Shown piece by piece: positions 1-64,000 of a stretch of DNA of 64,000 bases (position 1 is its first letter; each line of letters starts with the position of its first letter). Below the pieces are notes generated by a model, which ran no database searches, was not told the DNA's origin, and saw only the letters and a list, made by a program, of their open reading frames with translations. The stretch covers positions 558,001 to 622,000 of the forward strand of contig NC_020191.1 in the NCBI RefSeq assembly GCF_000315915.1. Reading direction: 5' to 3'. This stretch comes from Henningerozyma blattae CBS 6284. Taxonomy: Eukaryota > Ascomycota > Saccharomycetes > Saccharomycetales > Saccharomycetaceae. Made by a program: the position numbers and the translations under genes.

Positions 1-3000
1 GGCAAAAATTCATAAGACTTAGAGGTGGACCCAGTAAAATGAGAATGTCTTCTTGGTTTATTTGACTGTTGATATCTTGCATTCGAGATATTTGAATTAG
101 GGATCATATTTGAACTCCTATTACCAACCCCACTTGTGTAACTCATATTTGAAATTTTACTGGTATTCATATTTGAATACATACCCGTATTTTCATTCCA
201 ATTATTATTACCATTGTATTGATAATTAGAATTGAATGAACCATTCGGTTCAATGTTGTAGCTGTTATTACTTTGATAAAATGGATTCCTAGAATTATTA
301 TTGTAACTATTATTGTAAGTATTGTAATTACTGTTCATGTTGTTGAAAGTGTTGCTATTCATATTGTTATTGATGGAGTTAATATTGAGATTATCGTTTA
401 TATTGTTGATCATATTGTTGTTCACAAGATTATCAAAATTGTTATTATCAAGATTATTAAACGAGTTACTAACACGCATATTGTTATACATGTTTCCATT
501 CATATTATTGGAGTTCATGTTTCTCATGTTATACCTAGGATTTCTTAAATTGTTATTCATTATTAAAGTTCTGCTAGTTTTTTTAATTGGAGAATCATTC
601 ATATATTCGAACGTATTAGAGTTGTAACAGGGAGTGTTATTGGGGGGCATACTAATATTAAAATTATTATTGTTCACTTCATTATTTTCAACTTCGATTT
701 CAGATTCAGGGGAATTATAAACCATTTCATTTGGATCCTTGTTTATGTATTCAGGTTCCATGTAGTATGTATTTCGAGTATTATACGGTGGAGATACATT
801 AGAAATGTTACTAGTTTCATATGAAAGAGAGTCTGTATTATTTATGTTATTGATTGAATTTTCATTAAATGGATTTTTATTATTGTTATAATTTTGATTT
901 GAGATATGGGCATTATTAGTACTAGTAATACATGTGGTACTATAACTGTTAACATTGTTGTAGTTATTCATATTAGTAAATGTATTTGGGCTACATTTAC
1001 TTAAGGCATGATAAGAGTGTCGTTGTGGAAATGATGCAGGTCTTGAACTATTATTATTATTTGAATTGCCATCTGGGGATCCATTTGGTGAGTTAGTTCT
1101 ATTAGAATTTGAATTTATTTTTACTAGAGAAGAATTCTGAGTAAATGCAGGATTATTGTTTTTTTTATCAATACCAAAGGATAACTCTGAAGTCGGGTTA
1201 GCTTTTATGTTATTTCTATTGAATTTGGAACTTGTAATTGAATTAGAATATAAATCCGAAGTTGAATTAAAATTAGTTTTCCCCGTATTATGTAATTTCG
1301 AATAAACGATCTTTTTATCTACATCTTTAAAAGTGGGATAAATTGTTTGTGAGTTCGATAACTTGTATGAATTTACTGAATAAGGGTTAACTAAATCAGG
1401 TGCAGACTGAGTGGATGAGTGATTCATATATGTGAATGTTTCAGGATCGTCAGATAAATATTTAATAGGCTTATTTGTTTCTACTTGTTGCTTTTTAGGA
1501 GATGATGTTGAAGGTAAGTTTGAGGTTGAACTTGAATAATGTGAATATCTTTTCAAATTTCTTTTTAACTTTGATGGAGAAACCTTAACATCATCATCAT
1601 TACAAATATTTAAAATTGACACTAACAGATCATTAATTTTCTCACCTACATATGGTAAAGACCATGAAAAAACATCCATAAAATCAGGTAATAGATAAGG
1701 ATGAGGAGATTTTTCAAACTGATTAATATTTAGAGTGTCATTTTCGATCTTTAATATAGCGGCTTTATTATCAAAAGAATCCAAATAATTTGGGGCACTA
1801 AAAATCGTTAGCATACTTGGGAAATCATATTCTTTTGTATTCTTATACATTCTATAGCCTAGATCTTGCGCTTCATGTGCTCTAATGATTGATAATAAAT
1901 TATTTTTCTTCAAGAACTCACATACAGCTTTATAAGTGAAGCAAACTGAACAACCTCTTGATTCATTTGGAACGAAAAAAATATCTCCATCAGCAGTAAT
2001 TTCACCATTTGTATCGATTGATTCAATGGTAGTGATGTTCAAAGAAGAGTCTTGCATGTTAGTTGTATCTACAGTTGTATCGTTATTTATTCTTGAATTG
2101 TCGTTTTCGTTTGAATTAGAATTATTAGCATCATTTTCTTCATCATCTTCATCATCAGTTGGAGCATCATCATAGTCTTCAGTTGGGTCAGACCAAACTA
2201 AATCACATAATAACCCGCTTGACGGAATCTCAACGAATCTATTAATGTTATTGATATCATCGAGATAATTCAAATCTGGACCTATACCACCATGAACACA
2301 AAAATATTTTTCATTTACCACAGCGGCAATAGGTAAATGATTAAATGATTTACAACATAAATCATATACGTTTGGATCATCATTTTGATTTCCAGGAATA
2401 GTTGAATTACGATTATTATTATTAGTGGTAGCATTAGTAGTATTTGTTGTATTTGCATTTAAATTTGTTTTATATTTATAATTCATTTCATTTTTAAAAG
2501 TAAAGAAGCTTGTTAAATGAGCAGATTCGTGATTACCTCTTAATAGGTAAAAATTATTTGGGAAATTTAATTTTAAAACATACAAATAAACTAAAACTTC
2601 GATGGAAAAATAGCCACGATCCACATAATCACCCAAGAATAAATATGTAAAATCTTCGAAATTAAAATCATTGATTTCAAATAATTTTAAAAGATCGAAA
2701 AATTGGCCATGAATATCTCCACAAATAATGATTTTATCCATTAAATCATCTGCACTATTCAAATCTTGCTCTACAGTAGTATCCACGGATTGCAGATCCA
2801 ATGTTTGATTGTTTTTATTTGATGTATTAATCTTTAAAAGATTGGGTTCAGTTTCTAATAAAGAGATCAATTGATTCAAGATAATTTTTAATTGATCATC
2901 AGATAATTTTCCTTGTTGCATGAAATGATTTTTAATAACATCTGGTCTAGGTAAATTTGAATTATTAAAATCAAAAATGTCTTCATTTTTCAAAATAGTA

Positions 3001-3203
3001 TTATTAATTAAAGGTACTGAGGTAATAGGTCTTGAATCAGTTTTGATCTTTCTACCATCTGGAAGAGTATAAATGTTTGATCTGATTGTGTTTTTTTTAG
3101 AATCAATCATTGTAGGTACTGATTGACTAGTGACGATTTTTAATTTTTCTTTATCTTTATCCTTTTGAAATAAGGAAAAAGAAGTAGTACGTCTATGCGG
3201 CAT
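1..3203 (-). CDS. CNA1: Calcineurin catalytic subunit A-like phosphatase, long Asn-rich tail (3' end outside window)
   Basis: Ser/Thr protein phosphatase of the calcineurin (PP2B) family, expected to act with calcineurin B in calcium signalling. The ATG is at 3203-3201 and the frame stays open to base 1, giving at least 1067 residues against about 550-600 in S. cerevisiae. Metal and catalytic motifs are intact: GDIHGQ (about 162-167), GDYVDRG (191-197), RGNHES (222-227), FCVHGG (301-306) and RAHEAQ (about 440). The calcineurin-B-binding helix follows (DVFSWSLPYVGEK, about 505-520). After it I see no calmodulin-binding or autoinhibitory segment, only Ser/Asn-rich sequence for over 500 residues. 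Two low-complexity inserts also interrupt the phosphatase core. TSR2 lies upstream on the opposite strand, as for S. cerevisiae CNA1. Family is certain; CNA1 rather than a diverged extra paralogue rests on synteny. Confidence 0.88.
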   Translation of the reverse strand, partial: MPHRRTTSFSLFQKDKDKEKLKIVTSQSVPTMIDSKKNTIRSNIYTLPDGRKIKTDSRPITSVPLINNTILKNEDIFDFNNSNLPRPDVIKNHFMQQGKLSDDQLKIILNQLISLLETEPNLLKINTSNKNNQTLDLQSVDTTVEQDLNSADDLMDKIIICGDIHGQFFDLLKLFEINDFNFEDFTYLFLGDYVDRGYFSIEVLVYLYVLKLNFPNNFYLLRGNHESAHLTSFFTFKNEMNYKYKTNLNANTTNTTNATTNNNNRNSTIPGNQNDDPNVYDLCCKSFNHLPIAAVVNEKYFCVHGGIGPDLNYLDDINNINRFVEIPSSGLLCDLVWSDPTEDYDDAPTDDEDDEENDANNSNSNENDNSRINNDTTVDTTNMQDSSLNITTIESIDTNGEITADGDIFFVPNESRGCSVCFTYKAVCEFLKKNNLLSIIRAHEAQDLGYRMYKNTKEYDFPSMLTIFSAPNYLDSFDNKAAILKIENDTLNINQFEKSPHPYLLPDFMDVFSWSLPYVGEKINDLLVSILNICNDDDVKVSPSKLKRNLKRYSHYSSSTSNLPSTSSPKKQQVETNKPIKYLSDDPETFTYMNHSSTQSAPDLVNPYSVNSYKLSNSQTIYPTFKDVDKKIVYSKLHNTGKTNFNSTSDLYSNSITSSKFNRNNIKANPTSELSFGIDKKNNNPAFTQNSSLVKINSNSNRTNSPNGSPDGNSNNNNSSRPASFPQRHSYHALSKCSPNTFTNMNNYNNVNSYSTTCITSTNNAHISNQNYNNNKNPFNENSINNINNTDSLSYETSNISNVSPPYNTRNTYYMEPEYINKDPNEMVYNSPESEIEVENNEVNNNNFNISMPPNNTPCYNSNTFEYMNDSPIKKTSRTLIMNNNLRNPRYNMRNMNSNNMNGNMYNNMRVSNSFNNLDNNNFDNLVNNNMINNINDNLNINSINNNMNSNTFNNMNSNYNTYNNSYNNNSRNPFYQSNNSYNIEPNGSFNSNYQYNGNNNWNENTGMYSNMNTSKISNMSYTSGVGNRSSNMIPNSNISNARYQQSNKPRRHSHFTGSTSKSYEFL

Positions 3204-4575
3204 TACGAGACTGTGGTTTTATATATATAATTATATATATATAAATGTATGTATTGATGACAGTAATTCTAATAATTGATAATATGGGTTAATCTATCCA
3301 AAAAAAAAAAGATCCTTTTTAGTTATTTTATTTTAATAATTAAGTAGTATAGCAGAAGGTGTAAACGTGCAGTCGAAAGGAAAGAATAAAGAAATTTTAA
3401 AAGTAACAAATTTCGAATCAAGTTTTAGAAGCTAGTATTTATTCAAAAGAAAAAGGGAAGAATAAAAACTCTCGACAATATACAGGAAGCCCAAAGAACA
3501 TAAAAAAAACAATTAAATGACAACATTGAATGGGTCTAGATCGAATCAAGAAAATTAAATCGAGATGAGACTAAAGGAGATGGGTACGAAAGTGCAATAA
3601 GAAATCAAAGCTTACATAATACGTCTCTGCAATTTTCTTTATTGTATACTCCAAAAAGAGGCTTAATTAAACAATTGTATTTTAATATAAACTAATCTAA
3701 TAGATGAGAAAGGTAAATAGTATTAAACTAAAGAAGCATCTAAAACCCATCAATTGGGGTTGGAAAAAGTATAATTTATTCAAAGTTAAAAGTAACAAAG
3801 GACTAGTCAAGCAATTCACCAAAAATCAAGAGTGGCTGTAATAAAATATCTCACGTAATTGCTTAAAACAGGTAATATTATTGGAAGTTAACGAAAAAGG
3901 AATTAAATTGAACTGAAAAAATACAATAGAAATAGTAATCAAATAAGCCGTCCTTTGAGATAAAAATAGATTAGATCGAGCCAAGAATGTTGGATCTTAA
4001 TTTACTCACTATTTATTCCAATTTAAATTAATTGGCCAGTACTACGATTACTTCTTCAAGCCACTTGTCATCTGCAGATTTCTTCATTTGGAAATATAAT
4101 GTACCAGATTACGCATTTCCCAATCCCGTAATGCGGCGCGAAAATAGAAATTGATTACCAAACTTGGTAAATAATCAATGAGAGACTGCTACGTGATCTC
4201 TGTGTACAACTGTATTAGGAAACTGTAATTTCGTGTCGACAGAGAGATGCGGCAGGCAACAAATCTCGTGACCTGATTTGTGGTAACCCTGATGAGAAAG
4301 GGTTAGCGAAAGTGGTAAGAAGGGTTATATGGAATTTTGAGTTTGGGGAGAATCGAACTTAAGATTTTGACGCTAAGAACATTACCTTATGAGGGAATAA
4401 CCATAATAGGAATTAAAGAGAATATTGGAAAAAAATTTTATTTACGGTTTCCATTTGTAAAAAAAANAAAAAAAAAAAAGAAAGATATATACAGAGGCTA
4501 TTAGAAATCGATGAGGTAAGCGCCAAGTCTAGTTAAGAAAATAATAGAATAGTTAAAACAAAAATCGAAAAGAAA
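3204..4575. other. Divergent intergenic region between calcineurin A and TSR2
   Basis: About 1.37 kb of AT-rich sequence shared by two divergent genes. It starts with a TA-rich stretch at 3219-3244. From about 4080 to 4420 it is less AT-rich and holds a hairpin-like inverted repeat (AACCCT at 4285-4290, AGGGTT at 4299-4304) and a tRNA-like fragment on the minus strand. A poly-A run near 4460-4480 contains one undetermined base at 4467. No convincing reading frame. Confidence 0.7.
4345..4412 (-). other. tRNA-like fragment (possible decayed tRNA)
   Basis: On the minus strand the sequence AAGTTCGATTCTCCCC resembles a tRNA T-arm or B box, preceded by a segment resembling an anticodon arm and D-arm end. 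The arms do not pair and the outer GGTTAT and ATAACC ends are spaced wrongly for an acceptor stem, so this is not a functional tRNA as read. It could be coincidence. Confidence 0.2.
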
Positions 4576-5217
4576 ATGAACAATTCGCAATTCGATGTTA
4601 GTGATTTTGTAGAGGCTTCAAAGGGCAAGACTTCATTGAAATTTCAAGATGCTAAACAGCAAGGTAAATTTGAATTAGGTGTTACCATGATGATATATAA
4701 ATGGGAAGCATTGGATATTGCTGTGGAAAATCAATGGGGTGGTCTTGAATCTAGTGAAAAGAGAGATTGGCTTAATGGTGTGGTTATAGAGGCATTTATG
4801 AATGAGAAAATCATTGATGTAGAATATATTGAAGAAATACTTTTAAATGCCATGATTGATGAATTTGACGTCAATGTGGAAGATGACTCAGCTTTACCAA
4901 TTGCAGCAGGTATTATTGAATTATACAAACAATGTGATCGAATGGATTATGCCACCATTGATGATTTATATTCCAAGTATCTGATAAAACAAGAACAGAA
5001 AAAAAATTCTCCTACTTCTCGTGCTAATATCCATATCAACAATGATCCATTAAATCCTGATATATCTTCATCTGAAGAAGAGAGTGAAAATGAGTTAGAA
5101 CCAGAAGATATGGATGTCGATATGGAAGATAGTAATGATTATAAACCTCCTGCACCAGTAGTAGATGATGATGGGTTCGAATTAGTTCAAAAGAAGGGGA
5201 AAGGCAGGAGACATTAG
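4576..5217 (+). CDS. TSR2: Tsr2, chaperone of ribosomal protein eS26 / 20S pre-rRNA processing factor
   Basis: 213 residues, close to the S. cerevisiae length of about 205. The Tsr2 family escorts Rps26 to the nucleus and prevents its aggregation, which is needed for 20S pre-rRNA cleavage in late 40S maturation. The sequence shows the conserved block around LGVTMMIYKWEAL followed by the family's WGG motif (residues 54-56). The C-terminus (about 150-195) is highly acidic, as expected for the segment that shields eS26, and the protein ends in a short basic tail. The ATG at 4576 is preceded by an A-rich stretch, a good yeast start context. Calcineurin A upstream and DIF1 downstream match the S. 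cerevisiae YLR433-YLR437 order; ECM30 is missing from between. Confidence 0.95.
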   Translation: MNNSQFDVSDFVEASKGKTSLKFQDAKQQGKFELGVTMMIYKWEALDIAVENQWGGLESSEKRDWLNGVVIEAFMNEKIIDVEYIEEILLNAMIDEFDVNVEDDSALPIAAGIIELYKQCDRMDYATIDDLYSKYLIKQEQKKNSPTSRANIHINNDPLNPDISSSEEESENELEPEDMDVDMEDSNDYKPPAPVVDDDGFELVQKKGKGRRH

Positions 5218-5549
5218 AACGAGTAGATGATGAGCGTTTAAACTTTTGTATAGTAATTATTTATTATTATTTCTTTTTTTTTTTTAGAATGTATAAAAGC
5301 CCTATTAATGTCTCGAAGTTCATTTGATAAAGAATAGTTGGGGATATTAGAAGAACTATACATAATATATGTAAAAAAAGAATTATATATCAATGTATAT
5401 TACAAAAAATTTTTTTAAAGAGAGTATGCTAAAATGCTAAAAATGCTAAGGGGTAGTAGTGAGGGAATAAATAAAAAGATACTGGATGAAAAAAAGTATA
5501 AAAAAAAAAACGTAACAGAGTAAAGGGTAAAAAAAGTCTTTTTTCTAGT
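5218..5549. other. Convergent intergenic region TSR2/DIF1
   Basis: Short AT-rich 3' region between two convergent genes. It has poly-T (5272-5285) and poly-A runs of the kind found in yeast 3' ends. ECM30, present here in S. cerevisiae, is absent and no remnant is visible. Confidence 0.7.
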
Positions 5550-5996
5550 CTAATACATGTCTTCATCATCTTCATCTTCATCCTCATCTCTTCTTCTCTT
5601 TGGTTTAGAATCTTCATCGAAAGAAGTCATTGCGTTATTTGGAGTCTGTTGTTCTTTGCTAGAGACGGTTGATAAGTCCCATGTTTCCAAATTAGAATTA
5701 GAAAACGATGAAGTTGTTCTTTGTTTCATTGATATCATAGGTGGATTGTTCTTCAAATTATTTGGTAATTCTTCTCTCTTGTAGCCTGGAACTATCTTAG
5801 AAGTGTAATTGTTTAAATTAGACAAATAACTGGCATTAATCGATTGTCTAACTCTCATTCCAGCACTCATCACTTCATCATGGTGTTTACTTCTAAATTG
5901 GGCAGATGACGGGATCGATGGTGAAATACGGCTTTGTTTCATATTTTCTCCATCTGCAGATTGTTGTGCTAAACTGTTTGAATTGTAAGTGTCCAT
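5550..5996 (-). CDS. DIF1: Dif1-like regulator of ribonucleotide reductase localisation
   Basis: 148 residues from the ATG at 5996; an upstream in-frame extension is (GT)n-encoded His-Thr sequence and is not real coding. Dif1 imports the small RNR subunit (Rnr2-Rnr4) into the nucleus and is degraded on DNA damage. The family's Hug segment is visible as MRVRQSINASY (47-57), followed by IVP and a second conserved patch, PPMISMKQRT to LETWD (85-107), corresponding to the Sml1-like part. The C-terminus ends in KPKRRR and a run of Asp/Glu, an acidic tail I do not recall in S. cerevisiae Dif1. Divergent CAR2 next door matches YLR437C-YLR438W. An ACGCGT box lies upstream. The ohnologue SML1 is a less likely identity because of the synteny. 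Confidence 0.88.
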   Translation of the reverse strand: MDTYNSNSLAQQSADGENMKQSRISPSIPSSAQFRSKHHDEVMSAGMRVRQSINASYLSNLNNYTSKIVPGYKREELPNNLKNNPPMISMKQRTTSSFSNSNLETWDLSTVSSKEQQTPNNAMTSFDEDSKPKRRRDEDEDEDDEDMY

Positions 5997-6016
5997 TTTG
6001 ACAATATATGTGTGGA

Positions 6017-6019
<3 letters not shown>

Positions 6020-6051
<32 letters not shown>
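6020..6051. repeat. (GT)n microsatellite
   Basis: About 16 uninterrupted GT units immediately upstream of the DIF1 start. They create a spurious His-Thr reading frame joined to DIF1. Confidence 0.95.
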
Positions 6052-6053
<2 letters not shown>

Positions 6054-6339
6054 TAGTAGCTTTGAATATATATTTATATATATATTTATTAGTATATATA
6101 TCTTAAGGGTATAGGTATATATTGAAACACAAACTTTAATACTTAAATAAGCGTCTCGAACCCATACATTCACATGCAACAAGCTTTGTTTATATAGCCA
6201 TCAGTCTTTGTTTATAAATCTGTACATTTCTTAGACAGGTGTTGGCTTACTCATTGCCCGTGGTGAAACTTCCATAATCCGTATCTGTTTTGGGCAAACT
6301 CGAAAACACGGCACTCCCGAATTTTTGCTGAGAACTATT

Positions 6340-6345
6340 ACGCGT
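6340..6345. promoter_or_regulatory. MCB box (ACGCGT) upstream of DIF1
   Basis: Perfect palindromic ACGCGT, the core of the MBF (Mbp1-Swi6) element, about 345 bases upstream of the DIF1 ATG. G1/S control would fit an RNR regulator, but this is inferred from the motif alone. Confidence 0.5.
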
Positions 6346-6402
6346 TAATTACCCTGCCTGTATAAACTTGGTGCACGGATAAAACACGAGGGTGTCCTGG
6401 TT

Positions 6403-6429
6403 GTCACGTGGTAATTTTAGAATCACGTG
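6403..6429. promoter_or_regulatory. Two Cbf1/CDEI-type sites (CACGTG) in the CAR2-DIF1 promoter
   Basis: GTCACGTG at 6403-6410 and ATCACGTG at 6422-6429 both match RTCACRTG and sit 19 bases apart. There is no following 80-base AT tract plus CDEIII-like element, so this is a promoter site pair and not a centromere. Confidence 0.6.
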
Positions 6430-6586
6430 GTGTTTTGTGTCAGGAGCACTTTCACGTCATTAAAAACGGTGTCACAAAAAATTAAGAAAAAAAAAGAAAA
6501 AACTAGAAAATAGAAAAAGAAATAAAAGGCATTGGGGTAGGTAATACGGCTGACGAATTAGGGGGGATCAGATTCCGATTTAGGGA

Positions 6587-6591
6587 GATAA
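6587..6591 (+). promoter_or_regulatory. GATAA element upstream of CAR2
   Basis: A GATAA core about 205 bases before the CAR2 ATG. Nitrogen-regulated GATA factors (Gln3, Gat1) use this core at nitrogen-catabolic genes in S. cerevisiae; a single short site is weak evidence. Confidence 0.35.
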
Positions 6592-6795
6592 AGGCTGGGG
6601 TAATTTTCTCAGATCTGGGGTATTTAAGGGCGTTGACATGGAGATTTGCCAAGGATATGCAGATCTTTCCGATTTGTTCTTGGTCTGGCTAAATAATAGC
6701 ATAGTTAGTATTCCATACATATATACAAACGTGAATATATATAAGTGCGAAGATATATAAATATTAAAAGCATACATTTTTTTTCATAGTACAGA

Positions 6796-8079
6796 ATGTC
6801 AAACGAGTTTAAACAGTTATCCACCACCCAAGCAATTCAATATGAATCGGAATATGCCGCTCATAATTACCATCCTTTACCAGTAGTCTTCTCTAAAGCA
6901 CAAGGATGTGTCATAAATGATCCCGAGGGAAAATCATACTTGGATTTTCTTTCTGCTTATTCTGCTGTTAATCAAGGTCATTGTAATCCAAGAATCATAA
7001 ACGCATTGATTGATCAAGCAAAGAATCTAACTTTATCAAGTAGAGCGTTTTATAATGATGTCTTCCCAGTTTTTGCTTCCAAGATCACTAGTCTCACTGG
7101 GTTTGAGTGTGTCCTTCCAATGAATACTGGTGCTGAAGCTGTAGAAACATCTTTTAAGTTGGTTAGAAAATACGGTTATGAAGTAAAAAAAATCCCTCAA
7201 GATAAGGCAATCATTATAGGTGCACGCGGTTGTTTCCATGGAAGAACTTTGGGTGCTTTATCGCTATCTGATGATCCTCAAGCCACAGATGGGTTTGGTC
7301 CATTAGTTCCAGGGTTTGTTTCATTAGAATATGGTAATTATAATCAATATAAAGAATTCTTAGAGAGTGATAAGGGGAAATATGTCACTGCAATTTTATT
7401 AGAACCAATTCAAGGAGAAGCTGGTGTGGTAGTCCCACCTTTAGATTTTTGGCCAAAAATAACAGAATTATGTCGTAAGCATGATGTATTGTTAATTGCT
7501 GATGAAATTCAAACAGGTCTTGGTAGAACTGGGAAACTAATGTGTTGGCAAAATTATACTACTGAAAAACCAGATGTTGTCTTATTAGGTAAAGCACTAT
7601 CAGGTGGTACTTTACCTGTTTCATGTGTTTTGTCTTCAAAGAAAATTATGAATGTATTTACACCAGGCACTCATGGCTCCACATTCGGTGGTAGTGCCCT
7701 GGCTTCAAGAGTTGCCATTGAATCTTTAAATGTAATCATTGATGATCATTTAATCGAAAATTCAGAAAAATTGGGTAAAATTTTCAAAAATCAATTAAGT
7801 GTTATTCAAAAAAATGATGCGAATAATATTATTACTGAAATTCGTGGGATGGGACTCTTGATGGCCATTGTAATTGATTCAAAAAAGGCAAATAATAGAA
7901 CAGCTTGGGATTTGTGTCTATTATTGAAAGAAAATGGCCTATTAGCAAAGCCAACACATGATAATATTATTAGATTAGCTCCTCCTCTAATCGTTACAGA
8001 AAAACAAATCTTGGAAGCATCTGTAATTATTGAAAAATGTTTGAAATTATTACCCAACGTACCAATTTCAGGTGATTAA
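6796..8079 (+). CDS. CAR2: L-ornithine transaminase (ornithine delta-aminotransferase)
   Basis: 427 residues. A PLP enzyme that converts ornithine and 2-oxoglutarate to glutamate semialdehyde and glutamate, the second step of arginine catabolism in the yeast cytosol. Class-III aminotransferase motifs are complete: the phosphate-binding MNTGAEAVE (109-117), the cofactor aspartate in [10 protein letters not shown] (235-244), and the Schiff-base lysine, Lys266, in LLGKALSGG. The length equals the family norm. SEC39 follows closely with convergent orientation; LSM3 and MRPL4, found between them in S. cerevisiae, are absent here. Confidence 0.97.
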
Positions 8080-8211
8080 TAATTGCAATTTACATATTAA
8101 AATAATATACTACGAAAATAATAATAATAATCATAATAAAGTATATCTCTATATAAAAAAAANAAAAAAAAAAAAATTAAATTTAAATACTGCTTAAATG
8201 TTATGTCTCTA

Positions 8212-10425
8212 TTAAGTAGTGGCAGTGGTGTTAGAACCAGCTGAATGTGGGAAGAAGCTAGATACAGTCATGGACATGTCATTTATAATCTTATTCATGC
8301 TATTGTTCATAGAATTTTCATCTTTTTCAATATATTCAGCCTCATATATAATATCTCTAGTAGCAAGTTCCAATTCTAATTCACTCCAATAATTAATAAC
8401 TTTTTCGGATTCCTCAACTGGGCAAATATTACTTAATTCTTCAATGATTTCTAGTTTTGTAATTATGATATTGATTGGTAATTCATCACTACTCTCATTA
8501 CGGCTATTATCACCATAATTATTGATGTCAAACCATTTAGGATCGGTAAATTTAACAAATAAATAAATAGTTTCCCAATATTTCTGATATGATTCCGCTT
8601 GATAATTTGCAAATAAATCTTGGATCATTTGATATGCAAAATTAAAATCAAAATTCTTTAAGGAATTAATAATTTGTAGATTAATAATTTCAATTCTTTC
8701 ATCATTGGTAATTTCAATCTGAAGATTATTGTAAACTTTTTCATTAAAAATCTCAAATTCCTTATAAAGGCCATTGTTATTTTCTAACATTTTAGAAATA
8801 ATTTTAATTGGCTCTTGTTTATATTGAATTATATCAATAGGTTTAATTGAGTATTTGCTCAATTCATAACAATTATTAACTAATTGCCTTAAATAATGGT
8901 ATTCGTTGACTTCTTTGCGGTGTTTTAATATAGTTAATATTTTTTCAATATTAAGCATTTCTACATTTTTCTTTGTACCATCATTATTAAATTTTTTAAT
9001 TGTTTTCCAATAATATTTAATAACAATATCGTTAATTTGAGAATCTTCATCAGAATGGCTACCTAAAATATCCCCAACGAGATCAAATTCCCTATAATTC
9101 ATTAAAATATCAATTACTAATCTTTCAATTTCCTCTGTAGTTTCAAATTTGTTAAATACAAATTTAATGTCTTTAATATTTTCAGAATTGGTAATTAATT
9201 TCTCAATTCTAAAACTATAACCGTTTTTCATTAAATTTTCCAAGAATTCAGTGAATTTTGATACCTGTTGTTCTTTATTATTATTCTCTATTGTATCATT
9301 AATTTCATCAATAGTATAAGTTATGTCATTATGAAAAATATTTTCAATAATTCTTAATATTTTCTTAATTTTGAAGCAGTTACCATATTTCTTTGCTTCA
9401 ATATTATGATCAATTCTTATTATTAATTCATTAATTTCTTTAGTACCTTTAAATTGCGTAATTAGCCATTTGTTATTTTTGAGAATTATATCCAAAGAAT
9501 TAGTTTGGAATTTAGAATTGATGGATGTTAATTCATCAAGATTACCAAAAAAACTACGGATCTCTTCATTTATCTCGATAAATAAACTTTTAAATCGTTG
9601 ATAATCACTTAAATTATTAATTTGAATTTTATCAGAATTAAAAAAAGATTCTAAATATAAGTCGAAGCAATTATTATACCTAATGTATGGGAATAATTCA
9701 TTAACTATAGTTTCTTTTTTCAGAGTTTCTTGCGAATTTAAAATCATATTAATTACATCCTCAGTTTTAAGATTTTCAAACTCTTGAATTTTTAGAGTTT
9801 TATTTAATCTTTGGTTAATATAATATAATGGATAAATTGTACCATTAATCCAATTAAAAAAAATTGAATGGCTTTGATCATTAATTGGCTTATCCCGGAA
9901 TACTTTTAAGCTCCATAACGTTCTATTAAAAATTGTATCCATTGGATAAAAGTTATTCACAAGAATAATACGATTTTTTAACCAAGTGTATTTTAAACTT
10001 AGTTCAGTATTCAAAACATCTAAAGAGCCCTTCAAAGTTTGAATTACTGACAGCTTTGTATTGATATAATCAACCATATGGTCATATCTTTCATTGAGGC
10101 AATTGTGATCACTTTCAATAATTGATATTAGTTCTTCATTATTTTTCAGAATATTGACAACCAAATCTGCAGGATTTCTATAAATATCATCGCCATCATA
10201 ACTTCTAATTAAATCACTATCATCTGTCATTTCTTCGTCATCTGTGAATAAAAACTTGAGATTCGATGGATCGTCTAATTCAGGCCATAATACACACACT
10301 ATATTTAATTTTTCAACAAAATTCACACCGTTGACCTTTTCATTCTTCAAGATAATCTTTAAATTAAGAGAATCACCTCTCGAAGCAAATATGCATGTCA
10401 ATAAGTATAATTGTTTTTCTATCAT
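8212..10425 (-). CDS. SEC39: Sec39, Dsl1 tethering complex subunit
   Basis: 737 residues against 709 in S. cerevisiae. Sec39 is a peripheral ER protein of the Dsl1 complex, which tethers COPI vesicles returning from the Golgi to the ER through SNAREs such as Use1 and Sec20. The N-terminus is typical (MIEKQLYLLTCIFASRGDS) and VLWPELDDPSNLKFL (about 46-60) is conserved; the rest is alpha-helical and Asn/Ile/Lys-rich with no membrane segment. A conserved C-terminal patch, VNYWSELELELATRDII, is present. SIR3 lies upstream on the same strand and CAR2 downstream, as in the S. cerevisiae YLR438-YLR442 region. An undetermined base at 8163 sits in the poly-A just past the gene. Confidence 0.93.
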   Translation of the reverse strand: MIEKQLYLLTCIFASRGDSLNLKIILKNEKVNGVNFVEKLNIVCVLWPELDDPSNLKFLFTDDEEMTDDSDLIRSYDGDDIYRNPADLVVNILKNNEELISIIESDHNCLNERYDHMVDYINTKLSVIQTLKGSLDVLNTELSLKYTWLKNRIILVNNFYPMDTIFNRTLWSLKVFRDKPINDQSHSIFFNWINGTIYPLYYINQRLNKTLKIQEFENLKTEDVINMILNSQETLKKETIVNELFPYIRYNNCFDLYLESFFNSDKIQINNLSDYQRFKSLFIEINEEIRSFFGNLDELTSINSKFQTNSLDIILKNNKWLITQFKGTKEINELIIRIDHNIEAKKYGNCFKIKKILRIIENIFHNDITYTIDEINDTIENNNKEQQVSKFTEFLENLMKNGYSFRIEKLITNSENIKDIKFVFNKFETTEEIERLVIDILMNYREFDLVGDILGSHSDEDSQINDIVIKYYWKTIKKFNNDGTKKNVEMLNIEKILTILKHRKEVNEYHYLRQLVNNCYELSKYSIKPIDIIQYKQEPIKIISKMLENNNGLYKEFEIFNEKVYNNLQIEITNDERIEIINLQIINSLKNFDFNFAYQMIQDLFANYQAESYQKYWETIYLFVKFTDPKWFDINNYGDNSRNESSDELPINIIITKLEIIEELSNICPVEESEKVINYWSELELELATRDIIYEAEYIEKDENSMNNSMNKIINDMSMTVSSFFPHSAGSNTTATT

Positions 10426-10902
10426 TTATCTTGAAAAAATATGTTACTTCTATTAAAGTCGAATAAATAATTAATTTAACTATATCTATATTACTCTATA
10501 GTTTGTAATATATATTTAGGATAACAATAGAATGGCTTTTGGATGTTGATTCGTATTAAGGTTAAATATCATACTTGGTTCAACGAATGTAGCCTTTTTG
10601 CAAGTCCAACCTCTAGATTTTTAATTTTGGTGCACGGATGTACTCACAAACACCGGCCATACGTAAAAGAATGTAATAGGGAAGAATTTTACTATTTAAA
10701 TATTCAATCCACTTAGGTCATTCCATTTCAGTCTTATTTTTAATAAATTGCTTCTTCTTGGTAATATCAAAGTAATCAAAATATAAATAAATACCATTAT
10801 ATATTATCAGTTCATTGCATTAAGAACAATTCTAAAAGTAGATGCCTATATAAAAATTAAAAATCTGCTAGTAAAAGGCAACTTATAGTCCTACTGAGGA
10901 TT
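10426..10902. other. Intergenic region SIR3 3' end / SEC39 promoter
   Basis: AT-rich 477 bases with no visible gene. It should hold the SEC39 promoter and the SIR3 terminator; I see no distinctive motif. Confidence 0.6.
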
Positions 10903-13900
10903 TTAATTCCGGTTAAGCAGCTCATATAGTATATGTTCTTTACCTATTACGTATCTTAAGTTAGTTATGGGAATGGTGCAATGGTAACTATCTTTTGGTG
11001 AGCTATTCTCCTCAATAATATCGATGTTAGATAATTCAGATATTATATAATCCCAAGAAATTGACTTATAGAATATTTCAAGATTATAAGTGTCAGTTGT
11101 GGGTCTATTAGTTACTGGAAAAAATATTTTGAAATGGTTCCAAATTGTCTTATCTTTAATGGATGTAATCAATTTGAACAGATTAGCAATAATGAATGAG
11201 CGAGTAAAATATTTCTTTCCATTAACATTTGTATTAGGTTGATCTGACGCACCTAATAATGATAAGGATATAACGAATAGTTTACAGAGGAGTGATGAAT
11301 TTAGAAATAGTTTCATATTAGGAATAAGTGTAAAATCACTGATTGCTATGTTAAAATCATGTGAATGTATTTCAATAATTTTTTCAGAGTTACCTGCTTT
11401 ACTCTTTGCTACTTCGGAAAAATATCTTCTTTTTGCAATATTTATTGAATGAATGCATAAGTTTATAGCTTCTTGAGCATTCATACTTAGACTTGCTATA
11501 GCTACCTTTAATTTATGAATAGTAGATTTTTCAATTTTAATTTTAAATCTTTCCGTATTGCATAAACCATCCACGCTATCACTTGTAGTGTTATTGGTGT
11601 TTTGGTTTATATATTGATAAGAACCATTCAAGCCTTCCAAATATATACCAATAATTTTAATTAAGTCATCATTTGAGTAATCCTTAAAAACCAAACTGCT
11701 TGATCCCTGCGGATAGCTTTCTATTGGTTCATCATTTTGATCTGTAAAAATAAATATTAATTTGGAATTCGGAAGAGTCAGCCACCTGTTTACGTCATTA
11801 CGTAGTGTAGTGTCACTAATCAGCTGAGTAATTTTAATTATAATAGGACGCCTCTTATTCTTTGAGATAGCGTTAAAATAATAGTTTAGTGACTCTATGG
11901 CTACCTCGGCATCAATTATGGATTTATTTTTGGAAAGCTGTTTCCACAATTGACAATAGAAATATTCTCTTGGGTTTTTATCACTGAATTTGGTAATTTC
12001 TAAGAATTGAAAATTAGGAATATTAGGATCTTTCTTGCATCGTTCAACGACGCTACTGGTAATAAAATTCTTACCTGTTCCGTAATTACCTACAATACGA
12101 TAGCTTGAGGAAGTCCCGTTTTTTAAATCATTGGATATAGAGTTCCACAATATTAAAAATTCTTCAGAACGAGCAGGGTATCTCTTTTCTAGTTCTTCCT
12201 TGTTGGTTATATCAATATTGCCAGTGTTATTGTTCCACACTGGCACAATTCCAGCAGTGCCAGTAGAATATTTATTATCGTTGTTTCGATCTTGTGGTAA
12301 TTTTGACTCCAAAGCAGAGATATCTAAAGTACTTGAAAGTTTATCATTAAAGTCGTTAAGATTGAAACTAACAGATGTTTTTGATTCATCTTTAAACCGG
12401 CTCGAAAATTTATTATACTTTGATATAAAATCTATCTTTTGCTTCTTTCTTTTAGGGCTTACTATTTCAGAAACGTTTGATGTACAACGTTTTTTATCAA
12501 TAATGGTATTCAATTGTACATTATCAGTATTTAATGTAGCTTTAGATTTATGCATGTCATTTACTTCTAATGCAATAGAACTATTACCATTAGTAGATAA
12601 TTTTTTTGGCCTCTTTTCGCTAGATTTAGAAGTAGTAGAAATTTCTTTCGTGATAATTACTGGTTGAGTGTTACCTTCTATCGCGAGAGAGTTAAATGTA
12701 GCAGTATTTTCTTTTCCTAAAGCCAGTGCTCTAGGTTTTTCAGTTTTTGTACTAGCTATTGCTTTAGTATTAACTTCTTTTGTTTTAGAGAATAAGTTGA
12801 TGTTATCATCTTTTATTCTGGAGATTGATTGAGCGTTTTCTTCTTTTGCCATAGGTTTGAAGGGAGCTGCATGTACTCCTACAATAGGTGTAGATGGTGT
12901 GTCTTTCTCTGCGATAGAGTTTAAGATCGTAGTATCTTCTAAGATTATATCCATTGATTGAGTATTACTTTCTTTAGTAATATCTGTTGAATAAGCCTTA
13001 ACTTTTGAGGCAGTTATTGTTTGAGGATTAGTTTCTTTTATGGTAGAAGCTGATTGGATGTTCTTATCTTTTGTTCTGGACATTAAGCGGGTGTTATCTC
13101 CTTTTGTTTTGGATATTGACTGCAAATTATCCTCTTTCTTGGCGGACTTAAAGAGATCGACATTTTCTTTTGAGGTAGATACTAATTGGGAGTTGTTTTC
13201 TTTTGTAATAGTTGTTGAATGAATGTTATTTTCTTTTTCTTGAGAGGTCAATTGAGTGTAGCCTGATTTAAGTTTAGGAGTTAATTTACCAGTAGATTCC
13301 TTTTCTTTCTCAATTAATTCAACATCTAACACTTTAGTCAAATTATCTTTCTCAGTACCTGAGTTTTCACTATCAGAAGTATCAAAAACTACAAAGTTCT
13401 GCCCACTTCTATGTTTTGAAGTAACAATAAGCTCTGGATCTTCATTTGATAATGTGGAAGTATCGACTTCTGATCCTGTTGAATTATCAACATTTTCCTT
13501 CGCATCATACATATCTTCCAATTGGGGGCTTAAGGAATTTTGTGGATGAAATTTATCTTGCAGTTCTACTTGGGTCTCAGAGACAGAGATAACATCACTA
13601 TCTGAGCTAGAATCTGGTTCATCTGATTGAGATGAAGTATGGAAAATTGACCGTTTGGTAGTATCATCTTTGTTTAATTTTGGTAATGAGTTTTCATCGT
13701 TCAAGTTATCCAATATCTTGTTTGAATCTACATTGTTTTGAGAAGATGAAGTTCTGGTAGTTTTCAGATAATCTGGGGCATCTTCATATATGCTAATTTC
13801 ATCACCATCTTCTTGGTCATCATCTTCAACATCTTCAGTATCATGTTCAAATGAGGTATTATTCTTTTCATCTATTGTTGTATCCTGTTTCATATTTTTT

Positions 13901-15144
13901 GATGTCTCTTTTGCTTCTTCTTCTTCACTATCTTCTTCTTCTTCACTTTCATCTTCCACTTCTTCTATTTCTTCCATTACTTCTTCATCTTCTTCATCTT
14001 CGACTCCTCCTTCTACCCCTTCCTTCACCTCGTCCTCCAGTTCTTCTTCCTCCTCTTCTTCCTCCTCGTCTTCGTCTTCTTCTATTTCTTCCATTACTTC
14101 TTCTTCCATTTCTTTCATTACTTCTTGCTCGTCCTGGTCCTTTTCTTCAGCCTCTTCTTTCTTATTTTCCACTTGTTTTTCCTCTTGCTTCTCCTCTTGC
14201 TTCTCCTCTTGCTTCTCCTCTTGCTTCTCCTCTTGCTTTTCTACTTGCTTTTCTATTTCTGTTGCATTATCATCAGAAATAACTTCTGACCTTAGATTCA
14301 TATTAATTTGTTTGGATAATCCTCTACTGAGTAATAATTGTTCGTTTTGCCTATTCTTAGCTCTCTCCTTCTGTCTATCAGATATCGATTTTAATCGATT
14401 AAAAATTGTATGGCGATCAGTAGAATGTGTGCTAGAGTTATGAGAAGGTGCTAACCTTGTCTTCTTGGATGAACTTGTAGGTGAGTCTACTTTTCTAGAA
14501 TATTTGGCAATAGCCAATCTATTTTTTAAATATAATTCTGCATCTCTGATATTTCTTCTTAACACTTCTCTTCTAATATTTTTCATGTCAATCTTTTGGA
14601 AATTTTCTGCAGTAGGTTCACAGGCATATTGAACTAGGAAATCGTAAGTTTTTTTCTTCGAAGTATTCTCTTCCCATGAGTCTTTGGAATGAACAACACC
14701 CAATGAAATGATATCATTCAACCAAATTTCTGATAATTCTATTGTGAAATATAACTCATCCTGATTGATCTCATCAAAAAACTGATCATTTAAATCTTCT
14801 TTGCTTGGATTAGAATCTAAGATTTCAGGTTTGAACTGTTTATAATATTTAAGAGGTTTTAATTCAAACCAACGCAAAAAATTATAACACCATATTTCCA
14901 CAACATTATTCAATGTGTTTTTTCTAATTTCATTGACAAAATAAACGGAATAAGTTCCTGTAACATCATCATTGGCCACAATGACATCCCCTCTACCAAA
15001 ACTTAGCCCATCGCTATCTCTCTTGATAAAAATATTTTCTGTACCACCTCTTCTAGGTCTCCTTCTTGAATCAGTAATAACGTTACCATTTTCATCAGTG
15101 GTAATAATCTGCCAGCCTTCCAAATCATGTAAAGTATGAGCCAT
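10903..15144 (-). CDS. SIR3: Sir3-type silencing protein (BAH + degenerate AAA+ + winged helix)
   Basis: 1413 residues from the ATG at 15144, much longer than the 978 of S. cerevisiae Sir3. I reject an in-frame 15-codon extension because Sir3 and Orc1 begin at this point (MA-TL-DL-GWQ) and the alanine after Met is the residue acetylated in Sir3. The BAH domain (about 1-215) carries GGTENIFIKRDSDGLSFG and TYSVYFVNEIR. A long middle (about 230-960) is acidic and repetitive: EEKQ repeats, a Glu/Asp block at about 338-415, and a series of 11-residue repeats at about 648-713. The AAA+-like domain (about 960-1280) has GNYGTGKN in the Walker A position, while the Walker B region (PIIIKITQLI) lacks acidic residues, which argues for Sir3 over Orc1. 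A winged-helix C-terminus follows. Sir3 binds nucleosomes and spreads silent chromatin. SEC39 and ECM7 as neighbours match YLR440C and YLR443W. Confidence 0.93.
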   Translation of the reverse strand: MAHTLHDLEGWQIITTDENGNVITDSRRRPRRGGTENIFIKRDSDGLSFGRGDVIVANDDVTGTYSVYFVNEIRKNTLNNVVEIWCYNFLRWFELKPLKYYKQFKPEILDSNPSKEDLNDQFFDEINQDELYFTIELSEIWLNDIISLGVVHSKDSWEENTSKKKTYDFLVQYACEPTAENFQKIDMKNIRREVLRRNIRDAELYLKNRLAIAKYSRKVDSPTSSSKKTRLAPSHNSSTHSTDRHTIFNRLKSISDRQKERAKNRQNEQLLLSRGLSKQINMNLRSEVISDDNATEIEKQVEKQEEKQEEKQEEKQEEKQEEKQVENKKEEAEEKDQDEQEVMKEMEEEVMEEIEEDEDEEEEEEEEELEDEVKEGVEGGVEDEEDEEVMEEIEEVEDESEEEEDSEEEEAKETSKNMKQDTTIDEKNNTSFEHDTEDVEDDDQEDGDEISIYEDAPDYLKTTRTSSSQNNVDSNKILDNLNDENSLPKLNKDDTTKRSIFHTSSQSDEPDSSSDSDVISVSETQVELQDKFHPQNSLSPQLEDMYDAKENVDNSTGSEVDTSTLSNEDPELIVTSKHRSGQNFVVFDTSDSENSGTEKDNLTKVLDVELIEKEKESTGKLTPKLKSGYTQLTSQEKENNIHSTTITKENNSQLVSTSKENVDLFKSAKKEDNLQSISKTKGDNTRLMSRTKDKNIQSASTIKETNPQTITASKVKAYSTDITKESNTQSMDIILEDTTILNSIAEKDTPSTPIVGVHAAPFKPMAKEENAQSISRIKDDNINLFSKTKEVNTKAIASTKTEKPRALALGKENTATFNSLAIEGNTQPVIITKEISTTSKSSEKRPKKLSTNGNSSIALEVNDMHKSKATLNTDNVQLNTIIDKKRCTSNVSEIVSPKRKKQKIDFISKYNKFSSRFKDESKTSVSFNLNDFNDKLSSTLDISALESKLPQDRNNDNKYSTGTAGIVPVWNNNTGNIDITNKEELEKRYPARSEEFLILWNSISNDLKNGTSSSYRIVGNYGTGKNFITSSVVERCKKDPNIPNFQFLEITKFSDKNPREYFYCQLWKQLSKNKSIIDAEVAIESLNYYFNAISKNKRRPIIIKITQLISDTTLRNDVNRWLTLPNSKLIFIFTDQNDEPIESYPQGSSSLVFKDYSNDDLIKIIGIYLEGLNGSYQYINQNTNNTTSDSVDGLCNTERFKIKIEKSTIHKLKVAIASLSMNAQEAINLCIHSINIAKRRYFSEVAKSKAGNSEKIIEIHSHDFNIAISDFTLIPNMKLFLNSSLLCKLFVISLSLLGASDQPNTNVNGKKYFTRSFIIANLFKLITSIKDKTIWNHFKIFFPVTNRPTTDTYNLEIFYKSISWDYIISELSNIDIIEENSSPKDSYHCTIPITNLRYVIGKEHILYELLNRN
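13006..13203 (-). repeat. Six tandem copies of a degenerate 33-base (11-residue) repeat in SIR3
   Basis: Read on the minus strand, six consecutive 11-residue units each start with Lys and follow roughly K-E-x-N-x-Q-x-x-S-x-T, for example KENNSQLVSTS and KEDNLQSISKT. Related diverged units continue toward about 12660. The DNA copies differ, so the array is old and not a recent slippage product. Confidence 0.85.
14172..14246 (-). repeat. EEKQ-coding 12-base tandem repeat in SIR3
   Basis: About six near-identical 12-base units encode EEKQ repeats just N-terminal to the Glu-rich block. The near identity suggests recent length change by slippage. Confidence 0.9.
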
Positions 15145-16334
15145 GTGAAAATTTAATGCAGAGATTGAAATTGATGTAACGACAAACAAAGCTGTAAAAG
15201 TGTGACAGTCGATGGTAATTGATTTGGTACCCTATCGATCAGCAAGCTTATTTAAATGGGATGCATGCAATTGCTACCGATTTATGTTAATAAGAAACTT
15301 CAACAATAGATAAGATAGTTCACTTTCAATCAACAGTTTGCTCTTGATAAATTTGAAACGAAGAGGTATTCTTTTTAAGGGTCGCTTTACTACACGCTTT
15401 TATTGATCTACGTCCTGGAGAATTCAACATTCCTGCACGTCATTGGAGCTAGAATTAAGATTTCTGGAAACAGCCTGATCAGATTCTATCTACAACTCTC
15501 GTCACATACAGAAACAGCCTTGTCTTCTTGCAGTCTTTTCGGCCTCGCGTAAAACTCCGCGGACGGAAAAAAAAAATTCACATCTTCTATATTTCACGTT
15601 TTTCACGTTTTTCACTTTTTTTACTTTTTTACTTTTTTCACTGTTCTTCTAATCTTGAAAGGTCCACAGTGTTTTCTGTGCCGGAATTTTTCAAGTTTCA
15701 TGGTTACTAGGCAGTCCTATATCCTTAGTGTGTAATCTTTGATTAAATGTTTTTTCCATAGGGTTTGTTATTTATTTTTGACAGTTTTTTTTTTGATTGG
15801 GTATGGAGAATTTGGTGGATATCTCCTTAATAGTGAGAATTAGTCTTTACGCTTACGTTCTGTTCTATTTATAAACATAGGGTTTGATTAGAACTGTTTT
15901 TAGATTGCGTTTAGTTTGTAGTGCATCTTGGGGCTTAGTTCTGTTGCTTTTATTGAATTGGATCAAAATCATAAAGACAATTTTTGTATTATACTTTTCT
16001 TCATATTAAGTAAAAATCTTTTATTTGTATATTAATATTGCTATCCAGTTCGAAAGAAGAGAAAATATTGCTAATACGGAAGAGACAACTGTATGCCATT
16101 AAGTTGATAGTACAGTCAATACTACTAGCTAGTATATTCAGATTAGTGGAAAGCTATAGCTGTGTTTTATTTTATATCACTATCAGACATTATCCCTTAC
16201 TATTCCTTTATTGAGACCACTATTTGTCTGCAATACCTGTCGAAAAAGAAAAAGAAAAAAGAAGAAAGAAAGAAACTGATTCTATACAATTTTATTCTAT
16301 CCAGTTTGTTTTTTTGGTATATTTAACCCTTTAT
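15145..16334. other. Divergent intergenic region SIR3/ECM7
   Basis: 1.19 kb. A pyrimidine-rich stretch at 15592-15643 repeats TTTTTCACG and TTTTTTAC units. A non-ATG frame runs into ECM7 from 16224 but has no start codon. Nothing else is recognisable. Confidence 0.65.
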
Positions 16335-17759
16335 ATGTCTAACTTTTTCAAGAAATTGAAGGAACGGGTCTGTGGGCCATTTAAAGGATTAAGTGAATGG
16401 GAAATTGCTATCTGCTTATTCAGGTTTTTTTCCTCCTTTGTCATTCTACTTATTGTAGCAGTTTTAACATTAGGTCCCTGGATTAATCCGAATCATCTAT
16501 ATTTAGGGAAATTCAACACAGTTTCATCCGATATTTCTAAAGGGCTTTATCAATATTTGAAAACAAGTGTTGAATCATTAGAAGCATCTCAATTTCAAGA
16601 TCATTTGGGATTAACAACTTCAGAACTATTCACTTTAACTAACTATGCATCAAGCAATGTCCAAGACTTGCCTTTGTATATTACATCATCAATGTATGGT
16701 AAATGTGAAACCAGATCTGGTAATATGACAAGAAAAATAATTGATGGAAATATCTATATTACCTATAATGATATATATAATAAATGTGATTTCGAAGGTC
16801 TTGGTTATGTCTTCAATTATAGAGAACTATTATCAGATATGGGCTTAGAATTGTTATTATCATACGCATACAAATCAAATATTGACAAGGCAATTGATCA
16901 AAATGTATCGTATTTATGTTATATTGGTCGTTCTAGTGACAGAAGAGCCACTATGATGTGTTTACTGTTCATAGCAGGTGCTCTAGATATTATTATTCTG
17001 ATACTGACGATTATATATTATACTGTTAAAGATAAATCATTAAATTTAACAAAAGAAAATATACTAATACACACAATATCTTTTCTTTCATTTATTTTAT
17101 GTATTGATGGTATTTTATGTTCTGTATTTTTAATGGTTTTAGAAATTAATTTGAGATCGAAAATTCAAAAAGAATTATCGATGTTTGGTATATCGTATCG
17201 TATCGGAAAACCTTGGTATGTTCTATTATTTTTTATGGCAGCTTTTGTTACCATCTCCTGTATATTATGGGCAGGTTTAGAATGGTGTATGTCACCAAAT
17301 ATTTCTAATTCACATGTTAGTGAAATTGAAGTTAATATATTAAATTATAATGAAACGGAGGCTCCATATGAAGATAACGTAATTAATACTGGACCAACAT
17401 TTGTGGATAAATTGAAAATTCATAGTAATAATTGTATAAATACTGTCAAAGATGACAAAATAGGTGCTAGAAATGCCTTAAGTTTTCTTCGTAATAAAAC
17501 ATTTGAAACAACAAATATTTCTTTCCAATCTGATAAGGTTGAACCATTCAAGTCTGAAAATGATAATAAAGTATCTACAGAAGCATATGAATTACATGAT
17601 TTAGCATCCTCTTTTTCAATAGAAAGAGAACCTGAAATGATTATAGAAGGCGACCTGAATACAACTTTTAGTCTCCGAGAATCTCCAGATGATGCAAATA
17701 GTGAAACTAGAAGTATATTAAGAATTGTAAAACCTGTGTCAGCAATTCCATTCTATTAG
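16335..17759 (+). CDS. ECM7: Ecm7, claudin-like four-span membrane protein
   Basis: 474 residues from the first true ATG at 16335; the upstream in-frame extension has no ATG. Ecm7 belongs to the fungal claudin-like family (with Sur7 and Fmp45) and in S. cerevisiae is linked to calcium influx through Mid1-Cch1 and to the cell wall. Features: TM1 at about 26-48, a large extracellular loop with YGKC, two Asn-x-Ser/Thr sites and a second Cys, then TM2 (about 210-232), TM3 (about 245-270) and TM4 (about 298-323). A cytosolic tail of about 145 residues is Ser/Asn/Glu-rich. The gene follows SIR3 on the opposite strand, as YLR443W does. A gene of the same architecture lies 258 bases downstream. Confidence 0.9.
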   Translation: MSNFFKKLKERVCGPFKGLSEWEIAICLFRFFSSFVILLIVAVLTLGPWINPNHLYLGKFNTVSSDISKGLYQYLKTSVESLEASQFQDHLGLTTSELFTLTNYASSNVQDLPLYITSSMYGKCETRSGNMTRKIIDGNIYITYNDIYNKCDFEGLGYVFNYRELLSDMGLELLLSYAYKSNIDKAIDQNVSYLCYIGRSSDRRATMMCLLFIAGALDIIILILTIIYYTVKDKSLNLTKENILIHTISFLSFILCIDGILCSVFLMVLEINLRSKIQKELSMFGISYRIGKPWYVLLFFMAAFVTISCILWAGLEWCMSPNISNSHVSEIEVNILNYNETEAPYEDNVINTGPTFVDKLKIHSNNCINTVKDDKIGARNALSFLRNKTFETTNISFQSDKVEPFKSENDNKVSTEAYELHDLASSFSIEREPEMIIEGDLNTTFSLRESPDDANSETRSILRIVKPVSAIPFY

Positions 17760-18017
17760 TTTTACATCTGCCTATTTTACTATTCACATCATTCTCTTAA
17801 TTTTTTAACATTCATCGTGACACAAAGCATTGCATATATAATTATTATTTCGCATATTATTATGAAAATAGGCAAAAAATAAAAAAAAATAAAAATAAAA
17901 AAGGACATATAACAAATAATAATTAGTAATTAATAATTAATCATTCTTAAATATATAATACCTGAAACTAGACATTCGTACAGTATAAAAAGTTTTAATT
18001 TTTTTTTTGTTCAACTC

Positions 18018-19271
18018 ATGTTTTTCATTAAAAGGTTTGTAGTGTGGGGAATTTTACTCATCTTTTGTTTTGCACAATTTTTATTGAATCTAACTGATTT
18101 TTCTTGTATAGTTTCATCAAATTTACCAATATGTGTGCCACAATTTAAATTTCGGATAATTGATAATAGTCAATCAATAATATCTTTTGAAATCTTCAGA
18201 AGTCTTCGAGAATTTTTAAAATTACTTTCATTTCTAAGAATAGATATGGAGCCAATATCAACTGTACCTTATAAGGATAATAACAGTCAAAATAATACTA
18301 GTTTAATCGATATGGGTAATGAACTTATAAATGAGAACAAAAAGGAGATTCTTTATAATGAAGAAAAGTTGGTAAATACATTTAATAAAAATATAGAATA
18401 TAGAGTTAATACTTTTGGTTATTGTAAACTTCGAGAACAAGAAAAAAATAAAAATATTACTGTTAAAAATAATAAAATTATTGAGAAAGAATATTGCCAA
18501 CAAAATAATAAATATGGAATGGAAATATTTGGAATTTTAATTAGAGACATTGGTATACAATTGGGTAAAAATTCAGTGAAATATAAGGAGAATAATAAGA
18601 TAATTGGAGATTCCCTTGTATTAATGAGCCATTTAGGTATTGGATCTTTAAATAAATTTTTCAAAAAAGATCAGAATAATAAAAAAATATATTCTAAATT
18701 ATTATTCAGTGATAAAAATAATACACAATTACTTGATACTATCAATAATCCAAAGGATACTAACATCTCTGAACCCCCAAAAAATGATATGTATCGTAAA
18801 GGGATCAAATTATTAATCTTTTTAATTAACCTTAATAAGGGAATCTATTGGATTTATTTAATTCAATTTGCCATAAGTTCATTCAATCTAATAATTATAC
18901 TACTATTTGGAGTGGAATTGTTTTTCATGGGTAAACATCATAAAATCTTTCCTATAATTATTAAATTATCAGCATTAGTGTTGATTGTAATCAGTTGTGT
19001 AGAGTTGATTGAAAAAGTCATCTATTTTACTATATTAGAGTTATTTAATTATAAGAATCTTGAGAAGCATATAAACAAACGAGGCAATCCAATGGAAATT
19101 ATTGAGTTTTCAATATTAGATGGATTTAAAATTGGATTTGCAAGAGTAATTGTTCAAATAGTTTACTTAATAATGACCATTCTGTCAGCAAATTATTATG
19201 GTGATTGGAAAACTCGAAAAATTGTTAAAATGGGGAGTAATAGGGAATATAATATCAAGGATTATCAATAA
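18018..19271 (+). CDS. Putative four-span membrane protein, diverged tandem ECM7-like paralogue
   Basis: 417 residues. I recognise no specific orthologue. The layout copies ECM7: an N-terminal TM (about 7-30), a large presumed extracellular loop with FGYC, an N-x-T site and a second Cys before a stretch (YGMEIFGILIRDIGIQLGKN) that can be laid over the equivalent ECM7 segment, then three closely spaced TMs at about 272-300, 312-340 and 368-395. The C-tail is short (about 20 residues) where ECM7 has about 145. Codon use is extremely AT-rich and Asn/Ile/Lys-heavy, suggesting fast divergence. The position directly behind ECM7 on the same strand supports tandem duplication; identity in sequence is low, so this is inference. 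It stops just before an assembly gap but has a proper stop at 19269-19271. Confidence 0.6.
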   Translation: MFFIKRFVVWGILLIFCFAQFLLNLTDFSCIVSSNLPICVPQFKFRIIDNSQSIISFEIFRSLREFLKLLSFLRIDMEPISTVPYKDNNSQNNTSLIDMGNELINENKKEILYNEEKLVNTFNKNIEYRVNTFGYCKLREQEKNKNITVKNNKIIEKEYCQQNNKYGMEIFGILIRDIGIQLGKNSVKYKENNKIIGDSLVLMSHLGIGSLNKFFKKDQNNKKIYSKLLFSDKNNTQLLDTINNPKDTNISEPPKNDMYRKGIKLLIFLINLNKGIYWIYLIQFAISSFNLIIILLFGVELFFMGKHHKIFPIIIKLSALVLIVISCVELIEKVIYFTILELFNYKNLEKHINKRGNPMEIIEFSILDGFKIGFARVIVQIVYLIMTILSANYYGDWKTRKIVKMGSNREYNIKDYQ

Positions 19272-19295
19272 ATTATTTTTTTTTTTTTTTAAGTT

Positions 19296-19395
19296 NNNNN
19301 NNNNNNNNNNNNNNNNNNNNNNNNNNNNNNNNNNNNNNNNNNNNNNNNNNNNNNNNNNNNNNNNNNNNNNNNNNNNNNNNNNNNNNNNNNNNNNN
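19296..19395. other. Assembly gap of 100 N
   Basis: Exactly 100 undetermined bases, the conventional placeholder for a scaffold gap of unknown size. The two flanks carry two versions of the same sequence, so the true gap may be zero. Confidence 0.98.
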
Positions 19396-19560
19396 CAAAT
19401 TAGTTTACTTAATAATCGACCTATTCTGTCAGACTAAATTTATTATGGTGTAGTTAGGAAAACTAACGTAAAAATTTAGTTTAAAAGTGGGGAAGTTAAG
19501 TAAGGGAATTAATTAATATACGAAGGTATTATACAATAAATTTTATTTTTTTTTTAAGTT
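19396..19560 (+). repeat. Error-like copy of the end of the preceding gene
   Basis: This stretch repeats 19154-19295, the last codons of the membrane gene plus its poly-T tail, with many single-base insertions scattered through it. Shared words include AGTTTACTTAATAAT, ATTCTGTCAG and TTATTATGGTG. It most resembles an unmerged low-quality contig end; a decayed duplication is the alternative. Confidence 0.75.
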
Positions 19561-20219
19561 GTTTATTAATTAGTAACATTTCTTGATAGTTTTTTTAATT
19601 TTCAAATCAACTTAATTATCTAAAATCTTTAACAAAATATAAATAAATTTTTCGCAAGCAAAAAAGAAAAAAATTTACAAACTGTACTAAAAAAATGATA
19701 ATAAATATTGCTATGGCGTTATCTAGGAATATGTATTAAGGAATAATAGCACAATTCGATCGAAGACATTACTCAACACGTGCTTTTTAACATACTTCTT
19801 TGGTTAATCTATTTATAAATATGGAGCATTTTTCTAGAGTCACCTAAATCTGTTTATAGAAACATTAGGACAATTCATTGTAATTAGACACATAATATTT
19901 GGCAGTCACATTACTTTATTATATTCAGTTAGAAACGTTATTTAATTAGTCTTTTATTGAGAGCTTCAAATACATGAAATTTTCTGATCGGGCGTATTGT
20001 CGTTTTTAATGACGAATAATTAGGTTATAATCAGGAAATGCTTTTAACAGATTTATAAAGAAAAAAGAAACGAAGTTTCCAAGAAATAAAAATTATTCCA
20101 ATTCTTTGGCGACAGCAAGAAAGTTATTCAATATCAAGTAAAGGAATTAGCACCAAAATAGGAAGTACCTCTAGATAGGGAACTACCACTAGGAAAAAAG
20201 AAGTCTCACTAGTACCATT
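19561..20219. other. Intergenic region upstream of NAT4
   Basis: AT-rich sequence with no visible gene. It spans the join between the YLR433-443-like and YMR069-076-like gene runs. Confidence 0.6.
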
Positions 20220-21056
20220 ATGGATGTTAGAAGATTGGTTCAATTAGTTGACAATGCATTCCCCAAGAGTATAAGTACAAAACAAGGTATTACACTTGAA
20301 CGTAAGATATACATTATAGGTGATTCAGAAAATAATAGTTTATTATCCGACCAAAACAATAATAGTAATGATGATGAAATATATTGGTATTTTAAAGACC
20401 GGAAAAATCCTACAGTTGAAAATATTATTAAGACTCAAATATTTCAATTAATAGATGAGAATCTTGGTAAATTGTATAAGAAAAAATCTAAAAAAATTTA
20501 TGAAAATGATCTCGATTGGAGTATTAATAAGAGAGAGGAGATGTTTACAAGTAATATGATATATATAACGTATTGGGATTGCAAACAAAATTCTGTAGCT
20601 TTATTTTTATCAATCTTATCGTGTGAAGAAACGTATATACTTGAGAATAATGACCAAGGTGAGGTTTTATATTTATACGAAATTCATATTACTAAAGAAT
20701 ATCAAAGACAAGGGATAGGAGAAAGATTAATTAAAGATTATTTAATTGAAAAGTTGATTAAACCTTTGAAAATTGAAAGACAAGATAATAATTTTATTGG
20801 ATTAGAATTGACTGTATTCAGTGAAAATAATGATGCTCAAAATTTCTATTTTAACAAGATTCAAATGCAATATACTTTTGGATCACCAAGGGATGAAATT
20901 ATAAATGTAATGAAACGAATTACTCGGAGTTTTGATGAGAAATTGGGAGAGCATTGTGAAGATAATAAGTTGCCAAGCTTAAATGACAAGAAAAAGCAAT
21001 TGTATCGAAAATCCATTAGAAAACCAGAATATTACATTCTCGTATTTCCAGTGTGA
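20220..21056 (+). CDS. NAT4: Nat4 (NatD), N-alpha-acetyltransferase for histones H4 and H2A
   Basis: 278 residues, near the S. cerevisiae length of 285. NatD acetylates the N-terminal serine of histones H4 and H2A. The GNAT core is visible: the beta4 strand LYLYEIHITKEY followed by the acetyl-CoA pyrophosphate loop QRQGIG (162-167) and helix GERLIKDYL, then ELTVFSENNDAQNFYF (about 195-212), typical of motif B. The C-terminal KPEYYIL is conserved in the family. MOT3 and TVP18 downstream repeat the S. cerevisiae YMR069-YMR071 order. The ATG at 20220 is the first in the frame. Confidence 0.92.
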   Translation: MDVRRLVQLVDNAFPKSISTKQGITLERKIYIIGDSENNSLLSDQNNNSNDDEIYWYFKDRKNPTVENIIKTQIFQLIDENLGKLYKKKSKKIYENDLDWSINKREEMFTSNMIYITYWDCKQNSVALFLSILSCEETYILENNDQGEVLYLYEIHITKEYQRQGIGERLIKDYLIEKLIKPLKIERQDNNFIGLELTVFSENNDAQNFYFNKIQMQYTFGSPRDEIINVMKRITRSFDEKLGEHCEDNKLPSLNDKKKQLYRKSIRKPEYYILVFPV

Positions 21057-22714
21057 AAAAAAAGCCAAAAAAAAAGCCAAAAATAAAGGCCAATTGCAAA
21101 AGCTCGGCTGTTTATGATATTTATGAATATTAAACGATGTATTTTTTTCTTCTTCTTTTTCTTCTTTTTTTCTTTTTTTTTTTTTTTCAAATATTTTTTT
21201 TTCAAATATTTTTTTTTCAATAGTTGAGACTTATTAAACTTTCCCTAAGATAAAGTTTTTTTTTTGAGTTAAGTATTTTGTACCGTAAAACCGGATCATT
21301 CTCTTGATGTATGAACCTAAACCTATATACCAACAGTTATAATCCGTACAGATACTTTTGATACGTTTAGTTTTCAGATTTGTTTATAGACTATAAATAC
21401 TTTTTGAATTTAAATTCTGGATGTCATAAGAAATAACCGATTATAGAAAGAGAACCAGCCAGTGTATAACCTGACCAGTTTTCTCATTAAGATGTTAAGT
21501 AAATTTTTCTTTAGTAACAGCTGTTTCAAAAACAAAAACAAAGACAAAATCTCAAAATATGTAATCTTGCTTACTCTGTATTATGCGCTAAACTCAGCAG
21601 AGAATGGTTAAGGTTTACGTAACATGAAAGAGGATTACCTATTCACACTCCATTATGGGTTGTATGTTATAAGGAGGAGAAATAGGAAAATGTTTCCCTA
21701 TATGGGTATGATGTTTTCCACAAGTAGAAATTTGGACAGATTGGAAAAGATCTCTTTTTTTTCTTAATTTTTTTCTTTGCATTCGGCATCGGAACTTGAC
21801 AATTTTAATTTCTGGAAAAAAAATGTTTTTAACCATTTTAGGTGAAAATTTCCTAGGCAGATATGTAGTGTCAGTAGAATAGTCCCTAAGAGAAAATGGG
21901 GACATTGCTGAATTGAATTGAAATGATTTAAATGGTGGAAATAGTGAGTATCTAAACTTTAATAAATTATTTGATGTGTTTGTACAGTTTGAGAGGAGAG
22001 CATGAGGAGAGTGAATGAGATTTGAAAAATAGCTGGAACAAACGTTTGTATAATAATCGCATGGTTTTCTATTTTTGGTTAATGTAGTTGTAACCAATTA
22101 GCCTGTTCCAGTTGAGAATTGTGTATTACATATCGTATCTAGGGTTACTGATGAATATGTAAATATGTATAAGTAAATATGTATATGTAATGATTTAGAT
22201 AATACCCGAATGGAGATTGAATTTCCGAATTCAATTAGTTCAAGATACTTTGTTTGTCAAAATGTGTTTCAATCTTACCAAGCAATTTGAATGAAAAAAC
22301 AAGTGAAGTGAGGTGAAATGGAATGAGACGAAATGGAGTGTAGCGAAGATAAGTTTTGCAGGCATTTCTAATGGTATGATTAAAGTTACAATTAAAGTTT
22401 GTTTCATTGTATCATGACGAATGAGAGTATGGATTTTTTGGTCTTGTTTCGACCCTAATTGAGTAATCTTGGGAATAATTTCGATTACCATTGAACCTGA
22501 GAGCTTGAATAAGCAAGAATGAACAAGAGAGAATGTTAAAAAAAAAAAGAAGAAGAAGGAGAAGAAGAAGAAGAATACAATTGGGTTTTAATTAATGTCT
22601 GGGCAAAGTGTACTAGACGTTCTAAACCAAGTTTTAAAAGATTTTGATACATTCAGTAAAGAGAGTGGAAACGAAAAAAAATTTTATCACGCTTTCGTAC
22701 GATTGACAGGTGAT

Positions 22715-22730
22715 GGGGGGGGGGAGGGGG
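22715..22730 (+). repeat. G-run
   Basis: Ten G, one A, then five G, about 190 bases upstream of the MOT3 start. Confidence 0.9.
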
Positions 22731-22791
22731 ATGCTTGTGACGGTTAATATTTATATAGACACATGGGAGTGAGACAAAGATGAGGGAATGG

Positions 22792-22882
22792 AATATATAT
22801 ATATATGTGTGTGTGTGCTTGTATGTGTGTGTGCTTGTATGTGTGTGTGCTTGTATGTGTGTGTGCTTGTATGTGTGTGTAT
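22792..22882 (+). repeat. TA/TG tract with 16-base TG minisatellite before MOT3
   Basis: A TA run passes into about four copies of a unit like TGTGTGTGTGCTTGTA, ending about 33 bases before the MOT3 ATG. It probably lies in the 5' leader or core promoter. Confidence 0.9.
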
Positions 22883-22914
22883 GAGTCTTTTAAACAATAC
22901 TGAGCAAGGCCAAG

Positions 22915-23565
22915 ATGAATAACAAGTCGAATAACGAGGGTAATGCGAATTCGAATGAGTTTCGGAGTAATAGAAATCAGTTCCCTCGAGTTGGGGAGAC
23001 GTCAAGAACATCACCATGGCAATATCATATGCAGAACGAAGGTCCGTTGCCGTACTCCAGTAACTATTTAATTCCAAATAATAAGGATTGCCAAGGTGTG
23101 GGGAATGGGAATGTGCAGAGGGTGGAGGGTAACAATGGCAATAGGGAACCTCCGAAGAATCAAATATATAATATATATTACAACGTGCGACCTACAGAAC
23201 AAGAATTACAAGTATTATTGTATAATTCTAGTATGAATGAGATGGCATATCACAAATGCCCGCAATGTGAGAAACGATTCAAGAGAAAATCGTGGTTAAA
23301 GAGACATATGTTATCACATTCGGAGGAGAGACAGTATAGTTGTCCGTGGTGTATCAGTCGACATAAGAGGAAAGACAATTTGTTGCAACATATGAAATTG
23401 AAACATACGGATGAAGTGTTGAAGAAATTGAAAATGACCTGTTATTTGGAAGGGGACGATGGGGAAGAGATGATGAATCGGGATAATATTCGGACGATGC
23501 TATATGAAGGGTTATTGGATAAAGATGAGGTGAAGAAAGTGTTGAATGAGTTGCTTGAAGAATGA
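22915..23565 (+). CDS. MOT3: Mot3-like C2H2 zinc-finger transcription factor, short form
   Basis: 216 residues; S. cerevisiae Mot3 has about 490. Mot3 represses or activates DAN/TIR, ergosterol and other genes. Two C2H2 fingers are seen at about 118-170: CPQC-X12-H-X3-H and CPWC-X12-H-X4-H, with the Mot3-like KRKSWLKRHMLSHSEERQY linker. Upstream there is only about 115 residues of Asn/Gly-rich sequence without the long Gln/Asn runs that make S. cerevisiae Mot3 a prion former. A short acidic region follows the fingers. NAT4 upstream and TVP18 convergent 80 bases downstream match YMR069-YMR071. Identity rests on the fingers and synteny. Confidence 0.85.
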   Translation: MNNKSNNEGNANSNEFRSNRNQFPRVGETSRTSPWQYHMQNEGPLPYSSNYLIPNNKDCQGVGNGNVQRVEGNNGNREPPKNQIYNIYYNVRPTEQELQVLLYNSSMNEMAYHKCPQCEKRFKRKSWLKRHMLSHSEERQYSCPWCISRHKRKDNLLQHMKLKHTDEVLKKLKMTCYLEGDDGEEMMNRDNIRTMLYEGLLDKDEVKKVLNELLEE

Positions 23566-23645
23566 TATATGTAAGCATATATATATTATGTAAGTACGTA
23601 GGTGCATTGCGTGCGCCGGTGCGTTCGCGTGTAAGCATGCCAGTG

Positions 23646-24149
23646 CTATAACATTTCTCTTACCACTGCTTCTCGGGGGAAATCGTCATCTGTGGGGTTT
23701 TTAATGATGGAAACGTTTTGGAATTCTTGGTTTTTGAAATACGCCACTGCGTAACTGATAGCAGAGATTGTGAGGCCGATGGCGACGACAATCAAACTGG
23801 TGGCTTTCAAAATGATGGAACACCATTGGACGGTGGCCATTGCTATGTAGAAGATGCATCTGAAGCCATTTGTTTGGAAATGTTTGATGAAGGCGATGAA
23901 ATTATCACTCAGAGGACATATTTTCAACAGAAAGGGGACTTCTACAAAGAGAATGATGAAACTTTGTATTATGGAGACGATCCCGAATGCGATGACCGGG
24001 TTGACATGGAACAGGTTTGCGATCCCCAGGGCCACACACAGAAGGATGTTGATGTAGCCGAACCATTGGCCGTAGAGACTGAAGTTGAAACTTTTCAAAC
24101 CACGGACAATGCCGTTGATATTAAGGAATTCTTGTAGTGCCACACCCAT
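23646..24149 (-). CDS. TVP18: Tvp18, Golgi membrane protein of Tlg2 vesicles
   Basis: 167 residues from the ATG at 24149, exactly the S. cerevisiae length; a 16-codon in-frame extension upstream is rejected on that basis. Tvp18 is a conserved integral membrane protein of late Golgi vesicles of uncertain biochemical role. It has four hydrophobic spans (about 28-50, 55-75, 92-112, 118-140). Highly conserved segments include SFNFSLYGQW, ALGIANLFHV, PFLLKICPLSDNFI and the C-terminal NIIKNPTDDDFP, ending in VVREML. It converges on MOT3. Confidence 0.96.
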   Translation of the reverse strand: MGVALQEFLNINGIVRGLKSFNFSLYGQWFGYINILLCVALGIANLFHVNPVIAFGIVSIIQSFIILFVEVPFLLKICPLSDNFIAFIKHFQTNGFRCIFYIAMATVQWCSIILKATSLIVVAIGLTISAISYAVAYFKNQEFQNVSIIKNPTDDDFPREAVVREML

Positions 24150-24400
24150 TTGTACGCGGAGAGTGTGTGGGATGAAAATGGAAATAAGATTTTGCAAAGA
24201 AAAAAATAGTAGGAGTAAACAATAAGATGTATCGAGTATTTAATATCGAAGGTAGCGATGGCAATAAGATAGGCTAACGATTCTTTTTTTTATTTTTATG
24301 TTTATTTTAATAACGTTTCCCTATGAAAAACAAGATTACATTTTTGAGTATTTTAGATTGACCGAAACGGGGGCCTACGCGAAACGAAAAGGAGATTTCT

Positions 24401-24427
24401 TTGGCCTTTGGCCTTTGGCCTTTGGCC
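24401..24427 (+). repeat. TTTGGCC heptamer repeat
   Basis: Four near-tandem TTTGGCC units beside the TVP18 promoter. Confidence 0.9.
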
Positions 24428-24694
24428 CTGTCCTTTGTCCTCTCTATCACAAAAAAGAGCGAGAGCCGTGCACGTGAAGGCTCGCGCGAGAAAAAATAAT
24501 ATTTAAGCGTTAGCGTATCATCGAGGAGATAGAAAAAAACATGGCGGGTTTATTTGAAAAGGAAGATCCCTTGTTTGCTACTCGAGTACCCAAGAACAAG
24601 AAAGCTGTGCTATTGTTACTGTGATATTGAAAGTATGTATGATTGTATTTGATTTCAGACTATTATTATTGTTATTGCGATTGTTTTATTGATT

Positions 24695-24744
24695 GCACGC
24701 CACTGCACGCCACTGCACGCCACTGCACGCCACTGCACGCCACT
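24695..24744 (+). repeat. Five perfect copies of GCACGCCACT
   Basis: A perfect 10-base unit repeated five times. Perfection implies recent expansion. Confidence 0.97.
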
Positions 24745-25744
24745 GGCATTGTCTGGCTGCCGATCTGTTGATGCACATAATGTGATGGTATGTGATAGCA
24801 TACATCACATTGCTGTCCCACTGCAATGACTCTCCATGACTCTCCCCTATCCCTATGCAAATCTACAATGGCTGCTGGCAGCGATTCCAGACTCGCCTGC
24901 CATTGCATTGTTATAGCCATCCAGACCATTGCAGAGGCCGATACGCCCGACGCAGCCGTTTCTTTTTCCGCCTCTCCCTGCTTCTCCTTGTTCCGGAGAA
25001 AACCGGAGTTCCGTTTTCCCACTGCCAGTTCCGCCCTCGGATATCACCAGACCGTCGCGGACCACAACGGGCCGATGGGCTGCTCAGAAACCGCGCAGGG
25101 CCCCTGGCCAGCCGCTCAACACTCCGGGTTCCTGAAAAAAACCGGCAGACAGGCACGCCGGCAATGCAGGCACGCAAACTCGCGGAAAACACGGAAAACA
25201 CGGAAATGCACGGCCCGTGCGGCCCGTGTGTACCAGCCGAGTCCCGGGCGTGCGGCGATGTTCTGGGAAATTGTTCTGGCACTGCCTGTTTGGGCGCGGT
25301 CGTTCCCGACGAGACAGCAAGTGAAATGAGCAGTGGGATTGAAAATGGAAACCGAAGTGAAAAATTTCACCGGGGCTGTGCCGAGCAGGCAGAAGAGCAA
25401 CAGGGAGAAACAGAGACACGGGACGGGCAGAAACACGGAGAAACACAGAGAAACACAGACAGAGCAAGAGGCTGTTTGTTTGTCGTGGCGTGTGGTGTCT
25501 CTTTGATGCAGCCCTGTTTCTTTTGTGTGGTTGTGTGGTTGTGTGGTTGCGTTGTTGCGTTGCAGCGTTGCAGCGTTGCATTGGCACTGGCTTTGTGTCT
25601 GCTTCAGCGTAGCGTTGTTTCCTTACTTCCATTCTCACTTGCATTTGTTTATGCTGCTGCTGCTCTGCCTTGTGCTTTCTGCCTTGTGCTTTCTACCTCT
25701 TACCACTTCGTTGCACTGCTACCACCTCTACCTGTTGCAAAACC

Positions 25745-25806
25745 TCCTTCGCTACTACTCCTTCGCTACGACTCCTTCGCTACGACTCCTTCGCTACTAC
25801 TCCTTC
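25745..25806 (+). repeat. 15-base CTCCTTCGCTACKAC-type repeat
   Basis: About four near-identical 15-base units in the pyrimidine-rich part of the region upstream of the IXR1-like gene. Confidence 0.9.
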
Positions 25807-25868
25807 TACCTACAACTGTTGATATACATGGCATTTTATTGACACTATCAATATTTGTTTCCGCTATT

Positions 25869-25910
25869 GTCTCCTCTCGTCTCCTCTCGTCTCCTCTCGT
25901 CTCCTCTCTC
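25869..25910 (+). repeat. GTCTCCTCTC decamer repeat
   Basis: Four tandem 10-base units, the last slightly extended, all pyrimidine except one G per unit. Confidence 0.92.
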
Positions 25911-27079
25911 GTCTTCTCTATCGTTTTCATCACTAGTTCTGTGTTTTTTCTACTGTTGCCTAGCCCATTTTCTCTACATCAACAAACAAAAACTGTGGAA
26001 TCATTTCTTCTAACAAACACTACTATCTTTTTTATTACAAGAATTTCTTCACCTTTGTTACCATTTGACGATTCCTGCTGCTTTATTTGTTGTCATTACT
26101 ACTGCTACTACTAACATTACTATTACTGTTACTAGAACTATTACCAGAACTATTTCTATTACCAATAGAGTATACACAACATTACAAGTATCGCTACACT
26201 AGCCTGCACCAGACCACACTATATCGATTGTATTACACCTCATACCAGAATAATACAACTATACATTCTGCTGTACCTATCCTGGCTGCCAAGACAACGT
26301 TTACCACTGCGACTCCCACTGCGACTCCGACTCCGACTCCCACAGTTATCAAGACTCACGCTCTCCATAGCTCACATTCTACAAGTTTTTATCGTCACAA
26401 AATACAAACTTGACCTGCTAAACTACAATTTAAGCATAATCTGAAGCACATAAGCCCTGTAGCTTCTCACTCTTTTTTTTTAGCTTGTAATTTTTCAAAC
26501 AAAAAAAATTCCACACGCATTAGAAAAAAGAAAAAAAAATTTTCCCGTATTTTTTCTTTTTTTTTTTTCGTTTCTTTTTCGCCGCGCATTTTATTTTTTT
26601 TCTTCTACAAATATCGCTCCGTGCTTCGCCCTTCCGTGCTTCACGCTTCGCTTCGTACTTCGTACTTCGTGTTTTTTTTCGACTATCAATTTTTCAAACT
26701 GATTTGCCAAAATATATTCAGTCTTACTAATTTGAGTATCATTACCGCTAATAGAAGCTACCATTCTCTATACCCCCCTCGAGTATCTATTGACACTACC
26801 ACTTTAGTATTCGATCTCATTAAGTCCTTTGATCTTTAAACCTTTTTTGCCTTTAACTTTACCTTTACCTTTGCCTCTGCTTTTGCTCTTGCCTTTGCTT
26901 TTCACTTTCCTATCCAGGCTGTCCCCCCCCTCCCCTCCCTTAATTAATAATTAACTTTTGCACTTTTTTGCTTTTGCACTTTTTTGCTTTCATTTTCATA
27001 CGCTTCCTGTCATTTTAATTTTATCATTTTCTTTGCCTTTAATCCTGCCTTTTTCTTAATCTTTTTGTATTTCATAAAA

Positions 27080-27121
27080 ATGTTACCCACTATCCAAGTA
27101 CCAAACGTTAACGGCAATACC

Positions 27122-27159
<38 letters not shown>

Positions 27160-28573
27160 CTCCCCCAAAAATGAAGACTCAAACACAATCAACCTCCTAA
27201 ATAACCCTGCCGACCAAACCCTACAGTATCAGCAGATTGATCACCAAGACAATCAATTCAGAGAATTCTCTCAACCGCCTCAACCTCCTCAACAGCAACA
27301 GATCCCCCCACAACAAACCTTCTCTCATTTCCAAACCCAACCTTTTGTGTCCCAATACCAACAGCCTCCTCAGCAACAACAAAACATTTATTTCCAGCAA
27401 TCTTCGCCTCAAACAAACGCCCAACCGTCATTACAACAGGTGCTACAATCACAATCCACTCAACAACAACAACAACAACAACCTCAACAACTACACCAAC
27501 TACATCTACAACAACAGTACTTGTCCCATCAAAACAACTCCTCGCAAAACAACAACTCACAAGCCACTGCACAATCCCTGCCTTCTCAAAACATAAGTCT
27601 ACTGGGCCAAAACATAAATAACAATTCCAATAACAATACTAACCCTACCTCCAATTCAAACCATACTAACTCAATCTCTCAAGATTATAATTATATACAA
27701 AACTCAAACCCTGCTACTCAACCAATCAACCAGCAACAACTTTCAGAAATGATGTACAATTCATTCCTTTCCCATCTAAGTCAAAAACAAGTCTCCAGTG
27801 CCATTGGGTCGGCATTAACAAATGCTACCCATTTGAACCCTGCTGCTACTACTGTCTCTTCTGCTGCCGCCTCTTCTCTTTCTTCAAACACAAATGCCTC
27901 CACCTCCAACTCCACTTCTTCTTTCTTAAACCCCCCAGGCCAAAGATATTTCCATGCAAACATGAATGTTTCTCCAACTCTAATGGAAGCCACCCATCCA
28001 GTAAACATCCAAGCCACCAGCCCAATCCATTTGCAAAACTCCCATTCTTCTCCAAACCCACCTAAGAAGATGTCCACTACCCAGAGTAGAATTGAAAAAA
28101 GAAAACAATTGAAAAAACAAGGTCCAAAGAGACCTTCTTCTGCTTACTTCCTTTTCTCAATGTCTATTAGAAGTGATTTATTAGAAAAATACCCACAAGC
28201 AAAAGTTCCTGAATTATCCAAATTAGCTTCTGCTAGATGGAAAGAATTAACTGATGATGAAAAAAAACCATTCTACGACGAATTTAGAACAAACTGGGAA
28301 AAATACAGAGTCTTGAGATCCGAATACGAAAAAACTTTACCTCCAAAGAGACCTTCTGGTCCATTCATCCAATTCACTCAAGAAATCAGACCCATCGTCG
28401 TTAAAGAAAACCCTGACAAGAACTTGATTGAAATCACTAAATTGATTGGTGAAAGATGGCGTCAATTGGATCCTTCCAAAAAAGCTGAATACACTGAAGA
28501 ATACCGTAAGAGATTAAAGGAATGGGAAAGTTATTATCCAGAAGATGGTAATGATTTAGAAATGAAAAAATAA
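27080..28573 (+). CDS. IXR1: Ixr1-like tandem HMG-box DNA-binding protein with Gln/Asn-rich N-terminus
   Basis: 497 residues from the first ATG at 27080; the frame extends upstream but without ATG. Ixr1 regulates hypoxic genes and dNTP supply and binds platinated DNA. Poly-Asn (about 14-30) and Gln-rich sequence (about 45-260) precede a Ser/Ala-rich stretch. HMG box 1 starts at about 348 (GPKRPSSAYFLFSMSIR) and box 2 at about 421 (PPKRPSGPFIQFTQEIRP). Both boxes match S. cerevisiae Ixr1 far better than Abf2, and there is no mitochondrial presequence. Yet the neighbours (TVP18 before, YMR074C after) are those of ABF2 (YMR072W). ABF2 and IXR1 are known as whole-genome-duplication paralogues, so this locus kept, or took on, the IXR1 type. 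Confidence 0.9.
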
Positions 28574-29047
28574 TCTACTCTCTTTTTGTTTTTTACCCGC
28601 CCCTGCCCCCTAATCTATTAATGTATTTTCTTTTTATTTTCTTTTTATTTTTTAATTTAATTTACTTTACTTTACTTTACTTTACTTTACTTTACTTTAT
28701 TTTTTTCCCCCCTCCAATCAATCTATTTTATTTTTTAATATCACACCTCATCAAATTCCTCATCACATTCCCCATTGCCCCCCTTCTCACACTTCATTTC
28801 CATTTCGGTAAGACTTTAATTAATTTTTAATCTTTTTTTTTTCCCCCTCTTTATTTCTCTTTTTTAATTTTTTATAATTTGCTTTTTTCCTTAAATTATT
28901 CTCAGTATTTCTATTTACTGTTATGTATCTTTATTGTTTATATTATTTACTACTACTACTACTCTAATACTATAATTCTCATCTATACAAACACACAATT
29001 ACAAAAAACAAAAAACAAAACACAAATAAATGCAAAATAACTAAACG
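28574..29047. other. Convergent intergenic region IXR1/YMR074C
   Basis: T-rich 3' region with a TTTAC pentanucleotide array. IRC21, present here in S. cerevisiae, is missing. Confidence 0.65.
28661..28700 (+). repeat. (TTTAC)n pentanucleotide repeat
   Basis: About eight tandem TTTAC units in the 3' region of the IXR1-like gene. Confidence 0.92.
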
Positions 29048-29461
29048 TTAATCAAAAAAATCATCATCTTCATCATCATCATTAGAATTTTCCTTTAAAT
29101 TACTCACTTCATTGAAAATATCATTCTTCCTATTAAAAATAATCTTGGTTTCATTTTTTTTATTTTCTTCTCTAGCAATACCATTCAATATTTGAACAAT
29201 TTCATCCTCACTAATCTTAGAACGAATAGCTCTACCACTAATGATCTGTTTCAAATAATTTTCCACAGATTGTGCTCTTTCAGGTTTCACTAATGATACT
29301 CTTTTCAATCTTTCTAATGCTTCAGGTTCTAAATAGCCAACAATACTAGATCCTATACTGGACACAGTATCATTTGCACTACTTCTATTCCCACCGCCAT
29401 TACTCTTATTCTTCAATTCAGCTAATCTAGCTTCTCTTAACGCTTGTAATTCAGGATCCAT
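29048..29461 (-). CDS. PDCD5/TFAR19-family protein, YMR074C orthologue
   Basis: 137 residues, close to the 145 of S. cerevisiae YMR074C (also called SDD2). The PDCD5 family is a small helical nucleic-acid-binding fold conserved from archaea to humans; its yeast function is not settled. Typical features are the N-terminal helix ELQALREARLAELKN, the central YLEPEALERLKRVSLVKPER (about 42-61) and EIVQILNGIAREENK (about 86-100). The tail is acidic (DDDEDDDFFD), as in many homologues. RCO1 follows divergently, as YMR075W does. Confidence 0.93.
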   Translation of the reverse strand: MDPELQALREARLAELKNKSNGGGNRSSANDTVSSIGSSIVGYLEPEALERLKRVSLVKPERAQSVENYLKQIISGRAIRSKISEDEIVQILNGIAREENKKNETKIIFNRKNDIFNEVSNLKENSNDDDEDDDFFD

Positions 29462-30413
29462 TATATTATCTTTGCTTTACTTAGCATTTAGCATACTTGA
29501 TTCGTGTACTATTATTGTTTTTATTTAAATTTCAAATTTATACTAAACACATAAATCACACTGTACGACCGACACAAATGCCGGGTAAACTGCCATTGTT
29601 TCTAGAAAATAATAAGACTTTTACGGGCGGCAATTCGTTTCTACATGGGGAAACGATATTACCAAGGGGGTTTGCCAATACAAGTTTTTTTCGTTTTTTT
29701 TTTTTTTTTTTTTTACATAAAAAAATTTACTTACCCAGTGGAATTAACAAACGTATTCACGTTCATATATATCAGAATGTTACTCAACGATTCAATCGTC
29801 CAAGTATTCAAGATTCTTGGTGCTTTTATTTGCAAAAAATTGATTCTTTAACTCCTCACTTTATCTCTCCACTTTATCTTTTAACCTTGCGGTTTCAAAT
29901 AGTTTTTTTAAACTCTAATTTTTTTTTTTTTACTTGTAATATAATTAAACCTCAAAATTTAAAGCTCAACTTTTAAAGATGAACATTTAAAATCTTTAAA
30001 ATCCTTTAAAAAAAGAGCGAGATTATAAGAAAAAAATTTAAATGATTTGAAAATGAATATAATACTATATAGTTTAATAGTCCGTTCAATATTTATTACT
30101 ATCCGCGTTTGTTGAAAAACTAAAAAAACAAAAAAAACATCATCTCTATTTTAGTATAAACTTAACAAATAACAATATCTCTCTAAAACTAACGAGAAAA
30201 CGAATATAAAAATATTAAATTATTTTAATAATTTGAATATAATAAAATAAAAATAATAATATTTTAGAAAGAATAATATCTCTCAATAATCTATGACGAC
30301 AAATTAGAAAATACTAACATTTAAAAGATAATAATAATAAAAAAAGACCAGCTCGAAATATCAGGTTCATAAAAAATAACAGACTCAAAAATACAAGCTC
30401 AAAAATACAGGTT

Positions 30414-30449
<36 letters not shown>

Positions 30450-30553
30450 TTCAACAACCAAACAACGCCGGTCATCCTTACTACTAGCATATTCATTTAC
30501 AAAGAAACGAGACTAATCTTTTCATATTTCATTTTATTCCATTTTATAATTTC
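29462..30553. other. Divergent intergenic region YMR074C/RCO1
   Basis: 1.09 kb, very AT-rich. Poly-T stretches at about 29690-29715 and a TA run close to RCO1. A plus-strand frame at 29497-29976 begins without ATG and consists largely of poly-T Phe; I do not count it as a gene. Confidence 0.6.
30416..30448. repeat. (TA)n microsatellite
   Basis: About 16 TA units roughly 100 bases before the RCO1 ATG. Confidence 0.95.
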
Positions 30554-32863
30554 ATGGTGAAAAGTAAAAAATTAAATTTAACTACAAAGAAAATTACACC
30601 CTCTACACCTTCTTCCTCCTCCTCCTCCACTTCATATAATTCCATTGAACTAAATTCAATGCAAGAAAGTATTAATACAAGTAAAACAGTTGCTATGATA
30701 GAAGATACACCAGCAACTAGAATCCGATCAAGAACAAGGAAAAATACGAGATCAACTGATTCTGATTCAATATCAAATGTTACAAATTTAATATCAAATG
30801 ATACAAATTCAAATCAAGTTCAAAAAAATCAAACTGATTCTCAAAAAAAGCAAAAATCATCATCAAAAACAAATTCTGATCGAAATTCAAATTCTAGCCC
30901 TAAACCTTCATCATCATCATCTTCTTCTTCTTCTGCTACTAATTCCTCTACGACTATAAATATAACAAATAATGGTTCATCAACCAATCTATCCGAATCT
31001 GATAGAGAAAGAAGACCTAAACGAGCATCTTCACAAAATGTAGATTATAATTTGAAAAAAAGAAGAATATTTAAATCACCAATAGATGATGAAAAATTAC
31101 TTAAGAAGACTCCTAAACAAGAAGACCATATTAATACAGATGAGAAATTAACTGATAATAATATTCAATTAATTGAACGTAATTCAAAGGGTCGTATTAT
31201 TAAAATTAATGATATAAATGTTACAGGCGATGTGAAAAATGCAGTAACTGGCATTGCCTTATCTAGGGGGCCACCTGAAAAGATAAAAAGAGAATCATTA
31301 TGGAATAATAAAAAAATAGTTTTACCAGATTCAAATAATACTTTAGAATTAAAATTATATAAAACAAACTTGAAAACAAATGCTTCTGATGATCTAACAA
31401 AGGAAAGCAGTATAAGGCAGGATTTACATCCAATTGATATACATAATAATGAACGATTATCTAATGTTAAAAAAAATACCACAATTATTAGAATTAATTT
31501 GAAAAATAACAGTATATTACCTTCAAATTCTAAATCCTTATCTCACCCACATACAAAGACTAAAAATAAAGAACTTATAGCTAAAGAACAAAATAGTAAA
31601 TTGTTTGGTAAAAATACTTTGAATCATATTGATTCTGAAGACGATAATAATAATAATTCAGAACCAGAAATAGAAAATGAAGATTTTTGTTCAAGTTGTG
31701 GTCAAACAGGATCATTCGTTTGTTGTGATACATGCCCTAAATCCTTCCATTTTTTATGTCTCGATCCTCCATTAGATCCTGATAATTTACCAGAGGGGAA
31801 TTGGTCATGTCCAAATTGTCAATTTAAACAAATATATCCAAATAAAATTCAAGCAAGAAAAGCTGAAAATAATTATCTAAAACAAATACCAAATCAATAT
31901 AAAGCTTTTGGTAAATTACTCTTTAATTTAAAATCTATGAATACAAAACAATTCGAATTGCCAGCCTCTATTAAAGATACCTTTAAAGGTGTACGAACGG
32001 GTAATAGAGGTCAATATATAGATCATAGAAGAAAAGATATGCCCACTGAAAGACAATTGTTTGGTTCACCTTATGGACAAAGTATTACAAAACTTGATAC
32101 ATATTCACCAGATTCTCATATTAATGGAGAAACTGGTCAATTTTTAATATGCTATAAATGTAGAACCACAAGAATGGGTACATGGGATGATTATGAAAAA
32201 TCTTCTAGGCTAATTATAAAATGTGACTATTGTGAAACTCCCTGGCATTTAGATTGTATTCCTGATATTCCTAGAGCTTCATTAAAAAATTTGGGGTCCA
32301 AATGGAGATGCCCATTACATGCATTTAATGACTCAAGTAAAAGGAAACATAAAAGACGTTTAGCAAAAAATCAAAAGACTACAGAATCATTTCAAACTTG
32401 TGGTTATAAGAATGATGGAGACATAGAGATAATCATGGATGAAATATCAGCACCAATGGCTGACATTCAAAATTCTGGAAATATGAACCCAATTCCACTC
32501 CTTCATGAAAATTCTGTAAAATTAGACTTTTTCAATAAAATTTATAAAGCAAAGAATGTTCAAAATAAGAATAATTTAAAGATTCAAGAAAATATGATAG
32601 ATAAACTGCTTGATGGAGAGTTAAGGACTCATAGTGACGAAAAGACAGTTACTGATTTGAATTCATTCTTATATTTCACAGTATCAAATACACCACAATT
32701 AAAAAAACATTGGGATTTTAAAGAGTTATGTTTAGCATCAGAAAGTATTTTAGATGATGAAATAGTACCTGATAAAGAATTACAGCAATTAAAGTATTTG
32801 AAAAAAATTTTAGAATCTAAACCAAAAGAGGAAATTCTACAATTTTTTAATTTATCAAAGTAA
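30554..32863 (+). CDS. RCO1: Rco1, PHD-finger subunit of the Rpd3S histone deacetylase
   Basis: 769 residues against 684 in S. cerevisiae. Rco1 with Eaf3 directs Rpd3S to H3K36-methylated chromatin in transcribed genes and suppresses cryptic initiation. PHD1 (about 378-424) has CSSCGQTGSFVCCDTCPKSF and FHFLCLDPPLDP. PHD2 (about 532-589) has CYKCRTTRMGTW and CDYCETPWHLDC. The Sin3-interaction region between them is conserved (RGQY, TERQLFGSPYGQSITKLD), as is GPPEKIKRESLWN upstream of PHD1. The first 200 residues are Ser/Asn-rich. Convergent with PDS5, as YMR075W/YMR076C. Confidence 0.95.
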   Translation: MVKSKKLNLTTKKITPSTPSSSSSSTSYNSIELNSMQESINTSKTVAMIEDTPATRIRSRTRKNTRSTDSDSISNVTNLISNDTNSNQVQKNQTDSQKKQKSSSKTNSDRNSNSSPKPSSSSSSSSSATNSSTTINITNNGSSTNLSESDRERRPKRASSQNVDYNLKKRRIFKSPIDDEKLLKKTPKQEDHINTDEKLTDNNIQLIERNSKGRIIKINDINVTGDVKNAVTGIALSRGPPEKIKRESLWNNKKIVLPDSNNTLELKLYKTNLKTNASDDLTKESSIRQDLHPIDIHNNERLSNVKKNTTIIRINLKNNSILPSNSKSLSHPHTKTKNKELIAKEQNSKLFGKNTLNHIDSEDDNNNNSEPEIENEDFCSSCGQTGSFVCCDTCPKSFHFLCLDPPLDPDNLPEGNWSCPNCQFKQIYPNKIQARKAENNYLKQIPNQYKAFGKLLFNLKSMNTKQFELPASIKDTFKGVRTGNRGQYIDHRRKDMPTERQLFGSPYGQSITKLDTYSPDSHINGETGQFLICYKCRTTRMGTWDDYEKSSRLIIKCDYCETPWHLDCIPDIPRASLKNLGSKWRCPLHAFNDSSKRKHKRRLAKNQKTTESFQTCGYKNDGDIEIIMDEISAPMADIQNSGNMNPIPLLHENSVKLDFFNKIYKAKNVQNKNNLKIQENMIDKLLDGELRTHSDEKTVTDLNSFLYFTVSNTPQLKKHWDFKELCLASESILDDEIVPDKELQQLKYLKKILESKPKEEILQFFNLSK

Positions 32864-33027
32864 ATACCTCCTCCCCTTCATATTACATTTTGCATTATTC
32901 TCTTCAATATGTTCAAAAGGTCTCATCCATTTATTTATTTCTTCCATTATTATTTGGATAGCCATTTATGCATTACGTACATAGCTGTATTACATATAAT
33001 TACATATTATTAAATGTACACTCACTA

Positions 33028-36000
33028 CTATATCATATATTCCAGAGAATTATCTTCATCACCACTACTTCCACCATCATTATAGTTTACCTTTTTCCTT
33101 TGTCGTAGATTCTTTTTTACCGTTGTCCTATAAGCCTTACTTTTACCAGATGGGTCATAATTTTCATCGCTATTACTACCTTCAGATTCACTGTCATCAT
33201 CAGCAACCGATCTTTTCTTTTTCAACGATTTACTTTCGTGCTTCTTCTTTTTTGAAGCTTCAATATGTTCTGTTTCTAACATTCTTTTTTGGGCTCGTTG
33301 TCTCTGGGTTTGAGATGTATGTGTAATGCGATGAACTTTTGTTCTAATATTATTTTGTAACTTTGCAGCAAATTTATCAGGCAAATAAGTTTTTAAAACT
33401 GTTCTTGTTTCTTGTCCAGATATGAATGGCAAGAATATATCACTTGACAGGTTTAATTTCCCAGGATAAGCTGAATGCTGCCAATTTCTTTTCTCTTTTA
33501 ATTGCAAAAGAACCATTTGAGCAAGTTCACTAACCATATACATTCTCTTGGAAGTTTCAAATATTTGATTACTATTATGCATATTTTCTTCCTCTGTCGT
33601 ACCATCATCATTTCCCTCATTATCATCAGTAATCTTATCTTGGTAATTTTTCACTCTTTCAGATAAGTAATAAAGAAGGTTAAAATTTTCTTGGGCAGCA
33701 ATAGAATCAAAATAAAAGATTAAATAGTCAATAGCGTTTATTAATGCATTCAATAAATCATCATCTTCTTCTGATTCAAAACCTTCTATGATATCTGAAT
33801 GATGTGCAATAGCATGTATCAATCTAGGAAGAGTGCGCTCCAAATATGTACCATTTTTGAATGATTCCTTCGTAAATGTGTAATTTACCCATTTTTTAGT
33901 GTCTGCTTTTAGCTCAGTATCTGGTTCATATGCTGTGAAAAATATCAGAGGGAAAAATTTAATTGATATTAATTCATTTGAAATATAGTCTTTTAACTTT
34001 TTCAAAAATATTTTTCTGACAGATAAGCATTCATCTTCTACCAAATTGATTAATTTATTGACATCTGTAGGAGTAATCAATTGACTTAATTTATGATTCT
34101 TTGCTAATTTTAACACTTGTAAACCTGCTTGACATCTTAATCTTGTTTGAAACTTGGCTGGTGTAGGGTAATTCTCTTTGTTAGTTTCAGCAATTAATTC
34201 ACCACCACTGGCAATTAAGTAAAAGAAAAGTTTCATCGTTTTTAAAATAAACACTTCAGTAGATTTATTATCTGTATTTTCGGATGCCAATACCTTTAGT
34301 TTGTTTGTAAAAAGTTTCAAAACAGCCAATTTAGAGACCAAGGACAAATATTCTACTCTTGAGAGTTCTTGCTCTTCAACCCACCCACTTGCCTCATCAT
34401 CTTCACCAACTACTTGGTTTGACAATAAAACTTCTTTAATCAAATAGCTAATGATATCTGTTGACTCATCATCAACAATATGAGGGAAGGCTTTGAAAAT
34501 TTCAGTTAGAACAACAATATGAGATGCAAAGTTTTTACATGTGCCCACATTTAATGGCAATACTAAAGTTTTCAATTCTTTCATTATTGTTTCAGAATCA
34601 GGTAATTTTGAGATCAACTTTATGGCATATTTACTCTCAAACGGAGAACCTTCTAAAGAAATATCTTTTAACCTAGAAATAAACATGTCATTATTGTCAC
34701 TACTTAAAGGATTTTGTTCTGTTAGAACTTTCGAAGTTTTATACAGTGTTTTCAAAGCATCATAAAGTGCAGATTTTTCTTTTGTATCATTAACATAGAA
34801 GTCTGGGTCACAGATTATATCCTTCAATGTAAGAAGCTGATCTTTGAACAAGGCAGGATTAACAGTCGATATTTCATCCAATAATTTTTGCTTAGTTTCA
34901 GTTTCTAATTTATCAATACTATCCCCCAGGTTTAAAAGTGCATTAACGTTTGAAATATTATAAATTACTGGAGATGAACGATAAAGTAAGATTTCTAACT
35001 GTTTAGCAATATCTTTTGGAATAATATTGGATAACATTTGCAACTTATGTTTTTTGAACAATTGTGGGTCTTGTAATTTGCTCATTAATTCAGAAAAGCT
35101 ATTTTTTAAGGTTGTGAAGTTTACATCCGACTTCGTACAAGTTTCAAGTAAAAAAAATATTCTTTGATCATTTAAATTTTTAATTGTTTCTAGAGAAATA
35201 ACTGTTTTTTCTCTATCTGACATTGTATTTGCTAGCCAATCGATAACTTTCTGATATTTCACCCTTATTGTTTCTAATTCTTGGTGACGCTCATCTTCAC
35301 TTTGGGCTATATTGGTGTTTAATAGTTTTGAAAATTGTAAAAACTTATTCAGGGCAATAGACATTTGCAATTGCCTTCTATTAAAGGCAAAAAATGAGGA
35401 AAATGCCTTCTTATCAAAACCTTTTAATACATGTAGAAGCCTTAAAATCCTTGTCTTTTCGTTACTATCTATCGGTAGTATGTATTTAAACACCATTAAA
35501 TCTACTTGTTCATTAATGTTTAAATCGTTGATATAATATAAATTGAATAAAACAGAGGGGATTGTATCCAAAATATCCCATACAGGCTTGTTAGTTGAAT
35601 TACGCTCAATGTGCTTTAAAGAGCTTGAAAAAAATTGAGAAACAGCCAATATTGAAATTTCACGAACCTCTTTTACTTTTTCTCTTGTTAGATATAGTAA
35701 TGATGAATAGATTAATGGATTTGTAAGAATTTTCCATATGTCATGAATTGGAGTCCTCACAAAGATCATGACAGATGATTTACGCACTTTAAAATCATTA
35801 TCAACTAATGTTTTTGACAAAGCCTTGTTTAAATCAGAAGCTAAGTCCATGGAATTTTTACAAGATAATAATTTTGGTATTGATTCGACCCATTGGATTC
35901 TAACATCAACATCAATATCAGCGATCTTTAATAACCATGCATCATAACAATCTTTATAGCTACTAATAAAATTAATTGAAGCATTATTGCTGCTTTGTCT

Positions 36001-36966
36001 CGATAGAAGTTCACTAACTAGCTTAGTAGATTTTAATCGTAATATCTCATCCTCCGAACACAGTTCGTGATATATGAAACCGATAATGGATGATAACATT
36101 TCAGGGAATAAGAGCCATATGTTTATAACTAATTTGTTCAATTTCTCTAGGATATTAAATTGAATAGATTTTGAGCTAATATAGTTGGGTTCCTCGATAT
36201 TTTTATTGGTAATTGAATATAAAATTTCTGAATAATATTTTGTTAAATGACGAGACATACGACTTGAATAAGTATTAGATAAGATCAGAGTAATTTCATA
36301 ACTGCAACTTAAAGCGGGTGTTTTCTTTTTAAATGCTGTATTTGAAATTTCTTCGTAAGGGTAAGTTAAAATCTTATTGAATATTAATTTTAAGATACTC
36401 ATTGGTAAATTCTCAAATTCAGAAATTATTTCACCCAATATACCTCCAAGTACATTATACAATTTAATCGGAAATTTTAACGAGTCATTATAAAAAATTT
36501 GAAAAACTTGTTCAATTAATTGTAAAGAATTTGGTAAATCTGTGATTAGAACGATAGATCTAAATTCTAATAGTCTCGTAATTAAATAAGTTTGTTGGAT
36601 AATAAAACCATTATTTTCATTATCACCTAGTAGTTTAAATTGGCTTATAACTAATTTGAAATAATCGGTAAGTTGTTGTTGTGTAAAAGGAGCATCTGGA
36701 GCATATAGTCTTAAAATATCACTGATACAACATGCTGTAAATGAGCGTACACCTAGATCTCGATGTTTTAGAAGCTTCTTATTTATTAAATCAATTCTAT
36801 ATTTTTCTAAGGAATAAATATCAACTTGATCTTGTACTAAACTCATTAGCTCATCGTGTAAGATAGTTAATCGATTTAATAATTCTGGAGTTGGTATCGG
36901 ATTTTCAGTTGTAGAAATGATATTTTTATTAAATTTTAATTTAGCTTTAGGAGTATCATTTGACAT
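33028..36966 (-). CDS. PDS5: Pds5, cohesin-associated HEAT-repeat protein
   Basis: 1312 residues against 1277 in S. cerevisiae. Pds5 binds cohesin at Scc1/Wapl and maintains sister chromatid cohesion; it also promotes Smc3 acetylation. The protein is almost entirely helical HEAT-type sequence, with family signatures such as HRDLGVRSFTACCISDILRLYAPDAPF (residues about 72-98), and ends in a Lys-rich, acidic and basic tail (about 1215-1312) without HEAT character. The ATG is at 36966. Two ACGCGT boxes lie 138-166 bases upstream, matching G1/S expression known for S. cerevisiae PDS5. This is the last gene of the YMR069-076-like run. Confidence 0.95.
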   Translation of the reverse strand: MSNDTPKAKLKFNKNIISTTENPIPTPELLNRLTILHDELMSLVQDQVDIYSLEKYRIDLINKKLLKHRDLGVRSFTACCISDILRLYAPDAPFTQQQLTDYFKLVISQFKLLGDNENNGFIIQQTYLITRLLEFRSIVLITDLPNSLQLIEQVFQIFYNDSLKFPIKLYNVLGGILGEIISEFENLPMSILKLIFNKILTYPYEEISNTAFKKKTPALSCSYEITLILSNTYSSRMSRHLTKYYSEILYSITNKNIEEPNYISSKSIQFNILEKLNKLVINIWLLFPEMLSSIIGFIYHELCSEDEILRLKSTKLVSELLSRQSSNNASINFISSYKDCYDAWLLKIADIDVDVRIQWVESIPKLLSCKNSMDLASDLNKALSKTLVDNDFKVRKSSVMIFVRTPIHDIWKILTNPLIYSSLLYLTREKVKEVREISILAVSQFFSSSLKHIERNSTNKPVWDILDTIPSVLFNLYYINDLNINEQVDLMVFKYILPIDSNEKTRILRLLHVLKGFDKKAFSSFFAFNRRQLQMSIALNKFLQFSKLLNTNIAQSEDERHQELETIRVKYQKVIDWLANTMSDREKTVISLETIKNLNDQRIFFLLETCTKSDVNFTTLKNSFSELMSKLQDPQLFKKHKLQMLSNIIPKDIAKQLEILLYRSSPVIYNISNVNALLNLGDSIDKLETETKQKLLDEISTVNPALFKDQLLTLKDIICDPDFYVNDTKEKSALYDALKTLYKTSKVLTEQNPLSSDNNDMFISRLKDISLEGSPFESKYAIKLISKLPDSETIMKELKTLVLPLNVGTCKNFASHIVVLTEIFKAFPHIVDDESTDIISYLIKEVLLSNQVVGEDDEASGWVEEQELSRVEYLSLVSKLAVLKLFTNKLKVLASENTDNKSTEVFILKTMKLFFYLIASGGELIAETNKENYPTPAKFQTRLRCQAGLQVLKLAKNHKLSQLITPTDVNKLINLVEDECLSVRKIFLKKLKDYISNELISIKFFPLIFFTAYEPDTELKADTKKWVNYTFTKESFKNGTYLERTLPRLIHAIAHHSDIIEGFESEEDDDLLNALINAIDYLIFYFDSIAAQENFNLLYYLSERVKNYQDKITDDNEGNDDGTTEEENMHNSNQIFETSKRMYMVSELAQMVLLQLKEKRNWQHSAYPGKLNLSSDIFLPFISGQETRTVLKTYLPDKFAAKLQNNIRTKVHRITHTSQTQRQRAQKRMLETEHIEASKKKKHESKSLKKKRSVADDDSESEGSNSDENYDPSGKSKAYRTTVKKNLRQRKKVNYNDGGSSGDEDNSLEYMI

Positions 36967-37359
36967 ATTAAATTTTTTTTGTTGGTAATATGAAATTTAC
37001 AATTACTTTTTATTATCTTTACCTTTGATACTATTTATTCAATAGTTTGTTTATGTAAATCCTTTAACGTATTTTTTTTAGTTTTATGTCTTTTGAAAAT
37101 CTTACGCGTCTTTTTGATCTAATGTAACGCGTAAATAAAAGATTTATCAAAATATTATTTAATTATTTTGTAATTAAAAAAATATTAGTTTTCATGATAG
37201 GAAGTAGAGGGTTTAGTATAAGTTATAATTATTGTGGCAACACTTATGCATGCAGATACCTACACACAGATGTATGTTTACAACAAACGGTCTCATAGGT
37301 ATGAAATTATATATATATATGTATATATATTATTGCCTTATAAAGTCAGGCATGCAATA
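36967..37359. other. PDS5 promoter / 3' region of the FNT transporter gene
   Basis: 393 AT-rich bases with two ACGCGT boxes near PDS5 and a TA/TG run at 37307-37331. This is also a synteny breakpoint between YMR076C- and YHL008C-type gene order. Confidence 0.75.
37104..37132. promoter_or_regulatory. Two MCB boxes upstream of PDS5
   Basis: ACGCGT at 37104-37109 and again at 37127-37132, 23 bases apart, 138 and 161 bases before the PDS5 ATG. This is a classic MBF arrangement and fits S-phase cohesion genes. Confidence 0.8.
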
Positions 37360-39675
37360 TTAATCATATGACCCTGGCTTATCAAGTGCATTTGTCGGTA
37401 GCAAATCTTGAGTAGTTTTAGATAATCTTTTATTATTATTAGCCGTTGAGTCCGGTGCATTTCTTTCAATATCATAAGAATATTCTGTTTGATCTTGATT
37501 TTGTATAGTTGAATGAGAACAAGATCTCGAGCGCGCTCTGGATGCTGTTCTTTCAATTAGCTTTGATAAAGTTTTTTCAAGTCGAGCACCAGGTTTATCT
37601 TCTAGAACGTTATAATGATTTTTATCAGATACTTTATTAGTGGATGCTTTGTCTCTAGACATGGATTTACTATCTTCTGCATTTTCGTTAAATATATTTT
37701 GTGAATAAGAATGAACACTATTCCTTCCTGAATAAGATTTTACGCTATACTGAGACATGGAAGGTGATCTTTCTTTATTAAATTCATGAGTGGTACTGCT
37801 GTGAGTTCTTGAATGTCGAGATTTATGTGAATCAGTAGTATAGAAATTTGAAGAAGATAAATATGGCTCAGAGTTAAAAGTTCCATCTACATCAGATTTT
37901 GTCGTAGTATGAGAAGAAAATATATCATGTATCAATTGTCTATCTGGATCCATTATATTTTCTTGTTTATTGCCGTTATCATTAGAATTATCACTTGAGT
38001 ATTCATTTTCAGCTACGTATTCGATTTCATCTGAATCCATCCCCAGAATAGGAAATACTCCTGGAGGAGTTTTATTAATTGTTTTAATTCTTTTAATGAG
38101 GTTCTGACTTTTAGTTCGCCATATGATTGTGTCTGTGTTTGTATTTGTGTTTGAATGAATTTGAGTAGCATGATTACTTCTATTACTACTCTTACTGCTT
38201 CTACTTCCACTCCTTTGATGCGGTTTCGAAGTAGAAGTGGCAGATATTCTATTTATATGATCACCCTTTTTTGAATAGATTGAATGAGTATTTGAAATTG
38301 TATTAGAAAGAGTGGTATCAATAGTATGGGGCACTGTATTTATTATGGAAGCTGATTCAATATTTGTTGGAGTTAGAGCGATGGGTAGGATCGCTGTTCC
38401 ATTAGAATGTTCAACCTTTAATCTACTACGAACATCAGTACCGTTATTATTCGTAACAAATTTGTCATTATTTGAACTATTTGGATCAACAACCATATGC
38501 TGTAATGTCTGTACTTTATTTGTGGAAGTATTTGTATTTGTTGATGAACGAGAGGAAAATGTTGATAATGATGCAGGAGATGATACTATACTTAATGTTC
38601 CATCGTCAGCTCTATGTGATTCTACAGACATTGTCGACTCCGTAGAGTCAGAATCATCACCTTCATCTTTCAAGGAAACTTTTTCATAATCATCAGATGG
38701 ATGTACTTTGACTCTATGCAATTTTTTATTAGATCTTAAAGGAGAAATATGCATGTTTTTAATAGTAGATTTTCTTATTGAACTTGGCAACACTCTAACC
38801 ACTCTTGAATCCATATTCACATCAGGTTGTTCATCTCTTTCTTCATAATTAGGTAAGTTTAATTTCTTTCTATCGAATTCCACCACTAATAGATGCAAGT
38901 AATAAGGTACTAAGATGGTAAAAGCTACACCACCAACAATATTACCTAAGACTGCTGGAATTAATAATCTCCAAATATATTTGCCTACAGATAAATGCCC
39001 ACCGTTTAACATACCAAGGAATAAAATTGGCATATCAGCGATCACATGAGTGAAACCTAGAGACACAAATGTGAAAATAGGTAATCCCATAACAATCAAC
39101 TTTACATGTGTTGGTTTAACCATCAATTGTAAATATACTGCCAGACAAACAAACCAATTACCTGCAATGGCCTTAATGAAAGTTCTAATAAAATTAAATG
39201 AATTTTTTTCATTTAATAAATAAATTGAGCCCTCCACCCAATCTTTGGAAGTTCCTGTTGTTGAAACGTAAACAAACAAATATGTGGCAAATAAACAACC
39301 ACCCAGATTACCAATTAATGAAACAATCCATGATATGACTAAATCAAAAATTGTCACTGAATTTCTAATTAGCCCTAGAGAAAAATATAAAATATTTGAA
39401 TTAAATAACTCTGCACCATTAATTAAAACAAAAAATAGACCAATTGTGAAATTTGCCGCTCCGATAAATGTAAGAACACCAGGATTTGTATGTAATATCT
39501 CTAAACATTCAGAATGAAGGGCAATAAACAAAAGACCACCAGGCACAAATAATAGGCCACCTGTAATCGAATTTAAAAACAGAATATCTAATCTCAGCCG
39601 GGCCTTTTTCATGGATGTGGCAATAACAGCAAGAGCAGCTTCATGAGGATTCAAATAAAGGGTATCATCAGCCAT
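37360..39675 (-). CDS. Formate/nitrite transporter family membrane protein, YHL008C orthologue
   Basis: 771 residues; S. cerevisiae YHL008C has 627. The family (FNT) comprises pentameric channels for small monovalent anions such as formate, nitrite or lactate; the yeast substrate is not established. The N-terminal 290 residues carry about six membrane segments with the family start DDTLYLNPHEAALAVIATSMKKA, then GGLLFVPGGLLFIAL, NGAELFNSNILYF (about 105-117) and FTHVIADMPILFLGML (about 213-228). The remaining 480 residues form a hydrophilic Ser/Thr/Asn-rich tail, presumably cytosolic, with short Arg/Ser-rich patches. Upstream ETP1 is divergent. Confidence 0.9.
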   Translation of the reverse strand: MADDTLYLNPHEAALAVIATSMKKARLRLDILFLNSITGGLLFVPGGLLFIALHSECLEILHTNPGVLTFIGAANFTIGLFFVLINGAELFNSNILYFSLGLIRNSVTIFDLVISWIVSLIGNLGGCLFATYLFVYVSTTGTSKDWVEGSIYLLNEKNSFNFIRTFIKAIAGNWFVCLAVYLQLMVKPTHVKLIVMGLPIFTFVSLGFTHVIADMPILFLGMLNGGHLSVGKYIWRLLIPAVLGNIVGGVAFTILVPYYLHLLVVEFDRKKLNLPNYEERDEQPDVNMDSRVVRVLPSSIRKSTIKNMHISPLRSNKKLHRVKVHPSDDYEKVSLKDEGDDSDSTESTMSVESHRADDGTLSIVSSPASLSTFSSRSSTNTNTSTNKVQTLQHMVVDPNSSNNDKFVTNNNGTDVRSRLKVEHSNGTAILPIALTPTNIESASIINTVPHTIDTTLSNTISNTHSIYSKKGDHINRISATSTSKPHQRSGSRSSKSSNRSNHATQIHSNTNTNTDTIIWRTKSQNLIKRIKTINKTPPGVFPILGMDSDEIEYVAENEYSSDNSNDNGNKQENIMDPDRQLIHDIFSSHTTTKSDVDGTFNSEPYLSSSNFYTTDSHKSRHSRTHSSTTHEFNKERSPSMSQYSVKSYSGRNSVHSYSQNIFNENAEDSKSMSRDKASTNKVSDKNHYNVLEDKPGARLEKTLSKLIERTASRARSRSCSHSTIQNQDQTEYSYDIERNAPDSTANNNKRLSKTTQDLLPTNALDKPGSYD

Positions 39676-40513
39676 AATTACCTTACTGAATTGATTTTAT
39701 ATGTTTAAATTTTATTTTATTTTTATATTATTGTATTATGCCTAATTTTTTTTTTTTTAACTTGTCTTTAAAATGTACAAATTGGTTCTTTTGATAGAAG
39801 TTTAATATTTCTTGGCAAAACAAGTAATGCCCTATATCATTAAATGGCACCTTTAAGTGTTAGATAGTGATAGATAAAGGATATTCCAAGATAGAAAGCC
39901 ATATACTAACAACCATTAAAAAACCAAATAGTTGAGCAAAACGATGAAGACAAGAAAATAATTAGACATCTTGGCTTGCATCTCCTTCGACAATAGAGAG
40001 ATATATAGCTTAGATAAGACAATACGCTATATTTCTAATCAACGTCAGAACTGGTTCCTTTTGTTACTAAGGACAAATGTCTATTAAAAAAAATACTCTA
40101 GTGCCGCTTGGATCTCTGATTCGATGGAGACGGGGATTACCTCATTAGGTATGTCCCGCCGTGTACAGCAACCGCGGAGGCGGATGCGGAGGAATCGCCA
40201 GGCGGAGTAATTCTCGGTTATTTTAATGTTTGTCAGTAACCGAAAGACGTGAAATTCAGGGTCCAAAAATACCTAGGGCTGTGGGAAAACATTCTTTGGG
40301 TTTATATCAAGTAGGGTTATGCTTGTGATCAGGGTTTGGGTAGATATATAATAGGGTTAAATATCGATGAGAAGGGCTTATAAGGAAAAATATAAGAATA
40401 GGATTTACCTGAAATGAAAAAAAAATATTAACGAATAAAATAAAAGTAAAAATAAAAATAGAACAATAAGTTTATCAACAAAGACAAACAGACAAGTGTT
40501 GCAAACAAGTTGA
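39676..40513. other. Divergent promoter region YHL008C-type gene/ETP1
   Basis: About 840 bases, AT-rich apart from a GC-rich pocket at 40098-40215 with several GCGGA words (GGAGGCGGATGCGGAGGA). A 60-codon minus-strand frame there lacks an ATG and is rejected. YAP3 (YHL009C), located here in S. cerevisiae, is absent. Confidence 0.65.
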
Positions 40514-42538
40514 ATGACTCAAAACAACTATTCAATAGTTATACAGTTGAATTCCAAGCAACAGGCAGCTTCAGCATACAAGACTTTTATCACGGGAGAT
40601 ATAGGAATCAGTAAAAGACAACCCTTTAATTTGATTAGTAAGCATTATTCTTCAAAAAAGATCCAAGATTGTAGGTACTCTAATATATATATTCAAATGG
40701 AAGATTCTAGTAGACAAGCTCAAAGGGATAGTGACCCAATGCTTCCGACTAGGGGCGAAAATGGTAATAGAAGCGGTAGTAATTCCACAAAGGACACGGA
40801 TTTGATTGTATCACAGTATATTGGTGATGGAATTATTAGATTGTTCAGAAATATCAATAGTATAGATACTGATTATGAGGCAAAATCCAGTTTGAACGAA
40901 AGTACACCAGTGTTGGAGGAAGATGATAATATGTCCGTTGTACGAGGTGATGGAACCATGTTGGCTATTTTATTCATACCGATATATTTCACCGTACATG
41001 AATTATTACACTATTATATTGGCGATGATATAATAAATCATGAGATATCTTATTTCAGAATATTAAAGAATAAATCAGTAAACAAGTTTGGATATAATTT
41101 CATGGTTTTAATCAAATTTAAATTTAAAGAAGCTGCTAAGAAATTTATGAATAAATTTAATGGTCAAAAATTTTCTAAAATGGATCCAGAGACCTGCCAT
41201 GTAGTAGAGATTGCTAAAATTGTTTTTGTTAACAATTTATTTTCTGATACAAACACTAAAGACTTCCCATTTCTTTTAACTGATCCATTTACAAATCCAA
41301 AACCAAACCCGAATTCAAATTCGAATAATAATATTAATACTTCACTAGAATTACCAAGTTGCCCCGTTTGTTTAGAAAGAATGGATTCTTCAATAACTGG
41401 GCTAATAACTATACCGTGTCAGCATACTTTCCATTGCCAATGCTTAAATAAATGGAAAAACTCCAAATGTCCAATTTGTAGGTTTTCCACTCTTCGAATC
41501 TCAAGAGATTTAGTGATTAACAAGAAACAGGTAAATATCAAGGATTCGAATCATTGCTTAGTTTGCAATTCATTAGATAACTTATGGATTTGCTTGATCT
41601 GTGGGAATATCGGTTGTGGGCGTTATAATTTAAAGCATGCGATTGAGCATTATGAAAAGACAAGCCATTGTTTTGCCATGGATATGAAAACTCAAAGGGT
41701 TTGGGATTATTCTAGTGATAATTACGTTCATAGATTGGTTCAAAATGAAGTCGATGGGAAATTAGTAGAAGTCACTGCTAATGCCTCGAATAATGATAAT
41801 GACGAATTAACAACATTATTAAATTCTACTACAAGAAATAGACAACTTCAAGATTTTTCTAGAAACCATCAAACCAATGGGAATTCTCTAATTACAAGTA
41901 TTCATCAAACATCTGCTTTATCTACTGAAAACTCAACTTCTTCTAATGTGACTGATGATAACAATGATGAATTTGATAAATCATCTAGCAAAGATTATAA
42001 TATGATACATAATTTCATGAGAAATAGAGAATATCATCTTGAATATGTTCAAGTTCTTATATCACAACTAGAATCACAAAGAGAATATTATGAATTAAAG
42101 TTAGAAACTCAAAATTTAGAAATTAAAAAAATGAATGAAAACAATCAAAATAAAAACCAAATTGAAATTGAAAAACTAAATTCCAAATTAAATGATTTAA
42201 ATACAAAATTAAGTAATACTTCAAATATTATTGAAAAACAAAATCATGATATAGATGAAAAAAATTTAATGATTAAAGGCTTACAAGAAAATCTTGATTC
42301 TCAAACGAAAAAAAATACAAATCTGGAAAAACTTGTGAACCAATTACAAGCTGAAAATCGTGATTTAACTGAACAAACAAAAGATTTAATGTTTTTCTTG
42401 GATTCTCAACAAAAATTTGCAAATGAATCAGATGAAGTTAAAAATGGTACAATTGTTATTCAGCAAAACCCACAACCATCAAGTAGTAATACTACTAAAT
42501 CTAACAAAAAGAAAAAAATAAAAAAAAAAATAAAATAA
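40514..42538 (+). CDS. ETP1: Etp1, BRAP2-type RING and ZnF-UBP protein
   Basis: 674 residues against 585 in S. cerevisiae. Etp1 resembles human BRAP2/IMP and is needed for ethanol tolerance and transporter turnover in yeast; it is a likely ubiquitin ligase. Domain order: a BRAP2-type RRM-like region (about 150-245), a RING-H2 (about 286-323) with CPVC-LER, CQHTFHCQC and CPICR, a ZnF-UBP (about 346-407) with CLVC, CLICGNIGCGRY and HAIEHYEKTSHCFA, then a long coiled coil (about 510-640) rich in Asn, Gln and Lys, and a Lys-rich end. All zinc ligands appear intact. PRS3-like gene follows on the same strand, as YHL010C/YHL011C. Confidence 0.94.
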   Translation: MTQNNYSIVIQLNSKQQAASAYKTFITGDIGISKRQPFNLISKHYSSKKIQDCRYSNIYIQMEDSSRQAQRDSDPMLPTRGENGNRSGSNSTKDTDLIVSQYIGDGIIRLFRNINSIDTDYEAKSSLNESTPVLEEDDNMSVVRGDGTMLAILFIPIYFTVHELLHYYIGDDIINHEISYFRILKNKSVNKFGYNFMVLIKFKFKEAAKKFMNKFNGQKFSKMDPETCHVVEIAKIVFVNNLFSDTNTKDFPFLLTDPFTNPKPNPNSNSNNNINTSLELPSCPVCLERMDSSITGLITIPCQHTFHCQCLNKWKNSKCPICRFSTLRISRDLVINKKQVNIKDSNHCLVCNSLDNLWICLICGNIGCGRYNLKHAIEHYEKTSHCFAMDMKTQRVWDYSSDNYVHRLVQNEVDGKLVEVTANASNNDNDELTTLLNSTTRNRQLQDFSRNHQTNGNSLITSIHQTSALSTENSTSSNVTDDNNDEFDKSSSKDYNMIHNFMRNREYHLEYVQVLISQLESQREYYELKLETQNLEIKKMNENNQNKNQIEIEKLNSKLNDLNTKLSNTSNIIEKQNHDIDEKNLMIKGLQENLDSQTKKNTNLEKLVNQLQAENRDLTEQTKDLMFFLDSQQKFANESDEVKNGTIVIQQNPQPSSSNTTKSNKKKKIKKKIK

Positions 42539-42996
42539 CAAACAACAAAATTTATAATACCCCTATACATTACAAAAACATTTTAGTTTAATATATTCGT
42601 TTTTTACTTTTCATCTTTATATACTAATTACTTTTAATTACAAACTTTGATTTGTTTGTTTAAACCATTTCAAAACTCTCTTTTTCCTCTTTTTTATTAC
42701 ATATATGCTTCACTATTTTTCTTTTACCTAATTACATTCCCAAATGAATTTGCGGGGGATTTAAGGGAAACAAATAGCATGACTCCGATGATTAGGAAAG
42801 TTTAATTTTTGTTTGAAATTGAAAAAATCAAATCTAAATTTGCAATTTTTAACACAATCAAATATTTGGCACTCTAATATGAATGAAACCCAAAGCTCTT
42901 CTATACATAACTTCTGTTGATAAAGAGGAATAGAAAATATTTCTCGATTTATTAAAGTTTTTATTAAGCTAGGCACAAAATAATGCTCAGAAAGAG
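42539..42996. other. Intergenic region ETP1/PRS3-like
   Basis: 458 AT-rich bases. No gene or distinctive motif seen. Confidence 0.6.
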
Positions 42997-43962
42997 ATGC
43001 CAGAACATTCTATTAAGCTATTAGCCCCACCTAACAATAAATTAGCAAAATTAGTAAGTGAGAAATTATCAACAAGTGTAGTACCAGTAGAACTTAATCA
43101 TGATAGTAATCAAGAAATTTTATTTTCTATATCTGAATCTATTAGAGGCCAAGACGTTTATATATTAATGCCAATGTCTCCCTTGGGCATAAATGATCGA
43201 GTACTTGAAACTTTAATTATGTTAGACGCTGCAAGATTAGCCTCTGCTGCCACTATAACAGCAGTGGTTCCATATTTCCCCTATGTAAGACAAGATAAAA
43301 GGGAACGACCAAGAGCTCCAATAACTGCAAAATTGATAGCAGATATGCTAGTGTCATGTGGCTGTAAGCATGTCTTAACATTAGAATTGCATGCTCCTCA
43401 AACTCAAGGTTTTTTTAACGTTCCAGTTGATAACTTATCCATGGAGCCATGCATTGTTGATTATTTAAAAGAAAATTATGGGACAAATACATCCGAAGTT
43501 GTTATAGTTTCGCCAGATGCCGCTGGTGCCAAGAGAGCTTCAAATATTGCAGACCATCTTCATTATGATGTTGCTTTGATACATAGAGATCGGGAAGGTT
43601 CACGTTTTGACAATGATAGCAGGTTAAATTTAGTAGGCAACGTTAAAAAGAAAGATTGCATTATCATTATTGATATAGTAGACACTTTAGTTACTGTATC
43701 AAAAGACGCAGAACTGTTACTTGAAGCAGGGGCATTAAGTGTTATTGTAGTTGCTGCCCACGGATTAGTATCCGACTTAACTATAAAAATTTTAATCAAA
43801 TCTAAATTAGAGATGTTAGTTGTTACAAATAGTATCGTGATTGAAAGTAAGCTCAAGAAATGTTCCAAATTGGAAATATTAGACATTAGTGGTGTATTAG
43901 CTGAGAGTATTAGACGATTACATAATGGCGAAAGTATTGGACTACATCTTGAAACTATATGA
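42997..43962 (+). CDS. PRS3: PRPP synthetase homologue at the PRS3 position, degenerate active site
   Basis: 321 residues, the length of S. cerevisiae Prs3 (320). PRPP synthetases make phosphoribosyl pyrophosphate from ribose 5-phosphate and ATP for nucleotide, His and Trp synthesis. The fold and many blocks are kept: NDRVLETLIML, YVRQDKRERPRAPITAKLIADML, QGFFNVPVDNL, SPDAAGAKRAS, and a Prs3-type VLAESIRRLHNGESI near the end. Key positions have changed: the PRPP-binding loop, normally DDxxDT(C/G)GT, reads IDIVDTLVT (225-233), losing one Asp and the Gly; the DLH metal motif reads ELH (130-132); and the catalytic-loop lysine in HKE(R) reads HRD(R) (196-199). It may be an inactive or regulatory subunit. 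Position beside ETP1 matches YHL011C. Confidence 0.85.
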   Translation: MPEHSIKLLAPPNNKLAKLVSEKLSTSVVPVELNHDSNQEILFSISESIRGQDVYILMPMSPLGINDRVLETLIMLDAARLASAATITAVVPYFPYVRQDKRERPRAPITAKLIADMLVSCGCKHVLTLELHAPQTQGFFNVPVDNLSMEPCIVDYLKENYGTNTSEVVIVSPDAAGAKRASNIADHLHYDVALIHRDREGSRFDNDSRLNLVGNVKKKDCIIIIDIVDTLVTVSKDAELLLEAGALSVIVVAAHGLVSDLTIKILIKSKLEMLVVTNSIVIESKLKKCSKLEILDISGVLAESIRRLHNGESIGLHLETI

Positions 43963-44154
43963 TCGTGCAAGAGTGAGGACGTTGCAAAATTAGAATTGAT
44001 TAATGTTAATGATAACCAATTACGTGTAAATTTATTTATATTTTTCCCCCCCCCCCCCACGAAAACAGATGAAATACCTGGAGTGGCAACAATTAAATAA
44101 ATATTATTAAATAAAATTTTATAATCGTAATCAATTTGCAAGAAACTTTATTTA
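43963..44154. other. Convergent intergenic region with 13-C run
   Basis: Short 3' region. A run of 13 C lies at 44046-44058, a place where an assembly error is plausible. Confidence 0.8.
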
Positions 44155-44877
44155 CTACAAACCAAACTGAGTTGCATCAAATAATTCCAATGATTTGACT
44201 AGTTCACCTTTACCGTTTAAGAAGGCATCAGTGTCACCCAATACGCCGTAAGATTCAGGGTGTGGTACCCAAATTACAAATGCACCAAAAGACATACCAG
44301 AAGTGACACCAATTTTCCCATCTTCAAAAACAAGACATTCATCTGAAGTAATTGAAGTATTAAATTTTTCATTCAATTCAGCTAAACCTGCAATCCAAAC
44401 ATCGGGGAATGGTTTACCTTTACCCTTTGGAATTCTTGAGTCATCACCAGTGACAATGACATCAAATAATTCAAAGACATCTTTTAAATGGTCTGTCTTT
44501 TTATTGAGTTTTGATTTGTCAGATGAAGTACATAAGGCAATTGGGATGTTTTTTGATTTCAAATATTGGATTAATTCTTTAGCACCTGGCAAGAAAGCTG
44601 ATTTTCCCCAGTAGTCATTTTGTAATTGTGCATTCAAATCCATATACTCTTGCACGGTACAAGGCAAATCATAATGTTTAACTGCTACAGCACCTGCTTC
44701 TGGACCAGGTAAACCTTGCATTCTCATTTTAACATCCCAGGTGAATGGTCCTTTCCCATATTTCTTAAGAGCTTCATTAGCTGTGATTGTATAAATGTCT
44801 TCTGTATTTAGCAGTAGACCATCCATATCAAACAAACAAGCTTTGATGTTCTTTCTGATAGAATTGCTATTAGTCAT
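44155..44877 (-). CDS. HAD-superfamily hydrolase, YKL033W-A orthologue
   Basis: 240 residues from the ATG at 44877; S. cerevisiae YKL033W-A has 236. The frame continues 45 codons upstream but has no ATG there. A haloacid-dehalogenase hydrolase of the small-molecule phosphatase type (close to pseudouridine-5'-phosphatase families); substrate is not known to me. Motif I is FDMDGLLLNTED (nucleophile Asp17, Asp19), motif II is ALCTSSDKSK, with the motif-III lysine in GKGKPFPD and the acidic motif IV in LVFEDGKIGV. QGLPGPEAG in the cap region is shared with the yeast orthologue. UGP1 lies upstream on the same strand, as in the YKL033-035 region. Confidence 0.92.
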   Translation of the reverse strand: MTNSNSIRKNIKACLFDMDGLLLNTEDIYTITANEALKKYGKGPFTWDVKMRMQGLPGPEAGAVAVKHYDLPCTVQEYMDLNAQLQNDYWGKSAFLPGAKELIQYLKSKNIPIALCTSSDKSKLNKKTDHLKDVFELFDVIVTGDDSRIPKGKGKPFPDVWIAGLAELNEKFNTSITSDECLVFEDGKIGVTSGMSFGAFVIWVPHPESYGVLGDTDAFLNGKGELVKSLELFDATQFGL

Positions 44878-45350
44878 AAGGGATGATGATGATAATGAGT
44901 CAGATGTGTTTAGTGGAGTATAATTTCCCAGATAATACGGTAAAAAACAAGATTTAAGAAAAACATTATAGTAAGGGGAATTTAAAATCGTGTCCGCCAA
45001 TTTATTCCACAATTATTCATGGGCATGAAAAAAAATACCTGCATATTTATATTATTTACATTTTTTTCAAAATTTTTTTTTGCACGATAAAATTTTTCAA
45101 ATATTTCTTCGCATGCGTTATATTCAAGTGTCATTAAAGAAAGTGCCAGGCGAAGAAACAATGGAGAGCGGAAATGGTAACAGAATTTCTAAGTTCTTAA
45201 TCAAGTAATAAGAAACTGTCACGGAGGATGGCAAAAAAGTATTAGAAAATGTTGCAAAGTTGTTCATTAATGTTTATATATTAGGATGTATATATGAAGA
45301 AGTAAATAATTAAAATATAGTAAAAAAAGAGAAAGGTATTAGTAATAGGA
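44878..45350. other. Intergenic region between the HAD gene and UGP1
   Basis: 473 AT-rich bases without a recognisable feature. TTI1/TUL1 of the S. cerevisiae region are absent. Confidence 0.6.
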
Positions 45351-46850
45351 TCAATGTTCCAAGATTTGTAAATTACCGGTAATGACAACGTTTTCTAGGA
45401 CGGAACCATTTGGAATATCAATCTTTTGACCATCAGAACAAACGATAATGACAGTACCCTTCAAAGTGACATTCTTACCTAAAAATACATTACCTGTGAT
45501 TGTTAAATGATCCAGTTCTAATAATTTTGGAATATGTGAGATTCTATTGCTGAAGCCTGAGACTTTCTTGAAATGGGACCCCAGCTTAATTAAAGGATTT
45601 GGACCAAATCTGGTTGGGTCTAATTTCAAAGCACCATGCTCTAGGTAGAATAAATCTGATTTAACCATTAATAGATCTGAACATGTCTTAACAGGTAAGA
45701 ATCTGGTTCTTGGGACAACAACACCATGGGCACCGTTGAAATGTCTAATGGCAGCACCACATGCAGTTTCTAATTGAAGGACATTAATCTCTTGACCGTC
45801 TCTAGAAATTGTCTTTTGATTTGGAATGATTTCCATTTGTAAAGAGGAGGATTCTACTAATTTCTTAATAGCTTTTAAGTTGATCCAAAGGTTATTAGTG
45901 TTAAAGTTCTTAAACTTTCTAATATTCTTAAATTCATCAACATGTTCTTTTGGAACTTGAGCAACTTCTAAAAGACGGACTTGACCATCATAATTGATTA
46001 AAGTACCACCTTTAACATCAGCTCTAGTCTTATCAGTCAATTCCATAATATATTCAGCACCAGTTTCAATCATGTGGTTTAAGATCTTCAAGTCTACAGT
46101 AGCACCCAAATTGTCACCATTTGAGACGAATAATATTTCTCTACCTTGAGCCAATAGGGAATCTAATTCACCAGAAGCATATAAAGATTCGAATAAATCA
46201 CCATGACCTGGTGGGTACCATGAATCTAAAGCAGAGTCGAAGGAGTCTGGTACTGGCAACATAGAATCTTTGAAGACTCTTGGGAATCTGGATTGGTTAA
46301 AGGAACTGATTCTAATTCTGTTACCAGAATACTTCTTAATTAAGTGGGCAGTATCTTTATCAGTGTTGAAAGAATTCATTAATAATAATGGAACATCACT
46401 ATCATATTGTCTGTTCAAATATTCAATTTGTCTGACAGAAAGGTCTAAGAAGGAGTTACCATCTCTAACTTCAATAACAGATTTAGGACCCACACAACCC
46501 ATAGAGGTACCTAGACCACCATTCAATTTCAAAACAGCCAAGTTTTTCAAATTAGAAATGTTTTCTGGTTGTTTTTCAATGACAGAAAATGGGACCACTT
46601 CATCTGGGTTTGGAGATTTGATTTTATCCCAATCTAAAGTAGAACCGGAAGATTTATCGACCAAATATCTTCTAAACAAAGAAAAGAAAGAATCCAATTC
46701 GTTATCGAATCTGGCACGTCTTGGGTCGTCAACTGGTAAAGAATCAGATAATTTATTCAAGGCGTTTCTCATTTGAGATGCAGCCACATTACTTGTATTA
46801 CTTTCAAAAGCATATGATGATTGAGTTTTGATATGCTTCTTAGCAGCCAT
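45351..46850 (-). CDS. UGP1: UTP-glucose-1-phosphate uridylyltransferase (UDP-glucose pyrophosphorylase)
   Basis: 499 residues, identical in length to S. cerevisiae Ugp1 and nearly collinear with it. Makes UDP-glucose from UTP and glucose 1-phosphate for glycogen, trehalose, glucans and glycosylation. The nucleotide-binding [16 protein letters not shown] (109-124), [24 protein letters not shown] and the C-terminal beta-helix octamerisation region ([16 protein letters not shown] and beyond) are intact. Ser11, the site phosphorylated by PAS kinase in S. cerevisiae to partition glucose toward the cell wall, is kept in [11 protein letters not shown]. The gene matches YKL035W rather than the diverged homologue YHL012W. 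Its codon use is more biased than its neighbours, as expected for high expression. Confidence 0.98.
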
Positions 46851-47665
46851 TATTTAAAGGGAGTAATATCCTAGGGGAGTGAATTAGGTTTGCGTTTGTT
46901 ATTAGAAAGGATGTTCAAATTCCGAGAATACTTCAACGGTACTGGAATATTATACAAAAGTTGATAATGTAGATCTATGATTGATTGTCTAGTCTATATA
47001 ATGAATATAATTGAAACAATTGATAACACTGGAATAAGAGATAGTAAATCCTTTAGTCTAATAGAAAGGAAACTTCAAGCACCTTAAATATACTCGAGAG
47101 TCGAGCCAGTTCAGTTGGGAGACGGCGACGAGCGCGTACCATAATGCCCTGCACGTTGTTCTGTGCAGAATGCCGTTGTGACACAGCTGTTGTTGTTTTG
47201 CCCATTTCGGGAGTGAAAAAAAAGCCCGTGCGTTACCCGCCTGTGGTGCACGGGTTGCATTCTCGAATGCACGGAGACTATTTACGGTGGGGACTATTTG
47301 GCGTGGGGACTATTTTTAGTGGGAAAAAAGACCCCGCACCCCACAAGAGATCCGGAAAGATCTGGTCACATCCAGTCCGTAGAGTGATCATAATCAGTGT
47401 ACTAAGAGATTCACGGGGTTATATGAGACGCCTACGGTAGTTAGCCCCCTAAGAACGGTTGTTTTTTTATTAGTATTTATGCCTACGCATATTGTTGGAG
47501 CCACTTTAGTTTAGTCTAGTTTAATTTAATTTTATTCAGTCCAGATTTGTTTTCTTTCGTTTAGCTTAGCTTAGCTTAGCTAGTGTCTTGTATTACATGT
47601 ATAGCACTACAGATCCTACAAATATTACGCATACTACAGACAGGTTACAAGTACATAACACGGAA
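46851..47665. other. UGP1 promoter / RGT1 3' region
   Basis: 815 bases. The part at 47100-47430 is relatively GC-rich and holds a 3 x 16-base repeat, an imperfect palindrome GTGCACGGGTTGCATTCTCGAATGCAC-like stretch at 47247-47272, and a Reb1-type TTACCCG at 47233-47239. An AGCTT repeat lies at 47559-47582. No gene seen. Confidence 0.65.
47273..47320 (+). repeat. Three 16-base tandem repeats in the UGP1 promoter
   Basis: The core GGRGACTATTT recurs at 47273, 47289 and 47305 with an exact 16-base period. The last two cores are identical (GTGGGGACTATTT). The GTGGGG plus AT-rich layout resembles a Mig1-type or stress-type site; the binding factor is unknown. Confidence 0.85.
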
Positions 47666-50600
47666 CTAGATCCAGCCCAGTTCTGAGTCGTCGAGCAATT
47701 GCCAACCGGTTTGCACAAACGATTCCATTACATTTTTCGAGTTATCATCCTTTGTGTTGGCTTGAGTCATTGAAATGATCGAGTTTCGTTTCTTCAACGA
47801 TAAGGAGGTATCATTATATTTACCAAACAGTTTTTCCGTAATTGAGCTATTAGTATTTGAAAGATTACTCAGGCTTTTGTTACGTGAACGTGTGGTACTC
47901 GTATTGGAATTACTCAAGTAATCAACATCGGTAGATAATCTTCTTGTTCTTTTCGAGATATGATGAGCAAACATACGGAAAGGTTTGATCATATTTAGTA
48001 AACTTGTGATTTGAACTACTTCATTCATCGAATTTGATAATTTCACTACCAAATCTTGTGGCTTATTCAACGAATTCATATTACTATTAGTATCAGGTTT
48101 TTTATTAATCACTTTAGGTGTGGTCATGACAAGACTAATCAAGAGTGTGGGCAAATGTTTTATAGATTCCGTAATGTTAAATATCTCATGTAACATAGAC
48201 ACGGTGAATGGATAAATGATACCACGGGAATGTTCAAACATTACATTCAAATCTTCTTGCTGTTGTTTGAAACCCAACAATTTTTTATAAAATCCCTCTC
48301 CATTCACACTTGCATTACTGGAATTACTTTTATTGCTTTTAATGGAAGCATTGCTACTTAAATTCATATTCATATGAGACATGCTATTGGAGATAAGAGG
48401 TGGACGATGGCTGAAATCAATACTATTGGTCGGATTTAATCTCATCATCCAAGTTAAAATTTGTAAAATTAAGGATATGATACTAGATAAAGATTCTGTT
48501 AAAGTCACGGCTTTTTCGAAATCTAATTCAATCAATTCTTGAGTATTCATATCTTTTAATCTTAACAAAATGGTTGAGAATTTTTTCTTCTTTAATAATA
48601 ATACATTCATTAACCCAGACACACAATAGATTGAATTTTGTGAACATGTCTTTTCCATAGTTAGTTCATTTCTTTCTTGAAGTTCCTTATCTTGTGATTC
48701 TAAAAATGATATACGTAGATTATGCTGAGATAATAGTCTAATAGTAGAACGGTTCAAGGCCAATTCAGTTAAAGTCTCACCCAGTTTTAAAGATTGTAAA
48801 ATGTTCTTTAATCGCAATGCATTCTCATCAACACACCATTTTAATACCAACTCTTCATTAAATAATACATTTTCATCATCATCATCTTCTTCATCATCAT
48901 CACCATCTTGTTCTTCCTCTGCATTTCCATTATTCCCATTACGCAGCTCTCTTTGTCTTTGGTAATTCCATTTAGGATTACTAAACCATTTATCAATTAA
49001 CCCAGTTATTGGAATATTTAATAATTTAGGTGTACCGTATGAGCAACTTTGTAATGAATCAAATATTATCAATAGTATATATAACCGTTTAAATAAAATT
49101 CGGTAATCTAATCCACAATAGCTTTTAATAGGCCTATCAATACTTACGTTACTGTTTTTATCTTTATCAGCATCCGTTTCAATTTCATTTACATTTTCAT
49201 TATTATTTGCATTTTCATTTTCCTCAATAGGTGGTTCAATATTGGTTTCATCTAATTCATCATCTAAATCAGGATCATCTGGCAATAAAAGATGTTTATA
49301 AACTTTAAATTCATGGAAAACTGTAACCGACATCCCTAATACAAAGGAATTATCACACCCAACAAATGCCAAAATGTAATTTAAAATGGAAAATGTAGAT
49401 AAATAAATGATTTTAATCTTATATGAAATAATATTTCTATGTTCTCTCATCTTTGGATGTAAATCAACAAGATGTTGAAAACATTGATTTAATTCAGAAG
49501 TAAATTCCATACGACGATATTGAGTATCAGGTGAATCATTTATTGAATTATGAGATGATCTACGTTCAGTTTCATTATTATTAGATAAGGTAGGATCTGC
49601 ATTAACATTGCTATTATTACTATTCGAAATGGTATCAACTTCAGAGCTAGATTCTTCATTTTCAAAAATATTACTAGATTGGTTATTCCTCTTTAATGAT
49701 GTTTTAAATAATAAAGTTAAAGAATTTTTAAAACAATATATTACAGCATTATTAATCTCATGAATCTCAGATATTGGTTGATTGTTAATCAATAAAATCT
49801 CATTCATTAGAGTTTCTTTATTTAATGGAATAATTGGGAATCCCATATGTACAAATTCATAATAATTATCAATTAGTTCGATATCTGATGAACTGGTATA
49901 ATTATTTGCACTTGGATTTAGTGGATAACTTTGAACTTGATTTAGTGCACTAGTAGCGTTGACATTATTACCATTATTAGTGGAAGTAATATTATCACTG
50001 CTATTATGATTATTATTATGAGAGGGTCCGCTAATATTAACCGTAGTAGTTGTAGTTGGGGAAGTATTAGAAATGCCATGATGAATATGCAAACCATCAG
50101 GTGAACCAGCACCTTCAGATACAGATATGGCAGATGAAACAGATGGTGCTCTCATTGGACTTGAGAATGACATTTTTTTATTTGGATTTAAATTTGTGAT
50201 ATTTTGATGAGGTAAATTAGAATTAAATCTAGCTTGTTCAGAATTTGTTCTTGAACGTTTTCTTGTGCTTAGAGCTGATGGAACTAAGGGGCTTGTTACA
50301 GACAATTGATTTGATGAATTATTGGAATTGGAAGCATTACCGATATCGTTTTTTTCAGTTAATTTAGAAAAGTCAGATGTATTAGATGTTGTATTTGATA
50401 ATGGATGATATGCTGATTGTGATAATGGAATAGGTAACGAAGGTTGATGATTTGGGGTATCTGGCGATAATGTATCACTTACAACAGAACTTGTTCTAGA
50501 ACGGAATCCAGTATAAATATTGGAAGGTGGCAATGAATGGGTATGACCATCATTGCTTGTTATTGATGGATGTATTTGGTTGGATGGTATTGGTTGGGGC

Positions 50601-51184
50601 TGTTGGGACTGTTGGGACTGTTGGGGTTGTTGGGGTTGTTGGGGTTGTTGAGGTTGTGATGATTGAGGTTGAGTTTGAATAAATTGTTGTTGCATAAACT
50701 GTTGTGGTGAAAATTGTTGTTGTTGCTTTTGTTGTTGTTGAGTAAATTGGGAATATGGATATAATAATTGATTTGTTGTATTATTAATTTTCAGTTCATT
50801 TGTATAAGTAGATTGTATTGAAGCATTTGAATTCGATCTTGATTTTTTATCTATTGGTGAAGATTTTAAAAATGACCATTGTTGTTGTTGAGCTATATTT
50901 GCAGGAAATAAAGGATTGCTTGGTTGAGTAGTATTATAATTTAATAACAATTGATCTTGCTGTGATGATGTTAAACTTGTAACGCTATGCCTATTCAATG
51001 ACTGAGCATCACTTGTTGAGGAATCTACAGAATTTCTACGTTGATTCTGATATTCATGATAAGGTACTTTCCAAAATTGTTGTGAACCTAGATTTGCCAT
51101 AGTTAATTGGCTATTACCGCCACTTAATCTATTTGGATTTAGGTTATTTGATGTTATTGTAGTGGTAGTGGTAGTGGCTGTAGC

Positions 51185-51256
<72 letters not shown>

Positions 51257-52141
51257 TACAGAAATTTGTCCAGGAGTGTTATTCGTGGAAGTATTGCTAA
51301 TAGAATTTTGATTGTTAAAATAACCAAGAGAATTCATTATATTTGTATTAGTCGTGGCACTAGTAGGAGTGGAATGTGTACTTATTGGATTTGATTGAGT
51401 TGGTGTTCCAGATATATTCTTCAAAGTATTATTAGTTGTAGTTGTATTTGAAGTAGTAGTTACATTGGTATCAGTAGTATTTGCTGATTGCGTATTAGAA
51501 GGATCTTGTTTATTATTAGTGTTGTTAGTAGTACTATTATTTAGATATCGAGTGATGGGAGGTAATAGTACAGAAGAATTCATGTTTACATTTGTTGCAT
51601 TACCTTTTGTATTAGGCAATACACTTTCACTTGAAGTTGAATTTTTTTTCTCAATTGGGATTACCGATGGAGTACTTGCATTTGAATTTGAATTTGCGTT
51701 TGCACTTATATTATTATTATTTTTGTTAACTTTATTATAGCCTTTTACAGGACCTCTTTTTAATTGAACTCTTTGATATGTACATTTTTCACCATTTTTA
51801 ATACAATTATAACAAGCTCCATTTGCATAAGAAGTGGGAGCCAAAGAATTAGAAGGATCTACATTACTTGAACATTTTACTTTCTTCTTTCTACATTGAT
51901 CACACGCCCTTGAAACTTTAGTTCTCTTTTTAGGAATTGTGGAATGTTGCTGAGTAGTATCAGGAAGTACTGGCTGTGCAGTGACTGTTGTAGTTGTCAC
52001 AGAAGTAGTTGCAGTGGATTGTGGCATTATGGAAGGAGAATTTGTAGATCTTGGAGAAGTATCTATACCAGTGTTTGTTTGGTTTCCCACAGAAGATGAG
52101 GTCATTGGCGTGGGGGCATTGGAAGTACCAACTAGGGACAT
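47666..52141 (-). CDS. RGT1: Rgt1-like Zn2Cys6 glucose-responsive transcription factor
   Basis: 1491 residues against 1170 in S. cerevisiae. Rgt1 represses hexose transporter genes with Mth1/Std1 and Ssn6-Tup1 when glucose is absent. The zinc cluster lies at residues 80-120 (RACDQCRKKKVKC to CYNCIKNGEKC), followed by the Rgt1/Eds1-specific QLKRGPVKGYNK linker. The loop between the two halves of the cluster is 19 residues, longer than the usual 5-12. Asn-, Thr- and Gln-rich sequence fills most of about 140-770, including a 20-plus Asn run and a Gln/Pro region (about 460-525). The fungal TF middle homology region and acidic blocks follow, and the end LLDDSELGW is typical of Rgt1. UGP1 downstream matches YKL035W/YKL038W; EDS1 is the alternative paralogue. 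Confidence 0.92.
50580..50760 (-). repeat. Gln/Pro-coding low-complexity tract in RGT1
   Basis: Tandem TTGTTGGGG and GACTGTTGG units on the + strand encode QQP and QQS repeats on the minus strand. Confidence 0.85.
51188..51257 (-). repeat. (AAT)n poly-Asn tract in RGT1
   Basis: More than 20 uninterrupted AAT codons, a trinucleotide microsatellite prone to length change. Confidence 0.95.
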
Positions 52142-55100
52142 TATATGTGTTTTTAATGAATGATTATCTAATCTGCTGAGTGTATCAACTAATTTATTTT
52201 ACAATATGATTGGATTGATATTCTATGTTATATATATAAAGGGTGCTTATCAATACCGGGGAATTTTCTTTTTCAACGGTGCAATATAAATCAGATAAGG
52301 TACAGATACAGATATGAATAACGAATTGGTAAGGGGGAGGTGAGGTGCTAGTTTTCTATTGAATACGAAAACAGTATTAGTTATGTCTTAACAAAAATAA
52401 AAATAAATAAAGAAATATATTAAATTAATAGTGATAGATTGAAAAGAGAAATAATTATTTTTTTCTTCTTTGACTTTTTTTTCTTCTAAGATAAAAAAAG
52501 GGCAATTAGGGATGTATATTACAATTGATTAGTGTAAGCGGTAATAGGAAACGGTAATGAATATAAATGATAAAAAATAAATAATAACTTAGTGGAAGAC
52601 GATGAGAAATAAGGTTTTTCTTTTCTCTTTAGACTTTTGTTTTTTTCTAGATATATCTATGACAGAAAAGAATATATATTGATCCTTTAGTAGGTATTTT
52701 AGACGGAATTGGAGAGATAAAGTTTTATCAATTCGGGTAATAATAGAGCATCAACACAGTAAAAATAAAGCAGTGTATTTTTTTTTTTCTGAAAAAAAAA
52801 AGATTGTAAAAAGGGATTATTTAATACGATATCATACAATTGAATGGAGAGACAATAGTGAAAGGAAGAGTGGGGGAGGGATTATGAGGAAGAAAAAAAC
52901 TATTTTGTTATAATAAAAGGGTGATAGATACGATGTCAAAAAAAAATAACAATAAAATTAAAATTTATTCTTTCCTAATGTCTCTTCGTGTACGGTTTCT
53001 TAATTCTTCTAATTGAGATATGGCTTGATTTGCCTATGTTATTATTTGTTGCCTATGGTCACTGAATAATTATAGACCAAAAATCAAACAGACACAATAA
53101 AAAGCACACACGCAAAATAAATAAAAGATAAAAAGGAGTAAAGCAAAAGCAATATCAAATAGTTACCCTTTAGTAAACGCTTAATGTATATCTTTGTATG
53201 CGATGTTGATATGTTTCAGAAAAAAAAACCACAGTGACAGATGTGTTAATAATAATCCATGAAGATCAACAACACGGATAAATAGAAGATTAATAAGTAT
53301 ATATAATAATATCGACGGAAAAACGTTACCACTAGTAGTAGAATATATACATATATGTAAGGAAAAACCACGATGTGCTACTGCGATATCTGTGAATAAT
53401 CCACGAGAAATATCCATCGACAATGAAACTTAATTTCACAATGATAAACTGCAGTGTCACTGTGAGGCTGCAGCAATATCCCAAGAGTCTTCGTGGTTGT
53501 TATTGTTGTGAAATTCAGGTTTCCAAGATTTATTATTACTATTATTATTTATTTTATTTTTATTTTTTATTATTGTTTTCTTTTCGAAAATCCAAGAATC
53601 GATCACGTATAAGCAAGAGACTACTACAGATTTTCTAGGTATTTTTGGGCCTTAATTTTTTTCGTAAATGGAATTTAGCTGGCTTGAGATATCGAAGGCA
53701 ATGCTTACAAATAGATGGAGTCTTTGAGGTGGCTCCTGGTGGCTCCTTAGTTTTCTGTGTGTTTTTCCCAGTCTTGCTATTTACTCAACTGGTAGTCCTA
53801 GCAAGGTATTAAATGACCTGGTTTTTACAGCCTTTTGAAGTTTGAAGCACGAAATTCTACCTTCTATATTCAATTGGGAATTCCAATATTACCGAAAGAG
53901 GCAGCCACTAAGTTCTAGACAGATATTTGTTCCACTTAGCGATATCCTTCGATCTTCTTGCCCGGGCAATGTGAAATCATCCGGCAGCTGTGCGGACTAC
54001 CCTTAGGCATCGCCTAGTTTGGTACAAATGTACATAGCCCTGCGGCATTTCTGTGATGCGTGCCTGACGTATGCGTCCTGCAGGTATTCTTAAGAGATAA
54101 TCCATATGGAAGTAAGATTTGAGTTGTACCGGTGGACGCTACAGAGTTGTCTGTGTGGGGGAAAGGAAAACCCGTGGGCAGCTATTTGGTGCGAGGATGT
54201 CTGTGTACTTGAGGGTATCAAGTAGCCCAGATAGGATGAAGAATCTGCCGTACCCCACTCTTTTTATTTGCCATGCTACAGTAGTTTTCTGGATCTTGCT
54301 AGAACGGGCAATTCAGTGGATGTGTGGTTCTGCTGCTGTGCCTGAGCTACCCACGGTCATGCTGTAGGCACGGGACCGCCGGGGCAGCAAAGAAAGCTCG
54401 CATGTATAGGTGCTGCGGTGCTGCGGTGAGAACTCGTGTGAGATTCGGCGCACAGATAATAGCGTGGGGGAACCATATTGTTCCTGTTCGGGCACTGCGA
54501 TGGTCCTCTCTGCTACGTTCTGCGTCCTTTTTCCTAATCGGATACATCTGGGCAAAGGTGTGTTTTGCCATTTTTGGAGAGAGAAGCAGTATATACATAC
54601 GTCAAGAATGGCCGGGAATATATTTTTCCGAGAAAAGTGGGGCAGATAGATATCTTTCTTCTGCTGGTTTTTATTAGAAGAAATTGGGCAATTTTCCGAG
54701 AGTCACTTGGCAAATTGGAACCATATTGGGCCATCTGTTAATAGGCTTTTCTTTTTTTGATGGTAGTACAGATGTGTCTTCGGATATTTGCTCTTTATTT
54801 TTTTTTTTATTTTTCTTTTGACCTCGTGTTTTCCAATAGAAGAACTTTTATGAATGGATAAATAACTAATAATGCCTAATCAGCGGCGATTGTGTTGCGT
54901 AATAGGTATTCCCGTTTTGGGCTTGTTCTACGTTTGTACAATGCAGGCAGCCCATTTTTAATTCGAGACTAAGATATATATATATATATATTTTATTTTT
55001 GGATGGGAAAATGTCCTGATTAAGGATCGGAACAATACTAAACCGCTTTGGAGATAACCAACTGCAAGTAAAAAACCATTCAAGGTTCGTCGAACAATAT

Positions 55101-56259
55101 GATGATTGACTTTAGGCATTCAGAATCTTGGAAGTTCGATCGTGTTACGGTTTATTGGTGACTGTTTCTAGTTCAAATTAATGAACAATTTATTGTGATA
55201 GTAAATTGCCCGGCTTTTAGTTTTATTGACGGATGGTGTGATGTTTTTCCGAAGATCTCTTGAGAGAAAAAAAAAATAGATAGCCGTTGATATATCGACC
55301 CACGAAAAACGTAAATTTGCGTAACTAAAAAGATAATAATATGAAGTTTCGGTTCATAGCATTACTAGTATTGCATATAGAAGAACAAGAAAAAAAAAGT
55401 GGTATTATCGAGGCAACATTACCTCAAAGTAATTGAAATTTATCCAACGATAAATGCTTGATAGTAATGATTATCTACTTGACATTCTTGAATGCTTGAA
55501 GATTCATCTAATCTTTTGGATGATACGTGTGGATTAACGATTTTTCGGACTTTAAATTTCGGGTAATAAATTTCGGAGTGTACATTAACAAAATTAAACT
55601 TGAAAACGATAAAATGTCTGCGATTCCAAACCGGTTACTAGCCGATCAAATAATTATCAGGGATCTCTTATTATGTGTTGTAAGGCAATTATAACTATAC
55701 CTCTAGCATAATCTTTCTATGGGATATCGTAAAATAGATATGATTTCGGGTAAATGGAGTTGAGTCAGGCACACAGTTTGCCCCGATTTTAAAATATATC
55801 GGGAGGACGGAAGTACTGTAGACATTCAATTAAGGACAAATTATGTATATATGTGTTCAATTTATTATACTTGGTAATTAATTAACTTCCTATGAATGAT
55901 ATTAAACATTCAAACTTGTGCAATACCATTTTTTTTTTTCTTTCTTGACGTCACTAATTGAATGGAGACACCTCTCCATAACAATTAATATAGCAATCAA
56001 TTTCATTACCAATTGCGTTTATTGTATCTATTGTGCTTATTAAGTTAAAACGTCGTTTTTTCTGGTTTTTTGTCTTATTTTTTTAATTTTTTTAATTTTT
56101 TTTCTAAACCCTCCATTCTTTTTAATCCCATTTGAGATTTGGTGTTCGGGCGAAGAGATAGCCTATTAAAGTTTCACACAAAATGATATACATTTTATGA
56201 GTAAAAATTTAAATGCAATCCTCAAGTAAAATTACAAAAAAAAAATAAAGTGGTGAGAG
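52142..56259. other. 4.1-kb divergent intergenic region RGT1/OTU2
   Basis: Exceptionally long for yeast. Up to about 53640 it is AT-rich. From about 53650 to 54600 it is much richer in G+C, with overlapping short open frames in several frames, no credible protein and many GTGGGG or CCGGGG words of Mig1 type. From 54750 on it is AT-rich again. Tiny frames occur: a 22-codon minus-strand tail at 52965-53033 and ATG frames at 55340 and 55614. An unrecognised non-coding RNA is possible; I tested it by eye against RNase P, MRP, SRP, U1, U2, U4, U5 and telomerase-template motifs without a match. Confidence 0.6.
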
Positions 56260-57119
56260 ATGGAGGAACTTTTATCAAGACAAGGTAAGGAATTGGAAGA
56301 ATTACAATTAGAGATTAGTAATTTGAAGAAAGAATCAAATAAAAATACAAGAAAAAAATTAATCGGAAATGTAATGAAATGATGATGGAATTACAAAGAA
56401 AACATGAAGATGAAAGATATAATTTCCATGTCGAGAATGAACGGGATATAACTGAGGTTCCTGAAGCGAATGAGTCAGAGCCAGAAATATCCAAGCAAGA
56501 ATCAGAAACACCCAAGGCAAAGACAGAAGTACAAACAAATGTACCAACTCCAGGTAAAAAACGTAGAAATAGACAAAAAGAACGTCTTGCGAAAAGAGAA
56601 GCAGAGATTGCCCGGATCAAACAAGAAGCTTTACAGGAGACTACGATCGATTATGGTAAGATTGAAAGAGATCAAATAGATATGAAATTGGCTAAATTAC
56701 AAATGAAAGAACATGATGTCAAACCTGATGGACATTGTTTATTTGCATCAATTTTACATCAATTACAAATTAATGATCTTGTGAATGAGACAAATGATGA
56801 TATTTATAAATTGAGAGGATTGATTGGTGATCATATCCTTGCAAATAAAGATGATTTTTTACCATATCTTATTGATGAAGGTGATGATATTAATAGTTAT
56901 GTCAAGAGTATTAAAGAGACTGCGAAATGGGGGGGTGATGTGGAGATAATGGCAGTTTGTCAATTATATGATTGTCAAGTTTGTATCATGATGAGTGAAC
57001 AACAAGATCCGATTGTTTTCAACGACAAGGGTAAGAATGTGATTAACTTGGTATATTTCAAGCATTATTATTCTTTGGGGGAACATTACAATTCGATATA
57101 TAACGATGCAAGAGATTGA
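56260..57119 (+). CDS. OTU2: Otu2-like OTU-domain deubiquitinase, with a one-base frameshift near the 5' end
   Basis: OTU cysteine protease; S. cerevisiae Otu2 (307 residues) removes ubiquitin from 40S protein eS7. From the ATG at 56260 the frame reads MEELLSRQGKELEELQLEI, clearly the Otu2 start, and ends at a stop after about 41 codons. The homology continues in another frame from about 56361 (NRKCNEMMMELQRK). The switch falls at an A7 run, 56352-56358; one extra A would join the two parts into about 286 residues. The catalytic Asp-Gly-His-Cys of KPDGHCLFASILHQL and the His of LGEHYNS are intact downstream, as is KKRRNRQKERLAKREAEI. The intact remainder points to a homopolymer assembly error rather than a pseudogene. 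Confidence 0.85.
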
Positions 57120-57595
57120 GTTTTAAATACGGAAAATATATAGAAATGTTATCAGAGTGAAAAGTTGATCTCCTTTAATTAAATCGAAGAGCTGGGTTTA
57201 TAGCTGTCCGTAGACTTTCTCATCATAAACATTTGAGGGTGCAAAAAAAAAAAAAAAGATACACATGCAAAACAATGTATATGTATATATTTCTACTGAA
57301 ATTTGGTTGTGTTGGATGCCTCTCTTTGAATTACAATTGGGGAGTTTTTTTAGAAACAAGTTTTCTTAAAGACGTCTTTTTTTTATAGTTTTTCGCATTG
57401 ACAAATGAATAATTAAAGTAGGGCTTGGTGCGAGGATTACCCGGCTGCACGGTGGCGAAAAAAAGAAGAACCAAGTGAGGAAAAAAGAAAAAAAATAGAT
57501 GACATTGAAAAAATAAAAAAAAAAATAAGCGATTAAAAAAAAGAAACAACAACATTTAAAACGTTAAATCAAAGAAGCATCAAGTCCAAGCAAGA
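57120..57595. other. Intergenic region OTU2/CCT2
   Basis: 476 bases with poly-A/T tracts. It holds the CCT2 promoter, including a Reb1-type site, followed by GGTGGCGAAAAAA, which resembles the Rpn4 element GGTGGCAAA. YHL013C- and YIL142W-type gene orders meet here. Confidence 0.65.
57437..57444. promoter_or_regulatory. Reb1-type site upstream of CCT2
   Basis: TTACCCGG, a full Reb1 core, about 155 bases before the CCT2 ATG, next to the Rpn4-like word at about 57450-57462. Typical nucleosome-free-region architecture for a constitutive gene. Confidence 0.7.
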
Positions 57596-59176
57596 ATGAG
57601 TGTTCAAATCTTTGGAGATCAGGTTGTGGAAGAACGTGGTGAGAATGCCCGTATGTCAGCTTTCGTCGGTGCGATTGCCGTTGCTGATCTTGTGAAAAGC
57701 ACCTTGGGACCTAAAGGTATGGATAAATTATTACAAAGTGCCAGTAGTGATCAAAGTATTGTTACCAACGATGGTGCCACTATATTGAAGTCTATCCCTC
57801 TGGATAATCCTGCAGCTAAAGTACTTGTGAATCTTTCTAAAGTGCAAGACGATGAAATTGGGGATGGTACTACTAGTGTCACAGTATTGAGTGGTGAATT
57901 ATTAAGAGAAGCTGAAAAATTGATTGAACAATCCAAAATCCATCCACAGACTGTTATCGAAGGGTACCGTATAGCGAGCCGTGCTGCATTGAAGGCATTG
58001 GAAGAAGTTGCTGTGGATAACTCTAAGGATCCTGTGAAGTTCCGGGATGATCTAGTAAAGATTGCCAAGACCACTCTTTCATCCAAGATTTTGTCGCAAG
58101 ATAAGGAACAATTTGCTGAATTGGCCACTGAGGCTATCTTGAGATTAAAAGGTAATACGAATTTGGAACATATTCAAATCATCAAGATTCTTGGTGGTAA
58201 TTTGGAAGATTCCTTTTTGGATGATGGGTTTTTATTGGCAAAGAAGTTTGGTACCAACCAACCAAAGAGAGTGGAGAATGCCAAGATCTTAATTGCCAAT
58301 ACTGGGCTAGATAGTGATAAAGTCAAGATATTTGGTACCAAATTCAAGAGCAATTCAACCAGTGGTATAGCCCAATTGGAAAGAGCTGAACGTGAAAGAA
58401 TGAAGGGGAAAGTGGAAAAGATTTCCAAGTTTGGCATCAATACGTTTGTGAATCGTCAATTGATTTACGATTATCCTGAGCAATTGTTTAGTGATAAGGG
58501 GATCAATTCTGTGGAACATGCAGATTTCGAAGGTGTAGAAAGATTAGCCCTGGCGACAGGTGGTGATGTTGTTTCCACATTCGATGACCCAGAGCATTGC
58601 CGTTTGGGTGAATGTGATTTGATAGAAGAAATTGTTATTGGTGAAGAAACATTTTTAAGATTTTCAGGTTGTAAAGTACGTGAAGCTTGTAGTATTGTCT
58701 TACGTGGTGCTACATTGCAAGTATTGGATGAAGCTGAAAGATCTTTACACGATGCATTGGGGGTATTGTCCCAAACCACACGTGAACCCCGTACTGTTCT
58801 TGGTGGTGGCTGTGCCGAAATGGTGATGTCACGTGCCGTCGACACTGCTGCACAAAGCACTGATGGTAAACGTGCCATGGCTGTGGAAGCATTTGCACGT
58901 GCCTTACGCCAGTTACCCACCATATTAGCAGATAATGCAGGTCTTGATAGTGGAGAGTTGGTGACTCGACTCCGTGCAGCTGCTTATGGAGGTCTAAGTT
59001 CTGCAGGTCTTGATTTGACCCGTGGAGAATTGGGTGATATGAGAGAGTTGGGTATTGTAGAGAGTTTTACTTTAAAGAGAGCTGTGGTTCGAGCAGCTGC
59101 AGAGGCCAGCGAGGTGTTATTACGAGTGGATCATGTTGTTCGTGCCCGTCCTCGTACCGCAGGACGTGCACAATAA
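57596..59176 (+). CDS. CCT2: Chaperonin CCT/TRiC subunit beta
   Basis: 526 residues, one shorter than S. cerevisiae Cct2. Part of the hetero-octameric double ring that folds actin, tubulin and WD-repeat proteins in the cytosol with ATP. Equatorial-domain nucleotide motifs are intact: [11 protein letters not shown] (36-46), VTNDGATIL (about 56-64) and GDGTTSV (about 89-95), with GGGCAEM and the C-terminal DNAGLDS late in the protein. The N-terminal [10 protein letters not shown] and the segment [20 protein letters not shown] are subunit-beta specific. The last 30 residues are Arg/Ala-rich. Codon use is biased, fitting abundant expression. Confidence 0.98.
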
Positions 59177-59801
59177 TGACAACAGCTACTACAACAACAG
59201 CAGCAACAATAATAACAATAATAACAATAATAATAATAGGCGTCCTTTTTTTGAAAGAATAGACCTTCGCCTTCACTTTCCTCTATGCACATTACTAACA
59301 TTACTCATAATATTATTTCACATCTATGTATACTTGTCACAACTGATATAGCCGGTAAATAGGCCTATGTAGTAAACTTTTCCGCAGATCCGATCGGCCG
59401 ATTAAATTACGCCATACGGTGACGCACGGCGCAAGCAGTACGAGCAGTTCTGAGCTGCCGGCCCGTAACAATACATAGTGGACAGCACATATGCCAGCGC
59501 AACTATTTCTAATCTGTGGAAACTGTTGCCCCTTATGCTTTACGCTTTATGCTCGCGCCGTACGGCTCGAGTGGTGCGGCTCGAGCTCGGCCGGCCCGGC
59601 AAAAGTCTCCCGATCCAGCGCCGTGCCGTATATAAAAGAGCGCCGTGCCTGGCCCCGCCACACCGTACCCGCCAATCAAGCTATGCTCTATGCTACTTTA
59701 TCTTTATTTTTTCTATTTTCTATTTTCTATTTTCAATTTTCAATTTTAACTTTCAATTTAAATCTTTTTTCTCTTTACGCTACACTATACACTCCTATAT
59801 T
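59177..59801. other. Intergenic region CCT2/XBP1
   Basis: 625 bases. An AAC/AAT microsatellite (about 59180-59240) follows CCT2. The part at 59380-59670 is GC-rich. A pyrimidine-rich leader (59695-59765, repeated CTATTTT and CAATTTT) precedes the XBP1 ATG. A frame open from 59478 joins XBP1 but encodes low-complexity leader sequence. Confidence 0.65.
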
Positions 59802-61706
59802 ATGCCACGCAATACTTCACCCCGCACACGTGCCCCCGCACGTGGCCCCGCAAATATTTCCTCAAACCGGAACCCTGCATTAGACCCTGAAGATCGTCAT
59901 CCGGGAAAAGACCCCACCACACGCTACCCACGCTACCCGGTCACACGTCATCCAGCCACATGCCCCAGACTTTCTGATAGCCCATTGGATGATTTCCAAC
60001 GTTTGTGTTATGCCACAGGCGGTCCCGGGCCAGACCCGATCCCGGTTTCGTACCATTCTGCAGCCGCCGAACAATTTCTTCATCCGGCATACTTGGGGAA
60101 TGTTACTTCGGCAACCCCGGAATTGCCTCCTGGTACCAAACCACATACGATTGAATGTTTCGAGTTTCGTCTACCAGATATTTCTGCAACCCCAAACGCT
60201 CCCTCGGCTGGGTTGCTGAAAGCCGCTGTGCATCGTAACCCTGAGGGGCCTCCAAAGACTAGTGAAAATACTGTTTCCAAGAACCAACAGTTTAAATTGG
60301 CCAAGCTAAATCACTCGTTGCATTCTGAGGAACATTTTATTAACCCAAACAATTGTGTCATTTGGGATAGGAATTCCGGCCATGTGTTTTTAACTGGTAT
60401 TTGGAGATTGTATCAAGATGTGATGAATGCCTTAGTGACGCTTGATCGTGATGGTATGGATTCCAGCTCGGCACAAGATATATGTGCCAGGGAATTAACC
60501 CATGTATTGGAAAAGACCTTTTACGACCCATCATTGGCTGTGGAAGATCCGCCACGTAAAAGAACAAAACGTGCTGATTCATTACCTTCGTCGTCGTCGT
60601 CGTCGTCATCGGCCTCTTACTCTCCGACAAGCACAGCCAAGTATACAGACTTCCATTGGAACTTAATCCCACATGAACTCAAAGATACTCTTGTAGATGG
60701 CTACCGTGCCTTTCTTTGCAGACAATACCCAGAGCATGCCGAAGAATTACGCCACGTCCCCTTTGCCAGTCTACTACAACGTATCCGCGGAGGCTACATC
60801 AAGATCCAGGGCACTTGGTTGCCCTATGAAGTTTCGCGCCAGATCTGTACACGGTTCTGTTTCCCGATCCGCCACTTGCTGGTTCCTCTGTTTGGACCAC
60901 AGTTCCCTGCTGCTTGTGAAGCTTGTTTAAGAAGCCATGGTAGTCGTTCTTCGATTCCAACGTCTACCTCCATCTCAAATGCTGCTCCACATTTGACTCT
61001 ACATTCTTCAGTCCCTGCCAAGAAACTGGTCAAGAAAAGACCCCGCCACACATCTTTGCCACAGACCCCACCACACGCCCCACCATCAAATGTGGCCCCA
61101 CCACTTGCCACTTCTCCAATTGCCATTTCACCACAACAACAATTACCTCCGTTAAGTTCACTTGTCTCTTTACCAGCCGATGATCAACCTACACTCCACA
61201 CGCTTTGTACTTTGGCCTCATTTTATACGACCCGAGGCCATCGTTATTCTTATCCGGCTGGGTTAACCGCCCATGGTCCTTCGGGAACCACCCACGGGCT
61301 GGAGCCCAATAGCCATTATTCGCCACAGCCACCATTCACACAAGCTTTAGCTAATTATTCTTATGGCCCATTAAAGAGCAATACCACTATCAATACTACT
61401 AATACCGCCTCTCTCGATACGTCATCTTCAATAGCCCCCACCACAGCTACAGCCACACTTTCTCGTTCTCCTTCTCATTCCTATTTGACCCCGCCACATT
61501 CTTCTCCTGCACTTTTGACCCCACCACGACTATCACCCACAACAAACGTGACTCCACCACTTCTTTCTCCATCATATATGTCACCAACAAGATTATCTCC
61601 AGCCGCCCATCTGTCTCCAGCTCACGTGCCCTCGTCGCCACCTTCCCGTTTTGGCATGAAATTTATAGATTCAAACCATTTCACTTCATATACTCATACC
61701 CATTGA
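59802..61706 (+). CDS. XBP1: Xbp1-like APSES-related transcriptional repressor
   Basis: 634 residues from the ATG at 59802, against 647 in S. cerevisiae; an upstream in-frame ATG at 59478 would add 108 residues of leader-derived sequence and is rejected. Xbp1 is a stress- and quiescence-induced repressor binding CTCGA-type sites, related to Swi4/Mbp1. The split DNA-binding region is clear: SKNQQFKLAKLNHSL to NPNNCVIW and VFLTGIWRLYQDVM (about 160-205), then YTDFHWNLIP and RIRGGYIKIQGTWLPYEVSR to FCFPIRHLLVPLFGP (about 280-366). SPLDDFQRL near the N-terminus and LASFYTTRGHRYSYP late in the protein are also shared. The tails are Pro/Ser/Thr-rich with SP and TPP repeats. CCT2 next door is not its neighbour in S. 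cerevisiae. Confidence 0.94.
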   Translation: MPRNTSPRTRAPARGPANISSNRNPALDPEDRHPGKDPTTRYPRYPVTRHPATCPRLSDSPLDDFQRLCYATGGPGPDPIPVSYHSAAAEQFLHPAYLGNVTSATPELPPGTKPHTIECFEFRLPDISATPNAPSAGLLKAAVHRNPEGPPKTSENTVSKNQQFKLAKLNHSLHSEEHFINPNNCVIWDRNSGHVFLTGIWRLYQDVMNALVTLDRDGMDSSSAQDICARELTHVLEKTFYDPSLAVEDPPRKRTKRADSLPSSSSSSSSASYSPTSTAKYTDFHWNLIPHELKDTLVDGYRAFLCRQYPEHAEELRHVPFASLLQRIRGGYIKIQGTWLPYEVSRQICTRFCFPIRHLLVPLFGPQFPAACEACLRSHGSRSSIPTSTSISNAAPHLTLHSSVPAKKLVKKRPRHTSLPQTPPHAPPSNVAPPLATSPIAISPQQQLPPLSSLVSLPADDQPTLHTLCTLASFYTTRGHRYSYPAGLTAHGPSGTTHGLEPNSHYSPQPPFTQALANYSYGPLKSNTTINTTNTASLDTSSSIAPTTATATLSRSPSHSYLTPPHSSPALLTPPRLSPTTNVTPPLLSPSYMSPTRLSPAAHLSPAHVPSSPPSRFGMKFIDSNHFTSYTHTH

Positions 61707-62003
61707 CTTTGATCTTGACTTTCACTTTGACTTTGATTTTGACTTTGACATTAGCATTAACTTTAATATTCATATTCATATTCATACTCAGATTCATGTT
61801 ATAATTATGCATATTCATATTCACACACATTTTTACCCCTTCCTTTTTTTTTTATTCAAAACAGTTGTCTATTTTATTCTATTTTATGTTTTTTTTTTTA
61901 ATTGCACATTTATTTTTCTTTTTTTCTGAAAATTCTATGTATTATATATATACATATATATATATTATTTTAGATAACTTACTCTACATTATTATTTTAT
62001 ATT

Positions 62004-62037
62004 ATACTATACTATACTATACTATACTATACTATAT
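62004..62037 (+). repeat. (ACTAT)n pentanucleotide repeat
   Basis: About six to seven tandem ACTAT units in the XBP1/COG6 intergenic region. Confidence 0.93.
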
Positions 62038-62182
62038 TTTATTATATTATATTTTACTACTACTTATTACCCTTATACAATCGTTTTTTATTTTTCTTTT
62101 CTGACGGGAACCCGCCAAGCCGTTGTCCGAAATATTTTATTCATTTTTAACATATACAAATTCGTACTACTAATACATAACT

Positions 62183-62184
62183 AC

Positions 62185-62228
<44 letters not shown>
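62183..62228 (+). repeat. (ATACAT)n hexanucleotide repeat
   Basis: About seven tandem ATACAT units within 50 bases of the COG6 ATG. Confidence 0.93.
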
Positions 62229-62229
<1 letters not shown>

Positions 62230-62277
62230 AATAAATATATACTTAGGCAAAAAAAAAAACGGGTAATCGCAATAGCA

Positions 62278-64000
62278 ATGGATTTCTTGGATTACCAAAT
62301 ATATTCTGTCACAAACACTACAAAGGCTGTCACCAGCGAGTCTGACCTGCCAGAACCCGTGTCTCGATTACGATTGGCTCCCTTCGAATTACCATCACAA
62401 CTATCTTCACATACTCTAGACAACGAAACGGCAAGATCCCTGTCTAATTCGATCGAAAAAGATTTGCAAAATTCTACTCCTTTGCAAGATGGTAAACTAT
62501 ACAACAAGATGTCCATGTACGTGTCACAATCCATCGATTCGTTGAAACTTCAATCCACTTTTAATAATGAATTGTCTCATTTACAAAATATCCATCCAAC
62601 TACTAAACCTACCAGCAAACAACCTGACTCCATCATAGTTAATAATAAACCCGCAGACGCCACAGATCTCGTCTTATCCAAAAAGTTATCTAAAGTTTTA
62701 AACGATTATTCTTTCACCACTTACCATTCCACCTCTCAAATTAGAAACTCATTAAAAGTCTTGGAATCAAACACGTTGGCTCTTCGATTAGATCATTCCA
62801 AATTGATCACTCCTGAATATTTAGGAATCCTTGCAAGAAAATCGTTGAAATCAGATTTGGAATCAGAATTGTTAAAAGATCATCTCTTAGTATTAGAAGA
62901 ATTTAAACCCATCGCAAGAAGAATTAAACGTTTGACAGATTCTGTACAAACTATAAGAACGTTAGGTCAATCATTGACCGAATCCAATGATGATACACCA
63001 AGTGATAATCAATTGTTATTACAATTAAACTCTCTCAATAAAAAATTAAATGCTTTGACATTACAAAAAAAAATTCTTATTGCATTAAAGGATAAATTCA
63101 CATTAAATCAAATTGAAGAAGATATCATCACCAATTCCCCCGTAGCAAAACCATTTTTTGAAATTATTAATAAAGTAATGACCATCAAAGAAAATTCCAT
63201 GGTTCTATTGGATTTATCAAATAAATTACCAGCTGAAAGACTCTTACAAAAAAATAATTCCATTTTACAATTGATTAATAAAAAAATTTATAATCATCTA
63301 ATTGATTTCTTATATAATCCACAAAATACAAATTCTCCTTCTATTACCAACCCAGATGACTCCCTTTTGATCAATTTCCAAAGAAGTTTAGTTTATCTTT
63401 CCAATGATTTACCTTATTTCAATGAATTTTTGAAAAGAGTCGCCACAATAAGGTCCAAATTGATTTTGGATGAATTTTTATCTCAATTTGATATCAATTC
63501 TTCAAAACATTCTGGTAAACTAACAATCATCTTATCACAACAAAACCCTATAAGATATATCAGTGATATCCTTGCACATGTTTATTCGTTAATTGTTAAT
63601 GAATATGATTTTTTAAAATCTTTATTTAAATTTCAATCCAAACATTTTGAAAATACTCCCCAATCTATTTTACAAAAAAATGAAACTTTTTTAAATGGAA
63701 TTGATAAGACTCTATTAAATGAAATAGTACAATCTTTGGCAAACTCTTGTCGTATTAGAATTGAACAATTATTAAGATTCGAGGAAAATCCATGTATAAA
63801 TTTCGAAATCATTCAACATTTACAATTATATTCCATAATGTATCAAAGACAAGGTATTACAATGGATAATCAAATCATTTCAAATTTAAAAAAATTAATT
63901 CAACTCTCCAAGGAAAAAATTTTCGAATTTTTCACTTCAATTATTAATGATTTAAATATTGAGGATCCAATTTTAAATGATGATCTTTTACCACCAGAAT
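62278..64000 (+). CDS. COG6: Cog6, conserved oligomeric Golgi complex subunit (3' end outside window)
   Basis: 574 residues are visible and the frame is still open at the window edge. Cog6 is a lobe-B subunit of the COG tether for retrograde traffic within the Golgi and in yeast also matters for the Cvt/autophagy pathways. The N-terminal conserved region LGILARKSLKSDLESELLKD followed by LVLEEFKPIARRIKRL (about 180-215) corresponds to the family signature in which the N-terminal helix pairs with other lobe-B subunits. NPIRYISDILAHVYSLIVNEY (about 421-441) matches the typical DPLRYVGDML-type block of Cog6. The start MDFLDYQIYS also fits. The S. cerevisiae gene is YNL041C. Confidence 0.9.
   Translation, partial: MDFLDYQIYSVTNTTKAVTSESDLPEPVSRLRLAPFELPSQLSSHTLDNETARSLSNSIEKDLQNSTPLQDGKLYNKMSMYVSQSIDSLKLQSTFNNELSHLQNIHPTTKPTSKQPDSIIVNNKPADATDLVLSKKLSKVLNDYSFTTYHSTSQIRNSLKVLESNTLALRLDHSKLITPEYLGILARKSLKSDLESELLKDHLLVLEEFKPIARRIKRLTDSVQTIRTLGQSLTESNDDTPSDNQLLLQLNSLNKKLNALTLQKKILIALKDKFTLNQIEEDIITNSPVAKPFFEIINKVMTIKENSMVLLDLSNKLPAERLLQKNNSILQLINKKIYNHLIDFLYNPQNTNSPSITNPDDSLLINFQRSLVYLSNDLPYFNEFLKRVATIRSKLILDEFLSQFDINSSKHSGKLTIILSQQNPIRYISDILAHVYSLIVNEYDFLKSLFKFQSKHFENTPQSILQKNETFLNGIDKTLLNEIVQSLANSCRIRIEQLLRFEENPCINFEIIQHLQLYSIMYQRQGITMDNQIISNLKKLIQLSKEKIFEFFTSIINDLNIEDPILNDDLLPPE

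Follow-up and report, generated by a model that had tools for sequence, protein, structure and literature searches.

A calcineurin A-like gene of the yeast Henningerozyma blattae in which neither a calmodulin-binding helix nor an autoinhibitory domain is recognisable and the tail is long and Asn-rich

In mammals, the splice form CNAbeta1 is described as the same protein as CNAbeta2 through the calmodulin-binding domain (CBD), beyond which it carries an LAVP inhibitor and palmitoylated cysteines; the new C-terminal motif takes over from the autoinhibitory domain (AID) and the swapped C-terminus gives a new localisation (PMC8523714). In Trypanosoma cruzi, TcCaNA2 is held by its authors to be calmodulin-independent (PMC3907409). 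Four other papers describe the elements around which our comparison turns: the autoinhibitory segment (AIS) of calcineurin blocks the LxVP pocket (PMC6506691) and is listed between the calmodulin site and the AID (PMC11662586); residues NIR330-332, including R332, form a PxIxIT-docking triad, and mutating NIR impairs docking (PMC10163345); Phe356 lines the LxVP pocket (PMC3582496). No description of the gene presented here was found in the open-licence literature searched: PMC6506691 refers to the species for Ptc7 alone, a different phosphatase that is present there as two specialised genes, and PMC4256066 includes the species in its alignments and makes no mention of calcineurin.

The gene lies at the left end of the window, i.e. 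the whole stretch of 64,000 nucleotides that was analysed, which sits on contig C7 of a genome of 14.04 Mb in 10 contigs. Its minus-strand frame starts at 3203, runs for 1067 codons and leaves the window by the left end. The first-pass annotation of the window had seen there a calcineurin A (CnA) whose calmodulin and autoinhibitory tail was apparently replaced by a long Asn-rich one, and had proposed that the 3' end be retrieved. We completed the ORF from the flank beyond the left edge: the frame extends 196 nt further and is closed by TAA after 1132 codons, with the next gene beyond the stop. The gene is intact, a single open frame without internal stop, and its recovered end runs on to TAA and brings no CBD/AID region.

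1..3203, minus strand: calcineurin A-like ORF, residues 1-1067 of 1132 in a continuous frame; the stop and the 65 codons ahead of it fall beyond the window edge
L009:2306-2308 of the flanking locus, outside the window: TAA stop of this ORF
4576..5217, plus strand: TSR2-like neighbour gene (Pfam WGG, PF10273, E 3.9e-29), part of the synteny argument

As to the window itself, a single undetermined base (n) stands at about 4466, where a poly-A run precedes the TSR2-like gene, and the GC content reaches 44–48% at 24001-26000 and 58001-62000, against 23–38% in the remaining 2-kb windows.

The reading that we favour, with a probability of about 0.55, is that this gene is a whole-genome-duplication copy of calcineurin A, encoding what would be a calmodulin-independent phosphatase with altered docking, likely placed by its tail. 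Judged by its core, its calcineurin B (CnB)-binding helix and its nearest relatives, the predicted protein is a calcineurin A and not a PP1 or PP2A phosphatase. The features of this part are as follows.

1869..2735, minus strand: phosphatase domain, residues 157-445 (Pfam PF00149, E 5.3e-29), with the 10 catalytic/metal residues checked all kept
1599..1676, minus strand: CnB-binding helix, residues 510-535, conserved, aligned without gap to human 348-373
2736..2825, minus strand: insert of about 30 residues (about 127-156) directly ahead of the GDIHG motif, from the alignment with human and yeast CnA; borders approximate
2373..2459, minus strand: Asn/Thr-rich insert in the catalytic domain, about residues 249-277, from the alignment; borders approximate
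1980..2147, minus strand: acidic, Asn-rich insert in the catalytic domain, about residues 353-408, from the alignment; borders approximate
1722..1724, minus strand: residue 494, Asn at the position of the PxIxIT-groove Arg332 (human numbering), which is Arg in 26/26 references
1650..1652, minus strand: residue 518, Tyr at the position of the LxVP-pocket Phe356 (human numbering), which is Phe in 26/26 references

Ten positions which we take to be the catalytic and metal residues of calcineurin—D90, H92, D118, D121, R122, N150, H151, H199, R254 and H281 in human numbering—are kept without exception, and DVFSWSLPYVGEK and LLVSILNIC fall within residues 510-534, so that the phosphatase motifs and the CnB helix first read from the window hold good. 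Among the sequences of solved structures, the nearest 25 are calcineurins, unaligned at the three inserts (about residues 127-156, 249-277 and 353-408), and a Foldseek search with the AlphaFold model returned calcineurins at all of ranks 1-36. In this model pLDDT reaches at least 70 for 277/1132 residues, chiefly in the core; it is low in much of the docking region and the CnB helix, and the corresponding region of the paralog used as a control is low as well.

The core has also changed compared to its relatives. In an alignment of 26 references (25 named proteins and a human record, hand-picked from human to yeasts), 151 columns are invariant; the window CnA keeps 133 of them and changes 18, whereas leaving out each reference in turn gives 0–5 changed columns. 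R332N, Y315F, Y159F, W342L and F356Y are among the 18, and for Y159 and Y315 we assume a role in the LxVP pocket. Most of the residues examined in the PxIxIT and LxVP grooves are kept, R332N and F356Y being altered. The idea that changes concentrate in the docking grooves was considered and dropped: with the 8 documented residues, named in PMC10163345 and PMC3582496, 2/8 are changed and the excess is not significant (P = 0.24).

The C-terminal regulatory region was searched with a CBD/AID profile built from 24 named relatives drawn from the hand-picked references. The homologs listed number 262, pooled without duplicates from three lists of the best 120 each; at E < 1e-5 this profile matches 260 of them, the 24 members that built it being counted among the 260. 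The paralog TBLA_0E04600, excluded from the building, reaches 140 bits; the window CnA scores -0.8 bits, which is no match. The second miss of the 262, P0121, is a human record of 620 aa that resembles the engineered chain 9b9g_I. Shorter blocks tested with 15 references agree. The best 17-residue match to the calmodulin-binding core in residues 539-700 was equalled or beaten by 1871/2000 shuffles, and the four AID blocks by 858, 1767, 1782 and 1807 of 2000. A relic of the AID, sought after one pairwise alignment reached that way, is likewise unsupported, its blocks being no better than shuffles. Both halves of the proposed loss, that of the calmodulin-binding helix and that of the autoinhibitory domain, are therefore borne out by the profile and by the shuffles, and it is because neither element is recognisable that we predict calmodulin-independence.

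Such an absence could also come from an artefact, an intron, a frameshift or an assembly error concealing a normal tail, and the window, the sole basis of the first-pass annotation, does end inside the gene. The full gene speaks clearly against it: the frame is open as far as its stop, the next gene lies beyond, the six-frame translation of the 9-kb locus gives no convincing match to the CBD/AID profile (best E = 1.5), and no TACTAAC branch site occurs in the coding sequence. Neither a downstream CBD/AID nor a rescue by an intron or a frameshift, both of which were looked for, was found in these 9 kb; on these observations we reject an intron, a frameshift or a displaced domain, and consider an artefact of any kind as extremely improbable.

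A scan for calmodulin sites, also proposed in the first pass, retained a single weak stretch:

1521..1574, minus strand: basic amphipathic stretch, residues 544-561 (SKLKRNLKRYSHYSSSTS); weak, not matching the calmodulin core of CnA

Calmodulin binding could persist if this stretch were a displaced site, since the windows starting at 544-546 are the only ones in the tail to pass a loose filter of charge and hydrophobic moment. They fail however the stricter filter, which the site of the paralog passes; their hydrophobic anchors are few, and the calmodulin core profile scores best elsewhere, with no convincing match. We thus set residues 544-561 aside as weak, and regard a persisting calmodulin site as very improbable. 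The calmodulin-independent copy remains our preferred reading, with one qualification concerning how the region was lost.

1281..1346, minus strand: probable relic of an eroded autoinhibitory segment, residues 620-641 (TIYPTFKDVDKKIVYSKLHNTG), from block scores and spacing; moderate evidence

Residues 620-641 align, without gap, with what comes directly after the calmodulin core of related proteins (in the paralog, RMYSVLREESDKVQHLKAMNQG); we take this segment to be the AIS. With the block fixed, the score is 29.5, equalled in 0/25,658 background windows and 0/2000 local shuffles, and a further fixed-block test gives 0/200. When all 62 blocks are allowed, the score is reached by 17/1000 local shuffles, 6/300 whole-tail shuffles and 2/22 background proteins. 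Aligned with gaps, the whole CBD-AID region gives no significant score (reached by 65/1000 and 96/400 shuffles), nor does a 43-residue block (344/2000), and the best domain found with the long CBD/AID profile is residues 9-31, non-significant, and not 620-641. In view of the all-block tests, the non-significant gapped alignments and this profile result, we call the relic probable and not certain; it is retained because its position agrees with that in relatives, 85 residues separating it from the CnB helix as compared with 56–101 in the 15 references. Residues 620-641 are then probably the remnant of an eroded AIS. As the AIS sits in the LxVP pocket, and this pocket is changed, both partners of the contact would have drifted.

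This remnant bears on the claim that a tail replaced the regulatory region: the absence of the CBD/AID and the long Asn-rich tail stand, the simple swap probably does not, as the probable relic suggests a decay in place. Given this relic, the regulatory region may have decayed first where it stood, and the Asn-rich extension may have grown afterwards.

The same data could be read differently, the enzyme being still under autoinhibition, though of a new kind: either the acidic insert 353-408, or the AIS-like relic, or part of the tail would fold onto the active site or the LxVP groove until another signal releases the enzyme. The insert does sit within the catalytic domain, the spacing of the relic does resemble that of relatives, and CNAbeta1 offers the precedent of a novel C-terminal motif standing in for the AID (PMC8523714). 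On the other hand the relic contains a proline and has only 5–6/22 identities to each of the four relatives compared, a strict LxVP motif is absent from the whole protein, and the tail lacks the looser form as well. A new autoinhibition thus seems unlikely to us, and the loss of the brake, in a copy independent of calmodulin, remains preferred.

Beyond the relic extends the tail:

1..1280, minus strand: Ser/Asn-rich tail, predicted disordered, residues 642-1067 in the window and up to 1132 outside, from composition and a pLDDT < 50 for 638-1132

From residue 539 onward the protein counts 594 residues, with 148 Asn, 15 Gln, 51 Lys+Arg and 32 Asp+Glu, in agreement with the Ser/Asn-rich tail of more than 500 residues initially reported. 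Asn is not evenly distributed: 7 per 100 residues in 539-638, with a peak in 839-1038 (39 and 37). A stretch of 80 residues with 30 or more Q/N is the threshold for a prion-like Q/N-rich stretch. The tail attains this Q/N count of a prion-like domain (pLDDT < 50), its 80-residue windows showing a maximum of 40 Q/N and 96 of them at least 30. Richness in Asn belongs in part to the genome at large, since 3/49 distinct ORFs of at least 200 aa in the loci examined, some of them clipped at the locus ends, reach 30 Q/N per 80 residues, the calcineurin gene included. Among the 18 distinct ORFs that are 500 aa or longer, the calcineurin tail has the Asn-richest 500-residue stretch, with 28.2% and the next at 20.2%. 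The other strong Q/N ORFs lie at 27080-28573 (plus strand) and 47666-52141 (minus strand) of the window, with 41 and 40 Q/N per 80 residues respectively.

The derivation of the tail from another gene is not supported: the 574-residue tail, searched against the genome that carries it, matched itself alone, and the comparison with the IMP dehydrogenase gene and the 3' part of the other calcineurin gave no tblastn match and, by blastn, four short matches (18–39 bases, E 0.02–0.3) that we attribute to chance. One PxIxIT-like motif is present in the tail, as chance predicts. AlphaFold helices at 608-665 have a low pLDDT and stand where the input alignment puts the CBD/AID of relatives; for this low pLDDT and alignment-driven position they were discarded as evidence. 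Besides, basic-aromatic look-alikes of the pattern R[HY]S[HY] occur at residues 552, 728 and 1052 (KRYSHYSSSTS, QRHSYHALSKCS and RRHSHFTGSTSK; window 1-1550, minus strand). Three copies were seen in 0/1000 tail shuffles, for a pattern picked after being noticed; these stretches could possibly be kinase or adaptor sites.

The genome contains a second CnA, of 609 aa, on another contig (C5); it is 100% identical to TBLA_0E04600 of Henningerozyma (Tetrapisispora) blattae CBS 6284, by which the organism is identified, and it is conventional, which answers the question, raised with the first reading, of a normal calcineurin A elsewhere. In the AlphaFold model of this control, residues 511-609, with the CBD and AID helices, have a block pLDDT of 70–88. 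For calcineurin B there is one close CNB1-like match in the genome, the next-best being 39% identical, and for calcipressin one match.

The locus of the window CnA on C7 reads SEN1 (PF12726), a 468-aa gene presumably Atg23-like, the window CnA, TSR2, a 148-aa gene presumably Dif1-like, and further a class-III aminotransferase (CAR2-like), SEC39 (PF08314) and a BAH-domain gene. On C5 are found a WD40 gene with DUF1899, which we take to be coronin-like, an IMP dehydrogenase, the conventional CnA, a Hid1-family gene and a gene whose start is, we presume, that of NTE1. Set against the gene order of S. cerevisiae as we understand it, the C7 neighbourhood is that of CNA1 and the C5 one matches that of CMP2/IMD4, some single-copy neighbours having been kept on the other side. 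This synteny shared by both loci indicates, as far as gene order can tell, that the two CnA genes are partners of the whole-genome duplication. The IMP dehydrogenase gene beside the conventional CnA appears as two ORFs about 255 nt apart (L019:7658-8248 and L010:4-1026), between which an intron is possible; IMD4 of S. cerevisiae has one intron.

By its sequence the window CnA has evolved fast. Its end branch measures 4.58, against a median of 0.25, in a tree of 36 rows including the window protein, whose program flags this row for its long branch and odd composition. It falls, at a place that is unsure, in a 100/100 clade of 30 budding-yeast CnA rows, the named ones being, as we take them, Saccharomycetaceae and Saccharomycodes ludwigii. 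No long-tailed ortholog appears among the best 120 of 1422 matches.

Such a branch, together with the 18/151 invariant columns changed, would also suit a decaying paralog: under relaxed selection the regulatory region would have eroded and AT-rich codons would have given the Asn tail, with little function left, the C5 copy doing the work. The existence of this conventional copy, and of other Asn-rich ORFs in an AT-rich genome, goes in the same direction. Against it stand the catalytic residues checked, the CnB helix and 133/151 invariant columns, all kept, and the 1132 open codons; nor is the tail a simple microsatellite, its longest pure AAT run being of 4 codons. Decay with little function left is, to our mind, improbable, and we return to the duplicated, calmodulin-independent phosphatase.

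For this enzyme the following scheme may be proposed. The window CnA would pair with the Cnb1 of the genome, and would be either active at resting calcium or controlled solely via the calcium sites of Cnb1 itself. R332N and the changes of the LxVP pocket would narrow or shift its substrates, which might make a brake-less enzyme tolerable, and the Asn-rich tail would set its location or its assembly. The erosion of the regulatory region in place would come first and the growth of the tail afterwards. A bolder version, in which a post-duplication calcineurin A lost calcium-calmodulin control, became constitutive, was re-docked and has its reach set by a condensing Asn-rich tail rather than by calcium, and would be a naturally brake-less fungal calcineurin, is one that we hold only tentatively and think rather doubtful. 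Altogether the initial interpretation is partly supported: the lost brake agrees with the absence of the CBD/AID, and the changes of the docking grooves (R332N, F356Y) had been missed, so that the protein differs from calcineurin by more than a lost brake.

If the favoured reading is true, this would be an exception among fungi, a calcineurin A gene without calmodulin site and AID existing as a separate gene. It would offer a natural test of docking and localisation in a phosphatase deprived of its switch, for which the genome itself supplies a conventional control. Since the duplicated signalling enzyme has apparently been caught while its regulatory region decays, it could also inform on the order in which brake, docking grooves and disordered tail change.

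With the Cna1/Cmp2 type, represented here by TBLA_0E04600, the window CnA shares the phosphatase core, the catalytic residues, the CnB helix and a syntenic duplicate locus; it differs by the absence of the CBD and AID, by the three inserts within or beside the catalytic domain, by the altered docking and by the Asn tail. Mammalian CNAbeta1 is likewise a calcineurin A whose AID is swapped for a different C-terminus (PMC8523714), whereas the window CnA is a separate gene, without calmodulin core and with no LxVP in its tail. TcCaNA2 and the CaNA of CL Brener in Trypanosoma cruzi come close in another respect, as they have the catalytic and CnB domains without CBD/AID (PMC3907409). TcCaNA2, with its 392 aa, leaves no space for a long tail, unlike the window CnA, and belongs to a distant lineage; the loss of the CBD/AID in Trypanosoma cruzi and in the window CnA presumably occurred independently.
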